NCBI RefSeq assembly: GCF_032884065.1 | Contig: NW_027062665.1 | Location: 2,332,266-2,396,265 of the forward strand | From: Artemia franciscana | Taxonomy: Eukaryota; Arthropoda; Branchiopoda; Anostraca; Artemiidae | Reading direction: 5' to 3' | Length of the DNA stretch: 64,000 nt | Program-made: the position numbers and the translations under genes | The notes under the pieces: model-generated | What the model saw: the letters and a program-made list of their open reading frames with translations, nothing else | Databases searched by the model: none | Told to the model about the DNA's origin: nothing | Shown here: one piece after another, positions 1-64,000 of the stretch | How the letters are laid out: every line of letters starts with the position of its first letter | Position numbering within the stretch: position 1 is the first letter of the stretch

Positions 1-639
1 CATTATTTGTCTCCAATTGCCTTCAAATGGAAAACAGGACTAATACACTATTCAAATTCCCCGTATTGCACGATTGTCTGCTTTAGTTCTACCCTAGGAT
101 GATAGACTACCATCAAGAAGTGCAAATACTCATTCTTATACAACTCTGAAAAAGTTATGCCAGTTTTCCCCCTCACGGAGACTATCTAGCTCTTAAGCCT
201 TTCATCACAAAGGGATTAAAAAAGATTTATAGGTTAAATCCCCCTTATTCATCCTGCATAGCTATGGATTTTTTGAACTAGGAAGAAAACGTGAGCTCTT
301 CTTGATTAAAAATTAACTGCACACTGAGAATTAGACTTTTAGGATTGGCATCTTACATCGATTTTCTTGATATTCTAGAAATAACTATTTTTTAAGAAAA
401 CTTACAATTTTTCAAAACTTAAGCATAATTTTCAGTGTCCGTCATAAAATTTTTGATATTACACCGTATAATCTGACTTCGAAACAAATAATTTCTTATT
501 ATCTATTTTTAATAGGCTACCAATACAGCTTTGTACTTTCATAGTCCCTATCAATCAGTTCTGACTTCTGGGTCCAAGTTTACCTTCCCAGTATAAAAAA
601 ATACAATAATACGAGAGGCATTCCAAACATATGGGGAAT
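1..639. other. unassigned AT-rich stretch
   Basis: I see no recognisable gene, repeat or RNA here. All six frames are broken by stops and no tandem periodicity stands out. Confidence 0.5.
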
Positions 640-745
640 TTTTTTCAAGGAGGTAATGGTAGCCGTTTTCTATGACTATAAAGAAGTTGTGCTTGGAGAC
701 TTTTTAGAAGGTTGAAGGGATTACTGGATTCCCCTAAATTATTCT
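640..745 (+). pseudogene. mariner-like transposase scrap
   Basis: Frame +2 from base 647 reads KEVMVAVFYDYKEVVLGDFL and then a stop at 713-715. After a frame change the same stretch gives G-I-T-G. In mariner-family transposases the second catalytic aspartate sits in a segment of the form VMVTVFWDYKGVVLVDFL followed by an I-T-G stretch, and this fragment follows that order. It is only about 25-30 codons long, with no catalytic neighbours and no inverted terminal repeats visible, so it can only be a dead fossil. A chance resemblance is possible at this length; the call rests on my memory of the family motif. Confidence 0.35.
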
Positions 746-1089
746 TAAAGGATGGAAGTATCACTTCCAAGTATCAGAAGTCATTTATCATTGAAGGAGT
801 CTATGTAGAAAAATTAATTACAATAATGAATGTCGTAAATCCATTGTATATTGAAGGATCAATTGTAATAGAAAAATTAATAAAAACTTGCAAATTTCTG
901 CTTATTTTTTTAATGCTCTTACACTATCAAACGTCTCTGTTGGTCCAATTTAATCTATTGATATTTGTAGGACCATAATTACGTTAATCTACTATGGAGG
1001 CTTGGAGGAGGAGTATAAGGGAGGTGTTCTTCTAAATTTCCAGATGATTGCTTTGTACCATAATTATTGCAAAAGTACTGTTTTATACT

Positions 1090-1545
1090 TCCATGCTTTT
1101 CCACATAAGAAGTGGCACCAAAAGTTTTGTTTTTGTGCTATATTACGCTTACACATGGCAGGATAAAAAGCACGTAAAAATGAGCAGCAGCTTTCAAATA
1201 AGCCATTAAACATAACTCTAAGAAGTTCTGGTAGCCCACAAACTCCAGTTTTTGCACTTGAGACATTTAGTACCGTTTTTAGAGCCAGTTGGAGCTTGCA
1301 GATGATGAAATTTATAGTAGGAACATGGATACAAGCATTAGCTTTTATTTAAGCTATTAAAAATCATTCTACGATGTTCTTGTAGCCCACTGACCCCAAC
1401 CCTTGAGAAATGGCGCAAAAAGTGCCATTTTAGCGCCATATGGCACTTGCAGATGCTGGAATTTAAAAAAAGCACGTATATTTGAGAAATATCTTTTCTC
1501 TTAGCTATTATGCATCTTTTGGTGATGTTCAGGTAACCTGCTCAT
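1090..1545. repeat. three-copy tandem repeat, about 151-bp unit
   Basis: The marker GTAGCCCAC recurs at 1231 and 1382, and a diverged form (GGTAACCTGC) at about 1533. Between the markers the units share an ordered set of words: a GGCAC/GGAGC-CTTGCAGATG stretch, AAGCACGT-like words and a TTAGCTATTA-like word. The copies are clearly diverged. No coding frame runs through. Confidence 0.65.
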
Positions 1546-1789
1546 CCTGGTTGAAAAAAAAACGGGAGATACATCAGTGCTAGCCATGCGAAAAAGTGAT
1601 TGTGGACTATGATCTCCCTTTATAATGTTTTTGACTATGCTGATTCTACTGATTCCACGTAATTTTTAAGGGGCTTAAAACTTTTCTGAAATAACCACAA
1701 TTTTTTTTTGCAATAGACTTTTACTTTTCAGATAAACCGAAATAACTATTGCTTTTCCTGAGTTACTGTGAAATGGTAGTTTTTTTTTC

Positions 1790-2395
1790 ACTGGGTAATT
1801 TTTTTCTAAGTGTTTCTTTTAACCTTTGGTTACTATTGGTCTCCATGATATATCTTTTATCCGAATTATTGATTTTTCGTTAAATTTTTCATTTCGCAAA
1901 TTGAGTAATCGATATCGGGACAATTTTAAGTGGACTGCTATGATAAATACATTTTCAACAGATAGAATACATGCTGCTTCTTTAATTTTTGGCTAATCAC
2001 TACTGAGAGTCAGAGTTTTGAAGACATCTTATAGTCAAATGCGAGGAACAAAGAATTTTTTTTTCTTGGTGTTTCTTTTAACTTTTGGTTAATATGGGTT
2101 ACCATGATATATCTTTTATTCAAATAATTGATTATTTCGCTAAATTTTTCATTGCACAAATTAAGTAATTGACATCGGGACGATTTTGAGTGGACTGCTA
2201 CGATAAATACATTTTGAGCAATCGACATCGTGTAATCGACATTTTGAGGAATCGACTTCGGGACAATTTTGAGTGGACTGCTATGGTGAATACAATTTCA
2301 AGTGATAGAATACGTGCTGCTTCCTTAATTTTTGGCTTATCAGGATTGAAAGTAATAATTTTTGAAGAAATTTGATAGTCAAACGCGAGGAAAAA
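1790..2395. repeat. about 260-bp tandem duplication with inner partial copy
   Basis: GTGTTTCTTTTAAC at 1810 recurs at 2069, and TGGACTGCTA at 1931 recurs at 2191, so the main period is about 260 bp. A third partial start (TGGACTG at 2274) adds an inner 83-bp duplication containing ATCGAC words. Short ORFs on both strands here repeat the same peptides because of the duplication and are not gene evidence. Confidence 0.75.
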
Positions 2396-2639
2396 TAGCC
2401 ATGGTATCTTCACACACAACACGATCCAGACGATCCATTTACACAGTACGATCCCCACAATACGATCCAGCAGAGTTATTCCTTTATCATTATAAACATC
2501 AAAGGAAGGGTAAAACCGAGGAAGAAGAAAAGTAGCCTTCACTACCCTATTTTGGAATCTTTGAAGTGAGCAGAGAAGAGGTTTGTTAGTACCACCCCAA
2601 CTTCATAATAAATAAACTTTTAACATCTGGGAGAATAAA
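2396..2639. other. short interval with clustered ACGATCC words
   Basis: Between 2418 and 2471 the word ACGATCC appears four times at irregular spacing. Nothing else is recognised. Confidence 0.4.
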
Positions 2640-3222
2640 TTAGTTATTCCGGCGCAACATTGAAGACTGGCAGAGCAGAAGGGAGTGCTTACGAGTTACA
2701 TGGGGCTTAGAAATGACAAGAAAAAAACTGTCAAGATACACACCAAGAAATTTCATCATAGTAGCATGCAGTATCACATCGTTCCCATAAGTTTGGATGA
2801 TTGGCTCCTGTACGCCTCTCATACGATAAGGGGTCTTGAAGCATTCAACAGCACATTTCCGGCTGTTGGGAGATGGCAACCACCATTTGAAAATCACCAA
2901 GCTTTTACTTTATCAAGAAGACCTTGTTTTACGGCAGTGGCAGATGGCAGGTCCACTGCAGCAATAAAAAGTTATCTTCGTCAGCATAAAGAATAGCGTG
3001 CAAAAGGCAATGAAAACTATCAATAAGATCATTAATATAAATCAAAAACCTAAGTGGTCCAAATGCAAAGCCTTGTGGGACATCTTTCAATGTTGGTAAA
3101 GTAGAGGAAAAAGTACCATTAATTGAAACATACTGGTATCTCCTTGAAAGACAAGACCTAAACCATTCAAGTGGGACTCCATGCTCTCTAAATAAAGATA
3201 CTACCTGGAAACTTAATTTCAA
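2640..3222 (-). pseudogene. non-LTR retrotransposon RT fragment (jockey/CR1-type)
   Basis: Read from 3222 downward, the peptide carries in order G-V-P-L-E-W-F-R-S, then Y-V-S-I-N-G, then DVPQGFAFGPLRFLIYINDL and LYADEDNF. These match the RT palm of jockey/CR1/L2-type non-LTR elements (usual forms GVPQGSVLGPLLFLIYINDL and the YADD or FADD box). After a frameshift near 2910 a second frame gives KFLGVYLD, the block that follows the active site in these RTs. Damage is plain: the catalytic box reads Y-A-D-E-D, G-S-V-L is G-F-A-F, and both ends are truncated. It is a 580-bp fossil. Confidence 0.85.
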
Positions 3223-3920
3223 ATGACTTATTTCTCGGTCTGAATTTTCTTAAAAAGTGTTTCATTAGTTTAAATATTTCACCGATATAAAATGGTTACT
3301 ATTTTAATTTTACAGACAGTTAACAACAGAGACTTAGCTGTAACTGCAACTTTTTTGCTTATCTCTAATCTTGGAAAATAGGCTAGTAGTTAAGTGTAAA
3401 GTCAAAATTAAATTTTCATGGCAACTGGCACAAAACGAAGGGAGGTTTGTATTGAGACATCGATTGGAATATTTGCATTTTTTTATTTTAAATAGTGTTT
3501 TGTTTCTGAAGAACATTGCCCTCTGTCTTCTTTCTGATGTGAGCTAGGAATTCTCCGTTAAATTGAAATATTTGGTTGAAGCACTCACCTTAAAAATATG
3601 AAAATGGAAATGACGATCCCACAATAATTTTTTATTGTTCAGCCCCCTCCTCTCTAGATACTTATTGGAGGGGCTCCCTTTTTTTTTGGTGGATGACTAT
3701 TATTCTCGAGGCATTGATAGAGGAGCACCAATTTGAAGTAACAAACCAACCAAAACGAATTGTAGTTACAAACTGTAAGTAAAGAGCAACCCTTGTTAAA
3801 AGAAACCAAAATCTAAGAAACACTGTTTGGTTACAATATATGCAACAACATAATTCATATAGGTTACAAATTTGAGAAAATTTGTTAAGAGCCTTAATTT
3901 TGAAAAAAACATGAACGAAG
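3223..3920. other. unassigned stretch
   Basis: No recognised gene or repeat. The sequence is ordinary AT-rich background up to the AT microsatellite. Confidence 0.45.

Positions 3921-3922
<2 letters not shown>

Positions 3923-3989
<67 letters not shown>
3923..3989. repeat. (AT)n microsatellite
   Basis: About 33 uninterrupted AT dinucleotides. The minus-strand reading of poly(IY) across it is an artefact of the repeat. Confidence 0.98.
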
Positions 3990-3992
<3 letters not shown>

Positions 3993-4143
3993 TTCAAGAT
4001 CGTACACATGCCATATCTGCTCCAGTAGTGGTTGTTTTGTTTTAGAATATATGATGCATGCGGAATTACACAAGAAATATATTTTTGAAAAGAAAAATTA
4101 GATGATTGTCGTTATGTTTTTAATCGTTTTTTTCTCTACGGCC

Positions 4144-4240
4144 CATGTGACATTAATAAGTAATGTCACACCACTTACTTACCATGTAATGGTAAGTAAT
4201 TAATTACCAATACATGGTAAGTAATTATCATGTGACATTT
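4144..4240. repeat. nested inverted repeat (hairpin)
   Basis: ATGTGACATT at 4145 pairs with TAATGTCACA at 4160 and, with only small mismatches, the same motif closes the structure at about 4228-4239 (CATGTGACATTT). Inside, TTACTTACCATG pairs with CATGGTAAGTAA around an ATGGTAAGTAATTAATTACC core. The whole block can fold on itself in more than one way. It may be a small MITE; no target duplication was recognised. Confidence 0.7.
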
Positions 4241-4944
4241 CCAAAAGATGTTTGAAGCAATTTTATATTACCAAGTGGACAAATTAACAACCTAGATTGT
4301 CAAATGTGACGAGACCAATCCGAGTAGTTAGGGTGAATGGTATTGAAAAGTGTCAAAGGTAATGATGAACGGAAATGAAGAACAAAGAAATATAAAGTGA
4401 GAATACCAGTGTCAGCAATAATTGGCAACAAGCCGAAAACACAAGTGAAAAACAAAGAAACATTTGGTTCGAAGATAAGCGGAATCAAGAATCAAAAACA
4501 AAAGTGAAAATTGCCTAGAGGACAATTGCACATCATTGATCATTTACGCTGAAAAGGAAAGTATTATTAATTAAAGGAGCAGTGACTCCTAAAGCACTGC
4601 AGAACTAGAGTACAGGGCCCCTTCAACAGTCCCTTTATTAAGCTGAAAGGAATGCGTTATTTTACAAGTATTGAAGAAAACCTCGCTAAAGGAATGCACC
4701 ACTTTCAGAACCAGCAAGACCCTAGCCTTTTCTCTTTATTAAGACAAAAAATTGCTATTTTCAGCTATTGCTATTTTATGGCCGAGGGGGTCTTCAAAGC
4801 CCTCAAGACTATCGAGAGGACCCTGGTTTTCCCCCTCTATTATTAAGCTGGAAAGAAACCTATTCATTCTTAGGATTGCTAGTACCATCAAACCTCCCTC
4901 TATGAGTAGTGAAAAGGTTCCCCACGCAGAAAAACAATAATTTT
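4241..4944. other. unassigned stretch with repeated TATTAAGCTG words
   Basis: Around 4630-4860 purine/pyrimidine-biased sequence repeats words such as TTTATTAAG and GGGCCCC. Overlapping ORFs on both strands here are unconvincing. Probably an unclassified old repeat. Confidence 0.4.
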
Positions 4945-5306
4945 TCACCGCTAAAACATGTTCACATGTTTTAAGGATGTTTATTATTTTTTATGTATTG
5001 GGTTGGTCTCTGGGGCTTACCCATGAGGCCTCTAGATGTCTTATGACTCACTTGGTTTTATGTTGTAAATTTAATTGTGTCTCAAAATGGTGCGCGGAGG
5101 ATGGAAATGGTATCGTATGGCACGGGATTCGTTTTTTATTTATTTCTGCCAAGGCTGGTTAAGATAACTATTTATTTTTAATTTTTGTGCATATTTAGTG
5201 TTGCTTGAAGGTAGCTCAATTGCATTCGAGCTATACTCTCAGCCTTGAGTTACCTAATATTTTGTATATATTGGTTATATTAAAAGAACCTTGAACCTTG
5301 AACCTC
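4945..5306 (+). mobile_element. possible 3' end of a non-LTR retrotransposon
   Basis: The stretch ends with AAAAGAACCTTGAACCTTGAACC, a short tandem TTGAACC repeat directly after an AT-rich segment. CR1/L2-type non-LTR elements end in short tandem repeats instead of poly(A), so this looks like a 3' untranslated end. No coding sequence was recognised upstream, so the class is inferred from the tail only. Confidence 0.3.
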
Positions 5307-6934
5307 CTGAGGGCCCCTTATTACTGCCTTGTAGTACGGAAGTGGCCTCATTCCCCCCGCTTTATTATGGAAACCCAAAAGGACCTTGGTCTTTGTATTG
5401 TCGCGTGTAGGTGTTTGCTACCTCATTGAATGTCTTCACCTTTTACTGAGAGCTTCTTGCTCAGAACTTTCCTGAAACGCAAATCAAATTTTAGTTTTTC
5501 ATGAAGTAGGTGTACCTAAAAAATCATCATTTTATCATAATTTAAGAAAGTTTTAAATTTGTTTTCCTAAAAAGAACATATATGGTTAAAATGCATCTTA
5601 GTTTTCGTCCACCATCAAATGGGCCCATACGTAGGAAAAATGCGGTTGTTATATGGGACTGTGGAGGGTAAAGACTAGCAAAAGATTTGTAACCCTTTGC
5701 TCTATGTGATATTTGAACTTTAATAGGAATTAAAGGGGTCTCCTCCTCAACCTTATCAAGTGAGGTATGGCAAAAGTGGAATATTTGACGGAAAAATTTG
5801 AATTGAAAGATATCACAGACAATAAATATTTTCTTTGTCTTTATAAGCTTTTTTTATTCTTTCTATAATATATTATAGTAGAAGAAAAATATTCTTTACT
5901 GCATGGAATCATCACTAGAAATGAATCAATTTAGCTAACATCTCTTAGTTTTAGCGTAAATAATATGTTTTTTTCCCTTGAATTTTCACTCCTTTTTCAC
6001 AGTTAGCTAATGGCAAATAGCGCTTACTTGATCTATGCTCTCCTTCCCTGACTAAACATTGACTAGTTAAATTTGACCTAATCACATTTTATTATGAAAA
6101 TAGTAACCATAACCAGCTCCAGCCGTCTCGCAAATCAAAGATTTATTGTAGAAAAAAATATCTCATCAGTTTGATGAGAAGGATATTTATAAATTGTGAA
6201 CCACTTGTTCAGGTTAAGCGCTAATCAAGGGTTTAATTTAGCAGACAAAATGGATGCCCCCCCCTATGTAATTGTGTAAAACCAGCTATTTTAGTGCAAA
6301 TATTTAACCCTATGTGAAAATGACACGTGCCCACAGCAATTAAGGTTTACCCTGAATAAGGGACAGATGGTTAACATATTGGGAGCTTTAAAATGTGTAA
6401 GAAGTAATGAAAAAAGTGCTTTTAAGCAGACAAGGTTTTTTTTAGTAAGGGATACAAGAAAATTAGATAAATGTATCACTGAGAGAACCATACAATATCA
6501 GGAGGGCATGGGGTCTATTTTTTTAATTACATATAGGGAATTGTGCTAACTCAAACGAGCATACCGTCCCCCATTTTATGGTTGGGGTATCCTTAATATG
6601 CATAAAGGCCTGCTTGCATATAAGCAGAAATCTAATTCTTTTCAAATTTCTAGGTGTGTGTGCATCCATTTAAGAAAATTGACTTGTATGTCCCTGATTT
6701 AATAAAAGACTGATAAAAATGCTCGTTTGATACCCAATTTTATACCCAACAAGAACAAAGGAAAATACCCAGTCCCACTAAAAGAGGAATCTTTTGTTGC
6801 TAGAAAATCAATAGACTCGAGACTGTATAACGTTTCGTCCCTTGTTCCTGGAATTAGCTGAAAAATCCTTTATTTGCCAAAAAAAGTCTCTGTGGGTGAA
6901 GCAAAAAAATATTGGGTTATGATCAATTTGGACC
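5307..6934. other. unassigned AT-rich stretch
   Basis: I see no recognisable coding or RNA gene in this 1.6 kb. Short ORFs near 6291-6549 overlap on opposite strands without any family resemblance. Confidence 0.45.
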
Positions 6935-7225
6935 ATGTCCCTACTTGGGGCTCTGAAGGTCTATTCCTGGCCTTCGCAGGTTTTTAGACAATCAAAGAAA
7001 AAACTATGACGCAATATCTACGTTTGCATCTTGACTAGTTGATCCCCAAAGCTCCCCCCCTACGCTCCTAGCTTTTTAAACAATCAACGAAACCATTACG
7101 TAATTCATGCGTTTGCACCTGGACTAGCGGCCCTCTGAAGGTTTTTACCTGGCCCTCGTAGGTTTTTAAGCAAAAAAAAAGTTTTTATATGGCGTCTACC
7201 TTTGCATCTTGACTATTAACCTCGA
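6935..7225. repeat. three-copy tandem repeat, about 91-bp unit
   Basis: A unit beginning near GGTTTTTA-(G/A)-ACAATCAA and ending in CGTTTGCATCTTGACTAG-like sequence starts at about 6979, 7070 and 7161. Copies differ at many positions, so the array is old. Confidence 0.75.
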
Positions 7226-7434
7226 ACTGTAACTAGTCCTATTACGGTACATCCAAAAAACATTTAAATAAGGAAAAAACGTCCTATTATGTAACAATCT
7301 GCTCTCCTATACCATTATATAACGATGACACCAGCTGGATGTCGTCAGAATGGTGGTGTATGTGTGTTGTCGGAATAGTGAGATGTGTGAGTTGTCAAAT
7401 AGATTGACCCCTCACTACTCGTACTAGAGAGCCC
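7226..7434. other. unassigned short interval
   Basis: Contains a GT-rich patch (7340-7395) and nothing recognisable. Confidence 0.4.
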
Positions 7435-8290
7435 TAGTGTTGAAGATTCAAGCTCTTATCTGCAAAAATGTGGCATTTGACTGTTTTACCAGAAGACAGA
7501 TCACGGATCTGTGTTTATTTGTTTTTATTTTAACAGGGATGATTGTATTATAATAATGGTCTTTGGAGATCGGTAGAGGGGTATTCAAGCGGATATTAAG
7601 AGTTCAAGTGCCCATTTGACCGACCAAAATATTAGAGTTTCACCCCCCCCCCGCTAATTTTCTCCCCAAAGATGTTTGGTCAAAATTTTAGATTTACATT
7701 TTGTTCAATATAGTTGAAAGACCAAATTACTATGTCTTTAGATGTAAAATGACCCCGAGATGCCTCTAAGACATGAAATTTGCCCTTTGCTTACGTATAG
7801 TCTCTGTTATTGGGAAGTATACATGTTTTGAGGGGGGTTGTGCTTAAGGTGGATTTCTATAAGGAAAATCTGTCTTGGAGAGAATAATTTCATGGTTGTA
7901 AATTTTCCAGGGGAAATGTTCAACTGGGGGGATTTTACTGAGTTACTATTTGCAATTCTTTGTAATTGTCTTATATATTGTTTGCCAAATTTTTCATGTG
8001 AAGATGTTCCAGGGGAATTATCCAGGGCCTATTTTTCGCGCTTTTTGATTTCCAAGAAATACTTTCCACGGAAGGGGGTATTTTCGGAGTGTTCGAGAAA
8101 CCAATTAGAGGTTAAAGTCTAGCGTAAATGAAAAGATTCTAAAGAGAATTAGTCTGGTTGAATCGTCTTTACAGGGAGGGGGGTATTCTCACCAAGGATG
8201 GAACTACCAAGAGAGAATTGAACGAGCGCGGGGGGGGGGGTGTTATTTACGTTGGATGGAATTTCCGCGGAGGAATTTTCCGTAAGTAGG
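7435..8290 (+). repeat. R1 dispersed repeat, degraded copy
   Basis: It shares the ordered landmarks of the R1 family: a segment ending CTGCAAAAATGTGG, ACCAGAAGACAGATCACGGA, GTTCAAGTGCCC, a pyrimidine run before GCTAATTTTC, ACTATGTCTTTAG, and GGGAAGTATACATGTTTT near 7815. These occur in the same order in the cleaner copies at 58 and 62 kb. A run of 10-11 G follows at about 8230. ORFs in it are not conserved between copies. Confidence 0.7.
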
Positions 8291-8540
8291 AGGGGCATAT
8301 ATCATGAAAGGCCAGCCAGATTAACTGGCATTATTTGAGCACTGAAAGAAATTATTCCATGCATGGAAGATTGCATTCTTTTAGTATAAATCCTACAATG
8401 ACAGAAGAAACAGTCGAGGAAGCTGCTCAAAGAGTTAATTAAAAGAGAAATTTTAGTATAAATCCTACAATGGCAGAAGAAACAGCTGATGAAGCTGCTC
8501 AAGGAGTTAATGCCAAAAGGCTGCGGCTAATAGAGAAAGT

Positions 8541-8822
8541 AAGAAAAGAAAGCGTGCCAAGGAATCACAAGAACAGCGTGAAAACAGGCTTGCGTCTCAA
8601 AGAGAAATTACCAAAAAAATCGTGCCGAGGAATCACAAGAACAACGTCAAAATTATCGCTTGGCATTCAGGTACAGCCCCGTTGATGATTATAACTTGAA
8701 TAGATGTGTTCAAATCCAAGGCCTTGAAATTTAATGGTGAAACAATGGGAATGTTTTGTACATCAGGAAAAGTTAAACTTCCTCAGCTTGCTGCACCACC
8801 CGAGCCATTGAAGACTTTATGA
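8541..8822 (+). pseudogene. Helitron protein N-terminal region, broken
   Basis: Three consecutive frames give one colinear protein. 8541-8618 reads RAKESQEQRENRLASQRE, 8621-8734 reads RAEESQEQRQNYRLAFRY, and 8721-8822 contains KFNGETMGMFCTSGKVKLPQ followed by L-x-A-P-P-E-P-L-K-T-L. The charged RAEESQEQR repeats and the segment GKVKLPxLxxPPEPLxTL are characteristic of animal Helitron proteins upstream of the Rep domain. At least two frameshifts separate the pieces, and the stop at 8820 precedes the deletion, so nothing functional can be made. Confidence 0.8.
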
Positions 8823-9013
8823 CGTTACAGACCGGGACACCGGGACACAAGGAATATAAATGACGACCGGGACACTCAAAGAGAAATTACAGACCGGGAC
8901 ACAAATGACGACCGGGACATAGGGAATATAAATGACGACCGGGACACAACTACAACGGGGACGCTGGAAGGGCACAGAGGGGATATATAAATGACGACGG
9001 GGACACAGGGAAT
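8823..9013 (+). repeat. GACGACCGGGACAC minisatellite inside the Helitron
   Basis: The GC-rich words GACGACCGGGACAC and GGGAATATAAAT alternate about six times with variable spacing. This is far more GC-rich than its surroundings. It sits exactly between the N-terminal and helicase pieces, in place of the missing domains. A lone related word (GACGACCGGGATGCC) occurs at about 15148. Confidence 0.75.
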
Positions 9014-9209
9014 ATTCGATTAGTAATTACCATCAACAAAGCTCAAGGGCAATCATTAAAAAATGCAGTATAGATCAGAATACGGATTGTCTTCCCATGG
9101 ACAATTATATGTTGCATGTTCAAGAGTTGGTAAACCTGACAATCTATTTACACGCGCAGACAATGGGACAGTGAAGAATCTTGTATATTCGCAAGTTTTA
9201 CGTAGTTAA
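9014..9209 (+). pseudogene. Helitron/PIF1-type helicase C-terminal end, broken
   Basis: 9014-9073 reads IRLVITINKAQGQSLKNAV then a stop; 9090-9209 reads HGQLYVACSRVGKPDNLFT and continues to a natural-looking end at V-L-R-S-stop. T-I-N-K-A-Q-G-Q-S-L is helicase motif V and V-A-C-S-R-V is motif VI of PIF1-like SF1 helicases, which form the C-terminus of Helitron proteins. A short frameshifted linker separates the two. ATP-binding motifs I-IV are absent. Confidence 0.85.
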
Positions 9210-9210
9210 A

Positions 9211-9748
9211 AACATCTAACTAATACCTAGTTACATATAACATAAGGAGTGAAAATAAAAATTCTAGTTAAATAGAGTAAAATAAAAATTCTAATGTAAT
9301 GATGGTAAAAAAAAATAACTTACAGATGAAATGATCTTTTTTTTATCATTTAATAAAATGCGTCATAGAAAATAATATTTACATTGCCATACGATTCTAA
9401 CGAAAGAAAAGAAAAACGTTACGGGGTACTTTCAAAATCAAAATTTTGATGTGTTTGGGACGACAGCCAAAAAAATAGTTTTCTTCAACTTGAACTAGTA
9501 ATACAGTTTTATGAAATAAAACAGAAAATTTGAAAGTATCTCTGACTTAATTATATAATGCCTTTACTACTTTAACAAATCCCATCCCAATTTTAGAATC
9601 AAGCAAATGAGGGCAATTAAAAAATTTTAATTACTCATAGGAGCTACGGATCACCCAAATACTCACTTAGTACTTACATTTTTACATCATCAAATGCATC
9701 TTTTCGATTTCGATGTATAAGATTGATATTCATGGCAATATATAATAC
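9211..9748. other. unassigned AT-rich stretch
   Basis: Very AT-rich, with no recognised feature. The 3' limit of the Helitron may lie in its first 50 bases. Confidence 0.45.
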
Positions 9749-10625
9749 TCAATTCAATTCAATTTATTTATAACCTGTCAAAACAAAAAGGGGCACAAAT
9801 ACCCTTAAAGATAGAGTACAACATAAGGGAAAAAAAGAAAATAGAAGAAAATTTGTAGACTGAACAAAAACAAGTAAATTAAGAACATAATCAAAAGATC
9901 CATAACGTAATACAATCATGATAGAAAACACATATTAATCTAAAAATTATAAGAATCATACCTCAATCGTAAGATATTAAAAATTGAGAAGACCAATCGT
10001 TATTAAGTTTATTGGCGAAAGATTTAAATCTTTTGCTCTTTTATCAATAATTGTAGATGGGACGATGAGTTCAGATTTTTGAGACGAAAAATAGTTACTA
10101 GTTCAAGGGAGCATATGTAAAAGGAATTTAGCAAATTTATAGTAAATCCAGTGAACAAGTTTTTTTGAAGCAGAAAATAGTTGCCAAATACGAGACAAAG
10201 CAAAAAGATGAAGCACCGTTAGACTATTGTAAAGTTTAAAAAGATGGAAACAACTAAGGTGTGTGATACTAGAAACAAGTGACGCATAAGCTTATCATTG
10301 TCTGTTTTTTCAAGATTTTGGATGACAAGCTTAATAGTTTCTTTAATTGAATTTCAAGTGGGCATTCCTAGGTAAATAAGGTTTTTAGAGAGAGGGGGGT
10401 ACAAGTTTCAGTAAGTTGGAGGGATTTATCATAGCATATTTTGAGGTTGAAACCAACAGCAACAGTTTTATCCACATTAAAACTTAAACCAACCTGCTGA
10501 TATTCTTGTTTTAACTTCAAGAAAGAGCTTCACAACCGGAGAAAGTACGACTCAGATTCAAGATATCATCAGCATAGGTAAGTAAAGACACGTATATTAT
10601 TATATTACTATTATTAAGACAAATA
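9749..10625 (-). mobile_element. 5'-truncated non-LTR retrotransposon (same family as 37.9-40.2 kb)
   Basis: On the minus strand the sequence ends at 9749-9765 in a TTGAA tandem tail preceded by GGTTATAAATAAATTGAATT. Upstream, about 10530-10590 reads TYADDILNLSRTFSGC, with the YADD catalytic box intact, followed by LSFNV-D-K and N-L-K blocks. The 3' region includes I-I-D-K-R just as in the element at 37.9-40.2 kb, so both belong to one family. Frameshifts and stops break the frame soon after the YADD box. Only the RT C-terminal half and the 3' UTR remain. Confidence 0.85.
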
Positions 10626-11170
10626 ATTGAATTGCTGCCTCATAGATCATGCTTCTCAGAGTAAAGTAAAACTTCCAGCCGATGGTAAAAAAATGCAACT
10701 TACATATTAAATTGTTACCTTTATTACATAGATTAATGTAAATACCATCCAACAGTTAGAATCGTGCATACCAGGGTAATTAGAAAATTTTAATTACTCA
10801 TGGGAACCATGTATTAACCAAATTACATCACTCGGTTATATGTACTTCTTGTATTAAATGATATATTACGAAATTGACGAAAAGTTCTTTTACCGTGGTA
10901 AAGACAGTACTTCAAATTGTGCAGATTGATTTATGTTTTTGAATAACACACAAATTTACTGACATGAAATTGTTTGCAATAGCTTCTGGTGGTCCGCCCT
11001 GTTGCAAGAAATTAATAAAGTTTCTAATAACATATTTCTAGGCTACAAATCTTGCTGAAGCAATTAATTAATCATTATTATTTAACCAACCTGCAAGTCA
11101 AAAATGATAGCTTGGGCTAGCTTCCTCTATTATTGTAATTTTACAGTTACGATCAGCTATTGCTTGGTAA
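10626..11170. other. unassigned AT-rich stretch
   Basis: No recognised feature. Confidence 0.45.
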
Positions 11171-11174
11171 TCCT

Positions 11175-11262
11175 CGTGCTGCATTACTGTAAGGGCATAT
11201 TACTGTAAGGGCATATCCCGTGCTACATTACTATAAGGGCATATTACTGCAAGGATATGCAA
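11175..11262. repeat. two-copy 44-bp tandem repeat with inner doublet
   Basis: CGTGCTGCATTACTGTAAGG at 11175 recurs as CGTGCTACATTACTATAAGG at 11219. Within each unit ATTACTGTAAGGGCAT is itself doubled, giving four ATTACT-x-x-AAGG words. Confidence 0.8.
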
Positions 11263-12284
11263 AGGCATATACAGGGTATTTGCTCGAAAGAAGGGTGTTT
11301 TAAGAAAAGAAACTTTAAAAAACGTTTAAAATATTTGCACATATGCATTTTTGTCACGTTCTTAAGAGTCAAGCGCAAAGTTTGGAGAGATCTTAAACCC
11401 TGAAATCCCCCTCCCTTTTTGGATGCGACCATGACAGTAATTTTAACAAGGCGATGTATTTTTCTTAGGAACTTAGAGGGTGATTTTAAAACTTAAAACG
11501 AAGTGAAACGGTCTTTCAAATCAGGGGGATAGCACCCCTGCTGAAGTGTGACTTTTGAATTTTTGAGGAAAGGAATGTCTAATACAAGAGCAGTATTATA
11601 AAGTTTAACAACATTTATTGATTAAATCAAGGTCGCAACTACATCTGCTTTCTAGTAAAGAGCAAACCACGGCCCATATTAACCGAAATTTCAAGATCAT
11701 GTTGAAAAAATTGCAGAGCAAAAAAAATTACTATCTTTAGCAAACCCAAGAATGATAACTATTATTTCGATTATTCACAACAGTAAAATGTTACTTTAAA
11801 AAGAAGTTTCAAAAAAGAGCGGGAAACCCTTCGAAAGCAGTGTCAAATTGAAATGAAAATTATACCACTGGGATTATCATTGCCAAACACCCCCTTTAGA
11901 CAAATTTAAGCCCCCCCCCTCTCAACCTTGAAAAACATGGAACATGGACTGTTCGCATGGAAAGCACTAATGTGTCCCCTTTTCTTTTTTCTCCGTCCCT
12001 ATTGGTTGCACTGGAACATCATAGAGAGCTGTTTCATGGTACATTTGAGTTCATTTTACATCGGCCCTCTTTTTATCAATTAGGGTTGATGACAGTAGCC
12101 ACGTGACAGTCAAAAATTCCACTTTGGATTACATTTCAGCAGTGGAAAGGCTGGAAAGCAAGAAAAAGGTATAATCCTAATTTTCATTGCGGAAGACCTT
12201 AAAACCGAAGCTCATAATACCCTATCTTGCATAAATATCCTCCCAGCCCCCTTAATATGTTTAGTAAAGTGTCTACTGACTATA
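11263..12284. other. unassigned stretch
   Basis: No recognised gene. The short minus-strand ORF at 11244-11432 shows no family resemblance. Confidence 0.4.
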
Positions 12285-14030
12285 AGAAATGTGCCAATTC
12301 AAATGCTTAGGCCTGGTAAGTGGCGTTAATCCTTGAAAATTTAAGGGAGAGAGTAAAAAATATATTTCAATATTTGGGGGGACAGTCAGTAAACTGAAAA
12401 GAAGCAAAAATGACAAAAACAGATATTTCAGTAAGGATCTCTGTGAAGTCGTCTTCAGTGCTAAAAAAGCAAAAAAAAAGTTTCGTTCTCTACTCAATAC
12501 CTCGCTCTTTACGCTAAAGTTTAACCTTTTGTTCTAGTTGTTTAAGAATGACTCCCGAATCACAAAGGCCGTTTAATTAGAATAATAAGCTCTAATAAAA
12601 GTTATAAAAAACCTTAGCGTAAAGACCAATGTATTGAGGAGAGGGTGAGCCCCCTTATTTAACGAATAATTTCTATTCGTCTTAAGTTTTAAAGTTGCTC
12701 CTTATTTCAGTTAAAAGAACTTTTTTTCTAATTTAATTTCTGATCGTTTTTAAATGATACTGAGAAATTCCACTCCCTCCCCCCACCAAAAATTCCTCCA
12801 TGGAAAAATCCTCCCAAGGACCGTACCCCCCCTACACTAGAAAAATCTCCCTTGAATAACGTCTGTATACTTTCGAATAGCCAATACTATATGTAAACAA
12901 TGAGCAAAGTTCATAGCTTGCAGCCCTTCCCCCGAGGAATGTGGGGAATCAAGTCATTCTCAAAGACACAGCTATTAAATTTTTTGACTATGCTATACAA
13001 TGACTATCTCAAATTTTTATCGGGTTCCATTGGGGGGAAATGAGCGTGGGAGGGATGCCTTTAGTATTTCTGGTAATTTAGAAAGAGCATTTGAACTTCT
13101 GATCTCCGATCAAATGAGCCCTCTCCCGATCTTCTAAGATCAGTAGCTTGATACGATCACCCCTGAGAAAAACAGACAAACAAACAAAAAACAAAAACAA
13201 GAAAATAAAATCTGTCTTCCAAAAAAAATGCGAAGTTCTTCATTTTTGTACATAGGAGCTTGAAATCTCTATAGAAGGGTTCTCAGGTATGCTGGATCTG
13301 ATGGTGTGATTTCACTAAGATGATTTGATGTTTTAGGGGGGGGGGTGTTATCTCTCTTTTTCAAAAGAATTGGTAGATTTTCTCAGGCTCGTAACTTTTG
13401 ATGGGTACGATTAAATCTGATGAATTTTTCATATTTCGAATAAGCATTAAAATTTGATTCTTTTGATGTATATATTTTCATCAAGAATTTGTTTCTTAGA
13501 GTTTCGGTTACCATTGAGCTGCATTGCTCCTTGCTTACAGTTCACTACCACAAACTATTTGAAAGTACCATTTTTCAATATACTGGGAATAGCTTGTGGG
13601 CTGGAGGTAAAATATGTAGATTGAGGCTATGAAGAATAAGGGAATAGCAGAGGGACTTCTAATTGTGTAATGACGAGAGGGACAGATAAAACATTTATAT
13701 CTTCAGTCCACCTAAACATCTTTTCAATTTAACCCCAATTCTAATTGAGATTTAATTAACTTTTGTGCGCTGATTTAAAGCACTTGAGCAAAAACAAGCT
13801 GCCAGATATTCCTAAACTGAACTAAAATATAAAAAGTTTTAACTGGAAACAAAAAAGATTTATTAAAAAAAAAATAATTCAAGAAGATTAATTTTCAAAA
13901 AAAGGAGCTTTTCAGAAAAGTAATATGAAAATTTTCTTAGCAAATTTTCCGATCCACCATTTTCCACAAAAAGATTTTGTATCCTATCCACCTAAACTGT
14001 TGATACTTTTTGCCAATGTGGAACTAGGAT
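12285..14030 (-). repeat. R1 dispersed repeat, long minus-strand copy
   Basis: Read on the minus strand, it is colinear with 22690-24420 on the plus strand through the whole length. It includes the segment around the C-C-A-C-C-T-A-A-A-C landmark (13990), the AGCGCACAAAAGTT region, the CAGTTCACTACCACAAACT hairpin relic (about 13538), the ACATTTTTGTACATAGGAGC and GATGGTGTGATTT body words, and a type-2 foldback with its loop at 12515-12600. It extends about 450 bp past the hairpin that begins the 58- and 62-kb copies. Confidence 0.8.
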
Positions 14031-14289
14031 TTATTTTTGGTAGAGTAGCGACGTAAACTGAAATATATTTATCTATGGTATGACTGTGAGAATTGAATTG
14101 GAGCATTTAGTGGCGTCTGGGGTGAAGTGACCATAAAATTTTGATTTGGATAAATTTAGAGACAATGAATGCATCCATTTTACCAAAAACACTTGCCTGG
14201 AGAACAGCCCAGAAGATCAAATTAAAACTTTTGGATTGTTGGGGGGAGTGTGAAAGTGCCAGTGTGCTTTAATTTTTCCAAAAATTAGT
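14031..14289. other. unassigned spacer between R1 pieces
   Basis: No recognised feature. Confidence 0.4.
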
Positions 14290-14790
14290 AAAAAAAAAGT
14301 AATAGTTGCCTTTTTAAGTGACCAAAAATTGGAGGGCAAGAAGGTCTCCTCTACCACCCTTTTTTTTATCAAAATCGTACGATAAAACTATTAGAAAGCC
14401 ACTCAGCAATAAAAATTATTATGCAAATTTTGTTTAAATTATTCTTATGCAGTGAGCCAAAATCAAAACATGCGTTAATTCAAAAACAACCAGAAATAAA
14501 AAATAAAAATAAGTTTTTTAACAGAAAGTAAGGAGCGACATTAAAACTTAAAACGAACTGAAATTATTCCGAATATTAAAGGAGTTATCCCTTCCTTAAT
14601 GCCTCGCTCTTTACGCAAAAGTTTTTTGTTGTTTTAAAAAGTAGAGCTGAAAGAAAGAGTCGAACCTTAGCGTAAAGAGCGGGGTGTTGAGGGGGGACAG
14701 CCCCTTTCATATACAGAATAATTCCTGTTTGTTTCGAGTTTTAATGTTGCTCTTTACATTCAGTTAAAAACTTGTTTTTTTTTATTTAGT
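14290..14790 (+). repeat. R1 tail with complete type-1 foldback
   Basis: The left part (14310-14510) matches the R1 tail flank, with landmarks GTGACCAAAAATTGGAGGGC and AAAACATGCGTTAATTCAAA. The palindrome at 14511-14774 has arms of about 105-110 bp, from TTTTTTAACAGAAAGTAAGG to CTTTACATTCAGTTAAAAA, with a loop of roughly 45 bp near 14622-14670 containing GTTTTAAAAAGTAG. Arms differ at several positions but stay pairable. Confidence 0.85.
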
Positions 14791-15035
14791 TAAGATCAAG
14801 GTTTAGAACGGCTCTTGAACCAAGCTTTTGATTGAACAGAAATTCCTGGATAATATCCTCGAAAAAAGCCTTATTGGAAAATTTTTAAAAGATATCAATC
14901 TGTGATGAATCACAATGGAACAAAAGAATAAATATATATCAGAGGAACCACTCTGCTCCCTTTATTTCTGACGCTTTCAACTCTTTTATTTGCGACTTTA
15001 AGTTTTCTCGCTGTGGTGTGGGAAAGATGTCATTC
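14791..15035. other. unassigned spacer
   Basis: No recognised feature. Confidence 0.4.
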
Positions 15036-15700
15036 TGACAACCTGCGTACTTGGTATGTCTTTAACTGAGGTAAATATCTCTCTCAAGATTCCATGAAAA
15101 TTCAAACTTAATACTTTAGCAGTTCTTGAGGAATTTACTTACTTTTGACGACCGGGATGCCCGTGGTGTCTACTGATTTGTTTCAACATCCTCCACAGCA
15201 ACCCCTTGATTTTTTAACTTAATACCCTTAGGCGTTCCTGGGTAGTTCCATCTCAATGTTCTTCCGTCATTGAGATATTTTACGCAGCCATTTAAGACCC
15301 ATAATGAAGACAGCATGATTGGATTACGTTCACCATCCTCTTCAACATTCTCTGAAAATTTTAATCAAATGTCGTAGCTGTTCAATGGGATAATACAGAT
15401 GCGTTCTTTTGATAATCAGGATTATCAAATCCTGATTATCATCAATACTTTAATCAAAAGTACCTTTTGATTTGATTTAACATCCGCCTCAAAATTCTCT
15501 GACAGTTTCAATTTAATGCCCTTACCATTTCCAGACATTTATTTGATACCCTCTTTTCATCACCTGAATGCACATAATGCCGTTTGAATTAGTTCAACAT
15601 CTTCCATAACAATCTCTAAAATCTTAAGGTCAATAGCCTTAACCATTTATGATAAATAGCAGATAACTCCTTTTGACAACCTGGATGCACTGAACTCTTT
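15036..15700. repeat. degenerate array of about 110-bp units
   Basis: At least five diverged units repeat the order: a TGACAACCTGxATGC-like word, TTTGxTTxGTTCAACATC, a CCACAxCAxxCTCTxAAA-like word, TTTAA-CTTAATACCCTTAG-CxxTTCCTG. Starts are near 15036, 15146, 15320, 15475 and 15565. The same unit recurs at 21060-21420 and 21830-21960. No coding frame crosses it. Confidence 0.7.
15411..15440. repeat. perfect 13-bp inverted repeat
   Basis: GATAATCAGGATT (15411-15423) and AATCCTGATTATC (15428-15440) are exact reverse complements around a 4-base loop. It sits inside one unit of the 110-bp array, which is lengthened there. Confidence 0.9.
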
Positions 15701-16215
15701 TAATTTATCTAAAAAACAGTAGTAGCAGTATCTGTAGTAGAAGCAGCGAAAGCAGTCACAGTAGCAACCGGAGTAGTAGAAACAGTAGTCGCAAGTAGTT
15801 CCAGTCGTAGTCACAATAAGTCGCAACTGCAGATGTAAGCAGTGGCAGTTACAGCCACACTTAGTCGTATTCTTAGTTGCAAGTAGTGGATATTGCAATT
15901 GTAAGTAGGTGCAATCACTATCACAAGTTGTCACAATTGCAAGTAGTCACAGTCGTAGTCACAATAAGTCCCAACTGCAGATGTAAGCAGTGGCAGCCAC
16001 TCTTAGTCGTATTCTCAGTCGCAAGTAGTAGATGTTGCAATTGTATGTGGTTGCGATCGTTATCACAAGTGGTCGCAGTTGCAAGTAGTCAAAGTTTTAA
16101 TAGCAAGCAGTCTTTGGCATTCATGGTCACAAGTAGCTGCAGTCAGAGTAACAAATAGTCACAGTCAGAGTAGAAAGTAGTTGCAGTAGCAGTCGCAATA
16201 GTAGCAGTTTCTTTA
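15701..16215. repeat. AGT/AGC-rich array with a 148-bp tandem duplication
   Basis: Roughly 500 bp built from GTAGTCACA, GCAAGTAGT, AGTAGCAGT-type triplet words. Two long units are plain: GTCGTAGTCACAATAAGTC at 15804 and again at 15952, giving a 148-bp period that continues to about 16095 with a small deletion in the second unit. Opposite-strand ORFs rich in Cys/Tyr or Gln/Ser come from the triplet bias. Confidence 0.85.
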
Positions 16216-16379
16216 TATCTGTCAATTTAAAACCATCGCACATCTTATGCTAACATTGCGAAATACACTTACAGCTGCGCTAAAATACAATAGTATATAT
16301 ATAGTGAGAAAAACTACTTTCTTTGTCAAGATAGTATTATAACGCATGTGACCCTGTTTATGTAATTCAGACGTCTTAA

Positions 16380-16930
16380 AAAACAAATTGCTGAATCATG
16401 TAAATTTCAAGTATAATAGGATTGATAACTGCAAAAAAAAAAAAAATTCTGGCTTGAAATTGCGTACAGTAATAGATTTTCGCAATTCATTTCAGCCAAA
16501 TATTCCCAAGATAAAATATAGTGGTTACACAGTAGTAAAAACCTATTTTCATTGTCTAGCTAGTCTCATAACATAAATCCTATTTTCTTATACGCATTGG
16601 GAGTATAAAAAAATTACCAAATCATGTAGAAGTTCAAATATTACAGAAACATCGGTGGAAAAAAACTATTCCAGATTGAATTTGCGTTATAAAAATTTGC
16701 CACTCATATACAGGCACAAGAATATTTACATTGTAGAAAAAATAAACACTTTTACTTTCGTATTATTACCACAATGCAAATTCCATTTATTTTTTGTGTA
16801 TCTTGGAGGTCTAAGAATTAAACTGCTTAATCATGTCGAAGTTCAAATATTACAGGAAGAATAGTTGCAAAAAATATTGTAGCTGGATTTGCATAAGAAA
16901 TTTTTGCAACTCATTTGATTCATATAATTT
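16380..16930. repeat. three-copy tandem repeat, about 215-bp unit
   Basis: The landmark AATCATGTxxAxxTTCAA occurs at about 16396, 16620 and 16831. Each is followed by ATA-TTACAG/ATAGGA, a GCAAAAA or GGAAAAAAA run, a GATTTGCGT/GAAATTGCGT word and a GCAACTCATT/CGCAATTCATT word. Copies are diverged. Confidence 0.7.
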
Positions 16931-17224
16931 GTAGTTATATTATGTACAGATTTTAAGAGCGCTCCATGACAATACATTTTAGTAGCCTAGTCGTTGTACA
17001 AGAAGTAGGGCAATACTACATGACCTTTTTATTCCCTTGGGAGACCAAATTTTTCAATGGCTGTTGCGAAAATTCGGTTTATAGATGTATCGTAAGCTGA
17101 TATGGGTACATGAAACTATTTCTGGGGATGGAAGGGTTGCTGGGCTATTTCCTGTATTTTATGCCCTATTTTATACCCTATTCAAGGATATAGGATATTT
17201 GCTATATCCTTTATTCCCATTACC
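16931..17224. other. unassigned interval
   Basis: No recognised feature, apart from several TATACCCTATT-type words around 17160-17200. Confidence 0.4.
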
Positions 17225-17488
17225 CTAACATGAATAAAGTAGGGGTGCACTTTTTGATCTAGAACAGGACACTCTCCTTGCAGGGCCGTACCCAGGATTT
17301 TCGTTCGGGGGAGTGGGTTCTTACAAAGAAAAGTCTTTCCATGGACTTAGTCTAACGGTCAACCGTACAGACCGTTAGTCCACCCCTTGCAAACGACGAA
17401 GCGTCCACTAGGCATCCTTTTATATCTTTGAGGGTTTTTTTTCTTTCTTTTCTTGGTATAGCATTAGCAAACCAAGTATTTATGTACA
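17225..17488 (+). repeat. about 310-bp tandem repeat, left unit (split by the retrotransposon)
   Basis: Shares with 19110-19390 the ordered words GGGCCGTACCCAGGATTTT (CCCTACCCAAGAGTTTT in the other), GGACTTAGTCTAACGGTCAAC, CGTCCACTAGGCAT and AACCAAGTATTTATGTACAT. It ends at the target duplication ATGTACA (17482-17488). Confidence 0.8.
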
Positions 17489-19065
17489 TCTTTGTGATAC
17501 CTTGGATGTGAAGGAAGATTTGTTTTGTGAGGAAGAATTAGCAACACTACTAAAAGGATTAAAAAGTAATAAGGCTGCAGGTGCTGATAGTATGATAAAA
17601 GAGTTTCTGAAATATGGCTCTGAGGTTAGAAATAAGCTACTGAAGATTATGAATATGATTTTTGAAAAAGGGGAAGTACCTAATGATTTTAGAAATACCT
17701 TACTTAAACCACTGTATAAGATAGGTGACAAGAGTGAGTGTCATAATTGTTGAGGCATTAGTCTGGTCTCTGTAGGTAACAAATTACTTATTAAGATGAT
17801 ACTTTTTAGACTGAGAGATGCTGTAGACAAAGTTTTAAGAGATAAACAGTGCGGTTTTAGAAAAGGTAGAGGATGCGTCGACAAAGTTTTCACTCTTAGG
17901 TCAATAATTGAGAAGTGCCTTCTTTGTCAAACACCTTTGGTCCGCAGTTTTATCGATTAGGAACAAGCGTTTGATTCTGTTGATAGAAGAGCTTTAACAA
18001 AGGTCTCATCCTTATATGGTATACCAAACAAATAAATTAAAGTGACTAGTGCTATGTACGAGAATAATACTGCTGCTGTTAACGTATGAAATGAGGCTAG
18101 CAACTGGTTTTGTATTGAATAAGGATTTAGGCAGGGTTGTGTTTTATCCCCCTTTATATGGATCATTTGCTTGGAATTCGTCTTAAGGAGCACAGGAAAT
18201 GCAGTTGAAGACCACAGAATCAAATGGGGAGGAAAAACGCTCCTGGACTTGGATAATGCAGATGATTTAAGTATATTAGATGAAAGTGTGAGTAAAGTGA
18301 ATAAATTTTTAGATGTTTGACGAGTTCTGGGTGCTAGAATATGTTTGGAAATTTATTGTTAGAAGACTAAGCCACTAAGGCTAGGAATAAGTGAAGATGA
18401 AAAGGGGACGTTGGGTAACGAAAAGATTAATCAGGCGGGCAGCTTCACTTACCTTGGTAGCATTATTAGTAAAGACAGTGGGAGCAGCAAAGATGTTAAA
18501 AGTAGAATAGCTAAGGCTCAGGGTGTTTTCACAGTTAAAAAAAGTTTGGAAGAATATAAATATAAATCTGCAAGTCAAGAGTAGAATATTGGAAGCTACA
18601 GTGATGACAGTGGTCAAATATGGCTCTGAAATATGGGCGGTCAGAAAAGTGGACGAAAAGTAACTAGATGTTTTCCAGAGAAATTGCCCACAGATTGTTC
18701 TGGGTATCCGGCTGACTGACCGTATTTCAAACAGTAGGTTGAACAAAAAAAGAGATTAAATCCCACTTTCTAGGGTTATAATGAAAGAAAGGTTGAGATG
18801 GCTAGGCCACGTTCTGTGGATGAAACATGACAGATTGCCGAAGATTGTCCTTTTTGGCCAACCCTCTGTGTCTACGCGGAAAGCAGGTCATCTTCGCCTG
18901 AGGTGAAAGGATGTCATAAATAAGGAAATGGGAACTTCCTGGGAGGGTGTAAAGAGGGAGGCCTTGATTAGATTAGGTTGGAGGTGGAGCGTGTGTAGCC
19001 GTGTTGATCTCAGGCGGCTTAATGCTGCAGTGAGTTATTATTATTATTAGCAGTAGTAGTAATAA
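17489..19065 (+). mobile_element. 5'-truncated RTE-like non-LTR retrotransposon
   Basis: A single degenerate RT polyprotein can be followed through it. Blocks in order: LKSNKAAGADSMIKEFLKYG, a KIGDKSECHNC-stop-GISLVS block, KQCGFRKGRGCVDKVFTLRS, E-Q-A-F-D-S-V-D-R, L-Y-G-I-P-N-K, GFRQGCVLSPFIW, LDNADDLSIL (normally Y/F-ADD) and FTYLGSIISKDSG. This is the pattern of endonuclease-RT non-LTR elements of the RTE-like group. About ten in-frame stops make it dead. The 3' end is a (TTA)n microsatellite (19034-19050), typical of RTE-type tails. ATGTACA flanks both sides as a 7-bp target duplication. Confidence 0.88.
17502..17753 (+). pseudogene. RT N-terminal portion of the RTE-like element
   Basis: This is the longest uninterrupted piece (about 83 codons) of the RT region in the element above. 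It covers the fingers block with K-S-N-K-A-A-G-A-D and ends at a TGA that replaces the Trp or Arg expected before G-I-S-L. The frame opens upstream of the ATG at 17505, so that ATG is not a real start; the true 5' part, including the endonuclease, is missing. Confidence 0.8.
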
Positions 19066-19390
19066 ATGTACAGAGCCGAACAAGGGTTTTTTAAAAGTAA
19101 ACTAACTTCGGTACCTACATGCAAACTAACGCTTTTTAATCTAGCACAGCATCCCCTTCTTGCAGTGCCCTACCCAAGAGTTTTGCTCAGAGGTGGGGCT
19201 TACAAAAAATTATTTCTGTGGACTTAGTCTGACGGTCAACTGTGGAGACCTTCAGTCTGCCTTTTGCAATCGAGGACGTGTCCACTAAGCATACTTTTTT
19301 TTTATCCTTGAAGGACTTTTTTTTTTTTTTACAGTTTTGCATCAGAAAACCAAGTATTTAAGTATTTATGTGCATGTATCTACAGAGCTG
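19066..19390 (+). repeat. about 310-bp tandem repeat, right unit and start of a third
   Basis: The sequence resumes at ATGTACA (19066-19072) and continues the interrupted unit. The start word ATGTACAGAGCCGAACAAGG recurs as ATGTATCTACAGAGCTGACC at about 19373, so the unit is about 310 bp and a diverged third unit begins there. Confidence 0.75.
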
Positions 19391-19849
19391 ACCAAGAGTT
19401 TTTGTCTATTAAAATAACTACAGTACCTACAAACCTAAAACTAAACGACAATTTTTACTCCCTGAAAAAATGTCTATGTGAAAATCAATGTCTCTATGGA
19501 TGGCAACTTTGACTAAAACGCTCAGCCTTTCTCGTATCGTTAAATTTTTAGCCACGTTTTTAACTATCTAAGTATAGAGAACATTCTTTCCTGAGTAGCA
19601 GTACTGACAGGCAATGCTGCAAAGACAGTCAATAGAAGAGAAATATTTGTAAGAAAAAAAATGTTAAGTCGCATTCGTGAAGAGAAGATACAGAGCAAGA
19701 AGGTATTACTATGATAAGAAGTTTTTCACATTTGCTATGCCAAAACACCAGCCTCTTGCTGCAAGCAGTCTGGCTCGTGGAGGATATCGCCAAACGGCTC
19801 AAGGAAAGACTCCAACTTCATGGTTTTGGGATCACTTGATATAATTTTC
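19391..19849. other. end of third 310-bp unit, then unassigned
   Basis: The first 60 bases still resemble the preceding tandem unit. The rest is not recognised; the part after 19780 may be the decayed C-terminus of the hAT gene that reads in from the right. Confidence 0.4.
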
Positions 19850-20990
19850 GAATGGACAAAGATGCTGAGATGAGGCATCAAATTTTGATGAGTTCTAAAC
19901 GTTACTTAAGCTCCAATATGAAGGTGTCTAGAAAAGGAGTGAACAGTGACGTTCTATATTGCAAAAGAAGATCAGTATTGTCAAGATGAGATTTCCTCCC
20001 ACCTCTTGTTCTTGGGCGAGTCATTTCAAGCCGTAAAGTAGTTGCAAAAGAGTGAGCTTGGTAGAAAAGAGGAGCAAATGCGGAAACAGAATCTTGTCGC
20101 ATTGTCTTTCCTCTAGAAAGAACAGTTTTTATGTGTCTACAAGTGGCAGCCAAGACGCAGTCAACCGACTGAAGAGACTTGCACAAAGGCAGCGTCAGGC
20201 AGAAAAGTTCTTTTACGACATGGATACGCATTACGATCTGTGACTTGTTCATGACACCCAGCATTTTTAAAACTTTCGCAGACATTTCTGCGTTGCTGTT
20301 CTCCTCAAGAGCTTCGACAGAACGTAAAATTTGCTGGTGAAGCTCAAGAAAACGCATAACCGGATTAGGCGCTGTACCAATTTTATTTTGCAGAGTCCGG
20401 CCAGGCTCTTTCGCAAAGTCAGCTGGAGTTTATTGAACTTTTCTTTCAAATTTCTGGTTCTGAGTGGCAAAACACTGCAGAATATACAAATTTGCGATAG
20501 GGTCCAAAAGATATGCTTAAAAGCTGGAATAGGGCAAACAGATGAAATGACAAGGTTAAGGCTTTGTGTGCTACAGTTAAAGTAAAGTGCCTTTGGATAC
20601 TGATGGCGTATAACGGCCTGAAGGCCACTTAGATGGCCACTCGCTGCTACCGCACCATTATACCCCTGGCCAACCATTTTGCTTAGGTCAATGGTAAGGC
20701 TTTCCAAAATATGCAGAACAGCCCAAGTGAGACCTTGTCCAGATAGATCCATAACTGGGAAAAAATCAAGAAAATCCTCGTGAAGATTTCCAGCAGAGTT
20801 GTGGCAGACGGAAAAACACAGCTGATCCATACTGAAAACAACACGCCGTTTCGTCAGCAAGCTCCAAAAATCAAGGTCTTGCGTCTCCTTTTTCGACAAT
20901 GGACTTTTGAAGAATTTCTTCACAAGTGGCAATCAGATCATTCATTTGCTTTACAACCCCCTAAACATTCCCTGATTATTTCAAATTGTT
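19850..20990 (-). pseudogene. hAT-superfamily transposase-derived pseudogene
   Basis: Three minus-strand frames make one colinear protein. First, near 20950-20880: NDLIATCEEILQKSIVEKGD. Next, 20880-20290 contains F-L-D-F-F-P-V-x-D-L-S-G-Q-G-L, MVGQGYNGAVAASGHLSGLQ, YPKALYFNCSTQSLNLV and S-S-V-C. Last, 20357-19902 contains FSLTLPL-like FCLTLPLCKSLQSVDCVLA and M-T-R-P-R. This order is that of the ZMYM1/DUF4371-type hAT transposases, where G-Q-x-Y-D-G carries a catalytic aspartate; here it reads G-Q-G-Y-N-G, so that residue is lost. Frameshifts lie near 20880 and 20300. Both termini are missing and no TIRs were seen. Confidence 0.88.
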
Positions 20991-20994
20991 ACAC

Positions 20995-21420
20995 TTAGCC
21001 TCAGTAGTAGCCGAAGCAGTAATGATAGTAATAGTAGCAGAAGTAGCAACAGTAGCAGTAGTAGCAGTATGTATAGAGTGTCTTTTGGTTAGTTCAACGT
21101 TCCTCGCAACATGCCCTAAAAATTTCACAAAAATACCCTTGGCCTGAGTAGAAGTAGTAATCTTGGCAATCGCAATAGTAGTAATAGTGGTACCAATTAC
21201 AGTGCCTTTTGGTTTGTTCAACAGCCCCCTCGACAAAATCTTTGTCAATTGATCATACGCCTCATCATTCCTTAAAGTTCCAACTTAGTACCTTCAGTCA
21301 TTCCTGAGTTTTCCCCTTTTACAACCTGTTTGCGTATAATATGTTTTGGTTCAGTTCAGCATTGTCCACAACATTCTCTGAAAGCTTCAATTGAATGCAC
21401 TTTATCTTTTAGAACACCAA
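20995..21420. repeat. AGT-rich patches mixed with 110-bp family units
   Basis: AGTAGTAGCCGAAGCAGTAA-type triplet sequence (21002-21070, 21145-21190) alternates with units carrying TTTTGGTTxGTTCAACxxxC, CACAACATTCTCTGAAAG and AATACCCTTGGC. These are the same two components seen side by side at 15.0-16.2 kb. Confidence 0.7.
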
Positions 21421-21760
21421 AGGTAAAAAAAAAGTCATCTTTACCCATAACAAATACTATGTATAAACAATTGGCAAAATGCATAGTTTGCAGCCCTTAC
21501 TCTTTGGGCCGTGGAAGATTAGCATCCATAACATCCCCAGAGGACAAGTTACAGGACGTTTCAACTAGGTTGAACAAAATGGCAAATTCAAACTCTTGTT
21601 TGGATGTGTTTGGAAAATTAATGGGCTTGAGAGGGGAACTGCATGCCCTCCAATCGCTTTTGACTCTTATAATGGGCACAAGAACTTCTAATTTCCAATC
21701 GAGTGAGCGACTTTATAAATTTTCTATAATACTACTATGCTGCCTATAATACTGCTTATA
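21420..21760 (-). repeat. R1 partial, diverged copy
   Basis: Minus-strand R1 body words survive: ACTATGTATAAACAATTGGC, CAGCCCTTACTCTTTGGGCC, GAACAAAATGGCAAATTC, GGGCACAAGAACTTCTAATT. The two opposed ORFs here are by-products. Confidence 0.6.
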
Positions 21761-21799
21761 TGCCCCATTGAAAAATTTATGCATATTATTTTTCTTTTT

Positions 21800-21960
21800 T
21801 TAGTTAAAACTTCGGCTACGAGTCCCCTAAAAGTTTCATCTTAATATCTTTAGCTTCAATAATTACAGCAATCGTAGTAACAGTATTAGTAGTAAGCGCA
21901 TGTTGCCTTTTGGCTAGTTTAAAGTCTGCCACAGTATGCCCTGAAAGTTTCCGAGGGGTA
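21800..21960. repeat. 110-bp family unit with AGTAGTAAG patch
   Basis: AAGTTTCATCTTAATATCTT, GTAACAGTATTAGTAGTAAG and TGCCTTTTGGCTAGTTTAAA repeat the words of the arrays at 15.0 and 21.1 kb. Confidence 0.55.
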
Positions 21961-22689
21961 ACCATCTAGGGAGGGAATTATCGGGGAGGGGTATTATACA
22001 GAAACTTTAAATGTACAAACAAATGAAAAATCTCATTAGGCTGCTTGACGGGAAATTATCTTGATACTGTAAATACATAAACAACTAAGAGATTTTTGTT
22101 GAAAATCAAACTCGAGACCGTGCACTACCAGGGTCTTATCCTAACCTGAATGGACAAAATTTAATGACAAGGACCGCTAAGAAACTTATATTTAGGCACA
22201 ATATAGAGTATTTGCATATATAAATATAAATTAATTCAACTAGAAATTAATCTAGCTAGCTTATCCTGAAAATGTGAGGGTTTTATTTATCTGTCGAGGC
22301 GCCCAAATGGCTCACGGATTGCAAAATGACGTGGCATCCTTCCGTCCACAATTTCAAGTAACAAAGCATCAATATAAAATCTATGGAGCTTCAGAAACAT
22401 TTTCTGCTGCCAGAATTTTTTTTCACGTTTAATTTTTTTCTACATGGATATTTTCTTTGCCAAACTAAACACCGAAAAATCCCAGGTCAAGGTTGCAAGG
22501 CTTTAACTGCATCCGAACTGAATAAAAACAATTACGGCTGCTCTGTAAATTGACGCTGTTTTTACCATAGAGGGAAACACCTTTATTTCTATTAGGCCTT
22601 CATTCTCCTCTTTGGGTTTGGCCAGGATAATCTTAAAATAAAGATTAAATTTTATTTAATCTATTCTATTTGAAATAAAGGAAGGGAGG
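21961..22689. other. unassigned stretch
   Basis: No recognised gene, RNA or repeat. Confidence 0.4.
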
Positions 22690-24420
22690 GGGGTGAATTT
22701 TCTTTTAAGGAGGCCATATCGTATGGCAATCCGTGAGGCAATACTCCAACTTAATCCTCAAAGTCGCTACTCCAAAAATAGATCCAGCTTCCACATTGGT
22801 AAAAAGTATCAACGGTTTAGGTGGATTGGATATAAAATCTTTTTGTGGAAAAAGGTGGATCGGAAAATTTGCTAAAAAAAATTCCTGTCACTTTTTTTTA
22901 AATTAATCTTCTTAAATTAATTTTTATGTTTTCAGTTAAAATGTTTTTATATTCAGGTTAAGGTTATGAATATTTTCTAACGTGTTTTTGCTCAAGTGCT
23001 TTAAATCAGCGCAAAAAAGTTAATGAAGTCTCATTCAGATTTTGTCCCTCGGCTACACCCTTCTTCTTCACCACCTAAATCTAAAAAATTCCACTCCAGC
23101 CCACAAGCTATTGCCAAGATACTGAAAAATGTCACTTTCAAACAGTTTGTGTTAACGAACTGTAAGTAAGGAGAAAGGCAGCTCAATAGTAACCGAAACT
23201 CGAAGAAAAAAAGTCTTGATCACAATATGTACATCAAAAGAATTAAATTTTTATGCTTATTCAAAATATGTAAAATTCATCAAATTTAATGGTACCTATC
23301 AAAAGTTACGATCCTGAAAAAAATGTACCAATTTTTCTGAAAGAGGGGGAAAACACCCTAAAAACTTCAAATCATCTCAGTAAAAATCAAACCCCAATAT
23401 TCAGCCTAACAGAAAACCTTACCATAGAGGTTTTAAGCTCCTATGCACAAAAATGTGGGATTTTTTTCTTGAGAGACAGATCACAGATGGGTATTTATTA
23501 TTGGTTTTTGTTGTTTTTTGTTTGTTGGTTTTTCCCAGGAATGATTGTATCGAACCATTGATCGGTATGAGGCTCATTTGATTTGAAGTCGAAAATTCTA
23601 GTGCCCTTTCTAAGTGACCAAATATATTAGAGGTCAGCTAGCCCCCTTTCCACGCTTATTTTCCCCAGTGTCACCCGATCAAAATTATAAGATAGCCATT
23701 TTCTTAGCATAATCATGAAATTTAATAGCTATGTCTTTGAGGATGACTTGATCCCCAAAGTCCCTGGGGGAAAGGCTGCAAGCTTTGAACTTTGCCAATT
23801 GTTTACATATAGTATTGGTTATTGGGAAGCATACAGACGTTTTCAGACGAGATTTTTGCAGTGTAGGGGGAGAGGGCGGGGGGTGTATGGGGGTTAAGTG
23901 TAAAGAATTTTTCGTGGACTAAGTTTCCGTGGGGGAGGGAATTTCCCATGGGAGCGGGACTCTTCAGCATCATTTGAAAAATGATAAGAAATTAGATAGA
24001 AAAAAATTTTCTTATACCGAAAGTAAGGAGCAACATTAGAACTTAAAACAAATAGAAAATATAACGTATATAAGGGGGGTTGCTCTCTCCTCAATACATT
24101 GCTCTTTACACTAAAGTTTTTATAACTTTTAAAAGAGCTTGTTATTCTAATTAAAGAGACTTTTGAAGTAAACTCGAACAGGGCAGCAGCTGGGGTGTAT
24201 CTTCTGCTCTGTTCGAATTTACTTCAAAAGGTTAGTTTTTATTGTTTATTTATTGAAGAAGACTTGGCAAAGATCTTTACTTAACTATCTGCTTTAGTCA
24301 TTTTTGCTTCTTTTCTCTTCAATGTCTGTCCCCCAAAATACTGAAATATATAGTTTGCCCTTTCCCTTAAATTTTCAAGAATTGTTCCAATTGTCCAGCC
24401 TGGGCATTAGGACTGGCCTA
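22690..24420 (+). repeat. R1 dispersed repeat, long plus-strand copy
   Basis: Mirror image of 12285-14030. It contains AAAGTATCAACGGTTTAGGT, GCTCAAGTGCTTTAAATCAG, the hairpin relic CAGTTTGTGTTAACGAACTG (23143-23162), the body with GCACAAAAATGTGGGATTTT and GACAGATCACAGATGGGTAT, GTTTACATATAGTATTGGTT, the foldback remnant from 24010, and the closing GTCCCCCAAAATACTGAAAT segment. ORFs within (for example 23289-23561) are not preserved in other copies. Confidence 0.82.
24170..24230. repeat. strong hairpin inside the R1 copy
   Basis: CTTTTGAAGTAAACTCGAAC at 24170 pairs with GTTCGAATTTACTTCAAAAG at 24211, extended inward by AGGGCAG/CTGCTCT. Arms are about 27 bp with one bulge and a short central loop. 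It is absent from the mirror copy at 12.3-14.0 kb. Confidence 0.85.
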
Positions 24421-24589
24421 TTCCTGTTAGTCAGTAGGTAAAATAAGAACAATAATAAGGGGTCCGGGAGAGTATTTATGAGGGACAGAATATTATTAGC
24501 CACAGTCATAAGGTCTTCGGAAATTAGGAAATTTCCTAATAAAAAAAAAATGTTGAAATCAACATGGATTTTCAATAATTTAAAATCGT

Positions 24590-25115
24590 TAGGCTATCTT
24601 AGAATTTTCATTCTATAGCAACGTGACCCTTTGTGTGGCAAATCGTAATCTGGTGCCAAAAAATGGCTGAAAATACTCCTTTGCTTTGATACAATTTTTT
24701 GGTGTTTAATAAACGCACTAGCACTTTTTATTGCCGATTGAATGAGTCATCATCCGACAAAATGAGGAATTGAGCTATTTTCTGAGGCCGCATATTTGAT
24801 AACGATAACCCCTGGGGAAAAAAGTAAATAAACACACATACATGATCATTCTTTCTATGCTAAATTTGATGCTGCAATTCCTGTTAGTGCTGTCTTAAGG
24901 GTGTTTTACTCCTTTTCTAATATCAGGTAAATTTCCTCTGGCTCGTAACTCCTGATGCGTGGCTTTAAACTTGATGAACCTTATTTTTTTGGATTTACAA
25001 AAAAAAATAATTCCTTTTAATGTGCATTTGTAACCAAAACACCTTTTTTTCTCATAGTTTTAATTACTATAAACCCAGGTAACTCCTTGCTGACGGTTCG
25101 TTACCACAGACTATA
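24590..25115 (-). repeat. R1 partial copy
   Basis: Minus-strand R1 body and start: GATAACCCCTGGGGAAAAAA, CTCTGGCTCGTAACTCCTGA, CTTGATGAACCTTAT, then GACGGTTCGTTACCACAGAC as the hairpin relic (25096-25115). Confidence 0.7.
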
Positions 25116-25785
25116 TGTTTCTAAAGCTCTTCCTACTAGTTGGTTAATTGTTTGGAAAGGCTAAGTAGTAACCCCTCCTCTAGTCCAGTTTGCCCTCCTT
25201 CTCAAGCCCAGGGTGACAAAAGGGAGAAGGAGCTTGTTGCTGCTTGAGAAACAGCAGAAACGAGAGTTTACCGGGACCTTTATTAAATTTAACTTCAACT
25301 AGATAGATCTCAACTCTAAGTTGGAACGAAAAAATTTAAGATGGAGGAAACTCTTTATTTTACATAAGAAAGTAAGCTACTTTCTTTTTTCCTTCCCTGT
25401 TATGATTATTGGACCCCCAATCGTACAAAAACGGAAAAAAATTAAAAGAAAAAAAAATAGACAGTATATATAGTACAAATAGTACTTATCGTAAGTATAT
25501 TATAGGAATTATAGGCATAATATTTCAAAATCCCTTTTTTCATTTTTTTTATTTATCTTACATAAGGAATTGTTTCACGAGAAATTATCTCAAGGGAAAG
25601 ATTATCAGGCTTATCAAAGCTAAAAAAAAAAAAAATAAGTGAACTAATCAAAAGTAATATTGAAGAAAATATGAGAGACATTGTTAAAGCAAGGATAATT
25701 ATGGAAGGAAGGATACAGGATGCTCCTCCCCAGCATACGTGTCTAAAAACCCTGCCATAACTGATTATTATTATTATTTATGGAA
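25116..25785. other. unassigned stretch ending in (ATT)n
   Basis: No recognised feature until a short ATTATTATTATTTATGG microsatellite at 25765-25781, immediately beyond the stop codon of the minus-strand ORF. Confidence 0.45.
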
Positions 25786-26079
25786 TTATAGTGGCTTCCA
25801 CCCAGACACATATGGAGAAGAAAGATCTTTCAGGCCTATATCTTCCCCACCTCCCAAAAAATAACAAGTTATTGGGACTCCTATAACTTCTAATGTTCCA
25901 AATAAATTTGCCAAGTTTTTGTTTTGTTCGAAGTCAAGCTCCAAATAAAATTTATCCCCTTCAAATATATATTCTACAGCTGTCTGTGTTGCTTCAGCAA
26001 TTGTCGTCAGTGTTACCACGCGGTGACAAAAAACACTAGATTTTAGCAATTTTCTGGTTATTTTTGGGATTTTCTTCAA
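25786..26079 (-). CDS. hypothetical ORF, possible terminal exon or TE end
   Basis: I do not recognise this protein. The 97-codon minus-strand frame has protein-like composition toward its C-terminus: T-A-V-E-Y-I-F-E-G-D-K-F-Y, then FEQNKNLANLFGTLEVIGVP, then Y-F-L-G-G-G-E-D, ending P-Y-V-S-G-W-K-P-L-stop. The N-terminal 20 residues are less convincing; the ATG at 26079 may lie in intron or flanking sequence. About 5 bases past the stop begins an AAT-type microsatellite (minus-strand sense), which resembles the short 3' end of RTE-type elements. A TE origin is therefore as likely as a host last exon. No splice acceptor with a good pyrimidine tract was found. Confidence 0.3.
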   Translation of the reverse strand: MKKIPKITRKLLKSSVFCHRVVTLTTIAEATQTAVEYIFEGDKFYLELDFEQNKNLANLFGTLEVIGVPITCYFLGGGEDIGLKDLSSPYVSGWKPL

Positions 26080-27419
26080 TAATCTAATGACTTATGTGAA
26101 AAGTTAGTGATTTTCTTTTTTGTTTAGATACTATAAGAAATCACTAAATATAGTGATAAATCACTAGGTGTGGCAACCCTGTTGTTAGAAGACCATTATA
26201 CTATTTTAATTAATTAACATAAAGAATAAAAATTTCAAAAAGAACCGTTAATACTACCTGTCGGTACAATTAGCAAGTCACCGTTGCAACACTTTATTGC
26301 ATTTGAAATACCGCTTCTTATCAAAACTTGCAGGTCTTCCGCAAACAGTTACTAAATAGGCTGCACAAAGAATAAAATGCATAATTTTTACGCAACATGG
26401 TAAATAGAGTAACTGCAAATAATTCCAGGCCTTTTCAAGTTGGCCTATTTAATTTCCAAATTTGATTTTTGTTCTCATTCTGAAAAAAAATGACTTGTGT
26501 CCCGGTTCTCCTTTGTGACTGAGACTCCCTTCCTAACTAGCCGAAATTTTTTTAAGGTCTGAACGAATTTCAATGACAAATTTCACCGAATATCTGGAAT
26601 TGTAATTCCAGGTATGTGCATATAAAGGCTTTGAATCTCTACAATGGAGTTCTTTGATTGTTTTGTTGTTAGGGAGGGGGGAGATGCCCCATAAGACGTA
26701 TTTTAATGCCAAAGCATCCCGACTCTCACTGATCCTTTAGATAAATACAGAATTGGTTCTAAGGGAGAAACGAGTGGAGGATGAAGGTAAGAGATGATAT
26801 ATAATTCTCAGGGCCTTATACAGATCTATATTTGGGAGAGGATTTTTATGGGAAGGAAGGTACAAAAGAAAACATTGAAAACTTATCAAAAATGTGAAAT
26901 TGATATCTAATCCCTCTTAGTTTCCGGGAATATTTCTGGTCTTCGCTGTAATTGTGAAAGTAGAGCGTAACATTAAAATCCAAAATGAGCAGAATTTATT
27001 CCGTAAAGGAGAGGGACTGCACCTACCTCATCCCCACTTCCACCTTATGGTGGCAGAAACTTCGGAGGATGCTCCTCATTACGTCGAAATTCAGAGTTCT
27101 AGTCCTTTTTTTATCAGTCGAAAGTGATTGTAGACCTACCGACCGTGGTAGGGGGGATATTTTCTGGGTCGTATTTTTTAGGGGTTGTTTTCCATGGGTA
27201 TTTCCTGGGGGGTTAATTTTAGGGTGGAGGGGGAAAATGCCATCTCAAGAGTGAATATGATTTTGATATCATGCAAACTTTTGGTACTTTGTATAGTTGT
27301 ATTCTATCAAAAAATATGGTTACTATTAAATCACTCTGTAAAAATTTTCACCAGAGAAATAAGAAAATTTGTTGTTTTGGATTTGCAAGAAGATAGAACT
27401 TAAACATTATTCACATTTT
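26080..27419. other. mostly unassigned, with an R1-tail relic
   Basis: 26945-27010 has GTGAAAGTAGAGCGTAACAT and GCAGAATTTATTCCGTA, diverged words of the R1 foldback arm; GTTCTAGTCC follows near 27100. The rest is not recognised. The ORFs at 26985-27403 overlap in two frames of this relic and have no family resemblance. Confidence 0.45.
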
Positions 27420-28720
27420 GCTTAACTCTTTTCATGTTCATGTGCAGAGGAGGGAAATTGAACAACCCCCCATCCCTTCCCCATATAATATTCGGGTTTT
27501 ATGGATTTCCTCCGCGGCTTTCATTTATTTCGTTAATTTGGTACGTTATTTTCTTTAGCATGATCCTACTCTCAGTTCCTGTAATTTTTATAATTCAGCT
27601 GTTAGACATTTTTTTTCGTTGAAGGGGTCACTCTGCCTTCCAACTCCAATTACCTCCCCGCCAAAGAGATTTTAGCGCTGGTCGAAATACATTTTCATGA
27701 TTAAATTCCTCAAGAGTAGTTGATCATGCTTTTGATATTTGACCAGGAAAAGATATAATACATCGCTAAGCTTAAAAGTTAAAGAAAAAAAGAAAATTGA
27801 AATTCGAGATTCGAATACAACAAATAATGGAACGCACACGAGCAATAAAATATATGCAGGTAAAATTTAAACAAATTTAAAATTTTGGTGAACGTTCCTA
27901 AGGTACATCTGCAGAGGACTTAATTTTAGCTACTCTCCTTCCTTTACCCAAAAATATTGGGATTCAAAAGATTTTCTCCGCGACTATTATTTATCTAATT
28001 TTCTTTAGTGTGACCCCTACTCTCAATTCTTGTCATTTATGTAATTCAACTGGGTTTTTTTCTTTGAAGATGGTAGGTAACTTTTCCCCTCTCCCTTCCA
28101 AACAATTTCCATTATTTGCCCCGCAAACAGAAAAAAGCGCCGATTTAAATTCCTTTACATGACTTAATTCCTCAAGAATAATCGGTTAGAATTTGAATAT
28201 TAGAACAGAAGACATATTTTTTCGCTACGATTAAAAGTAAAAAAAAATAAATAAATAAGAATTCCAGAAATACCAAATAATAAAACTCACACGAAACATA
28301 CAAGTATGTTTAGGTAGTATTTAACATTTTGCTGAACCTTGTTCGGGAGCAAGTACTGAGGAACAAAATTGAGTCACTACCCCTCCCTTTTCTCAAGAAA
28401 ATTGGGGCTAAAGATAACCTCTGTGACTATAATTTACTTCATTTAGTTGGTGTCATTTTCTATTGTTTAACCCCTACTCTTAATTCCTGTCATTTTTTAA
28501 ATTTATTTGTTTTGTGTTCATTGTTCAGAGGGGAAAGGGGTCTTTTCCTCTCCCTTCCAACTCAATTTCAATTACCTACCCGCCAAGCAGATAAAAGCAC
28601 TGGTTGAAATACATTTACATGACCAACTTCATCAATAATTATTGGTCATATTTAAATATTTTAACGGGAGGAGACATAATGTGTCACCACGATCAAAAGT
28701 AAACATGAAAAAACATCCTC
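27420..28720 (+). repeat. three-copy tandem repeat, about 458-bp unit
   Basis: Three diverged units share an ordered series of landmarks: a CCCCTCCCTT-like word (27470, 27935, 28380), ATTTCCTCCGCGGCT or TTTTCTCCGCGACTA, CTACTCTCAGTTCCTGT or variants (27565, 28015, 28470), CCTTCCAACTCCAATTACCT or variants (27638, 28098, 28557), and CCGCCAAAGAGATTTTAGCG or variants. Landmark spacing is 458-460 bp. Small ORFs in units 1 and 3 are not in corresponding frames. Confidence 0.85.
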
Positions 28721-30454
28721 TAGAGACAAAGTAACATGGGTTTTTGTTTTCTTTTTTGCGTCACTTTCACTTTAGTTGAAAAGAAACATTACTTAACCAC
28801 TTATGATAAAATTTACTTCAAATAAATTTGTGGTCTTTCTGAAGGCTTTGAAGTGCCGACAAATACCACTAATAGGAATCAATGTTTACCTAAATATCTG
28901 TTGTGGGCGTGACAAATTTTTCCCATTAACAATTTTAGAATCACCTGAAAGAGGGCAAATACTTCTGCTGGCTTTAATCTTACACTGCCAAAGCTGTGAA
29001 AAGGGTATCAACTCGGAAGGGGAACGACACCCCTGAAAGTCTTTAAAATCTTAGAAAAACATGAATTTATCCCCCCCCACAATATAATCGGTTTTTTCTG
29101 GAAAAGAAAATGGAAGTTGAATTTAGTGTGCCACCAAACTAACTCATCAATTCTAGTAGAATAAAGACAAACGCTTTCAAATTAGGTGGAATAGCTATAT
29201 CAAACGTCGTTTCTCACTTTTTTTTTCCATGTTCGACTTTTTCTTTGTATTTTTCTTCAGTTTTGATTTCAAATTTTATTATTTTATTTAATTTGATTTG
29301 GTTTATTTGTAAATTGCATATAATTTACGCATTTCCTCATATTCTGAGCCACCATCATTATTATTTCGGCCCTCTATGATACTAATTTTGAGGTAACATT
29401 AAGCTATAAGTTAAGCTATCTTTAATCAAAACTAGAATACAAAATAATACAAATTCAATAGGAGGTATTATAATTAGAAATAAAGGAAATATTCCACTAC
29501 TAACGCAATAATAAATTATCAATAACTTTTAAAAAATAAAAATCTCATTATTTACTTAAAACCCATATGTTTGTTTAAATATGTTTCTGACGATGCAAGA
29601 ATATGTATTAGGCCACCTCCCCTACTAACCCATTTTATGCATAAGAATATATAACATATAAACTAAAAATCGGACACAATTCACAATATGCAAGGAGAAG
29701 TCATCTGATGCGTATCTGCCAGAGAAAAAACCACGATAAAAAATAACTTTTGTGGAGAATTTATAAATAACATCCTAACCACCCGAAACATCCATACCAT
29801 GTAGAGAAAATAAAAGATAAACTTTAAAATTGAGCTTTGAAGGTCATTTAGTTTATTAATTAGCTTGGAATTATTTTTTCATTTTATTGTCCAGTTTTGT
29901 GTTGAATTGGAATATCATGGTCCGAAAGAGTAATACCAAAAATTTTATTTTGTCAGTGAAAACCGGAAAAGAAGAAACATCTGACCAAGAAATATACTTG
30001 AGTTTTTTTTTTTAGTTTTCCCACATTGCTAGAATTTTATGGGACAACCACTGCAAAATGGTATCAAAATGAAATTTTTTTATCAATGCACACGCAAAGA
30101 TGCTATACATAGCCACTCTCTAGTCTCTAAGTTACAATTATAATCAATCTGATACCTTAGGAAAAAGGCTGAAGCTTTTCCATCTGGAAAAAAAAATAAT
30201 AGACTGGCTAAAATTAATCGTCATGTGATTAGTATCCGTCCACAAACAACTGCACTCCATTGATTTTTGCGTTTTTTGAACCAGTTTGATAAAATTCTTA
30301 TTAACACCCGATGACAGTCTCCCCTATAAAATCCTTTAAATGTTTACCGGAGTTCGATTCTGAACTTGGGTCATGCAGAAAATTTCTGAGGGTAAGAGGC
30401 TATTACAGCGACTAACTGGTTTGATCAAAAATGAACTATACATTTTTGATTTGA
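28721..30454. other. unassigned AT-rich stretch
   Basis: 1.7 kb in which I see no gene, RNA or clear repeat. The ORF at 28803-29036 has no family resemblance. Confidence 0.45.
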
Positions 30455-30520
30455 AAAATAAATAAAAGATTTGAAAAATAAATAAAAATAAATAAATAAA
30501 ATAAATAAATAAATAAAGAG
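30455..30520. repeat. (AAAT)n-rich microsatellite
   Basis: AAATAAATAAAA words run through this stretch with interruptions, including a doubled GATTTGAAAAATAAATAAA. Confidence 0.9.
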
Positions 30521-30899
30521 ATCCATTAACGAGCTTTGGGTCACACTGTAAACTTGTTTTATTTAATCTCCTAGCTTCACACCAGTAATTTTATCTTTTT
30601 CTGTAGATTTTCAATTCTTCTAGGCTAATGTTTTAGCCTATCACAAGTTCAGCCAAGTTTTACAACGAATTTGACTAGCAAACCATATTTTCTTACCATT
30701 ATTGGAATCATTTGAAACTAAAAACATTAATCATAGTTGCAACAAAACCCAAACTAAATAGTATTGTTTTTCAAAAACGGTGAGAAACTAAACACTGACT
30801 ATAATAGGCACAAAAGAATTTGCCCTGAATCTAGGTGGCACTAATCAATTTTGAAACTAATACAGCCAATTCGACAGTATTTTCCTACGATTATTGGAA
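30521..30899. other. unassigned stretch
   Basis: ATTATTGGAATCATTTGAAA (30698) and TTATTGGAATCATTTATCAT (30892) form a weak direct repeat about 194 bp apart. Nothing else is recognised. Confidence 0.4.
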
Positions 30900-31490
30900 T
30901 CATTTATCATAGGCAGCACAATAGCGCTCCAAGTGCAGTGGGTACAATGTATTTTTTTTTATCAAGGTACATCGTATAGAAGGACTTGAAGAGGAACCTC
31001 CAAAAGGAGCTAATTCAATTTGAAATTGAAAGTTCAAGTGCCCTTTGCAGAGTCAAAAGTGATTGGAGGGCAGCCAGCCCCCCTTCCATAACTATCAATT
31101 AAACAGACATATCCAATCAGATATTTTAGAAGGCCATCCCCTTCCGCATAGTGGAAAGGCGCAGTAACTATGTCTTTTGAGATCTCCCCCCCGAGCCCTC
31201 ATGCCAAAGGCTTTAAGTTATGCGATTTGCCCATTGTTTACACATAGTATTTGTTATTGAGAAAGGTGGGTATGTTTGACCTTTAGTGTCCAAGAAGTAG
31301 AAAGACAACCAGGTGAACCTTTTACAGAATATTGATGGGAGGTCTGAGGGGAGGCAAAAGCTTTGAAAATTAAATCAAATCACGTTGTCTGTACGGGTTA
31401 TCAAAAGGATGTAACTGAAGGATGACTGAGTTTATTAATTTAGAACTTAAAGGAAATAATAAGGTGAGGGTCAATTGTCTAAAAAGGCAT
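30900..31490 (+). repeat. R1-related repeat (second subfamily), copy 1
   Basis: Landmarks in order: CAGCACAATAGCGCTCCAAG, AAAGTTCAAGTGCCCTTTGC, GTGATTGGAGGGCAGCCAGC, ACTATGTCTTTTGAG, CCCATTGTTTACACATAGTA, TTATTGAGAAAGGTGGGTAT, GGTTATCAAAAGGATGTAAC and GACTGAG. The middle part equals R1 body; the beginning and end define a distinct subfamily shared with 31640 and 48375. Confidence 0.75.
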
Positions 31491-31503
31491 TATTTGCGCG
31501 CTC

Positions 31504-31595
31504 GTACTACTACTAGTGCTACTACTACTATTACTGCTACAACGACTACACCTACTAGTACTACTGCTATCACTACAACTACTGCTTATGTAGCG
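31504..31595. repeat. ACT-triplet-rich microsatellite
   Basis: TACTACTAC-type triplets with many substitutions. The Thr-rich ORF at 31422-31622 follows from this. Confidence 0.9.
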
Positions 31596-31639
31596 AGCAC
31601 TACCAAGGTCGAGGGTATTTAACTGAAAACTATTGGCAG

Positions 31640-32210
31640 CCTAACAGCACTGTCTAAGTAAAGAGCGATATGGGAACAATGTATTATTCATGTTTTTTCA
31701 CTAAGACACTTCGTATATAAGGAATTGTCATAAAAAATCTGAACAGATTTCATTCGATTTTATTTTAAAGGTTCCACTTACCTTTTTTAAGTATCGAAAG
31801 GGATAGTAGGGTAATCATCCCACCCTCAACACCCATGCCCATCAATTCCCCATACACATGCAATCAAAATCACGAGTTCACTACTTTGTTCAGCATAGTT
31901 AATAGTTCAAATAGCCATGTCTCTTCGGATTCCAGCCCCCACAACCCTCAGGGCAAGGGCTGTAAGCTATACAATGTGCCCATTGTTTACATATGGTACT
32001 CTTTATTGAGAAAGGTGGGTATTTTTGACTTTTAGTGTTCAAAAATACGAAGGACAATAAAGTGAAGCTTTCAGAGAATGTTATGGGGAGTGTTGGACTA
32101 AACTAAAAACATGTTATGCGTATAAGGCTTATCAAAAAGGCGTAACTCAAGAAAGACTGAGTGATTTAAGTCGGAACATTCTGGAAAAAATAAGGGAGAT
32201 AACCAATGGA
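31640..32210 (+). repeat. R1-related repeat (second subfamily), copy 2
   Basis: Repeats the order of 30900-31490 about 735 bp downstream: CTAACAGCACTGTCTAAGTA, CCCATTGTTTACATATGGTA, TTATTGAGAAAGGTGGGTAT, GCTTATCAAAAAGGCGTAAC and AAGACTGAGT. Together with the ACT microsatellite between them, the two look like a tandem duplication. Confidence 0.75.
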
Positions 32211-32232
32211 CCAAAAAGCCAATATTTGGACG

Positions 32233-33240
32233 TTAGCTTTGAGTGTTTGCCAAGAGATACTGCAAATTTGTATAAGGATCCTTGTTTCTCGTGGCAACCC
32301 CTTTCAAGGAGATCATATAGCCTTCTTGGTCAAAACATCTAAATATTCCCTCGTATCTATCAAGAAGGACATATAGTTCTTCAATGTCTTCATTAAAAGA
32401 CACAAGTTTCGGGATCAATGGTCTGATTAGGTTGGTTGGTGACTTCTGAGATATGGCATCATCTCTACCACTATTGAGTGAATCGATTCACTGCTAGTCT
32501 AGACTTTAAGGGGCCACACATTCAGACTGATTTTTGTTTCGAAATGCTCCAGCAGAGCTGACTTGCTTCCTGACTGACGTACAGTCAGTCTGGCTTCTGA
32601 GATATGGCATCATCTCTACCACTATTGAGTGAATCAGCTCCAGCAGAGCTGACTTGCTTCCTGACTGACGTACAGTCAGTCTGGCTTCTGAGATATGGCA
32701 TCATCTCTACCACTATTGAGTGAATCAGCTCCAGCAGAGCTGACTTGCTTCCTGACTGACGTACAACATTTTGATAAACAGTAATAATGTCAAATATAAG
32801 AGGTGCATATGGCAGAGACTCATGGAAAATCATGTTCTTTAGAAGGTGTCTCACCAGCAATGTCAGCAATCGCTAAATCTCCTTTGATAATTTGAAATTC
32901 AACATTGATGAAACAATTTACAGAACTAAAAGTTTGGGTTTTCATTTTCTACTTCTCCAAATCATTTTTCATGATCTCGACTTTCGCAAAAGCAGCTTCG
33001 TATTTGTCTTAGTACCAACCAAGCGCTCTTTTTCCAATTCCAATCAGTTAAGACTTGTGGATGTTGAACAAATCATCATCACTGCATCGAAAAGGACTGA
33101 GCCTGGACTACAGAACATACATCACTTTAACAACAGCTTTGCGCTGCTGCCGGATGAATGCAGGGTGATTTTTGTCGTGACTGGTGTCAAACTCACTTTG
33201 AGGTACAACGCTCAACATGTCACTGTATGTAGCTGAAAGT
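32233..33240 (-). pseudogene. decayed coding region of unknown type
   Basis: Successive minus-strand frames show protein-like pieces: from about 33230 V-V-P-Q-S-E-F-D-T-S-H, then YEAAFAKVEIMKNDLEK near 33000 (coiled-coil-like), then F-Q-I-I-K-G-D-L-A-I-A-D-I-A-G-E-T, then SAGADSLNSGRDDAISQK in the repeated block, and finally LIRPLIPKLVSFNEDIEELY ... L-D-R-Y-E-G-I-F with a stop at 32233. The last part resembles the N-terminal gag region of LTR elements in style (an I-P-K-F-x-G, W/Y-R-F-E pattern), but this is weak. Several stops and a 91-bp (not a multiple of 3) duplication break it. It may instead be an old host gene piece. Confidence 0.35.
32441..32765. repeat. 91-bp tandem repeat, two exact-looking units plus one interrupted unit
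   Basis: GGCTTCTGAGATATGGCATC starts units at 32592 and 32683 (91 bp) and GACTTCTGAGATATGGCATC starts one at 32441. The first unit carries an extra 60 bp after TTGAGTGAATC. Units 2 and 3 appear identical over their full length, so this duplication is recent in contrast to almost everything else in the window. Confidence 0.92.
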
Positions 33241-33409
33241 GAGGTACGAAAAGAGAGAGAGAGAGAGTTAAAATCTACTTCAAGTGCTAACTAATGATCA
33301 ACATCAGATTCCATTCTCACACCTTCTAATGCTTGCTGATCGCCCAAATCACTAAATATCAACATATCTCTTGTATGGCTCCCTGACTACTTGTAACATT
33401 ACTAATTAG
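33241..33409. other. (GA)n and spacer
   Basis: GAGAGAGAGAGAGAGAG at 33252-33268, then unassigned sequence. Confidence 0.6.
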
Positions 33410-34648
33410 ACAAGTGCCAAGAGCTCATATGGCACTTGTGACGAGGTTGGAACCTAAAATTAGACACGGTACTAGAGTTATCGATTTCATCGTCCCAACA
33501 CGTCAAGAAGCACCGAACTCACCAAAGCACTATAAATCCATCCAACTACCCCAAAGAGATCGGATCGGTCTGCTTATGTCCATCACGTATCTATAAGTTT
33601 TGCTTATTCTCAAACTCGCCAAAAATCCCCCCCAATTTCCCAAAGAGAGCGGATCCGGTCTGGCTATGTCAATCGCATAACTAGAGCTTGTGCTTATTCT
33701 TCCCATCAAGTTTCATCCCAATCTCTCCGCTCTAAGTGTTTTCCATGATTTTCAGTTTCCAAGATCTCCATTTCCCCCCTATACCCCCTATGCAGCCGGA
33801 TCTGATCCAAATTGAAAATGGAGCATCTGAGACATGAGATCTTTCTGTTTATCAAGTTTCATTAAGACCAAATCACCCATTTGTAAGATAAACATACCTC
33901 AATTTTCACGATTTCCCCTCCATCCAGCCCCCCAGATCGTCGAATCAGGGAAATGACTTTTATCAAGTCAATTTGTATGGTTCTCTGACACGCCTACCAA
34001 TTTTCATTTTCCTAGCACGTTCAGGAGCAACGAACTCTCCAAAGCACTGGAAATCCCCCATCGACTTCCCCAAAGAGAATAGATCCAGTCCGGCTATTGA
34101 ATCAAGTATATAGGAATTATGATTATTCTTCCCACCAATGTTCTTCCCGATCTCTCCACTCTAAGCATTTTCCAAGATTTCCAGTTTTCCCCCCAACTCC
34201 CCTAAATGTCACTGGATCAAGTCTAGATTTAAAATAAGAGCTTTGAAACACAAGGTCTTTCTAAATATGAAACTTTATTAAGGTTCGATCACCCATTCGT
34301 AAGTTAAAAATACCTCATTTTTTCATTTTTTTTCCGGATTAACCGAGCTAATCCCCCCAAGTTCCCCAAAGAGAGTGGATCCGTTCTAGTTATGCCAATC
34401 ATGTATCTAGGACTTGTGCTTATTCTTCCCACCAAGTTTCATCCCAATCTCTCCACTCTAAGCGTTTTCCAAGATTTCCAGTTTCCCCCTCAAACTCCCC
34501 CCAATGTTATCAGATCCTGTTGAGACTTAAAATAAGAGTTTTGAGACATAAAATCCTTCTAAATATCAAATTTTATTAAGATCTGATCTCCCGTTCGTAA
34601 GTTAAAAATTCCTCATTTTTTCTATTTTTTCCGAATTAACTTTATAAA
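33410..34648 (+). repeat. tandem repeat of about 300-bp units
   Basis: CTTATTCTTCCCACCAAG-type words begin near 33693, 34122 and 34420, followed by CCCAATCTCTCCxCTCTAAG, TTTTCCAAGATTTCCAGTTT, GGATC-x-GxCTxxAxTTAAAA, TATCAAGTTTCATTAAG and CGTAAGTTAAAAATACCTCA. The first interval (429 bp) holds an extra 130 bp. The array starts with the palindrome ACAAGTGCCA...TGGCACTTGT (33410-33439) and ends near AAGTGCCAAAA (34648). One inverted copy is at 54130-54400. Confidence 0.82.
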
Positions 34649-35823
34649 TACCAAGTGCCAAAAAAACTGAAAATAAAAGCCAAAAAAGAATTCAAATGGC
34701 ATTTTGTCCTGTATTTGAGTGACACTAAGTAATTTTTACGGCAAGTGTTGGAACTGAGTGGCACAGACGGTAATAATAGTGAGCGATATATCTCAAAGGA
34801 AGGGATGGACCCTGCGAACTTATTCTTTAGTTTGAAATGTTGATCACGTCGGGCTGGGGAATTTTGGGTAAAAAAGAGCATTCTAATAAACAGCATTCTG
34901 ATTATTACAAATCCAACGTGTCTAAAAAAAAATCTGTCCTTTTCATTCTATTTTACCAACTATTTTGCTACATTTCTTATTTCATAACAGAAGAAAATAG
35001 CTGTTTTTTTCAGTTCAGTCTTTCAACTTTGTCACTACTTTACTTACACAGTAAAGATTAATTGTAAAACCGAATAAATGCAAAAGGAATATTTCTTTGG
35101 AATGGACTCTTGTTACAGCACTCATCATTTTATTTTCTATAGCATTATGACACCCATAGACTATAAAAGTCGAGTAATCAGTAAAATTTCCTCTTTTGTA
35201 ATGTCCTAGTTGACTTTTATCTCGAATAATCTAGGACACAATAATCTTTATCTTTTGACGCCAGAAAACCATTCATACAGACTAGTCATTTGACAAGCTT
35301 TCCAAATGGGCTTTCTACAGAGAGAAGTCTATTATAATTTTTGTTTTTATTACATGCTTCATAGCTTCCTCAAGAATGATGGTATACCGCTATTCTTAGG
35401 TATTAAATCACTTTTCATCACATCATATATAAAAATTCATGCATGATCTATTCAATCTCCCCTTGGTATTAAAGGCTGAATAATTCGTTATAAATAGAGC
35501 CTGATAAAAAGCTTTCCTGGAAAAAATTCTGTGAATTTTTCCTTTTTTTCTTATTTTAAAAAATTATCTTTTCCTATTTTGTGACACAATCGTGTTATAT
35601 ATTACAATGAGGTTCATATCCCTGGGATTTTTAAAAACATGGCATGTGTTTAAAGGTAAGAATATAAAATTATGTCCATTAAATCTCCCCTTAGCATCCA
35701 TCTCTGATTAAAATCATGCTTGGCTATGTTGAAAAATAAAACTGTAAAAACATCTCGTAATAGTCGAAGCAGACCACTAACTGTTATATTCCTAGTAGCA
35801 TGTTAATCAATATGTGTATATAC
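34649..35823. other. unassigned stretch
   Basis: No recognised gene. GGAACTGAGTGGCACAGACG (34750) begins a codon-like open plus-strand segment of about 30 codons (L-S-G-T-D-G-N-N-S-E-R) that ends at TGA. I could not assign it. Confidence 0.35.
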
Positions 35824-35959
35824 TCTAATGAGCTGCCAAAAACGCCGTATCTCAGCAAAATCATCAAAAGACTCCAACATTTGGTTGATATCTCTAAACA
35901 AATACCTATGGGCGTTCTCAGAATATTCAAACTTTAATTGCAATTTATTGCCGACGTAA
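35824..35959 (-). CDS. candidate internal exon, unknown protein
   Basis: Minus-strand reading: an uninterrupted pyrimidine-rich tract (complement of 35965-36000) leads to TATATAG at the acceptor, followed by 136 bp open in the frame YVGNKLQLKFEYSENAHRYL ... MLESFDDFAEIRRFWQLIR, ending at AGA before GTATATAC as donor. Composition (Glu, Asp, Phe, Arg, Asn) is protein-like, and no R1 or satellite words lie in it. The phase at its start (one base completes the codon) would fit the end phase of the candidate exon at 42275-42377. I do not recognise the protein. A single open segment of 45 codons can arise by chance. Confidence 0.3.
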
Positions 35960-36087
35960 CTATATAAATTTAAAGTAAAAAAGAAAACAGAAAAAAACCT
36001 TTGGACTTTGAACAATACCTATATGAATACCTTTTTGGTCTCTAGTCACTTTTTGTACACATTACAAGTGCACGCATGCACACATGA

Positions 36088-36108
36088 ACACACACACACA
36101 CACACACA
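36088..36108. repeat. (CA)n microsatellite
   Basis: Ten to eleven CA dinucleotides. Confidence 0.97.
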
Positions 36109-36179
36109 TCCCCTCTTCCTTGCATACGTTTTCCCACAAATACCCCACCCACTAATAGAAAGTTTCTCTAGGATAAAAT

Positions 36180-37030
36180 TCCCTCTGGAGAATTAATCCC
36201 GTCGAAAACTCTCCCATGGCGAATTTCTTCAGCGAAAAATCCCTCCGCCTACAGAAAAATACCCTATACAACTCCAACCCAGTAAAAATTTCCCTCAGAC
36301 AATTAACCCATAACATCTCCACATGTAAAATTGAATCGCCTAAGAGAAAATAAGACAAATGAAAAGTAATTCCTATATGAATTCCGGCAAATTCCCACAG
36401 TATAAAATTTTTCCTGTTAAGTTCACCCCCTGGAAACTTCCTTCCCCATGAAAAATTCTCTTTGTACAAAATTCCTCAAGCAGAAAATCCTTCCCTCCAC
36501 CGAAAAACGTATGCATACCTTCCTAATAACAAATCCTATAAGTAAAGAATAAGCAAATTTAATAAGTGAAACACATTTCCCAGGGTTTGTGGGGAAGGAG
36601 GTAAAGTATCTCCAAAGGCATAGTGGTTGGATATGTCAGCTATTCTGAACAAAATGGCCACATCAAGAAATTGATCAGAAGACTTTGAGTTGTGGGGAAG
36701 GTGGGAGGGGGTATAGTTGCTCTCCAATTTTTTTGGTCACTTAAAAAGGGAACTAGAACTTTTAATTTACGTTCAAATGAGTCCTTTCCCGATACTCTAG
36801 GACTATTGGTTTGACGTGATCACCGCTGGGAAAAACAAACAAAAACAAACAAGTGAACAAACATCCGTGATCTTCTTCTGGCAAAAACAAAATACAAAAT
36901 TCCACATTTTTGCAGATGGGGGTGCTTAGTTCTTTTTCTGAAAATCAGGAAAATTTAACTCAGGCACGTAGCTTTTGATGGGTAACATTAAACTGAATGA
37001 ATTTTTATATTTGGAATCACTATACACCTT
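36180..37030 (-). repeat. R1 partial copy
   Basis: Minus-strand R1 body: GACTTTGAGTTGTGGGGAAG, GGTCACTTAAAAAGGGAACT, GATCACCGCTGGGAAAAACA, TCCACATTTTTGCAGATGGG, GTAGCTTTTGATGGGTAACA. It stops before the terminal hairpin and abuts the next R1 copy. Confidence 0.75.
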
Positions 37031-37069
37031 TACAGCCAATTATTATAAGCCAATTCTATTTAAATATTA

Positions 37070-37892
37070 AATAAAAAAACAAGTTTTTTTTAACTGAAAG
37101 TAAGGAGCGACATTAAAATTTAAAACGAACAGAAATTACTCCGTATATGAAAGGGGCTGTTCCCTCCTCAACGCCCCGCTCTTTACGCTAAGGTTTGACT
37201 CTTTCTCTCAACTATACTTTTTAAAACAGTAAAAAACTTTAACGTAAAGAGCGGGACGTTGATGAGGAAGCAGCCCCTTTCATATACGACGTAATTTCTG
37301 TTCGTTTTAAATTTTAACATCGCTCCTTACTTTCAGTTAAAAAGCTTTTTTTTTAATTTCTGAACGTTTTTGAATCAATGCATGTTTTGATTTCGGCTCT
37401 CCGCACAGGAATAATTAAAACGAAATTTTTATATTTTTTTTTTTGGCTAAATGGCTTCTCATAGTCTTGATCGAATGATTTTGAGAAAAAAGGAGTGGGG
37501 GGGGGGGAAGCATAGCTGCCCCCCTATTTTTTGGTTACTTAAAAAGGCAACTAAAACTTTTAATTTTTTACGAATGTTTTTATTAGTAAACGATATACGT
37601 AACTTATAAATTAGCTTACGTAACGAACTTTTGTATTCTCATGTTTTTATTACAATTATGAGGGGGGTCACCCCCTCGTCAGTACCTTGTTCTTTACACT
37701 AAAGCTTAAATTTTGTCCCAATTCATTAAGAATGACCCCTGAATCATAAAAGCCGTAGAATAAATAGTTGAAATTACTAAAAATACTTTAGTGTAAAGGG
37801 CGTAGTATTAGGAGGAGGTGAGCCCCTCATATGTGTAATAATTTCTGTTCGTTTTAAGTTTTAATGCTGCTCCTTACTTCCAGTTGAAATTT
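37070..37892 (-). repeat. R1 copy, tail part (left of the retrotransposon insertion)
   Basis: Carries a complete type-1 foldback (37085-37343), the flank with CATGTTTTGATTTCGGCTCT and TTACGTAACGAACTTTTGTA, and a type-2 foldback (37650-37890) with CCAATTCATTAAGAATGACC in its loop. It ends at TGCTCCTTACTTCCAGTTGA, and the R1 body resumes at 40239 beyond the insertion. Confidence 0.88.
37085..37343. repeat. type-1 foldback, complete
   Basis: Arms from TTTTTTAACTGAAAGTAAGG (left) to CCTTACTTTCAGTTAAAAA (right), about 105 bp each, pairing through CGAACAGAAATTAC/GTAATTTCTGTTCG and CGCTCTTTACG/CGTAAAGAGCG. The loop is about 45 bp with CTTTTTAAAACAGTAAAAAA. Confidence 0.92.
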
Positions 37893-40238
37893 TTTTTTAT
37901 ATTTCAGATCGCAGGAGACTTTAATTTGTGACTTAACAGACAGTTCATCGCCAAGAACCCAACTCCTTCTGAATTCCCTCCCCCCTTCCTACTCAGTTGC
38001 TGATAAAACAGAAACTTTCACGTTTATTGGTGTCCTGTCAGCGACTTCTAACCTTGATCATTTTATTGCATCTTTCCCCTGTGAAACTGTCGAGGTAATT
38101 AGTGATGGCTTTTATTCGGATCACCTTCCAATAAAGTTGAAAAAATGCCCCTAAACAGCCAGATAAAAAGTGGTTTTATATAAAAGACTGGAAAGAAGTT
38201 AACCGCGAGATGTTTCGTTTTGAATGTGACAGAATATTAAATAAAATGAAGGTGCCCTTTCATTTGTTGTGCACGCGCTCAGTCCTTAGTGAAAAAGAAA
38301 TAGCCATCGGACTTACCACCTATCTAGCTAAAATTAACCATGCATTAAAGTGTGCTGAAGCTTCAGCTGTCCCGTGCAAGCGTATTAGGAAAGGCTCTCA
38401 AGTTCAGGGTTGGTCAAAAAACCCATCCCTTATTTCCGCGTGCGAGTCTTCTAAAATTTGGCTGAATATTTGGAAGGATTGCGGCAGGCCTAAGTCTGGG
38501 ACTATAAATGGTTTGCGGCTACGTTCTAAACGTTTTTTGCTAAAGTGTTAAGAAAACATAAGGTTGATCTTATTGAGAAAAACGCTCATAAATTGCAGAG
38601 AACCCTTCGAAGCTCTGGAAAAAATTTGAACGCCCTTGTGAACACATTAGTGCAAATAATATTCCTGATCCTGAGTGGATAAATTATTATAAGCATGAGT
38701 TTTCTTCTCCCTGGCCTGCTTTTGAGTCAAAATTTGAAAAAGAATTAAGTGCTTGTCTGAAAAAACACGAACCTTCGACATTTATAATTAAGCCAAGTGA
38801 TGTATCGTTTTATTGTAAAAAACTAAAGAAAAGAAATTCCGCGGGAGTTGATGGAATTACTGCCAGACATTTTGATTATGCAAGTGCTCTTCTTTTTAAT
38901 CATTTATCTCTACTTTTTCAAATGTCTATTGAAAACGGAGTTGTTCCTTATCAATTTACAGTTGGTCAAATAACCCCCATCCCGAAAAAAAAGGCAAAAA
39001 GGATTTTACCGCATGTAATTCGTTCCGATCTATAACAGTTTCTTGTACTATTTTTAAATTGTTTGAGTCAGTTATTTTGGATGAAATTGTTTCTAAATGT
39101 TATGTCCCACCCCACCAGTTTGGTTACCAAAAAGGTATTAGCCGGGAGCATGCCCTTTTTGCTTTAATGAATGTTCCTGCTGATGCAGAAAGAAGTAGAT
39201 CCCATGTTATCCTTTGTTCTTTAGATGTTGCTCGTGCTTTCGACTCTTGCATTTTTTCCCAAGTTTTATTTGAAGCGTATAAAAGAGGGGTAAATTTTTG
39301 TATAGTAAAGTGCCTTCTGTATATGAACCATCACCTTAAGGCGAAGTTAAAGGGGGGATCTTCCCTTTTTGATATTTTGCAAGGAGTCCGTCAAGGTGGC
39401 CTTACCTCACCTTCTTTATTTAATAACTCTGTTTTAAATGCCCAAAATTCTCTTAATTTTAGTTGTCTTCACCGTGGATTTAACTTGTCTTTAATAACTT
39501 TTGCAGAGGACGTTTTGAATCTAAGCCGTACTTTTAGTGGATGTGAAAACGCGTTTAATCAGCTTTACAATGAATATAAAAATATTGGGCTTTCTTTCAA
39601 TGTTGAAAAAACTGCTGTTGTAGCTTTCAATTTTAAAGAGACAAATGGCCCTATTTTTTTTATCTTTAGACAATTTTCAAGTCCCCCTTTCTCAAAAATT
39701 AGTTTACCTTGGAATGCCTATTGGAAAAATATGAAAGAAATTGTGAAATTATCCCTTGAAAATTTGAAGAAAAAACTGAGAATAGCTTATGCTTCAATTG
39801 TATCTAATATTAAACACATTGATAAATTAAATCTTGCGAAAATTTATAATAGCCTAGTTGTACCTCATCTCCTTTCTCTTCGTCCGGTTTGGCAGTTTTT
39901 TAGTGAACCTCACAAACTATCTGTTCGTAGAGTATATTTTTGTTAAGCTAAATTCCTTCTCAGTTACCCTTCTTGGACTAAAAATAGTTACTTAATGAAC
40001 AAATTCCGCCTAGTTTCTCCTACATTTATTATTGATAAAAGGCTTCATGATTTTCGTTCTTCTATGTCGATAGTGTCTCACCCATGGTCAGCATTACTTA
40101 TTTAATTGTTTGTTTGTGTTGATTGGTATTTATTTGTAGCTTTTTTTATTGTTTTTTCTCTTGTTACTCCATCTTAAGGGCGTTTCGCCCTCTTCTTTGT
40201 AGATGGGTTATAAATAAATTGATTGATTGATTGATCTA
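37893..40238 (+). mobile_element. 5'-truncated non-LTR retrotransposon with APE endonuclease end and RT
   Basis: Starts inside an AP-endonuclease domain (A-G-D-F-N at about 37908) and ends in GGTTATAAATAAATTGATTG with an ATTG tandem tail (40219-40236). A small 3' stem-loop, GGGCGTTTCGCCC, lies at 40177-40189. CR1/L2-like elements are known to end in short tandem repeats. It has inserted into an R1 copy: the interrupted R1 sequence joins correctly across it. Damage is limited to a few frameshifts and substitutions, so it is among the younger coding remnants here. Confidence 0.92.
37908..39946 (+). pseudogene. endonuclease-RT polyprotein, frameshifted
   Basis: Piecewise colinear: A-G-D-F-N, then ATSNLDHFIASFPCETVEVI and S-D-G-F-Y-S-D-H-L-P (conserved SDH motif of the AP endonuclease), a linker open at 38210-38551, KKLKKRNSAGVDGITARHFD (RT fingers), GQITPIPKK, a frameshift near 38995, then 39059-39946 with QFGYQKGISREHALF, LCSLDVARAFDSC, ILQGVRQGGLTSPSLFNNSV, ITFAEDVLNLSRTFSGC and GLSFNVEKT. 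The catalytic box is F-A-E-D instead of Y/F-A-D-D, so the RT would be inactive even without the frameshifts. The ATG at 39059 is internal, not a start. Confidence 0.9.
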
Positions 40239-41110
40239 TTTATTTTTTCATTGTTTTTTTAAATAATGCTAGAAAATCCTGCGCTTCCTTTATAGAAATT
40301 TTCTTCCCCCATGACATATTCCTCGATGTAAAGTTCCCCCAATATATCCTCCTCTTCCCAACCCCTCCCCCATCCAATAAATCCCCCTGAAAACGTCAGT
40401 ACACTTCCCAATAACCATTTCTATATGTAAGCACTGGTCAAAGTTTGTAACTTGTAGCCCCTCCCACGGGGACTGTGGGAGAGTAAGTGGTCCGCAAAGA
40501 CATAGTTCTAAGGTTTTTTGACTACGCTGAATAAAATGGCTATCTCAGATTTTGATCCGTTGATTTTGGGAAAAAATTAGCGTGGGAGGGGGCCTAGGTG
40601 CCTTCCAATTTTTTGGTAACTTTAAAAGGGCACTAGAACTTTTCATTTCCGTTCGAAAGAGCCCTCTCGCAACATTCTAGGACCACTGGGTCGATACGAT
40701 CACCCCTGGGAAAAAAAAACAAACAAAAAAACATATAAACAAATAAACACGCATCCGTGATCTGCCTTCTGGCAAAAACTAAAAAAATCCACATTTTAGT
40801 AGATAGGAGCTTGAAACTTCTACAATAGGGTTCTCTGATACGCTGAATCTGATGGTGTGATTTTCGTTAAGATTCTATGACTTTTAGTGGGCGTTTCCCA
40901 ATTTTCTAAAATAAGGAAAATTTTCTCAGACTCGTAACTTTTGATGGGTAAGACTAAACTTGATGAATCTTATATATGTAAAATCAGCATTAAAATACGA
41001 TTCTTTCAATGTAGCTATTGGTATCAAAATTCCATTTTTTAGAGTTTTGGTTACTATCGAGCCGGGTCGCTCCTTACTACAGTTCGTTACCACGAACTGT
41101 TTGATCTATT
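40239..41110 (-). repeat. R1 copy, body part (right of the insertion)
   Basis: Continues the copy at 37070-37892: TTTATTTTTTCATTG and AATGCTAGAAAATCCTGCGC directly follow the insertion, then the body in minus orientation (GAATAAAATGGCTATCTCAG, GGCACTAGAACTTTTCATTT, GATCACCCCTGGG, GATGGTGTGATTTTCGTTAA), ending with the perfect hairpin. Confidence 0.9.
41080..41099. repeat. R1 terminal hairpin
   Basis: CAGTTCGT-TACC-ACGAACTG: perfect 8-bp stem with a 4-base loop, identical in stem to the one at 57993-58012. Confidence 0.93.
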
Positions 41111-42274
41111 GATAATTAGAATTCTTGTTTTTAGTGAGCTGAACTCCAAAGTTGAAGCCTAGGAGGAATATTTAGCGCTGACGAGTGACGACATATGGAA
41201 TCAATTGTTTTTCGTTATATTGACTTCATTTAACAGTTTTATTGCACAAAGTCTATAACGTAAGGAATATTTTTATACTACAAAAAGCACAGATGAATAA
41301 GAATTTCAGTTTTTTTTATGTTTTTCCATTATCTTTCCAATGGTACATGCCCATCCGTATAAATGGCCAAATTTCTATTGTAGTATCGAGGTATTCGTCG
41401 GGGTCATGTTGCTGAAAACACCTGATTAGAAGAATTAGAAAGACAGTTTAACAAAAATATAGAAAAAAGAAAAGAAAACTTTTTCTTTCAAAGAAGGAGA
41501 AGAAGAAATTCTAAAAAAAAGCCAACTGAATAGCAAAACCTTCACTGTTGAAATTTTAGTACTATTATCTTGGTGTCAATTGTGGCGCTGCTTGCCAGTA
41601 TAAGTTGCCTTTTTATTATTCGGAATATCGACTTAGCTTGATCAATTTTTCGCATATTGTCCCTAACAAAAAGTAATTTCTCAAAAGGTCCTGATTTTTT
41701 TGAATGTCCACTCTTTTTTTGGATTTTTTTTTCTCCTCTCTTCTTACTGACAGCTTTAGAAAAAATTTACTTTGAACTTTAGAAATCTCCTACTCTCCTT
41801 CTTAAAACGATTAAATAGCAGCTGAACCTGGCACATTTCCAAACACCATATGCTGAAAAAAAAACAATCCATAAAAAATAAATTTACAAGGAAAGAAATT
41901 TCCTCAAGGGACACCACTCCTCAAGGCACCCTGTAGCACCGTTTGCAGTCATGGTTCTAGTTAGGAAAACTCGTGAAATGTCCACTGTAACGCCCTTATG
42001 AAGCCATACATGCAGAATTTCCTTATGGGGAAAAGGTTGGACGAAGGAGACTTTGAAGGAACAAAGACCCCCAAACAATCTCACAACACCAGGTTTTCAT
42101 AACAAAAGATTCCCGCTCCCCCATGTAAAATTTCTAAAGGAAAATACCCCTGGAAACTATTCTCTCTATGGCACATCTCCCCTTGGGAAATCCATCCCAT
42201 CCATAGAAAATTTTACCTTCCCAAGATTTCTCCAGGTACCCATACAAAGCTGGGTCGACTCTGGGTGAGCTTAC
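41111..42274. other. unassigned stretch
   Basis: No recognised gene. 41884-42268 holds overlapping ORFs on both strands in C/A-rich sequence with AAAATTTC-CCCT words, similar in style to 36200-36480 and probably an old R1 edge. Confidence 0.4.
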
Positions 42275-42377
42275 AGAGTCTTGCCACTAACCTCCGTTCC
42301 AGCCAAATAGCCAGCGACACCAGGAGCCAAACCGCTGTCGTCACGGACAAAGGGTTTCAAATCTAGCTCACTAGCCA
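42275..42377 (-). CDS. candidate internal exon, unknown protein
   Basis: This about 100-bp patch is near 53% GC, clearly above its AT-rich surroundings. On the minus strand it follows a TATTTGTTAG acceptor and reads ASELDLKPFVRDDSGLAPGV then A-G-Y-L-A-G-T-E-V-S-G-K-T, with GTAAGC as donor at 42274 (an alternative donor, GAG|GTTAGT, lies about 14 bases upstream on the minus strand). I do not recognise the protein. The acceptor has only a modest pyrimidine tract. Its composition contrast is the main argument that it is an exon. Confidence 0.35.
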
Positions 42378-43887
42378 CTAACAAATATGTAGTTCAGACA
42401 TATCACAAATCTCTACTAACTATATGAAAATATAGGTCAAGAAATTAAAGAATGTATTGTGCTTTGAATATCTATTTAATCTGATATCATTTAGCATTAG
42501 TCTTGGAAGGAAAGTTTTCTCCTTTTTATAACTGTAATATCTACAATTATAATAAAATTTAAGCGGAAAAAATACCATACGTTTTCGAGAGACATTATTA
42601 TTTTTGAGATTTTATTATGTTCATTTACTGTTTATAAAATCCTTTTTGTGAAAAGATGATTTAAGGATTTTTTTTGGATGACACAAGTCCTGAAAATAAA
42701 CTAAGATAAAAGGAGAAATAATGTCTTAGATATTTGAAATACTTTCGATCTCTCTTTCCAAACTCCCACGCCAAATGATTTAGTCAAAGAGAATTCCATT
42801 TTTGGATCCTCTTTCCCAAAAATCCTTCCCAAAAACCATCTGACAACACCGGAACAACTCTAGCCCTTTACACCCAGCCTATCCTTGTCAAGGAGTAAAT
42901 TCCGTATTGGACTTTTGTCGAGCTAACCATGTACTTCCATGATATCAACAGTATCACAGAGCGATACGCAGCAGTTAAGAAGGAAATTCAAAATCATAAC
43001 TCTAAGTTTCATAACCACCAGTGGCACGATTTACTTCTACAAAAACCAGTTAATCTGTTTTATTAGTTTTAACGATTATTTATAAGTAATGTTTTTACAA
43101 CAACAAAAATTAAAAAACGCATCAAAAATTTGTTTTCATTCATTTTTGCTACGTTTTTTACGAGTCAGAAAAACATTTTGGGGAGGATTCAAAGCCCCTA
43201 ACCCACCACCCAGGATACGGCTTTGCACCTGACCCTTTGTTGCTTTAACTATCAAAGCTCAATTCTTCTGTTTAAAGTGACCCCTAATGATTTACGTTTG
43301 AACAAATGGATTACATTTTGACTATATTCCCGCTCCTCTTAGGTTCAGAACAACTTCTTTTATGGAATTTTTTATTTGATATGTATAAAAAACAAGATGG
43401 CTCAAAACCAAGTAAAATATGGTTAAAAGCCTGAGACAAACCCAAGCCCTTTGTCTCAATCATTTTTGCAGAAAACTTCCATAGTTTTCCACATACTTTC
43501 TTATACCCTATGATTTAGTCCATTGCAGAGAGATGAGGAATATTTCTCGGTACTGTGGAATCCAAAAGGAAAGTATAAGGACAGTTAAGGGTCTGTATAA
43601 TCGATAGCTGTATGCAGCTCTTTTCATTGTTCAAAGCTAATGCCACTAATGAGAGGAAGTTATAATAGCAAAGATTTGGTAAATAGTTCTTATCAAAAAG
43701 TGTGGGAACATTAAAAGTGGAGACTTGTGCTTGAGTCAGAAAGAAAATCGTCAGTGCCATCTTACACAAAGGACCCAAAACTATTGCAGACTACGCTTGT
43801 CTTTTAGGTACTTTGAAACGCAAGAAAGCTTAAAGAAAGTAGAATTCTGTTCCCAGTAGGTGAACCATCTTAAAATTAGGGGTTAAC
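42378..43887. other. mostly unassigned
   Basis: No recognised gene. 43515-43778 on the minus strand is an 87-codon ORF of no known family (see rejected list). Confidence 0.4.
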
Positions 43888-43972
43888 CAAGCCTTCCAAT
43901 GCACTCCCCCCAACCTTCCAATGCACTCCCCCAGCCTCCCAATGCATCTCCTTAACCTCGCAACGCACTTTT
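43888..43972. repeat. four-copy short tandem repeat, about 22-bp unit
   Basis: CCTTCCAATGCACTCCCCC occurs twice, then CCTCCCAATGCATCTCC and CCTCGCAACGCAC. Confidence 0.85.
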
Positions 43973-43990
43973 TTTACTGAAAACCATGAA

Positions 43991-44275
43991 ATGGAAATGA
44001 GCACAACCGTTAAGAACTGTAATAGTTTCACTCATTTTTTACTTGACCGTCTTAAAGTAGACCAGAATCTCCCTTGTTTTGAGAAGACCTTGGCTAGCCT
44101 CAGTCTTATATCCCAGTTTTTTAACGAAGTTGCTAGACGTTACATTTTGATTGAGACTAATAGTTTCAATCGCAATCTTCCCACTTTCAATCATGTACGA
44201 TCCACCTCTCATAAATATCTTGTGCTTTTCTTTGTCTCTTTCTTATACTTTTTCTTACACTCCTTAGAGGGATAA
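43991..44275 (+). CDS. hypothetical ORF, weak
   Basis: 94 codons starting in an acceptable eukaryotic context (ACCATGAAATGGAAATGAG, second ATG). The peptide has FTHFLLDRLKVDQNLPCFEK and then S-Q-F-F-N-E-V-A-R-R-Y and ends with a hydrophobic stretch of about 17 residues (L-V-L-F-F-V-S-F-L-Y-F-F-L-H). No family recognised, no neighbouring exon seen. Chance ORFs of this size are expected in 64 kb, so this is offered only because its codon use looks more balanced than its neighbours. Confidence 0.18.
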   Translation: MEMSTTVKNCNSFTHFLLDRLKVDQNLPCFEKTLASLSLISQFFNEVARRYILIETNSFNRNLPTFNHVRSTSHKYLVLFFVSFLYFFLHSLEG

Positions 44276-46089
44276 GAAATGGACGAATCATATCCACAAA
44301 ATATGGGCAAGCAAAACACCGTATCAAAATCTCTGATGTCACATATCACATATCTGATGTCTGATATCAAAATCCTAATAAGGGCATTTACTAAAACAAG
44401 GGAGGGAAACTACCCCGAGTCTCCTCTGTCTCCACCGATAATTGTCGCCACTGAGTCTTTGCCAAAGAAAACTGAGAATGTCCTACTATCTGGCCATTAG
44501 GCAGGTATAAAGGAAGCTCAAGAAAGAATGTGTGTCTTGAGTGTCGTACATGGTAGACGTATAATTTTTTTTCCATTTCCTGTCCAGATTCACTGGCAAA
44601 AGGGTGTGAAGCAATTCATGATGTCGTTGTCAATTTTTTGTTAATTATTTTACACATACCATCTACATCTTTTAAAATAAACCGCAAAAGTTTAGTTGCC
44701 AAAATTTCACTTTTTAATCTACTTTCATTTTTAATTTTATTCATTACGAAAAACTAGATACCATGACCGTATAATAAACCTTAACGACAATTATAGTAAT
44801 TCTAGTCAAGTGTACTTATTAAAATTATAAACGCAAGTTATAGTTTCATATTAAATTAAATTACTTTAAACAGTAGTATTCAGCATTTAGGCTGTTAATT
44901 TATTTCCAATTGTTTTATTTGTGTTTTTTTCTGCTTCTATTCTGTTAAAACAAGCAACCAATAATTTGCTATATAGAAAATTATGAGAACCCTGAAACTC
45001 TAAATTTTAGAGGGAGGTTCTTCTCAATCTTAATAGTTAACTTTAGCGGAGCAGATGTTGTAAGGATAACTTGCAATACTTTTAAAATGCAAACTAATTC
45101 CATTAATACCATTCAGATTAGCGTCTCTACTACCATAAATTATTATTAGTTACAATGAGTCCAGATATAATAAAATTTATTGCTATTTTGTGTCAACTAC
45201 TGCGCTAAACAAGTATGACTACATTAAACAGAATTCTATGATAAAAGTGACGACGAAGAGCCATTTACTGACCTAGAAAACTGTCCTGCGTGTTGAACAC
45301 ATAGATTTATTACTTTAATAGATAGATAGATACCATCAGATACAGATTGATAATAGATAGCATGGTATACATAGGCAAGTGAATGAACAGCTAACAGTAC
45401 TGGCGGCAATCAATGGTAATAGTAAACATACCTAAGTAAAAATATTGCCTGCTTTGGACACCCAGGGCATGTGGAGGAACAGTGCAAGGATAAAACGAAA
45501 AAATTACATCTTTCTTCTTTTATAAATTTACATTTCCTTGATAAAATAAATTGATCTACAGCCCAAATAAAGGCATGAGAAGAACTTTTTAAGCTACGGG
45601 CTTTAATCATTTCCCTAGATTTTATAGATTAAAGAAGTATTTGTTTTAAAAGAAAATGTGCTATAAACTATATTCAAAATATACTTTTTCTACAAAAATT
45701 CCTTCCCTTCTTAAGGCATTGTAAGCGTTACTTGCCTTTTCGTTCCAGTCTATTAAACATTCCAGCTGCGTTAAAGATTTATTTTTTAAATAAATGGAAA
45801 GAAAAAGATACTTTTGCGTGAGATTTGACTTATTAAAGGTGGTTAGAGGCTCCCCCTTATATAAAGGATAATTTAAGTTTATTTTTAGTTTTAATATTGC
45901 TCTTTACTTTCTTGTAAATAAACTTTATTTTAACTTTGATTTCTGTTTGATTACTGCTTCCTCAACCCCTTGCTTTTTAGATTTGAGCTGAACCTTTGAC
46001 TAACAATGTTTCAAAAATCAATAATCATTTCTTGTGTCTTGCTTTTCGAAATGAATTGGTATTTTCATAAAGAATATGTCACTTCGCAC
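44276..46089. other. unassigned, with an R1-tail relic near 45830-45915
   Basis: GGCTCCCCCTTATATAAAGG and TTAATATTGCTCTTTACTTT at 45850-45912 are diverged R1 foldback-arm words. The remainder, including the ORFs at 44279-44576 and 45410-45610, is not recognised. Confidence 0.45.
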
Positions 46090-46420
46090 TCTCCGTGGTA
46101 ACGAACCGTATAGAGCAACTCGGCATGATAGTAACCGAAACCCAAAAGAAAGATTTTTTATGACAGTATGTGCTTAAAAAAAATTAGCTTCTTATGGTGA
46201 TTCCAATCTTGTAAAATTCATTTAATTTAGAGTTACTAATTAAATGTTAAGAGTCTGATTTTCTAAAAAGCACCCGAAAGATTTTCTAAAAGACATCCTA
46301 AAACAGCCGGCTGATCTTACTGAAAATCCCACCATCAATTTCAGCATATTTGAGAACCCGAATATACAGGTTTAAAACTCACATCTACAAAATGAGAAAC
46401 TTTAAAATAATGCTAAAAAA
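46090..46420 (+). repeat. R1 partial copy, start region
   Basis: CCGTGGTAACGAACCGT hairpin relic at 46098, then GATAGTAACCGAAACCC, TTATGGTGATTCCAATCTTG, CCACCATCAATTTCAGCATA and CATCTACAAAATGAGAAAC. Confidence 0.75.
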
Positions 46421-47084
46421 TTAGAAGAAGGTTCATTCAAACAAAGATTGAAATTTTTAGTAAACTCTTTAAGTTGCAGAAATGACTCTGCCTCAGCAAA
46501 GTAGCGTTTCTAGCCCTTTCGTGGCACAAAACTATAATTTTGCCCCAAAAAGGACCAAGTTGCAATCTATTGACAATTCTGAGGTGGTAATTCGACTTAA
46601 AATTATCGAAAACCAATATATCGAGCTTCCCAGTTAGAGAAGAAGTAATTACGTGAAATAGCTCATACATTCTCAAAAATTTATGTAGTCAGTACAAATC
46701 GCGGTTAAAATTGACATTTTTTGAAACTTCGTTTAACAAAGTTAGTTCACTTGGTGTTTGATAAAATTATGTGCAATGATATTTAATTGCGCATCAGGTA
46801 TAATGGAGGATGGATGGTGGTTTATTGTGTTGGTTGATGAGGGGAGGGGGGTGGGAACAAACAAAAGCACCTATGTTCAACCTTAGTAAAATGAAAGGAA
46901 ATACGAGATTAATTTCTTCCCCCCAGACCCTCTTTTATATTTATAAAAAAACAATCGAAGTTAAAAAATTTACTTTTTAAGGGAGGAGATGCAGACGCCC
47001 CACCACCTATAGGAAAGACAACAACCCATTTTATCAGGCACTGAGTGACTTTGTAAAATGGAGCTTCAAAATAAATGCTTCAAA
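46421..47084. other. unassigned; one minus-strand ORF
   Basis: The minus ORF at 46437-46676 (79 codons, containing FDNFKSNYHLRIVNRLQLG) is protein-like in style but unplaced. A pyrimidine tract ending CTGGGAAG precedes part of it. I could not decide whether it is an exon. Confidence 0.35.
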
Positions 47085-47240
47085 ATAAATTAAAATATCA
47101 AAATAATTCAAATAAATATTAAAATCAAATCAAATATCAAATCAAATCAATATCAATATCAATATCAATATCAATATCAAATCAAATCAATATCAATTTG
47201 ATATAAAATCAAATATCAAAATAAATCAAAATAAATTAAC
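47085..47240. repeat. ATCAAT/AAATCA hexamer-type microsatellite
   Basis: Runs of ATCAAT and AAATC units, including six consecutive ATCAAT words near 47150-47178. Confidence 0.95.
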
Positions 47241-47384
47241 TGCATCTGTATGCACTGCACAACTTAAAAGAGCAAATGGGCTATCACGCGGTAGTTCTGC
47301 CTCTGATCCTGGGCAAAAAAACAGAATACCCAGCTTTACAAACAAGGGTTTTTTTCTTGAGAATTAAATAAAAAAGTAATCTCA
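47241..47384. other. unassigned spacer
   Basis: No recognised feature. Confidence 0.4.
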
Positions 47385-48365
47385 AATGAAAGTAAAGAGC
47401 GATTTATACTTTAGACAAACAGATATAATTACAAGTATGAAGGGGATTACCCCCTTTTCAGTACCCCATGTTTTCCGATAGAGTTTGAGTATTTCAACTC
47501 AATGCTTTAATAACTAATGCTCAAATACGAGTTCAATCGAAATGAGATGGAGAAGCTCAAGAATAGAAACAATTATTGATATTTATTTCCTTTAAACAAT
47601 CAAACAGTTTGTGGCAAGTATAACAGTCAAACAGTATAAGCAAGGAGCGATGCGGCTGAGTAGTAACCGAAACTCAAAGAAACAGAGTTTCGGTAGCAAT
47701 GGGTAAGTCAAAAGGGCTGGATTTGGATACAGATTTAGAGCACAAGGAAATTCTTCAACTTTAATGTTATCCATCAATAGTTACCAGCATGAGAAAATAT
47801 TCCCAATTTTCGAAAAAGGGGGGACACCTCGAAAAAATCTTGTGATCTTGATGCAATTTGCATTATCAGATTCAGCTTATCAGAGAACCTCACTGTAGAG
47901 GTCTCAAGCTCTTATATACAAAAATGTAGAAATTCGCTCCTTTTTTTTTTACCAGAATGTGATTATCGGATCATGTCATCACGGATCCGTGTTCAGTTTT
48001 TTTTTTGCAGGAATGATAATATCCAATTAGTTATCCTATACAATCAGAATATGGCCCATTTTTGTCAAAAATCCAAAGTTCTAGTGCCATTTTCAAGTGA
48101 CCAAAAATACTGGAGGGCAGCTAGCCCCCAATATACATGGGAGAATCTTTCCATGAAGGAATTTTCATGAAGGGACGTTGCATCAAGGGGGAGATGGATT
48201 TCTTGAAATCATTTAAAAGACGATCTGATATTAAAAAAAAAGAAAATTTTCAGCTGAAAGTAAGAGATAAGATTAAAACTTAAAACAAACAGAAATTATT
48301 ATGAATATGATAGGTTTTCCCCCTCCTCAATACCTTGGTCTTTCCACTAAAGTATTCTTCGAACT
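47385..48365 (+). repeat. R1 copy with a preceding foldback half-arm
   Basis: 47385-47480 is a foldback arm (AATGAAAGTAAAGAGCGATT, GAAGGGGATTACCCCC). The body runs from GTTTGTGGCAAG (47608) through GTAGTAACCGAAACTCAAAG, CAGATTCAGCTTATCAGAGA, GTTCTAGTGCCATTTTCAAG and ends in the next arm at 48246-48360 (AGCTGAAAGTAAGAG). Confidence 0.8.
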
Positions 48366-48374
48366 TTAAAAAAA

Positions 48375-48730
48375 GATTATCATAGGCAGGGCAATAGTGC
48401 TGCCTAAGTATAGAGCGGTTTGAGCAAAATATATTTTTTATTTTATTTATCTGTTTTTTCTTGTTTTTTTTTTTTTTGTTAGACAAGGGCACTTCGTATC
48501 GAAGGAAATGTTGTAGAAAGTCATTCGATGACTTTCAGTTGGAAATTGAAAGGACTAGTGCCCTTTTTATTAATTGAAAGCGATTAGGGGGTAACTAACT
48601 CCCCTATCACGCCTAGCATTTCCCTTAACATATCTAATTAAAAATTGAGATAGCTAGTTTGTTCACCGTAGTTAAAAGGTCTGGAAATTACTTTTTTGAG
48701 GATGAACCCCCCCACAACCCTCAGTGTTAG
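48375..48730 (+). repeat. R1-related repeat (second subfamily), third copy
   Basis: ATCATAGGCAGGGCAATAGT, GGGCACTTCGTATCGAAGGA, GGACTAGTGCCCTTTTTATT, GATTAGGGGGTAACTAACTC and CACAACCCTCAGTG match 30900-31490 and 31640-32210. Confidence 0.75.
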
Positions 48731-49415
48731 GGCTGCATGTGATGCCATGGGGGCAATAAAATGTTGTTATATAAAATGTTGTTATTCGCAGGAACTTCGG
48801 AGGTGGCCCATTTGATTGGTAATCGGAATTTATAGTGCCTTTCTTGAGATTCAAAGGGATAAGACGGCCTATGACCCCCTCCCACCAAACAAAAAACACC
48901 TCGTATTATCACGAAATGTATCTGACAGAAATTTTGAGATGACAAATTTCTTGTCACAGAGACTTCTAAAAGGGCTAATACGATTAGAAATTAAAAGGGC
49001 TAGTGCTCTTTTTAATAGTCAACCTTGATTGGAGGGCAACCAACCCCCATCCCACAACCACCATTTCCCTGAAAGTAGTATCCCCAAGACAGTTTCAAAG
49101 GAAGCCCTATTCCTGAATTCCACGGGAGCTCCATCTCATTATTCCATGACAGCCAGCAGGTGCCTGTTACATCATAGGGAATGTCTACTGTTGTATGGTA
49201 CATAATAGAGCGTGTTTAAAAGACCTACGAGGGCAAGGGAAACAAATCTTCAGGATTTCTAAGATTGTTACATAATAGTCTTTAAAACTTTCAGGGGCTT
49301 ATCGCAGGATTTCTTTGAGTGAAACCAAAAAGTTTCTTCCATTCTTTAAAAAATCTCCAGGGGGCAGGAAAACCTTCAGAGCCCGCTAGTGGGGGACCTT
49401 CAAGACACCAGACCC
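48731..49415. other. unassigned
   Basis: 48810-49050 repeats R1-style phrases (GCTAGTGCTCTTTTTAATAG, GATTGGAGGGCAACCAACCC), so part is another R1-related relic. 49210-49400 carries CTTCAGGATTTC and CCTTCAGAG words similar to the 91-bp repeat at 6935-7225 in inverse orientation. Confidence 0.5.
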
Positions 49416-49560
49416 TAACGAGCCATTCCAGCTGGCCCCTACCAAACAATTCTAACTAGGCCCTAGTAAGCAATTCCAATGGGGTCCCAGCATCCAATTT
49501 CATTGGGGAACCTAGAATAAAATTTAACCGGCATCCCGAGCGAGCGATTCCAACAGGCTC
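49416..49560. repeat. short tandem repeat, about 26-bp unit
   Basis: CATTCCAGCTGGCCCCTA, CAATTCTAACTAGGCCCTAG, CAATTCCAATGGGGTCCCAG, CAATTTCATTGGGGAACC and CGATTCCAACAGGCTCCGA follow each other at about 26-bp steps. Confidence 0.85.
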
Positions 49561-49599
49561 CGAACAACCGAACGTTTTTTAAGACGTTGTATCGATTTC

Positions 49600-52490
49600 T
49601 TTCTTCGTGAAACTTATACATTAACGTTTTCCCCTCGGAAAACTGATTTTGCTTATGGAGCATTATGTGCACTGAGTTTTGTTCGTGGAACTTGTTGCGT
49701 ACTGAGTTTCATTCATGAAACGCAACGCATGCTGGTTTATCTCTTTTTGGACTTGTACATTGATTTTTCTCCTTGTGACACTGATTTTTTTTTCTTGGAG
49801 CTTGTTGCGTGATGATTTTTGTTCCTGGAGCTTGTTTTATGTTGACTTTTTTATTCCTAAATCTTGTATAATAATTTTTCTTCTCGTGAAACTGATTTTG
49901 TTCATAGAACTTGTTGCCTGCTGATTTTTGTTCATGGAACTTCCTGCATTTTGATTTTTCTTTAGACTTATTGCACTATGATTTTTCACGAGGAGAAAAA
50001 TCAATGTACAAGTTTCATGAGGAGAGATATCTACAAGCAACAAATTTCACGAACAAAATTCACTATGCAACAAGTTCCACGAAGAATAATCAGCACGCAA
50101 CAAGTTCCATGAACAAAATCAGTTTAATGAGCAGAAAGTCAATGTGAAAATTTCACAAAGGAAAAAATCAACTTGTAACAAGTTTCGCGAACAAGTATCA
50201 GCATACAACAAGTTCCACCAATGGAGATCAGCACACAGCAAGTTCCTTGAACCAAATCAGTTTCACGAAGAGAAAAATTAACATGCAATAAGTTTCATGA
50301 GCAGAAATATGCACCTAATAAGTTCAATTAACAAGGTCAGGTTCACGAGGAAAAAAACAATATAAAAGTTTCACAAAGGAAAAAAAACTTCTGCAACAAG
50401 TTTTGCGAATAAAAATCAGCAAACAACAAGTTCCACCAAGAAAGATCAGCACACAATAAGTTCCAAGAGCAAAAACAGTTCCACAAAGAGAAAAATCGGT
50501 TACTAGTTTCACGAAGAAAAAAAATCAGCCTACAAAAATTTTCACGAACAAAAACAGTCCGCTACAATTTCCACGAACAAAACAAATTCCATGAAGAAAG
50601 CCAGTCACGAGGAGGTAAACCAATGCGCAAATTTCACTAGGAAAAAAATCAATAAACAGCTTTCACGAAGTAAAGAATCAACCTGCAACAAGTTTCATGA
50701 AAGAAACAGCAGGGAGCAAGTTCCAAGAACAAAAATCAGGAGGCAATAAGTTTAATGAATAAAATCGATTCTACGAGAAGAAAAATTAATATACAAATTT
50801 CATGAATATAAAAATCAACATACAACAAGTTTTACAACAAAAATCAGTATACAACAAGTTCCATGAACAAAAATCAGCACATAACAAGTTCCATAAACAA
50901 AATCAGCTGCTGTTGATAAAAACACATTATTCATAAGGAAAAAAATCAACATACAACAAGTGTCACGAAATAAGAATCAGCATGCAACAAGTTCCACGAA
51001 CAAAAAATAGCACGAAACAAGCTCCATGAACAATGTATTTTCCCTGCGGAGAAAAATTAATGTTCAAGCTTAACGAACAGAAAAATCAATATGTAACAGG
51101 TTTTACGAACTAAAAATCAGCATGCAACAGGTTCCACGAACATAAAACGGCACGCAAAAAGTTCCGTGGACAAAATCAAATTCAGGAGAAGATAATCAAT
51201 GTATAAGTTTCAAGAACAGAAAAAAACATGCAACAAGTTTAACGAACGAAACTCAGCACACAATAAGATCCATAATAAAAGTAAGCTTCACGAGGTTAAA
51301 AATTCAAGTACAAGTTTCACAAAGAGTTAAACAACAATGCAATAATTTACACGAACAAAATTCAGCACGCAACAAGTTCCACGATTAAAAATCAGTGCAC
51401 AACAAGCTCCATTAATCAAACGAGATTAACGAGGGGAAAAATCAATGTCTAAGTTTCATGAAGAGGAAAATCAACATGCAATAAGTTTCATAAGCAAAAA
51501 TAAGCGCACAACATGTTCAATGAGCAAGATCAGTTCCACGAGGAGAAAAATCAATGTACAAGTTTTGCGAGGAGAGAGATCAACAAGAAACAAGTTTCAT
51601 GAACAAAATTCAGTACGCAACAAGTTCCACGAACAAAATCAGTTTATTTAGTGGAAAAATCAATGTAAAAATTTCACGAAGGAAATAATCAACATGTAAC
51701 AGCTTAGAGAACAAAAATCAGTATACAACAAGTTCCATGAACGAAATCAGTTTTACGAAGCGAAAAAACAAACATGCAATAAGTCTATTGAGCAAAAATA
51801 AGCACGCAACAAGCGCAATGATCAGGATCAGTTTCATGAGGAGAAAAATCAATATTAAAGTTTCACGAAGGAAAAAATCAACCTGCAACAAGTTTCGCGA
51901 ACAAAAATCAGCACAAAACAGGTTCCATTAACAAAATCAGTTTCGTAAAGAAAAAAATCAATTTACTAGTTTCACAAAGAGAAAAAATCAACTTGCAAAA
52001 AGTTTCACAAACAAAACTTACTACGCTAAAAGTTCCACTCAAGCTGTTCAATGAACAAAATCAGTTACACGAGGAAGAAAATCAATATACAAGCATCACA
52101 AAAAGAAAAATCAAAATGCAACGAGTTTCAAGAACAAAAATCAGCACACAAGAAGCTCCATGAAGAAACCAGTGTTTCGAGGAGGTAAATCAATATAAAA
52201 ATTTCACTAGGACAAAATTCAGTCTACAACTTTCACGAAGTGAAAAGTCAACATGCAACAAGTTTAATGAACAAAAACAAAACAGCACGGAGTAAGTTCT
52301 ACGAATAAAAACCAGAACACAAAAAGTTTAATGAATAAAATCAATTTCATGAGAAGAATTATTAATAAATAAGTTTCATGAATAGAAAACCAACATGCAA
52401 CAAGTTTCATTAACAAAAATCAGCACACAACAGTTTCCATTAACAAAAATCACCATGCTAAAAGTTACATAAACAAAATTAGTTACTTGT
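49600..52490. repeat. 2.9-kb satellite of 25-30-bp monomers with a strand switch
   Basis: The consensus monomer is close to AACAAGTTCCACGAACAAAA plus ATCAGCACGC, with shorter variants around TTTCACGAGGAGAAAAATCA. Some 100 monomers are present. From about 49600 to 49985 they lie in reverse orientation (CTGATTTTTGTTCATGGAAC); from 49990 on they are forward. The junction is a palindrome, GATTTTTCACGAGGAGAAAAATC in sense. Because 30 is divisible by 3, short ORFs with N-K-F-H-E-Q-N decapeptide-like repeats appear in both orientations, but they break at every 25- or 29-bp monomer. Confidence 0.95.
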
Positions 52491-52529
52491 GGAAAAAATG
52501 CGGTGAACGAAACCATTTGGAAATTAACG

Positions 52530-52660
52530 ACTATCTGAGTTTGTTGTACTCATAAGGACTTTACTTTAATTTTTATGTTCAGTTGTGAACTAAAACACTC
52601 AGAATTTACCAACTAGCTGAGTTTTGTACTCAAAAGGATATTTATAAAGTTTTTGATGAA
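52530..52660. repeat. about 85-bp tandem pair (first site)
   Basis: TTTGTTGTACTCATAAGGAC and AACTAAAACACTCAGAATTT, followed by TTTTGTACTCAAAAGGAT, repeat with a period of about 83 bp. The same unit recurs at 53565-53720. Confidence 0.75.
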
Positions 52661-53564
52661 AAATCCTCTTCATACATGTCTGACCATTAAAAAAGTCTGT
52701 TTAATTTTTTTTTACTCCTTGACCCAGCTCTATTGAAAATCTAAGATGAAAGTAATATGTAAAAATCGATTTGATGCAAAATACAAAAGCAAAAACAGTT
52801 TTATAAGTACAATGAGTAATAAGATTTGGCATAAATTGATATATATGAGTTCTTTCAGAACGATGATGACTTCTTGTATTCCCCATTTCATTTATACAAA
52901 TTTCTCTGTCTTTTCTCAATGAATGGGAAAAATTCCTTTTGGGGACTCTGCTTTTCTGTATCTCTTATTTTACTCTTCCTGATCCCATTCCAGTATACTG
53001 CACCTCCTTTTCCAAGGGCTTAGCTGTACTTTTGAGCTTTCATGGAACAGTAATGGCACCCTTTCTTCCACTGTTTTCTTACTTGACCAATCTAAAACTG
53101 ATTTTTTCTCCATTGTAGCTTATTTCATCTCATTTAGTATTTATCTCCTCATCTCTTCCAGATTCACTTTATCTATTCCAATGTTTTCATGTTCGAATTT
53201 GGTTGCTTTAGACTCATCAGAATTGGAAAAATCATAATAACAGCCTTGACAGTTGCTATAGTCGCAGAAAAAGTTGTTTTTATTTCAAAATTTCCATCCA
53301 TCATATCTTAGTTCGAAACTAGCAGTGCGATTCCTTTCAGTAAAAAGTATAAGATAATGACAGGTTAAGATTAAAGATATCTATTGGTTAAAATTCTTTA
53401 CATTATCCACAAATTACATATCATTACGCTACATAAATTACATGGATAATACATTATCGCTATGATATAGCATAAATAGCATACATAGCATGTAGAGTCC
53501 TATGATATAGCATAAATTTATCAGTTTTTGATGCAGTTATCATGAAAAAGTATGCCTCTTGAAA
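52661..53564. other. unassigned; short GATATAGCATAAAT repeats at the end
   Basis: No recognised gene. Around 53395-53522 the words ACATAAATTACAT and CTATGATATAGCATAAAT are repeated. Confidence 0.45.
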
Positions 53565-53720
53565 TCCACTAAGCCAACAAATTAAGTTTGTTGTACTCAA
53601 TGGTGCTTTTATTAAATTTTTATACACAGTCAGCAACTAAAACACTCAGAATTTATCTACTAGCTGAGCTTGTTGTACTTAAAAAGGGCTTTTATTAAAT
53701 TTTTTATACATAGTCGGGAG
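53565..53720. repeat. about 86-bp tandem pair (second site)
   Basis: TTGTTGTACTCAATGGTGCT and TTGTTGTACTTAAAAAGGGC each precede TTTTATTAAATTTTTATAC-ACAGTC sequence; ACTAAAACACTCAGAATTTA lies between. Same unit as 52530-52660. Confidence 0.8.
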
Positions 53721-54129
53721 TCGTCTGGATTACCTAACTGTTATACACCTTCCACAGAGAGTGAAAGTCGCCATCTAGTATTGTTGCTCTGCATTTATTG
53801 TTTTAGTAAGTTTCTAGCATTTTTTTCTAGAAAGTTTCTAGCAAAGTAGCAATATCAGAAATATCAGTTTTATTCCTATTTTTAGACCCAAATCGAACGG
53901 GCATGGAGGTCGATTACATTATTTGTGGGCTGTCTTTATGTATTAAATATTTAAATAAAATTCTAGGTCAGTATATGTAAAAACGTGTATAGATGTGTCA
54001 AACTTCATGAATCATCACATAGGTAAATTTCTAAATAAATTAAAAAATAAAATGTTCTGAATACAAAAACACTTATTTGTTATAGATTTATATCAACAAA
54101 TATAAATACATGGAAGGGCGGTAAATGTG
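53721..54129. other. unassigned
   Basis: A doubled AAGTTTCTAGCA word occurs at 53810-53842. Nothing else is recognised. Confidence 0.4.
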
Positions 54130-54400
54130 GAGAAATTAGAAAAATGAGGTGTTTTCATCTTACGATCGGGTTATCGGATCTTAATGAAATTTGATATTTA
54201 GAAAGAACTTGTGTCTTAGAGCTCTTATTTTAAATCCTAACTGGATTCTGTGACATTGAGGAGAGATGGACGGGGAAACTGGAAATCTTGGAAAATGCTT
54301 AGAGTTGAGAGATCGGGATGAAACATGGTGGGAACAACAAACACAAGTCCTAGATACGTTATTGACATAGTCACAAGTGCCATATGAGCTCTATGCTTTT
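54130..54400 (-). repeat. single inverted copy of the 33.4-34.6 kb 300-bp unit
   Basis: On the minus strand: AAGTGCCATATGAGC edge words at 54373, then GACTTGTGTTTGTTGTTCCC, CCCGATCTCTCAACTCTAAG, TTTTCCAAGATTTCCAGTTT, and TATCAAATTTCATTAAGATC, in the order seen at 33.4-34.6 kb. Confidence 0.85.
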
Positions 54401-57229
54401 GTTTTTTTGTTAATTTTAATGGTAGTGTTGAGCCGTTTTTAATACGGGGCCCGACTGAGGTCAACCATCCTGTATTCGGGCCCTGCCTATTTCAGTGCAA
54501 ATAAAGTAAAACATCCGATCTTCTTTTAGTTTTCTAATTTTTTAATAAAATTATTATATGGTGCGCTGTAAATGACACTAGTAATTCTTCATCCAAATCT
54601 ACCCATGTTAAGTCACCGAAGATGCCACTCTTGTAAGTCTTTTTCTCTTTTAATGAGACCAAAAGAGCCAGTTTTGCAGCTGCTTATACCTCACCAAACC
54701 CCTTACAAAACATTTGTTATTCAAATGTTCAAATGTTAATATTCAACTCTCACTGCGTTTACTTAATGATTTATTGCAACTTGTATGTTGAACTTTGAAT
54801 AAGTTCCTTTTCATTGTTGAATGATCTGCAAAACAGGCTATCAACCTGAACAGAGCTATTAGGGTTAAATATTAATTTGGCAAAAGTTCAAAATACCTAA
54901 ACATGGCTAGTTCTAGTTTTTTCTTGGATGCAGAATCCAAAAAAATACAAATGTCGCACTTTACAGGTGAATATGATAATTCAATTGTGAAACTTGTATA
55001 ATGAACATTTTTGTTCTCAAGGTCATGTTTTCTCCTTTTTGGTTAGCTTTACAAGGTTTGTGATTTCCAAAAGCTTGGTGAGATATTCATAGGTATCCTA
55101 TAATTCTCTCGTAATTCTCGCATTTCGTGCAGTTTTGATTACTCTCCCCCACCTTACTTCGATAGATGCACATCCTAAAAAGATTTTGCCTATTGAACTG
55201 ACAAGGCTAAGAAAATATTTTTGTTTTTTTCTATATTAATATATACCCTTTTTCTATCTTTAAACTCATTTTCATAAGCTTTGTCATGAAAAACATGGCT
55301 GATACGGAGGTTAAGAATTTTTTGCGTGTTGTCTCCTCCCAAAATTTCGTGATAAATATTCTCCCTTTCTTATTTCTATAGAATTTTCCCATCTGTCACT
55401 AGTATTTTTACATTTCAAAATCTTCTCACAAAAGATATTACTTAAGATCCTTTTTCATACTATGCCTACTTACTTGCTAAGACCAATAATATTTTTCGTG
55501 TTGAGGTAATTTGACTGGTAATCCACCTTTGGGAACATTTCTGGTTGTCAATTATATGGTTGCCATTACTTACGACACGACTGCCTGTTCATGGATTATT
55601 CTTTATGGTTGACCTGTGCATAGTTATGCTGTTTGACCTATGTGATTGTATCGACGAGTAGGATTAAGGCCTCATTCAAGTACTGATCTATATTAATGAC
55701 TAATTTAGGAAAATAGTCCTCCTTTTCTTATGTGTTTGTGCAGTTGCATTGGTGATTTCTTTTTTCATTATAGAATCTAATACGTTTTTCTAAAAGGAAG
55801 CAGTATTTGAAGAATATAGGAGAAAACAGAAGGAAAAAAAATAAGTTGTTTTACTTTGATCAAATCTCTAGTCTCATCATCAGCAGTCCTAACCACCTCA
55901 GTTTATGCCTAATTACGTTAATGCAATAGATCTCCATAAATTTGACAAACTTTCTTGTTGGCAACAGTTTTTCGTTTTCTACCAAAGGGTTGTCAATGGA
56001 GACAGAAAGAGTTTGTCAAGAACTAGAAATATGATCAGAAGAAATATGGTCAAAGATTATTTTTTGCAGCTTTTATATTTTGTTCACCTTATCATGCCAA
56101 TTTCCAATAAGCAATTTTCCGAAGTTATGCTACTCCAATCGATTTAATATACTTTGAAGCAAAAGCTCGACTTTTAATAAGTCGAGTTAAAACGTGAGAC
56201 AATATTTTAAGATGTAACTCGTTCATAGTGAAAAAACGAAAAAAATCATACTCTTTGAACAGAGCTCGAACTTAAAATTTTGATAGACATGACATAGTAT
56301 GCCTCAAAATCAAAATTTAGCTGAATCAAATCGTAATATTCATTGTAATATACATAAAGAAATTCCTAAGTTCCTAATTTTCTCAGATATGACTCGGACT
56401 CGTTGAAAAATTGAAAAGTTATACTCGTATAAAATACCTCGAAATAAAATTTTAATCCTAGCCCAGATTTGGTGTAGCGTAACACAGAAGCGAAATTCAA
56501 TGATAGTCAATTATATTTTAATGAAACAGTTACTAATGAATTTCATTTTTTAATTAAAATTTCTTTCAACTAGCTTCATTTCAGTTTAATTCTTCTTCAG
56601 TTCGTAACATAAAATAGTAAAATAGGCTCAGGCTAGGTGAATAATTTAAAGATCTGATTTGATGTTACATAGCTCAAAATCAAAATGTTTTTCATAAATA
56701 AAATTGAAATTTAATCAAATTAAAATCATCTAATCCCAGTTTTCTTAGTGAAAATATTTTCTTTTTGTAATTACAACTCAGCCGTGTTTTAAGGAGACAG
56801 CCAAGGCTGTATCCAGGGGGGGGGGGGGGTAGAGAGTTTGAATTTCCATATCTGTATTTTTTCCAAGCCGTAAAAATGTAACAAAATGCGAGTAGACAAA
56901 TTTATGATTTTTTTTTTGTTAGCTCTCCCCCAAAAAAAATCCTTGATGCGACCTTGAAGATGACTGTTGAAGAGTCTAAGTTTTTTAACTTAAAACTCTA
57001 GGTCCTTTCTATCTGATCATAATTTAATTTCTAGTATGCTTCAATTTCATGATATTTCAAGTTATAATGTAAAATTCTTAATAATTTTCTTAATATTCCT
57101 TAATATGCTTCGTCATGTCTCTGCTTTAAACACACCAATGAAACCAAACACTCAAATGAATTCAAAACCTGAGTATAGTTTCCAAAATAAAAAATTAAAG
57201 ATCTTTTTCTAAGTTATTTACTTTGTTTT
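54401..57229. other. unassigned AT-rich stretch
   Basis: 2.8 kb with no convincing gene. 56805-56945 has a G run (56817-56830) next to CAAGGCTGTATCCAGGG, a phrase also seen near 17285 and 43190, which suggests a small dispersed repeat. The ORF at 55905-56147 was considered and not accepted. Confidence 0.45.
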
Positions 57230-57915
57230 AGCAAGTGATAAAAAAGAAAAGCAATTAGTTTTGCGAATATTTAAGATATTTAAGAAAATACCGGCATATA
57301 ACACTGTTAAAGATTTTTCTTGGGTTTATCAGATTACATAGAAAAATAGGATTACAGAGAACAATCTCAGTGATCTTTTCAATATATTGAATATATCAAA
57401 CAAGATTTTTCATTCTAAAAATAAATTCTCTAATTTCTTTGGAATTCATTTCTGTTCAATGCAAGGACTGATCCTGGAAACTGATACTACAAAAATGAAT
57501 TGTATCCATGTAGACCGAACTAAACGGAAAACGAAATAAGCATCCCCCCCCAAATAGAAACTTAAATAGATAACATTCGCTTTTAATTTCCATGGTTATG
57601 GGATTAAATCGCACGATGGAATGATTTAATCAATAAAAAATCAGCAAACAATTAGAGTCATTAACTAATGATTCCTCTACCGGTCATAAACAAATAAGAC
57701 GCTATACTTGACTATAAGAAAAAGTGGAAAAGAAAATGAAAAAAGACAGAATAGTTTTTTTCTTTCTATATTTAAGACATTTAACAAAATACCACCATAT
57801 AACACTGTTAAAGATTGTTCTTCGGTTTCTAATCTATCTTCATCTTATGGCTGAAAAGAAAAATACAGAAAATCAAGTGGAATGTCTCAATGACCTCTTA
57901 AATATATGCAAGTGA
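57230..57915. repeat. direct repeat pair about 485 bp apart
   Basis: ATTTAAGAAAATACCGGCAT then ATAACACTGTTAAAGATTTT at 57285-57315 recurs as ATTTAACAAAATACCACCAT then ATAACACTGTTAAAGATTGT at 57778-57813. Preceding AAAAGAAAAG and following GGTTT words also match over about 170-200 bp. Confidence 0.75.
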
Positions 57916-57987
57916 ATTAATTAGCCCTTCAATTAAAAAAAAACTTTTTTTCTTTTAAATTTTTTTCCCGTAAATGGCCTACCGCAA

Positions 57988-59580
57988 TCAAACAGTTCGT
58001 GGTAACGAACTGTAGTAAGGAGTGACCCGGCTCAATAGCAAACGAAACTCTAAAAATCGGAATTTTGATGCTAAAAGATACATCAAAAGAATCGAATTTT
58101 TATGCTGATTCTAAATATATATATTTCATCAAATTTAATCTTTGTCATCAAAAGTTACAAGCCTGAGAAAATTTGCCTTATTTTGGAAAATAGGGGGAAA
58201 CACCCTCTAAAAGTCAAAGAATCTTAACGAAAATCACACCATCGCATTCAGCGTATTAGAGAACCGTATAGAAAAAATTTCAAGCTCCTATCTACAAAAA
58301 TGTGGAATTTCATATTTTTTGCCAGAAGACAGATCACGGGTGCGTGTTTATTCGTTTTGTTTTTTTTCCCAGGGGTCATCGTATCTACCAAGTGGTCCTA
58401 GAATCTCGCAAGAGGGTTCATTCTAACGGAAATGAAAAGTTCTAGTGCCCTTTTTAAGTAACCAAAAAAATTGGAGGGCACCTAAGCCCCCTCCCACGCT
58501 AATTGTTTTCCCAAAGTCAACGGATCAAAATTTTGAGATAGCCATTTTGTTCCGCATAGTCGAAAACCATAAAAACTATGTCTTTGGAATGACTCACTCC
58601 CCCACAGTCCCTGGGGGAGGGTCTGCAAGTTACAAACTTTGTCCGGTGTTTACATACAGTAATGGTTGTTGGAAAGTGTACAAACGTTTTCAGGGGGATT
58701 TTTTTGGTTTGGGGGTGGGGTTGAGGAGAGGGGCTATGTGGGAGGATCTTACCTTGGAGGAATATGTTATGGGGGAAGAGAAATTCAATGAAAAGGGCGC
58801 GGGATTTTCTAGCATTAATATAAAAAAAACAATGAAAAAATAAACATGAAAAAGTTTTTTCAACTGATAGTAAGGAGTAGCATTAAAACTTAAAACGAAC
58901 AGAGATGATTGCGCATATGAGGGATTCTAAAAATACTTTAGCATAAAGATAATACCTTGCTCTTTATGCTAAAGTATTTTTAGTAATTTCAACTATTTAT
59001 TCTGCGGCCTTTCTGATTCAGGGGTCATTCTTGAAGAATTGGGACAAAACTTAAAATTTAGTGTAAAGAGCGAGGTATTAACGAGGGGACAAACCTCCTC
59101 ATATACATAATAAAAAACATAAGAATATAAAAGTTTGTTGCGTAAGTTAATTCTTAAGTTACGTATATTTCTTACTAATAAAAACGTTCGTTAAAAATTA
59201 AAAGTTCTAGTTACCTTTTTAAGTAACCGAAAAATTGGACGGCAACTAGGCCTCCTCTCCCACCGTTTTTCTCAAAATCGTCTGATCAAAACTAAGAGAA
59301 AGTCATTTAGCAAAAAAATTAATACGCAAAGTCCGTTTTAATTACTCATTTGCGGAGAGCCAAAATAAAAACATGCATTAATTCAAAAACGTTCAGAAAT
59401 TAAATAAAAAAAAAACTAGTTTTTAAACTGAAAGTGAGGAGCGACATTAAAACTTAAAACGAACAGAAATTACTCCGTATATGAAATGGGTTGTCCCCTC
59501 CGCAATCCCTCGCTTTTTACGCTAAAGCTTTTAATTGTTTTAAAAAGCAGAATTGTGGCAAAGAGTCAAACTTATGACAG
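57988..59580 (+). repeat. R1 dispersed repeat, near-complete copy A
   Basis: Begins with the perfect hairpin CAGTTCGT-GGTA-ACGAACTG (57993-58012), then TAGTAAGGAGTGACCCGGCT, the 850-bp body, a type-2 foldback module (58850-59110), the tail flank with TTACGTATATTTCTTACTAA and GAGAGCCAAAATAAAAACAT, and one arm plus loop of the type-1 foldback (59410-59575). The plus-strand ORF at 58445-58843 is shared only in part with copy B at 62200-62547 and falls across differing frames, so R1 is probably non-coding. Confidence 0.9.
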
Positions 59581-59657
59581 CTCGGACAGTTCGGACTTAT
59601 GACCTACAGACAGCTCGGTTCAATTATATAAAGGATGAACTGAGCACTTGAACTTGA
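59581..59657. other. short spacer with CAGCTCGG doublet
   Basis: GACAGCTCGGACAGTTCGGA followed by GACCTACAGACAGCTCGG: a small direct repeat right beyond the R1 copy end. Confidence 0.6.
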
Positions 59658-59840
59658 GGAAGAACTGAGGGTCTAGAGGAACAGTTCCATCCAGCATTGC
59701 ACTTCTGTCTGGCATTCAATGGATATTATTCCTACATTATTCCTACAAATCCCTCTGTTGACACTTTCAGAAGAAGGTTTAACAGACATTTAAGAACTCA
59801 AGGTTTTGGAACGAGTCAAAGGAATGTCAAATACCCTTAA
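59658..59840 (+). pseudogene. possible non-LTR RT C-terminal remnant
   Basis: An open frame of 60 codons ends at TAA (59838-59840). It reads LEEQFHPALHFCLAFNGYYS and later VDTFRRRFNRHLRTQGFGTS. The V-x-x-F-R-R-R-F-x-R-H-L pattern near the end resembles the last residues of jockey/CR1-type RT proteins (a V-x-S-F-K-x-x-L-D-x-x-W-like end). There is no upstream RT core, so the assignment is weak; a host exon is the alternative. Confidence 0.28.
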
Positions 59841-61749
59841 GTACCCGGCCCATGAATATAGGAATAAAAGAATATTAAGTAAATTAATCAAACTGACAAA
59901 AAAAACACAATATTTTTGTGTAGTTTAATATCACCAATAAGAGCAATAAAACCTGGAGGATACCGATGCCTTACTAGAAAATGCACCATGGTAATTTAAA
60001 AAACGATATGAAACATTTTGTGTCAAAGGAATATTAATAACACAACCTACTAAGCGAAATACGCTCTTTTGGTTCATCTATTCCGCACTGCTATATTCAA
60101 TGTGAGGCTAAAAGATAACGCAGAATTTTTTTTCCTAAGAATTATAGTATCCTTTTCCAATATGGAGATAAACAAGCAAATCAAATTCTTGCGTACAGAA
60201 CAATCATGTGCACACAGTGCAAGCTTTGACCTCCTTATATTTTTTTTTGACCGGGGGAGCTGAGCGTAGTTTGGGGCAAATCATCTGACACTTCCCGTGT
60301 TTTCTCCTAGATCCCTTTATGTACCCATTTAAAGCTGAGTAGACTTTTGGCTTATCTTAAAAGAAAAACCACTAACCCTCACCCCAAACCAAACAATAGC
60401 CACTACCTAAACTCGAACCAGCGACCTTCGTTTTTTAGTTTGGAACAGGGAAAGCAAGATCATCGATTTTATCGAAAAAATAAAGCATTTTCTCTTTTAA
60501 CTCTTCTGTAAAATGTACAATTTTATTGCTAACTAAATTTTGCTCTTTAAACTAGAACTGTTTAAGTGTTTACTGATGCTAAATTACATTACATTTAGTG
60601 GAAATCAGTTTTAACGACTAATCAAACAAAATATCCGACAAAGCTGTCGGGAACTTATTTGTAATACTTTGTTCGTCCCTTTTTTACAAAATGTAGATAA
60701 ATGATAATAGTTCTAAAAAGATTCTAGCAGCATCAGCACCAGCATCAGAGCTTTTCATTATCTTGCTAGCGGCAACCCATAAAATAGACATTAGTATTTC
60801 AGCCCTATCGCTCCTCAGACAGCTGATGTCAAAAAAGCAACTGTTTTTTTTCTGATTCAAGGCCATCAAATATGCTACGACCAGCTACGTCAGGAGTATG
60901 GAGGTTCCACTTAAAAATTTGTCCATTTTCTCCATTTAGCAGGTCCGCTGTCCCCCGAGAGCCATTATTTATTCATTTATTTATCATTACAAATATTAAC
61001 AACTCTTATGTCCTCTCACATAAACACTAAATAAACATAAGTAAAAAAAATTAATCATTAAATCATCATTTTAACTATGAAGTGATAGATAGCGCTACAA
61101 TCTCGTTTATATAGGTTTTTCGGTTTGACGTTAAAAATAAAAGTTATGAAGTAACACCTTGATAAAGTGTAATATGAAGAAAATTGTGATTTCTTTTCAC
61201 AGTTTTAGCCTTTGAGCATTCTATGATTAGTTTACGAATAATCAATTAGCTTTTCCGGCATTACTCTAGCTAAAAAAATTTCTAGTATATTGATATTTTG
61301 TGCCTTAAATAAATCTATTTTACATGTTTTTTCCCGTTAAAGCAGCGGGAAGAACTATTTGCGCTAATATTTCTGCATAAATTTTGGAACTAATTATTGC
61401 AATAAAAACCCAATGAGATTTAAGGAATTATCCTTAAGGGTCAGTAGAGAATAAGTTGAAAACAATGCTACTAGTTAGGGGCTAATATCAATTTGGAACA
61501 AACTAATTAGTTAGGTACTCTAACAAAGATGTACTGCCTCTATGACTTTCCAGACTATGTTCGTGGATAATTGTTGCCCCTGGTGCTCCTTAAAATACAA
61601 AAAAAAAGAAAAATATTAAAACAAGCTGAAAATACAGATTATTACTAAAAATACAAGTATACAAATGCTTAAGCATAAAAATACAGACTTTTAATTGAAA
61701 AAGTAACAAAATATACATCGAATAGTATATAGCAACATTTTTTGTGTGT
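59841..61749. other. mostly unassigned
   Basis: 60960-60990 has ATTTATTCATTTATTTATC, which on the minus strand looks like an AAAT-type tail. Just beyond it (60840-60955, minus strand) is an open, GC-richer segment reading L-N-G-E-N-G-Q-I-F-K-W-N-L-H-T-P-D-V-A-G. 60395-60430 on the minus strand contains a tRNA B-box-like GGTTCGAGTTT without a foldable tRNA. None of these could be named. Confidence 0.4.
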
Positions 61750-63269
61750 GTAGTAAGGAGCCACCCGGCTCAATAGTAACAAAAACTCTAAAAAATTGAA
61801 TTTTGATATCAATAGCTACATCAAAAGAATTGCATTTTAATGCTGATTTTAAATATATAAGTTTAATCAAGTTTAGTCATACCCATTAAAAGTTACGAGC
61901 CTGAGAAAATTTGCCTTATTTAAGAAAATATGGGGAAACACCCCTTAAAAGTCGTAGAATCTTAACGAAAATGACACCATCAGATTCAGCGTATCAGAGA
62001 ACCCTAATGTAGAAGTTTCAAGCTCCTATCTACAAAAATGTGGAATTTCGTATTTTTTGCCAGAAGACAAATCACGGGTGCGTGTTTATTTGTTTGTTTG
62101 TTTTTTTTTCTTTTTTCTTTTTCCCAGGGGTCATCGTATCGACCAAGTGGTCCTAGAATGTCACAAGAGGGCTCATTCTAACGGAAATGAAAAGTTCTAG
62201 TGCCCTTTTTAAGTGACCAAAAAAATTGGAGGGCATCTAGGCCCCCTCCCACGCTCATTTTTTTCCCAAAGTCAACGAATCAAAATTTTGAGATAGCCAT
62301 TTTGTTCAGCATAGTCGAAAATCATAATAACTATGTCCTTGGAGATGACTTACGCCCCCACAATCCCTGGGGGGGGCTGCAAGTTACAAACTTTGACCAG
62401 TGTTTACATATAGTAATGGTTATTGGGAAGTGTACAGACGTTTTCAGGGGGAATTTATTTTGTTTGGGGATGGGGCTGAGGCGAGGGGGCTATGTTGGAG
62501 GATCTTTGCTTGGAGGAATCTGTCATGGGGGAAGAAAAATTCAATGAAAAGGGCGCAGGATTTTCTAGCATTACTATAAGAAAACAATGAAAAATAAATA
62601 TGAAAACGTCTTTTCAAATGAAAGGAAGGGGTAGCATTGAAACTTAAAACGAACAGAGATTATTACGCAAATGAGGGGTTCTAAAAATACTTTACTATAA
62701 AGAGCGAGGTATTTAGGAGGAGATAAATACCTCACTCTTTATGCTAAAGTATTTTTAGTAATTTAAACTATTTATTCTACGGCCTTTCTGATTCAGGGAT
62801 CATTCTTAAAGAATTGGGACAAAACTTACGATTTAGTGTAAAGAGCGAGGTATTAACGAGGGTACAAACCCCCTCGTATACATAATAAAAATATAAGATT
62901 ATGAAAGTTTGTTACGTAAGTTAATTCTTAAGTTACGTATATTTTTTACTAATAAAAACATTCGTTATCGTCTGATCGAAACTAAGAGAAAGCCATTTAG
63001 CCAAAAAAAAAAAATTAATATACAAATTTCATTTTAATAATTTATGTGAGGAGAGCCAAAACCAAACATGAATTAATTCAAAAACGTTCAGAAATTAAAT
63101 AAAAAAAACCAATTTTTTTAGCTGAAAGCAAGGAGCGACATTAAAACTTAAAACGAACAGAAATTACTCCGTATATGAAATGGGTTGTCCCCTCCGCAAT
63201 CCCTCGCTCTTTACGCTAAAGTTTGACTCATTGCCACAATTCTATTTTTTAAAACAATTAAAAGCTTTT
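61750..63269 (+). repeat. R1 dispersed repeat, near-complete copy B
   Basis: Colinear with copy A at 57988-59580 from GTAGTAAGGAGCCACCCGGC to the end, but lacks the terminal hairpin: (GT)n-like TTTGTGTGTGTAG precedes it. The type-1 loop at 63221-63269 is inverted compared with copy A. The segment corresponding to 59200-59270 in copy A is deleted near 62965. Confidence 0.9.
62681..62758. repeat. 34-bp-arm hairpin inside copy B
   Basis: CTAAAAATACTTTACTATAA...GAGGTATTT (62681-62714) pairs with AAATACCTCACTCTTTATGC...TTTTTAG (62725-62758) around AGGAGGAGAT. Only two or three mismatches. In copy A the inner part of the left arm is eroded. Confidence 0.93.
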
Positions 63270-63406
63270 TCCTACATAATTTAGCGTGAAAAGATTAAAT
63301 AGACTTTGAGATTGGCTAGAAGAACGTTCTTTTCTAATAAGAAATGTTTGGTCTTGAAACTGCATAGTTTTTTATACCCAAACTTATGGTTCTTGTCAAA
63401 ATTTTG

Positions 63407-63453
63407 TGGAATATATATATATATTCCACATATATGGAATATATATATATTCC

Positions 63454-63537
<84 letters not shown>

Positions 63538-63545
63538 TATATTAT
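63407..63545. repeat. AT microsatellite led by two TGGAATAT palindromes
   Basis: TGGA-(AT)n-TCCA at 63407-63428, then TATGGA-AT-rich-TCCATA at about 63433-63456, then about 40 TA dinucleotides to 63531 and TATTATATTATATTA. Confidence 0.95.
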
Positions 63546-63888
63546 ATTAAAGATTGTCACATCTAAGCGTTCTTTGGTATTTTAACAAGTTCAACAACTT
63601 TTCTGAAATATAAGCACACTATTTTCCTGATTTCTTAAATAGGAAATTTTGACTTAATTGCTCTTTCAAAGGAAGTTTAAAATTGAGAGAAGTCATAACG
63701 AGGGACTTGTTACCACACAACTTAAACGTCTAAGTATTAAATATACCTTGTAGGTAAAACGCTTGGATTGGTACGAAGAACCCTCTTTGTGAGACAAAAT
63801 TGTATCACCGAAACCGTGTAATTTCTAATGGAACTTAAATCAAGAATTAAGAAAATGATAATGAAAAAAACCCTGAAAATCTACGTAC
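63546..63888. other. unassigned; possibly intron next to the final exon
   Basis: No recognised feature. Confidence 0.4.
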
Positions 63889-64000
63889 CAAGCACCTTTA
63901 GCAGCTAATTGAGGAGAGATGCATTTTCTTCTAACAGGGCAGTAAACAAGTCCTTCTGGACACATCTTTATTATTGGTCTACCTCCAACACAGACCAGGT
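63889..64000 (-). CDS. candidate exon, Cys-rich peptide, cut by window end
   Basis: From the window edge the minus strand is open in one frame to a GTACGT donor at 63888: LVCVGGRPIIKMCPEGLVYC then P-V-R-R-K-C-I-S-P-Q-L-A-A-K-G-A. Four cysteines spaced 8, 6 and 5 residues apart suggest a small disulfide-bonded extracellular module, but I cannot name the family. It is not part of any repeat seen elsewhere in the window. Exon end phase is 2, which does not fit directly to the candidate exon at 42377, so if they belong to one gene another exon lies between. Confidence 0.42.

Follow-up and report, generated by a model that had tools for sequence, protein, structure and literature searches.

Two copies of one repeat, at 59.5 and 63.2 kb of the window (the whole stretch of 64,000 nucleotides of Artemia franciscana DNA that was analysed, from contig NW_027062665.1 of assembly GCF_032884065.1), carry a palindrome whose loop was reported to lie in opposite orientations. 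The initial annotation ascribed this to recombination between the palindrome arms, by which the loop would be turned over. The locus thus raises the question of whether such loops do invert, how often, and by which process.

Opposite loop orientation in the window

The opposite orientation of the two loops was confirmed, as positions 59524-59573 and 63219-63268 form an inverted repeat of 50 nt (94% complementary). The left flanks and arms run in the same direction, as direct repeats (59398-59530 and 63092-63224, 90%; 58951-59116 and 62726-62891, 93%). The loop edges obtained by reading the sequence (Table 1) are a few bases off those given first. The flank motif was found four times in the window, against 0.03 expected by chance, and the copies at 14.6 and 37.2 kb agree with that at 59.5 kb, as had been claimed, with unbroken matches through the loop (14448-14665 on the forward strand and 37405-37193 on the reverse strand). 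Three of the four copies in the window have one loop state and one has the inverted state.

The relationship first proposed for the two copies did not hold. They had been considered siblings, but they are placed in different subfamilies on the trees. The inverted loop had been taken as a flip of one copy in four at this site, but the flipped subfamily that includes the 63.2-kb copy is large and homogeneous, and therefore the flip occurred in an ancestor and was amplified afterwards. Both copies soon diverge from the right arm past the loop and, because of this, are unable to flip by arm pairing today.

Table 1. Coordinates of the copies and of their parts in the window (N, unflipped loop; F, flipped loop).
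Feature	Position	Strand	Details
14.6-kb copy	14289..14791	+	Part of body, left arm, N loop about 14617-14665, right arm 14668-14791
37.2-kb copy	37066..37889	-	Body, left arm, N loop about 37193-37239, right arm 37190-37066
59.5-kb copy, unflipped (N)	57988..59571	+	5' end, body, left arm and loop; without right arm
5'-terminal hairpin	57992..58013	+	9-bp stem, z -4.0 (DNA fold of 57985-58045)
Inverted copy of 3' terminal sequence, body/arm junction	59393..59408	-	Bottom strand is TTTATTTAATTTCTGA
Left arm of 3' palindrome, 59.5-kb copy	59399..59527	+	127-128-nt matches to right arms 37066-37191 and 14667-14791
Loop, N state, 59.5-kb copy	59528..59571	+	Sequence reading, repeat pairing
63.2-kb copy, flipped (F)	61749..63265	+	5' tip degraded, right arm truncated; in 28-row flipped clade
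Short internal palindrome, 63.2-kb copy	62682..62757	+	Un-duplicated form present in older copies
Left arm of 3' palindrome, 63.2-kb copy	63092..63220	+	90% direct match to 59398-59530
Loop, F state, 63.2-kb copy	63221..63265	-	Reverse complement relative to body; 50-nt inverted repeat, 94%, with 59524-59573

Structure and affiliation of the element

Comparison of copies indicated that the 3' end of the element is formed by an arm of ~125 bp, an asymmetric loop of 44 nt and the inverted arm, in a near-perfect hairpin (fold of -149 kcal/mol and z of -29 for the tail of copy L010). The outer edge of this palindrome is the 3' terminus of the element. The bottom strand of the body/arm junction carries TTTATTTAA, as in true 3' ends, with at most two substitutions in 169 of the 214 typed copies. 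The 5' end is conserved and starts with TCAAACAGTTCGTGG at position 57988 in the 59.5-kb copy, the body of which is common to other copies and the loop of which is followed by unrelated sequence. First-look searches gave 1342-5618 unverified candidate copies per genome search.

The family is a high-copy, non-coding mobile element of ~1.77 kb, most probably a non-autonomous relative of Helitrons or Helentrons. Non-autonomous elements of the Helentron type (HINE/DINE-1) are defined, in the available part of the source (PMC4067079), by a 5' TC, subterminal inverted repeats of 12-15 bp and a short 3' palindrome. In agreement with this definition, the 5' ends carry TCAAACAGTTCGTGGTAACGAACTG, a TC start with a palindrome of 9-bp stem nearby; an inverted match of ~19 nt, detected by reading and without statistics, joins AACTGTAGTAAGGAGCGAC near the 5' end and GTCGCTCCTTACTTTCAGTT near the 3' end; and several copies have, also by reading, the palindrome AAAAAAACTAGTTTTTTT about 8 nt before the ...ATTTAA/T end. 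Among 60 5' flanks, 14 of which share one flank, position -2 was T in 44 and position -1 was A in 32 and T in 24, an A/T-T context that may correspond to the T-rich insertion context of such elements. The likeness to HINE/DINE-1 elements comprises the TC 5' end, the 3' palindrome, the subterminal inverted repeat, the lack of a known coding part and the very high copy number. The canonical 3' CTRR end of Helitrons was absent from the 3' ends of the element, which read TTTATTTAA/T.

Foldback (FB-like) transposons have long inverted repeats around a loop. This element resembles them in its loop between long inverted repeats, but here the palindrome is present at the 3' end only; the 5' and 3' ends differ, and inverted repeats at both ends were not found. 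The 3' palindromes of mite elements are 5-10 bp long in the available part of PMC4067079, in contrast to the long arms and the loop in both orientations described here.

Loop orientation across the genome

Orientation was typed from body sequence outside the ~125-bp arm. Orientation based on the arm was rejected, since the palindrome lets arm plus loop match every element on either strand. The rows L001 and L009, which are the window itself, were excluded; L060, L078, L117, L125 and L157 were untypable, and L014 and L017 each contain an unflipped bystander copy that is not counted in the 214. The flipped copies L073, L120, L138, L140, L144 and L151 have lost the right arm or have odd tails; a few flip labels may therefore stem from tail exchange.

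A single orientation throughout the genome, named beforehand as the result that would speak against inversion, was not observed, as both states are present. With the flipped tail of the 63.2-kb copy as query, 40 of 40 scored matches (the window's own included) carry the flipped loop; with an unflipped tail, the 27 fetched non-window matches are unflipped, except two extra tail units in L004. Tail queries are biased to their own loop state, and loop-free queries weigh more: among 113 copies typable with them, 5 were flipped (2/37, 2/37 and 1/39) and 108 unflipped. The tail of L107 gave 39 matches, 20 of them flipped, 18 unflipped and one untypable.

An artefact of the assembly or of long reads at hairpins is a very improbable source of the flipped state, which is common to the 28 members of its main clade on many contigs and is also found in those 20 of 39 L107 matches. 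The orientation could also be an illusion, if a long symmetric palindrome with body on both sides lost one half and then appeared flipped. The body does flank the loops of L004 on both sides, but among the 29 query-matched loci of the main flipped clade, 27 have their body to the left and extend to the distal part of the right arm, so that this origin is extremely unlikely.

The flipped copy L139 and the unflipped L122 have bodies that are 98.9% identical. Of the other matches to the L139 body plus arm, 38 of 39 are unflipped, and the loop variant GAGACAGAG is confined, among the 214 copies, to L139 and six unflipped copies including L122. As read from these sequences, L139 is a private flip in an otherwise near-uniform unflipped group.

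Number of orientation changes

On a tree of 202 copies built from body and left arm, parsimony gave 22 orientation changes, at least 8 of them forced by well-supported branches; with the body only there were 20 changes, at least 9 forced, and a 164-copy tree gave 21, at least 9 forced. Earlier, smaller trees gave 3 changes (63 copies, at least 2 forced), 5 (97 copies) and 6 (131 copies). All trees are quick searches with many weak forks. The 97/100 tree left out L004_2, L025 and L035; the 131/137 tree additionally L096, W14 and L002; the 164/175 tree additionally L101, L102, L108, L113 and L132; and the 202/214 tree additionally L146.

The 63.2-kb copy is located inside a clade of 28 flipped rows (support 94-99), which on these trees shows that one flip was fixed in a young amplified subfamily. 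A single flipped subfamily derived from one event nearly fitted the first 63 copies and was given up once the loop-free and L107 queries had been added. In comparisons between copies the loop takes either orientation with respect to the body, with many changes over the history of the family.

One or a few old flips, followed by the movement of whole tails between subfamilies through recombination or gene conversion, could in principle account for this distribution. By reading, the tail of L073 is of a type different from its body and both arms of L136 are of another type, and a weakly resolved tail tree (134 of 137 copies, leaving out W14, L096 and L101 only) gave 7 changes, of which 2 are forced. 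Nevertheless, the changes forced on the body-only tree, and the fact that L139, L107 and L076 match their own body group in loop and arm variants, make tail transfer an unlikely general explanation.

Arm comparison and proposed mechanism

Divergence between the arms was 2.5% within a copy and 4.1% between copies. Both arms share a derived state in 5 cells of the flipped clade, a number reached by 0 of 2000 shuffles; the cells represent 3 different variants, of which two each occur in a pair of related copies. In the unflipped clade the sharing is weak (2 cells, reached by 66 of 2000 shuffles).

The best explanation, and in our opinion a probable one, is a 3' hairpin of a Helitron/Helentron-like element whose loop was inverted repeatedly through foldback pairing of the arms. 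The near-identical arms of one copy would fold onto each other and exchange strands at the foldback, by which the loop would be turned over, most likely as a template switch during copying of the hairpin; the same exchange would also keep the arms alike. Loop orientation seems to be indifferent for mobility, because both states have been amplified.

Crossover (homologous recombination) between the inverted arms in the chromosome, as initially proposed, is possible but rather doubtful. The arms are near-identical and inverted, and flips recur on the trees. An arm length of ~125 bp is generally small for crossing over to be efficient. Comparison of arms between flipped copies and their relatives was mixed. 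Against the consensus of six neighbours, four sites were bothR, one bothL and one other, none plainly kept or swapped. Against the nearest unflipped neighbour there were 23 kept, 2 swapped and 16 other, most of these rows being meaningless, with the right arm gone (L138, L140, L144, L151 and the neighbour L161). When the arms were read again, a rare variant 26 nt off the loop was found on opposite arms of L139 and L122, as with a crossover further out, but at other sites the left/right differences were unmoved in the flipped L139 (versus L176 and L177), L214 (versus L211) and L076 (versus L089), that is, one comparison swapped against three in place.

Hairpins in the body served as controls. 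The short internal palindrome (62682..62757) looks like a templated inverted duplication, a snap-back scar, and suggests snap-back copying in the element family. With its GGAGGAGA loop it is forward in 51 of 51 strict matches; its reversed cases were rejected, being the older un-duplicated form, and it is hence a weak control. Wherever an older long-loop hairpin of the body was found, it had the forward orientation (128 of 128 copies), which counts against crossover; it is a better control, yet a weak one, as its arms are short and imperfect.

Altogether, the general idea of a loop that turns over between palindrome arms is maintained, on the 20-22 changes among 202 copies and on L139, but recombination is one of several candidate agents, the arm-swap comparison being thin and mixed.

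In terminal resolution of the parvovirus type, a putative Rep would nick the element at the body/arm junction, on the strand facing the 3' end, and re-copying of the hairpin would invert the whole palindrome in some rounds of transposition. In adeno-associated virus (AAV), according to the available part of PMC1131931, resolution proceeds by a nick opposite the original 3' end and gives flip and flop forms. The terminal palindrome, the asymmetric inner part in two orientations and the nick-site-like sequence opposite the 3' end are common to both systems; in the element the palindrome runs to the terminus, the terminal sequence recurs on the bottom strand of the junction, as judged from sequence only, and the arms are concerted. 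However, AAV is a virus, Rep and inversion of the whole palindrome are only putative here, and the two states are unequal, whereas free flip/flop would give near-equal states and not the 108 unflipped of 113. Arm differences in place in three comparisons and swapped in one are a further objection, and this route is considered improbable.

The preferred reading, inversion through foldback pairing, has a counterpart in the small inversions of chloroplast DNA, which measure 4-50 bp, are likely facilitated by hairpins and include a recurrent case cited in the reference list of the source (PMC12371153, available part). In both, what turns over is a short segment flanked by inverted arms, and in the element this was found recurrently and with both loop orientations. 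The chloroplast inversions are single plastid loci, whereas here a dispersed nuclear family is concerned and a flip was carried into a multi-copy subfamily.

Significance

For annotation, the orientation of the tail should be read from the body; arm-based orientation is meaningless because of the palindrome. Inversion of hairpin loops, already known from chloroplast DNA, is here found in a nuclear mobile-element family with very many sites, and the body orients the loop in each copy, so that inversion could be quantified by its rate, its breakpoints and its timing. The arms are also informative for the way in which the 3' end is copied in rolling-circle-like elements. There is a slight chance that the family is a eukaryotic rolling-circle element whose 3' terminal hairpin is re-made through Rep nicks placed opposite that end. 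This would be a transposon form of parvoviral flip/flop in which the arms are kept identical and the loop is sometimes inverted; if so, loop orientation would be a record of the history of transposition intermediates.

Loop orientation within the window

The 3' loops of the 59.5-kb and 63.2-kb copies, two of the four copies of the element in the window (named by position), paired as a 50-nt inverted repeat (94%), and their bodies and left arms paired as direct repeats, confirming the initial annotation, which had described an inverted loop with left arms and flanks in the same orientation. The loops of the 14.6-kb (+) and 37.2-kb (-) copies were, also as claimed, in the state of the 59.5-kb copy. 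This state relative to the body, the sequence outside the arms, is designated unflipped, and its reverse complement flipped. The right arm was absent or broken off directly past the loop in both the 59.5-kb and 63.2-kb copies. Additional features are shown in the table.

Coordinates of features in the window and in locus L004, a fetched genome locus with copies of the element
Sequence	Positions	Feature
Window	32546-32765	Tandem repeat with a 91-bp unit, perfect (2.4 copies, 100%)
Window	50411-52478	Long region resembling a minisatellite, ~30-nt units (...AAAAATCAGCATGCAACAAGTTCCACGAAC...), longer periods of 109-140 nt
Window	62682-62757	Short body palindrome of the young clade, resembling an inverted duplication of a stretch next to it
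Window	63411-63547	AT microsatellite, about 72 repeats, directly right of the truncated 63.2-kb copy
L004	1226-3231	Long nested palindrome, body flanking the loop on both sides, tail unit repeated; also an oppositely oriented copy with an internal deletion

Structure and affiliation of the element

The genome searched comprised 1,270,528,402 bases in 6468 contigs; PMC11492255 gives an Artemia franciscana assembly of 1.27 Gb with 21 chromosomal scaffolds, 6,486 scaffolds in all, a longest scaffold of 67.3 Mb and a Helitron content of 8.81%. Compared across window and genome, the copies define an element about 1.77 kb long whose 5' end (TCAAACAGTTCGTGGTAACGAACTG...) and 3' end (...TTTATTTAA|T) are both constant. 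At the 3' end, an arm of roughly 125 bp is followed by a loop of 44 nt and then by the arm in inverted orientation. The L010 tail (L010 being a genome locus) was predicted to fold, when single-stranded, at -149 kcal/mol (z -29), and a separate small hairpin was predicted at the 5' end. The two ends are unlike each other; a subterminal inverted repeat was recognized by eye, as was a short 3' palindrome, and the insertion context is mostly A or T at the left and T at the right. In its ends, subterminal repeat and 3' palindrome, and perhaps in its insertion context, the element appears to resemble DINE-1/HINE elements as defined in PMC4067079.

The same 12 bases, ATTATTTTCTTT, preceded 14 of the 60 5' ends found (L005, L006, L008, L040 and relatives), and three longer 5' flanks of this subfamily nearly agreed across 70 nt, as if members of this young subfamily carried additional DNA upstream or had a 5' end of a new kind.

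Orientation of the loop across the genome

A recent flip of the 63.2-kb copy was not borne out. When the query combined the body, the arm and the flipped loop of this copy, all 40 scored places, window included, matched through the flipped loop, those outside the window at 96-98% identity; the 29 non-window matches fetched were all flipped, the right arm reaching its distal part in 27 (exceptions L031 and L034). In a tree of 63 copies (700 bp of body), the 63.2-kb copy fell in a single clade of 28 flipped rows with a support of 99 (98, 94 and 98 in later trees).

Loop-free queries gave a less biased count. The 59.5-kb body retrieved 39 other loci (37 typable, two flipped), the 37.2-kb body 39 (37 typable, two flipped), and the body and arm of L139 39, all typable, of which 38 were unflipped and only L214 flipped. 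Pooled, 5/113 were flipped and 108/113 unflipped, a proportion that comes from top-scoring matches and not from a random sample, L139 having been picked for being flipped. The flipped tail of L107, a query biased toward flipped copies, gave 20 flipped, 18 unflipped and one untypable (n = 39). The typed copies number 214 in total, and 58 are flipped.

The flips of L139 and L214 are not explained by descent from the large flipped clade. The body of L139 is 98.9% identical to that of unflipped L122, and its loop variant GAGACAGAG is shared with unflipped L099, L122, L163, L180, L186 and L190 and was absent from all other copies among the 214 typed. Flipped L214 grouped beside unflipped L210 and L211 (support 83-91).

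For the 202 typed copies placed in a tree, of which 54 are flipped, parsimony required 22 orientation changes with body and left arm and 20 with body only; branches supported at SH-aLRT 95 or higher forced at least 8 and at least 9 of these, respectively. Smaller, earlier samples needed 3, 5 and 6 changes, and the short, weakly resolved tail tree 7, only 2 of them forced. Relative to the 202-copy tree's length (5.83 substitutions per site), orientation changed about 3.8 times per substitution per site, which is too high an estimate, since flipped copies were sought out.

Behaviour of the arms

Both arms were present in 55 of the 63 copies, and there they differed on average by 2.5% within a copy versus 4.1% between copies (unflipped, 3.1% versus 4.8%; flipped, 2.0% versus 3.0%). 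One arm column was A/A in 39, G/G in 16 and never mixed; a second was T/T in 38, A/T in 9, A/A in 6 and C/C in 2. The flipped clade (27 copies) had five derived cells common to both arms (shuffled mean 0.6; 0/2000 shuffles reached five), which do not amount to five events: they represent three variants, and two of these each occur in a pair of related copies. The unflipped clade (16 copies) had two such cells, reached by 66/2000 shuffles. From these comparisons, arm-to-arm copying is supported in the flipped clade and weakly indicated in the unflipped one. L136 has a body of the L099/L122 group, arms both resembling those of L127/L128 and still its own loop; its two arms seem to have changed together.

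Mechanism of inversion

The best reading of the loop inversion is that the arms would pair by foldback and that a strand switch at the paired arms, most likely during copying, would invert the loop. Crossing over between the arms is another possible way of inverting it; the arm sites informative between flipped copies and their unflipped neighbours are few and mutually discordant. A rare variant of L139 sits on the opposite arm in L122, 26 nt from the loop, and left/right arm differences are in place between L139 and L176 and L177, L214 and L211, and L076 and L089. The boldest reading, parvovirus-like terminal resolution of the 3' palindrome, is improbable: loop-free queries yielded 108 unflipped copies among 113, and inversion of the whole palindrome is conjectural here, with one arm comparison swapped and three in place, although the palindrome begins at the 3' terminus and the terminal sequence recurs on the other strand at the body/arm junction in 169/214 copies (up to 2 substitutions). 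That junction would correspond to the place opposite the 3' end at which AAV is nicked, according to PMC1131931.

Hairpins inside the body served as controls. One with a long loop and arms of about 20 bp, as read from the sequence, was forward in 128/128 copies in which the loop was found, 9 copies without it and 77 with too little upstream sequence being left out. The short palindrome of the young clade is likely a scar of snap-back copying, the duplicated stretch being present once in older copies; such a scar would fit the view of element strands folding back and being copied.

Among the titles and abstract openings listed, none concerned loop inversion in a Helitron-like family, though this is weak evidence of absence. 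Hairpin-linked small inversions of 4-50 bp are described for chloroplast DNA in PMC12371153, the likeness being the hairpin-linked inversion of a short segment.
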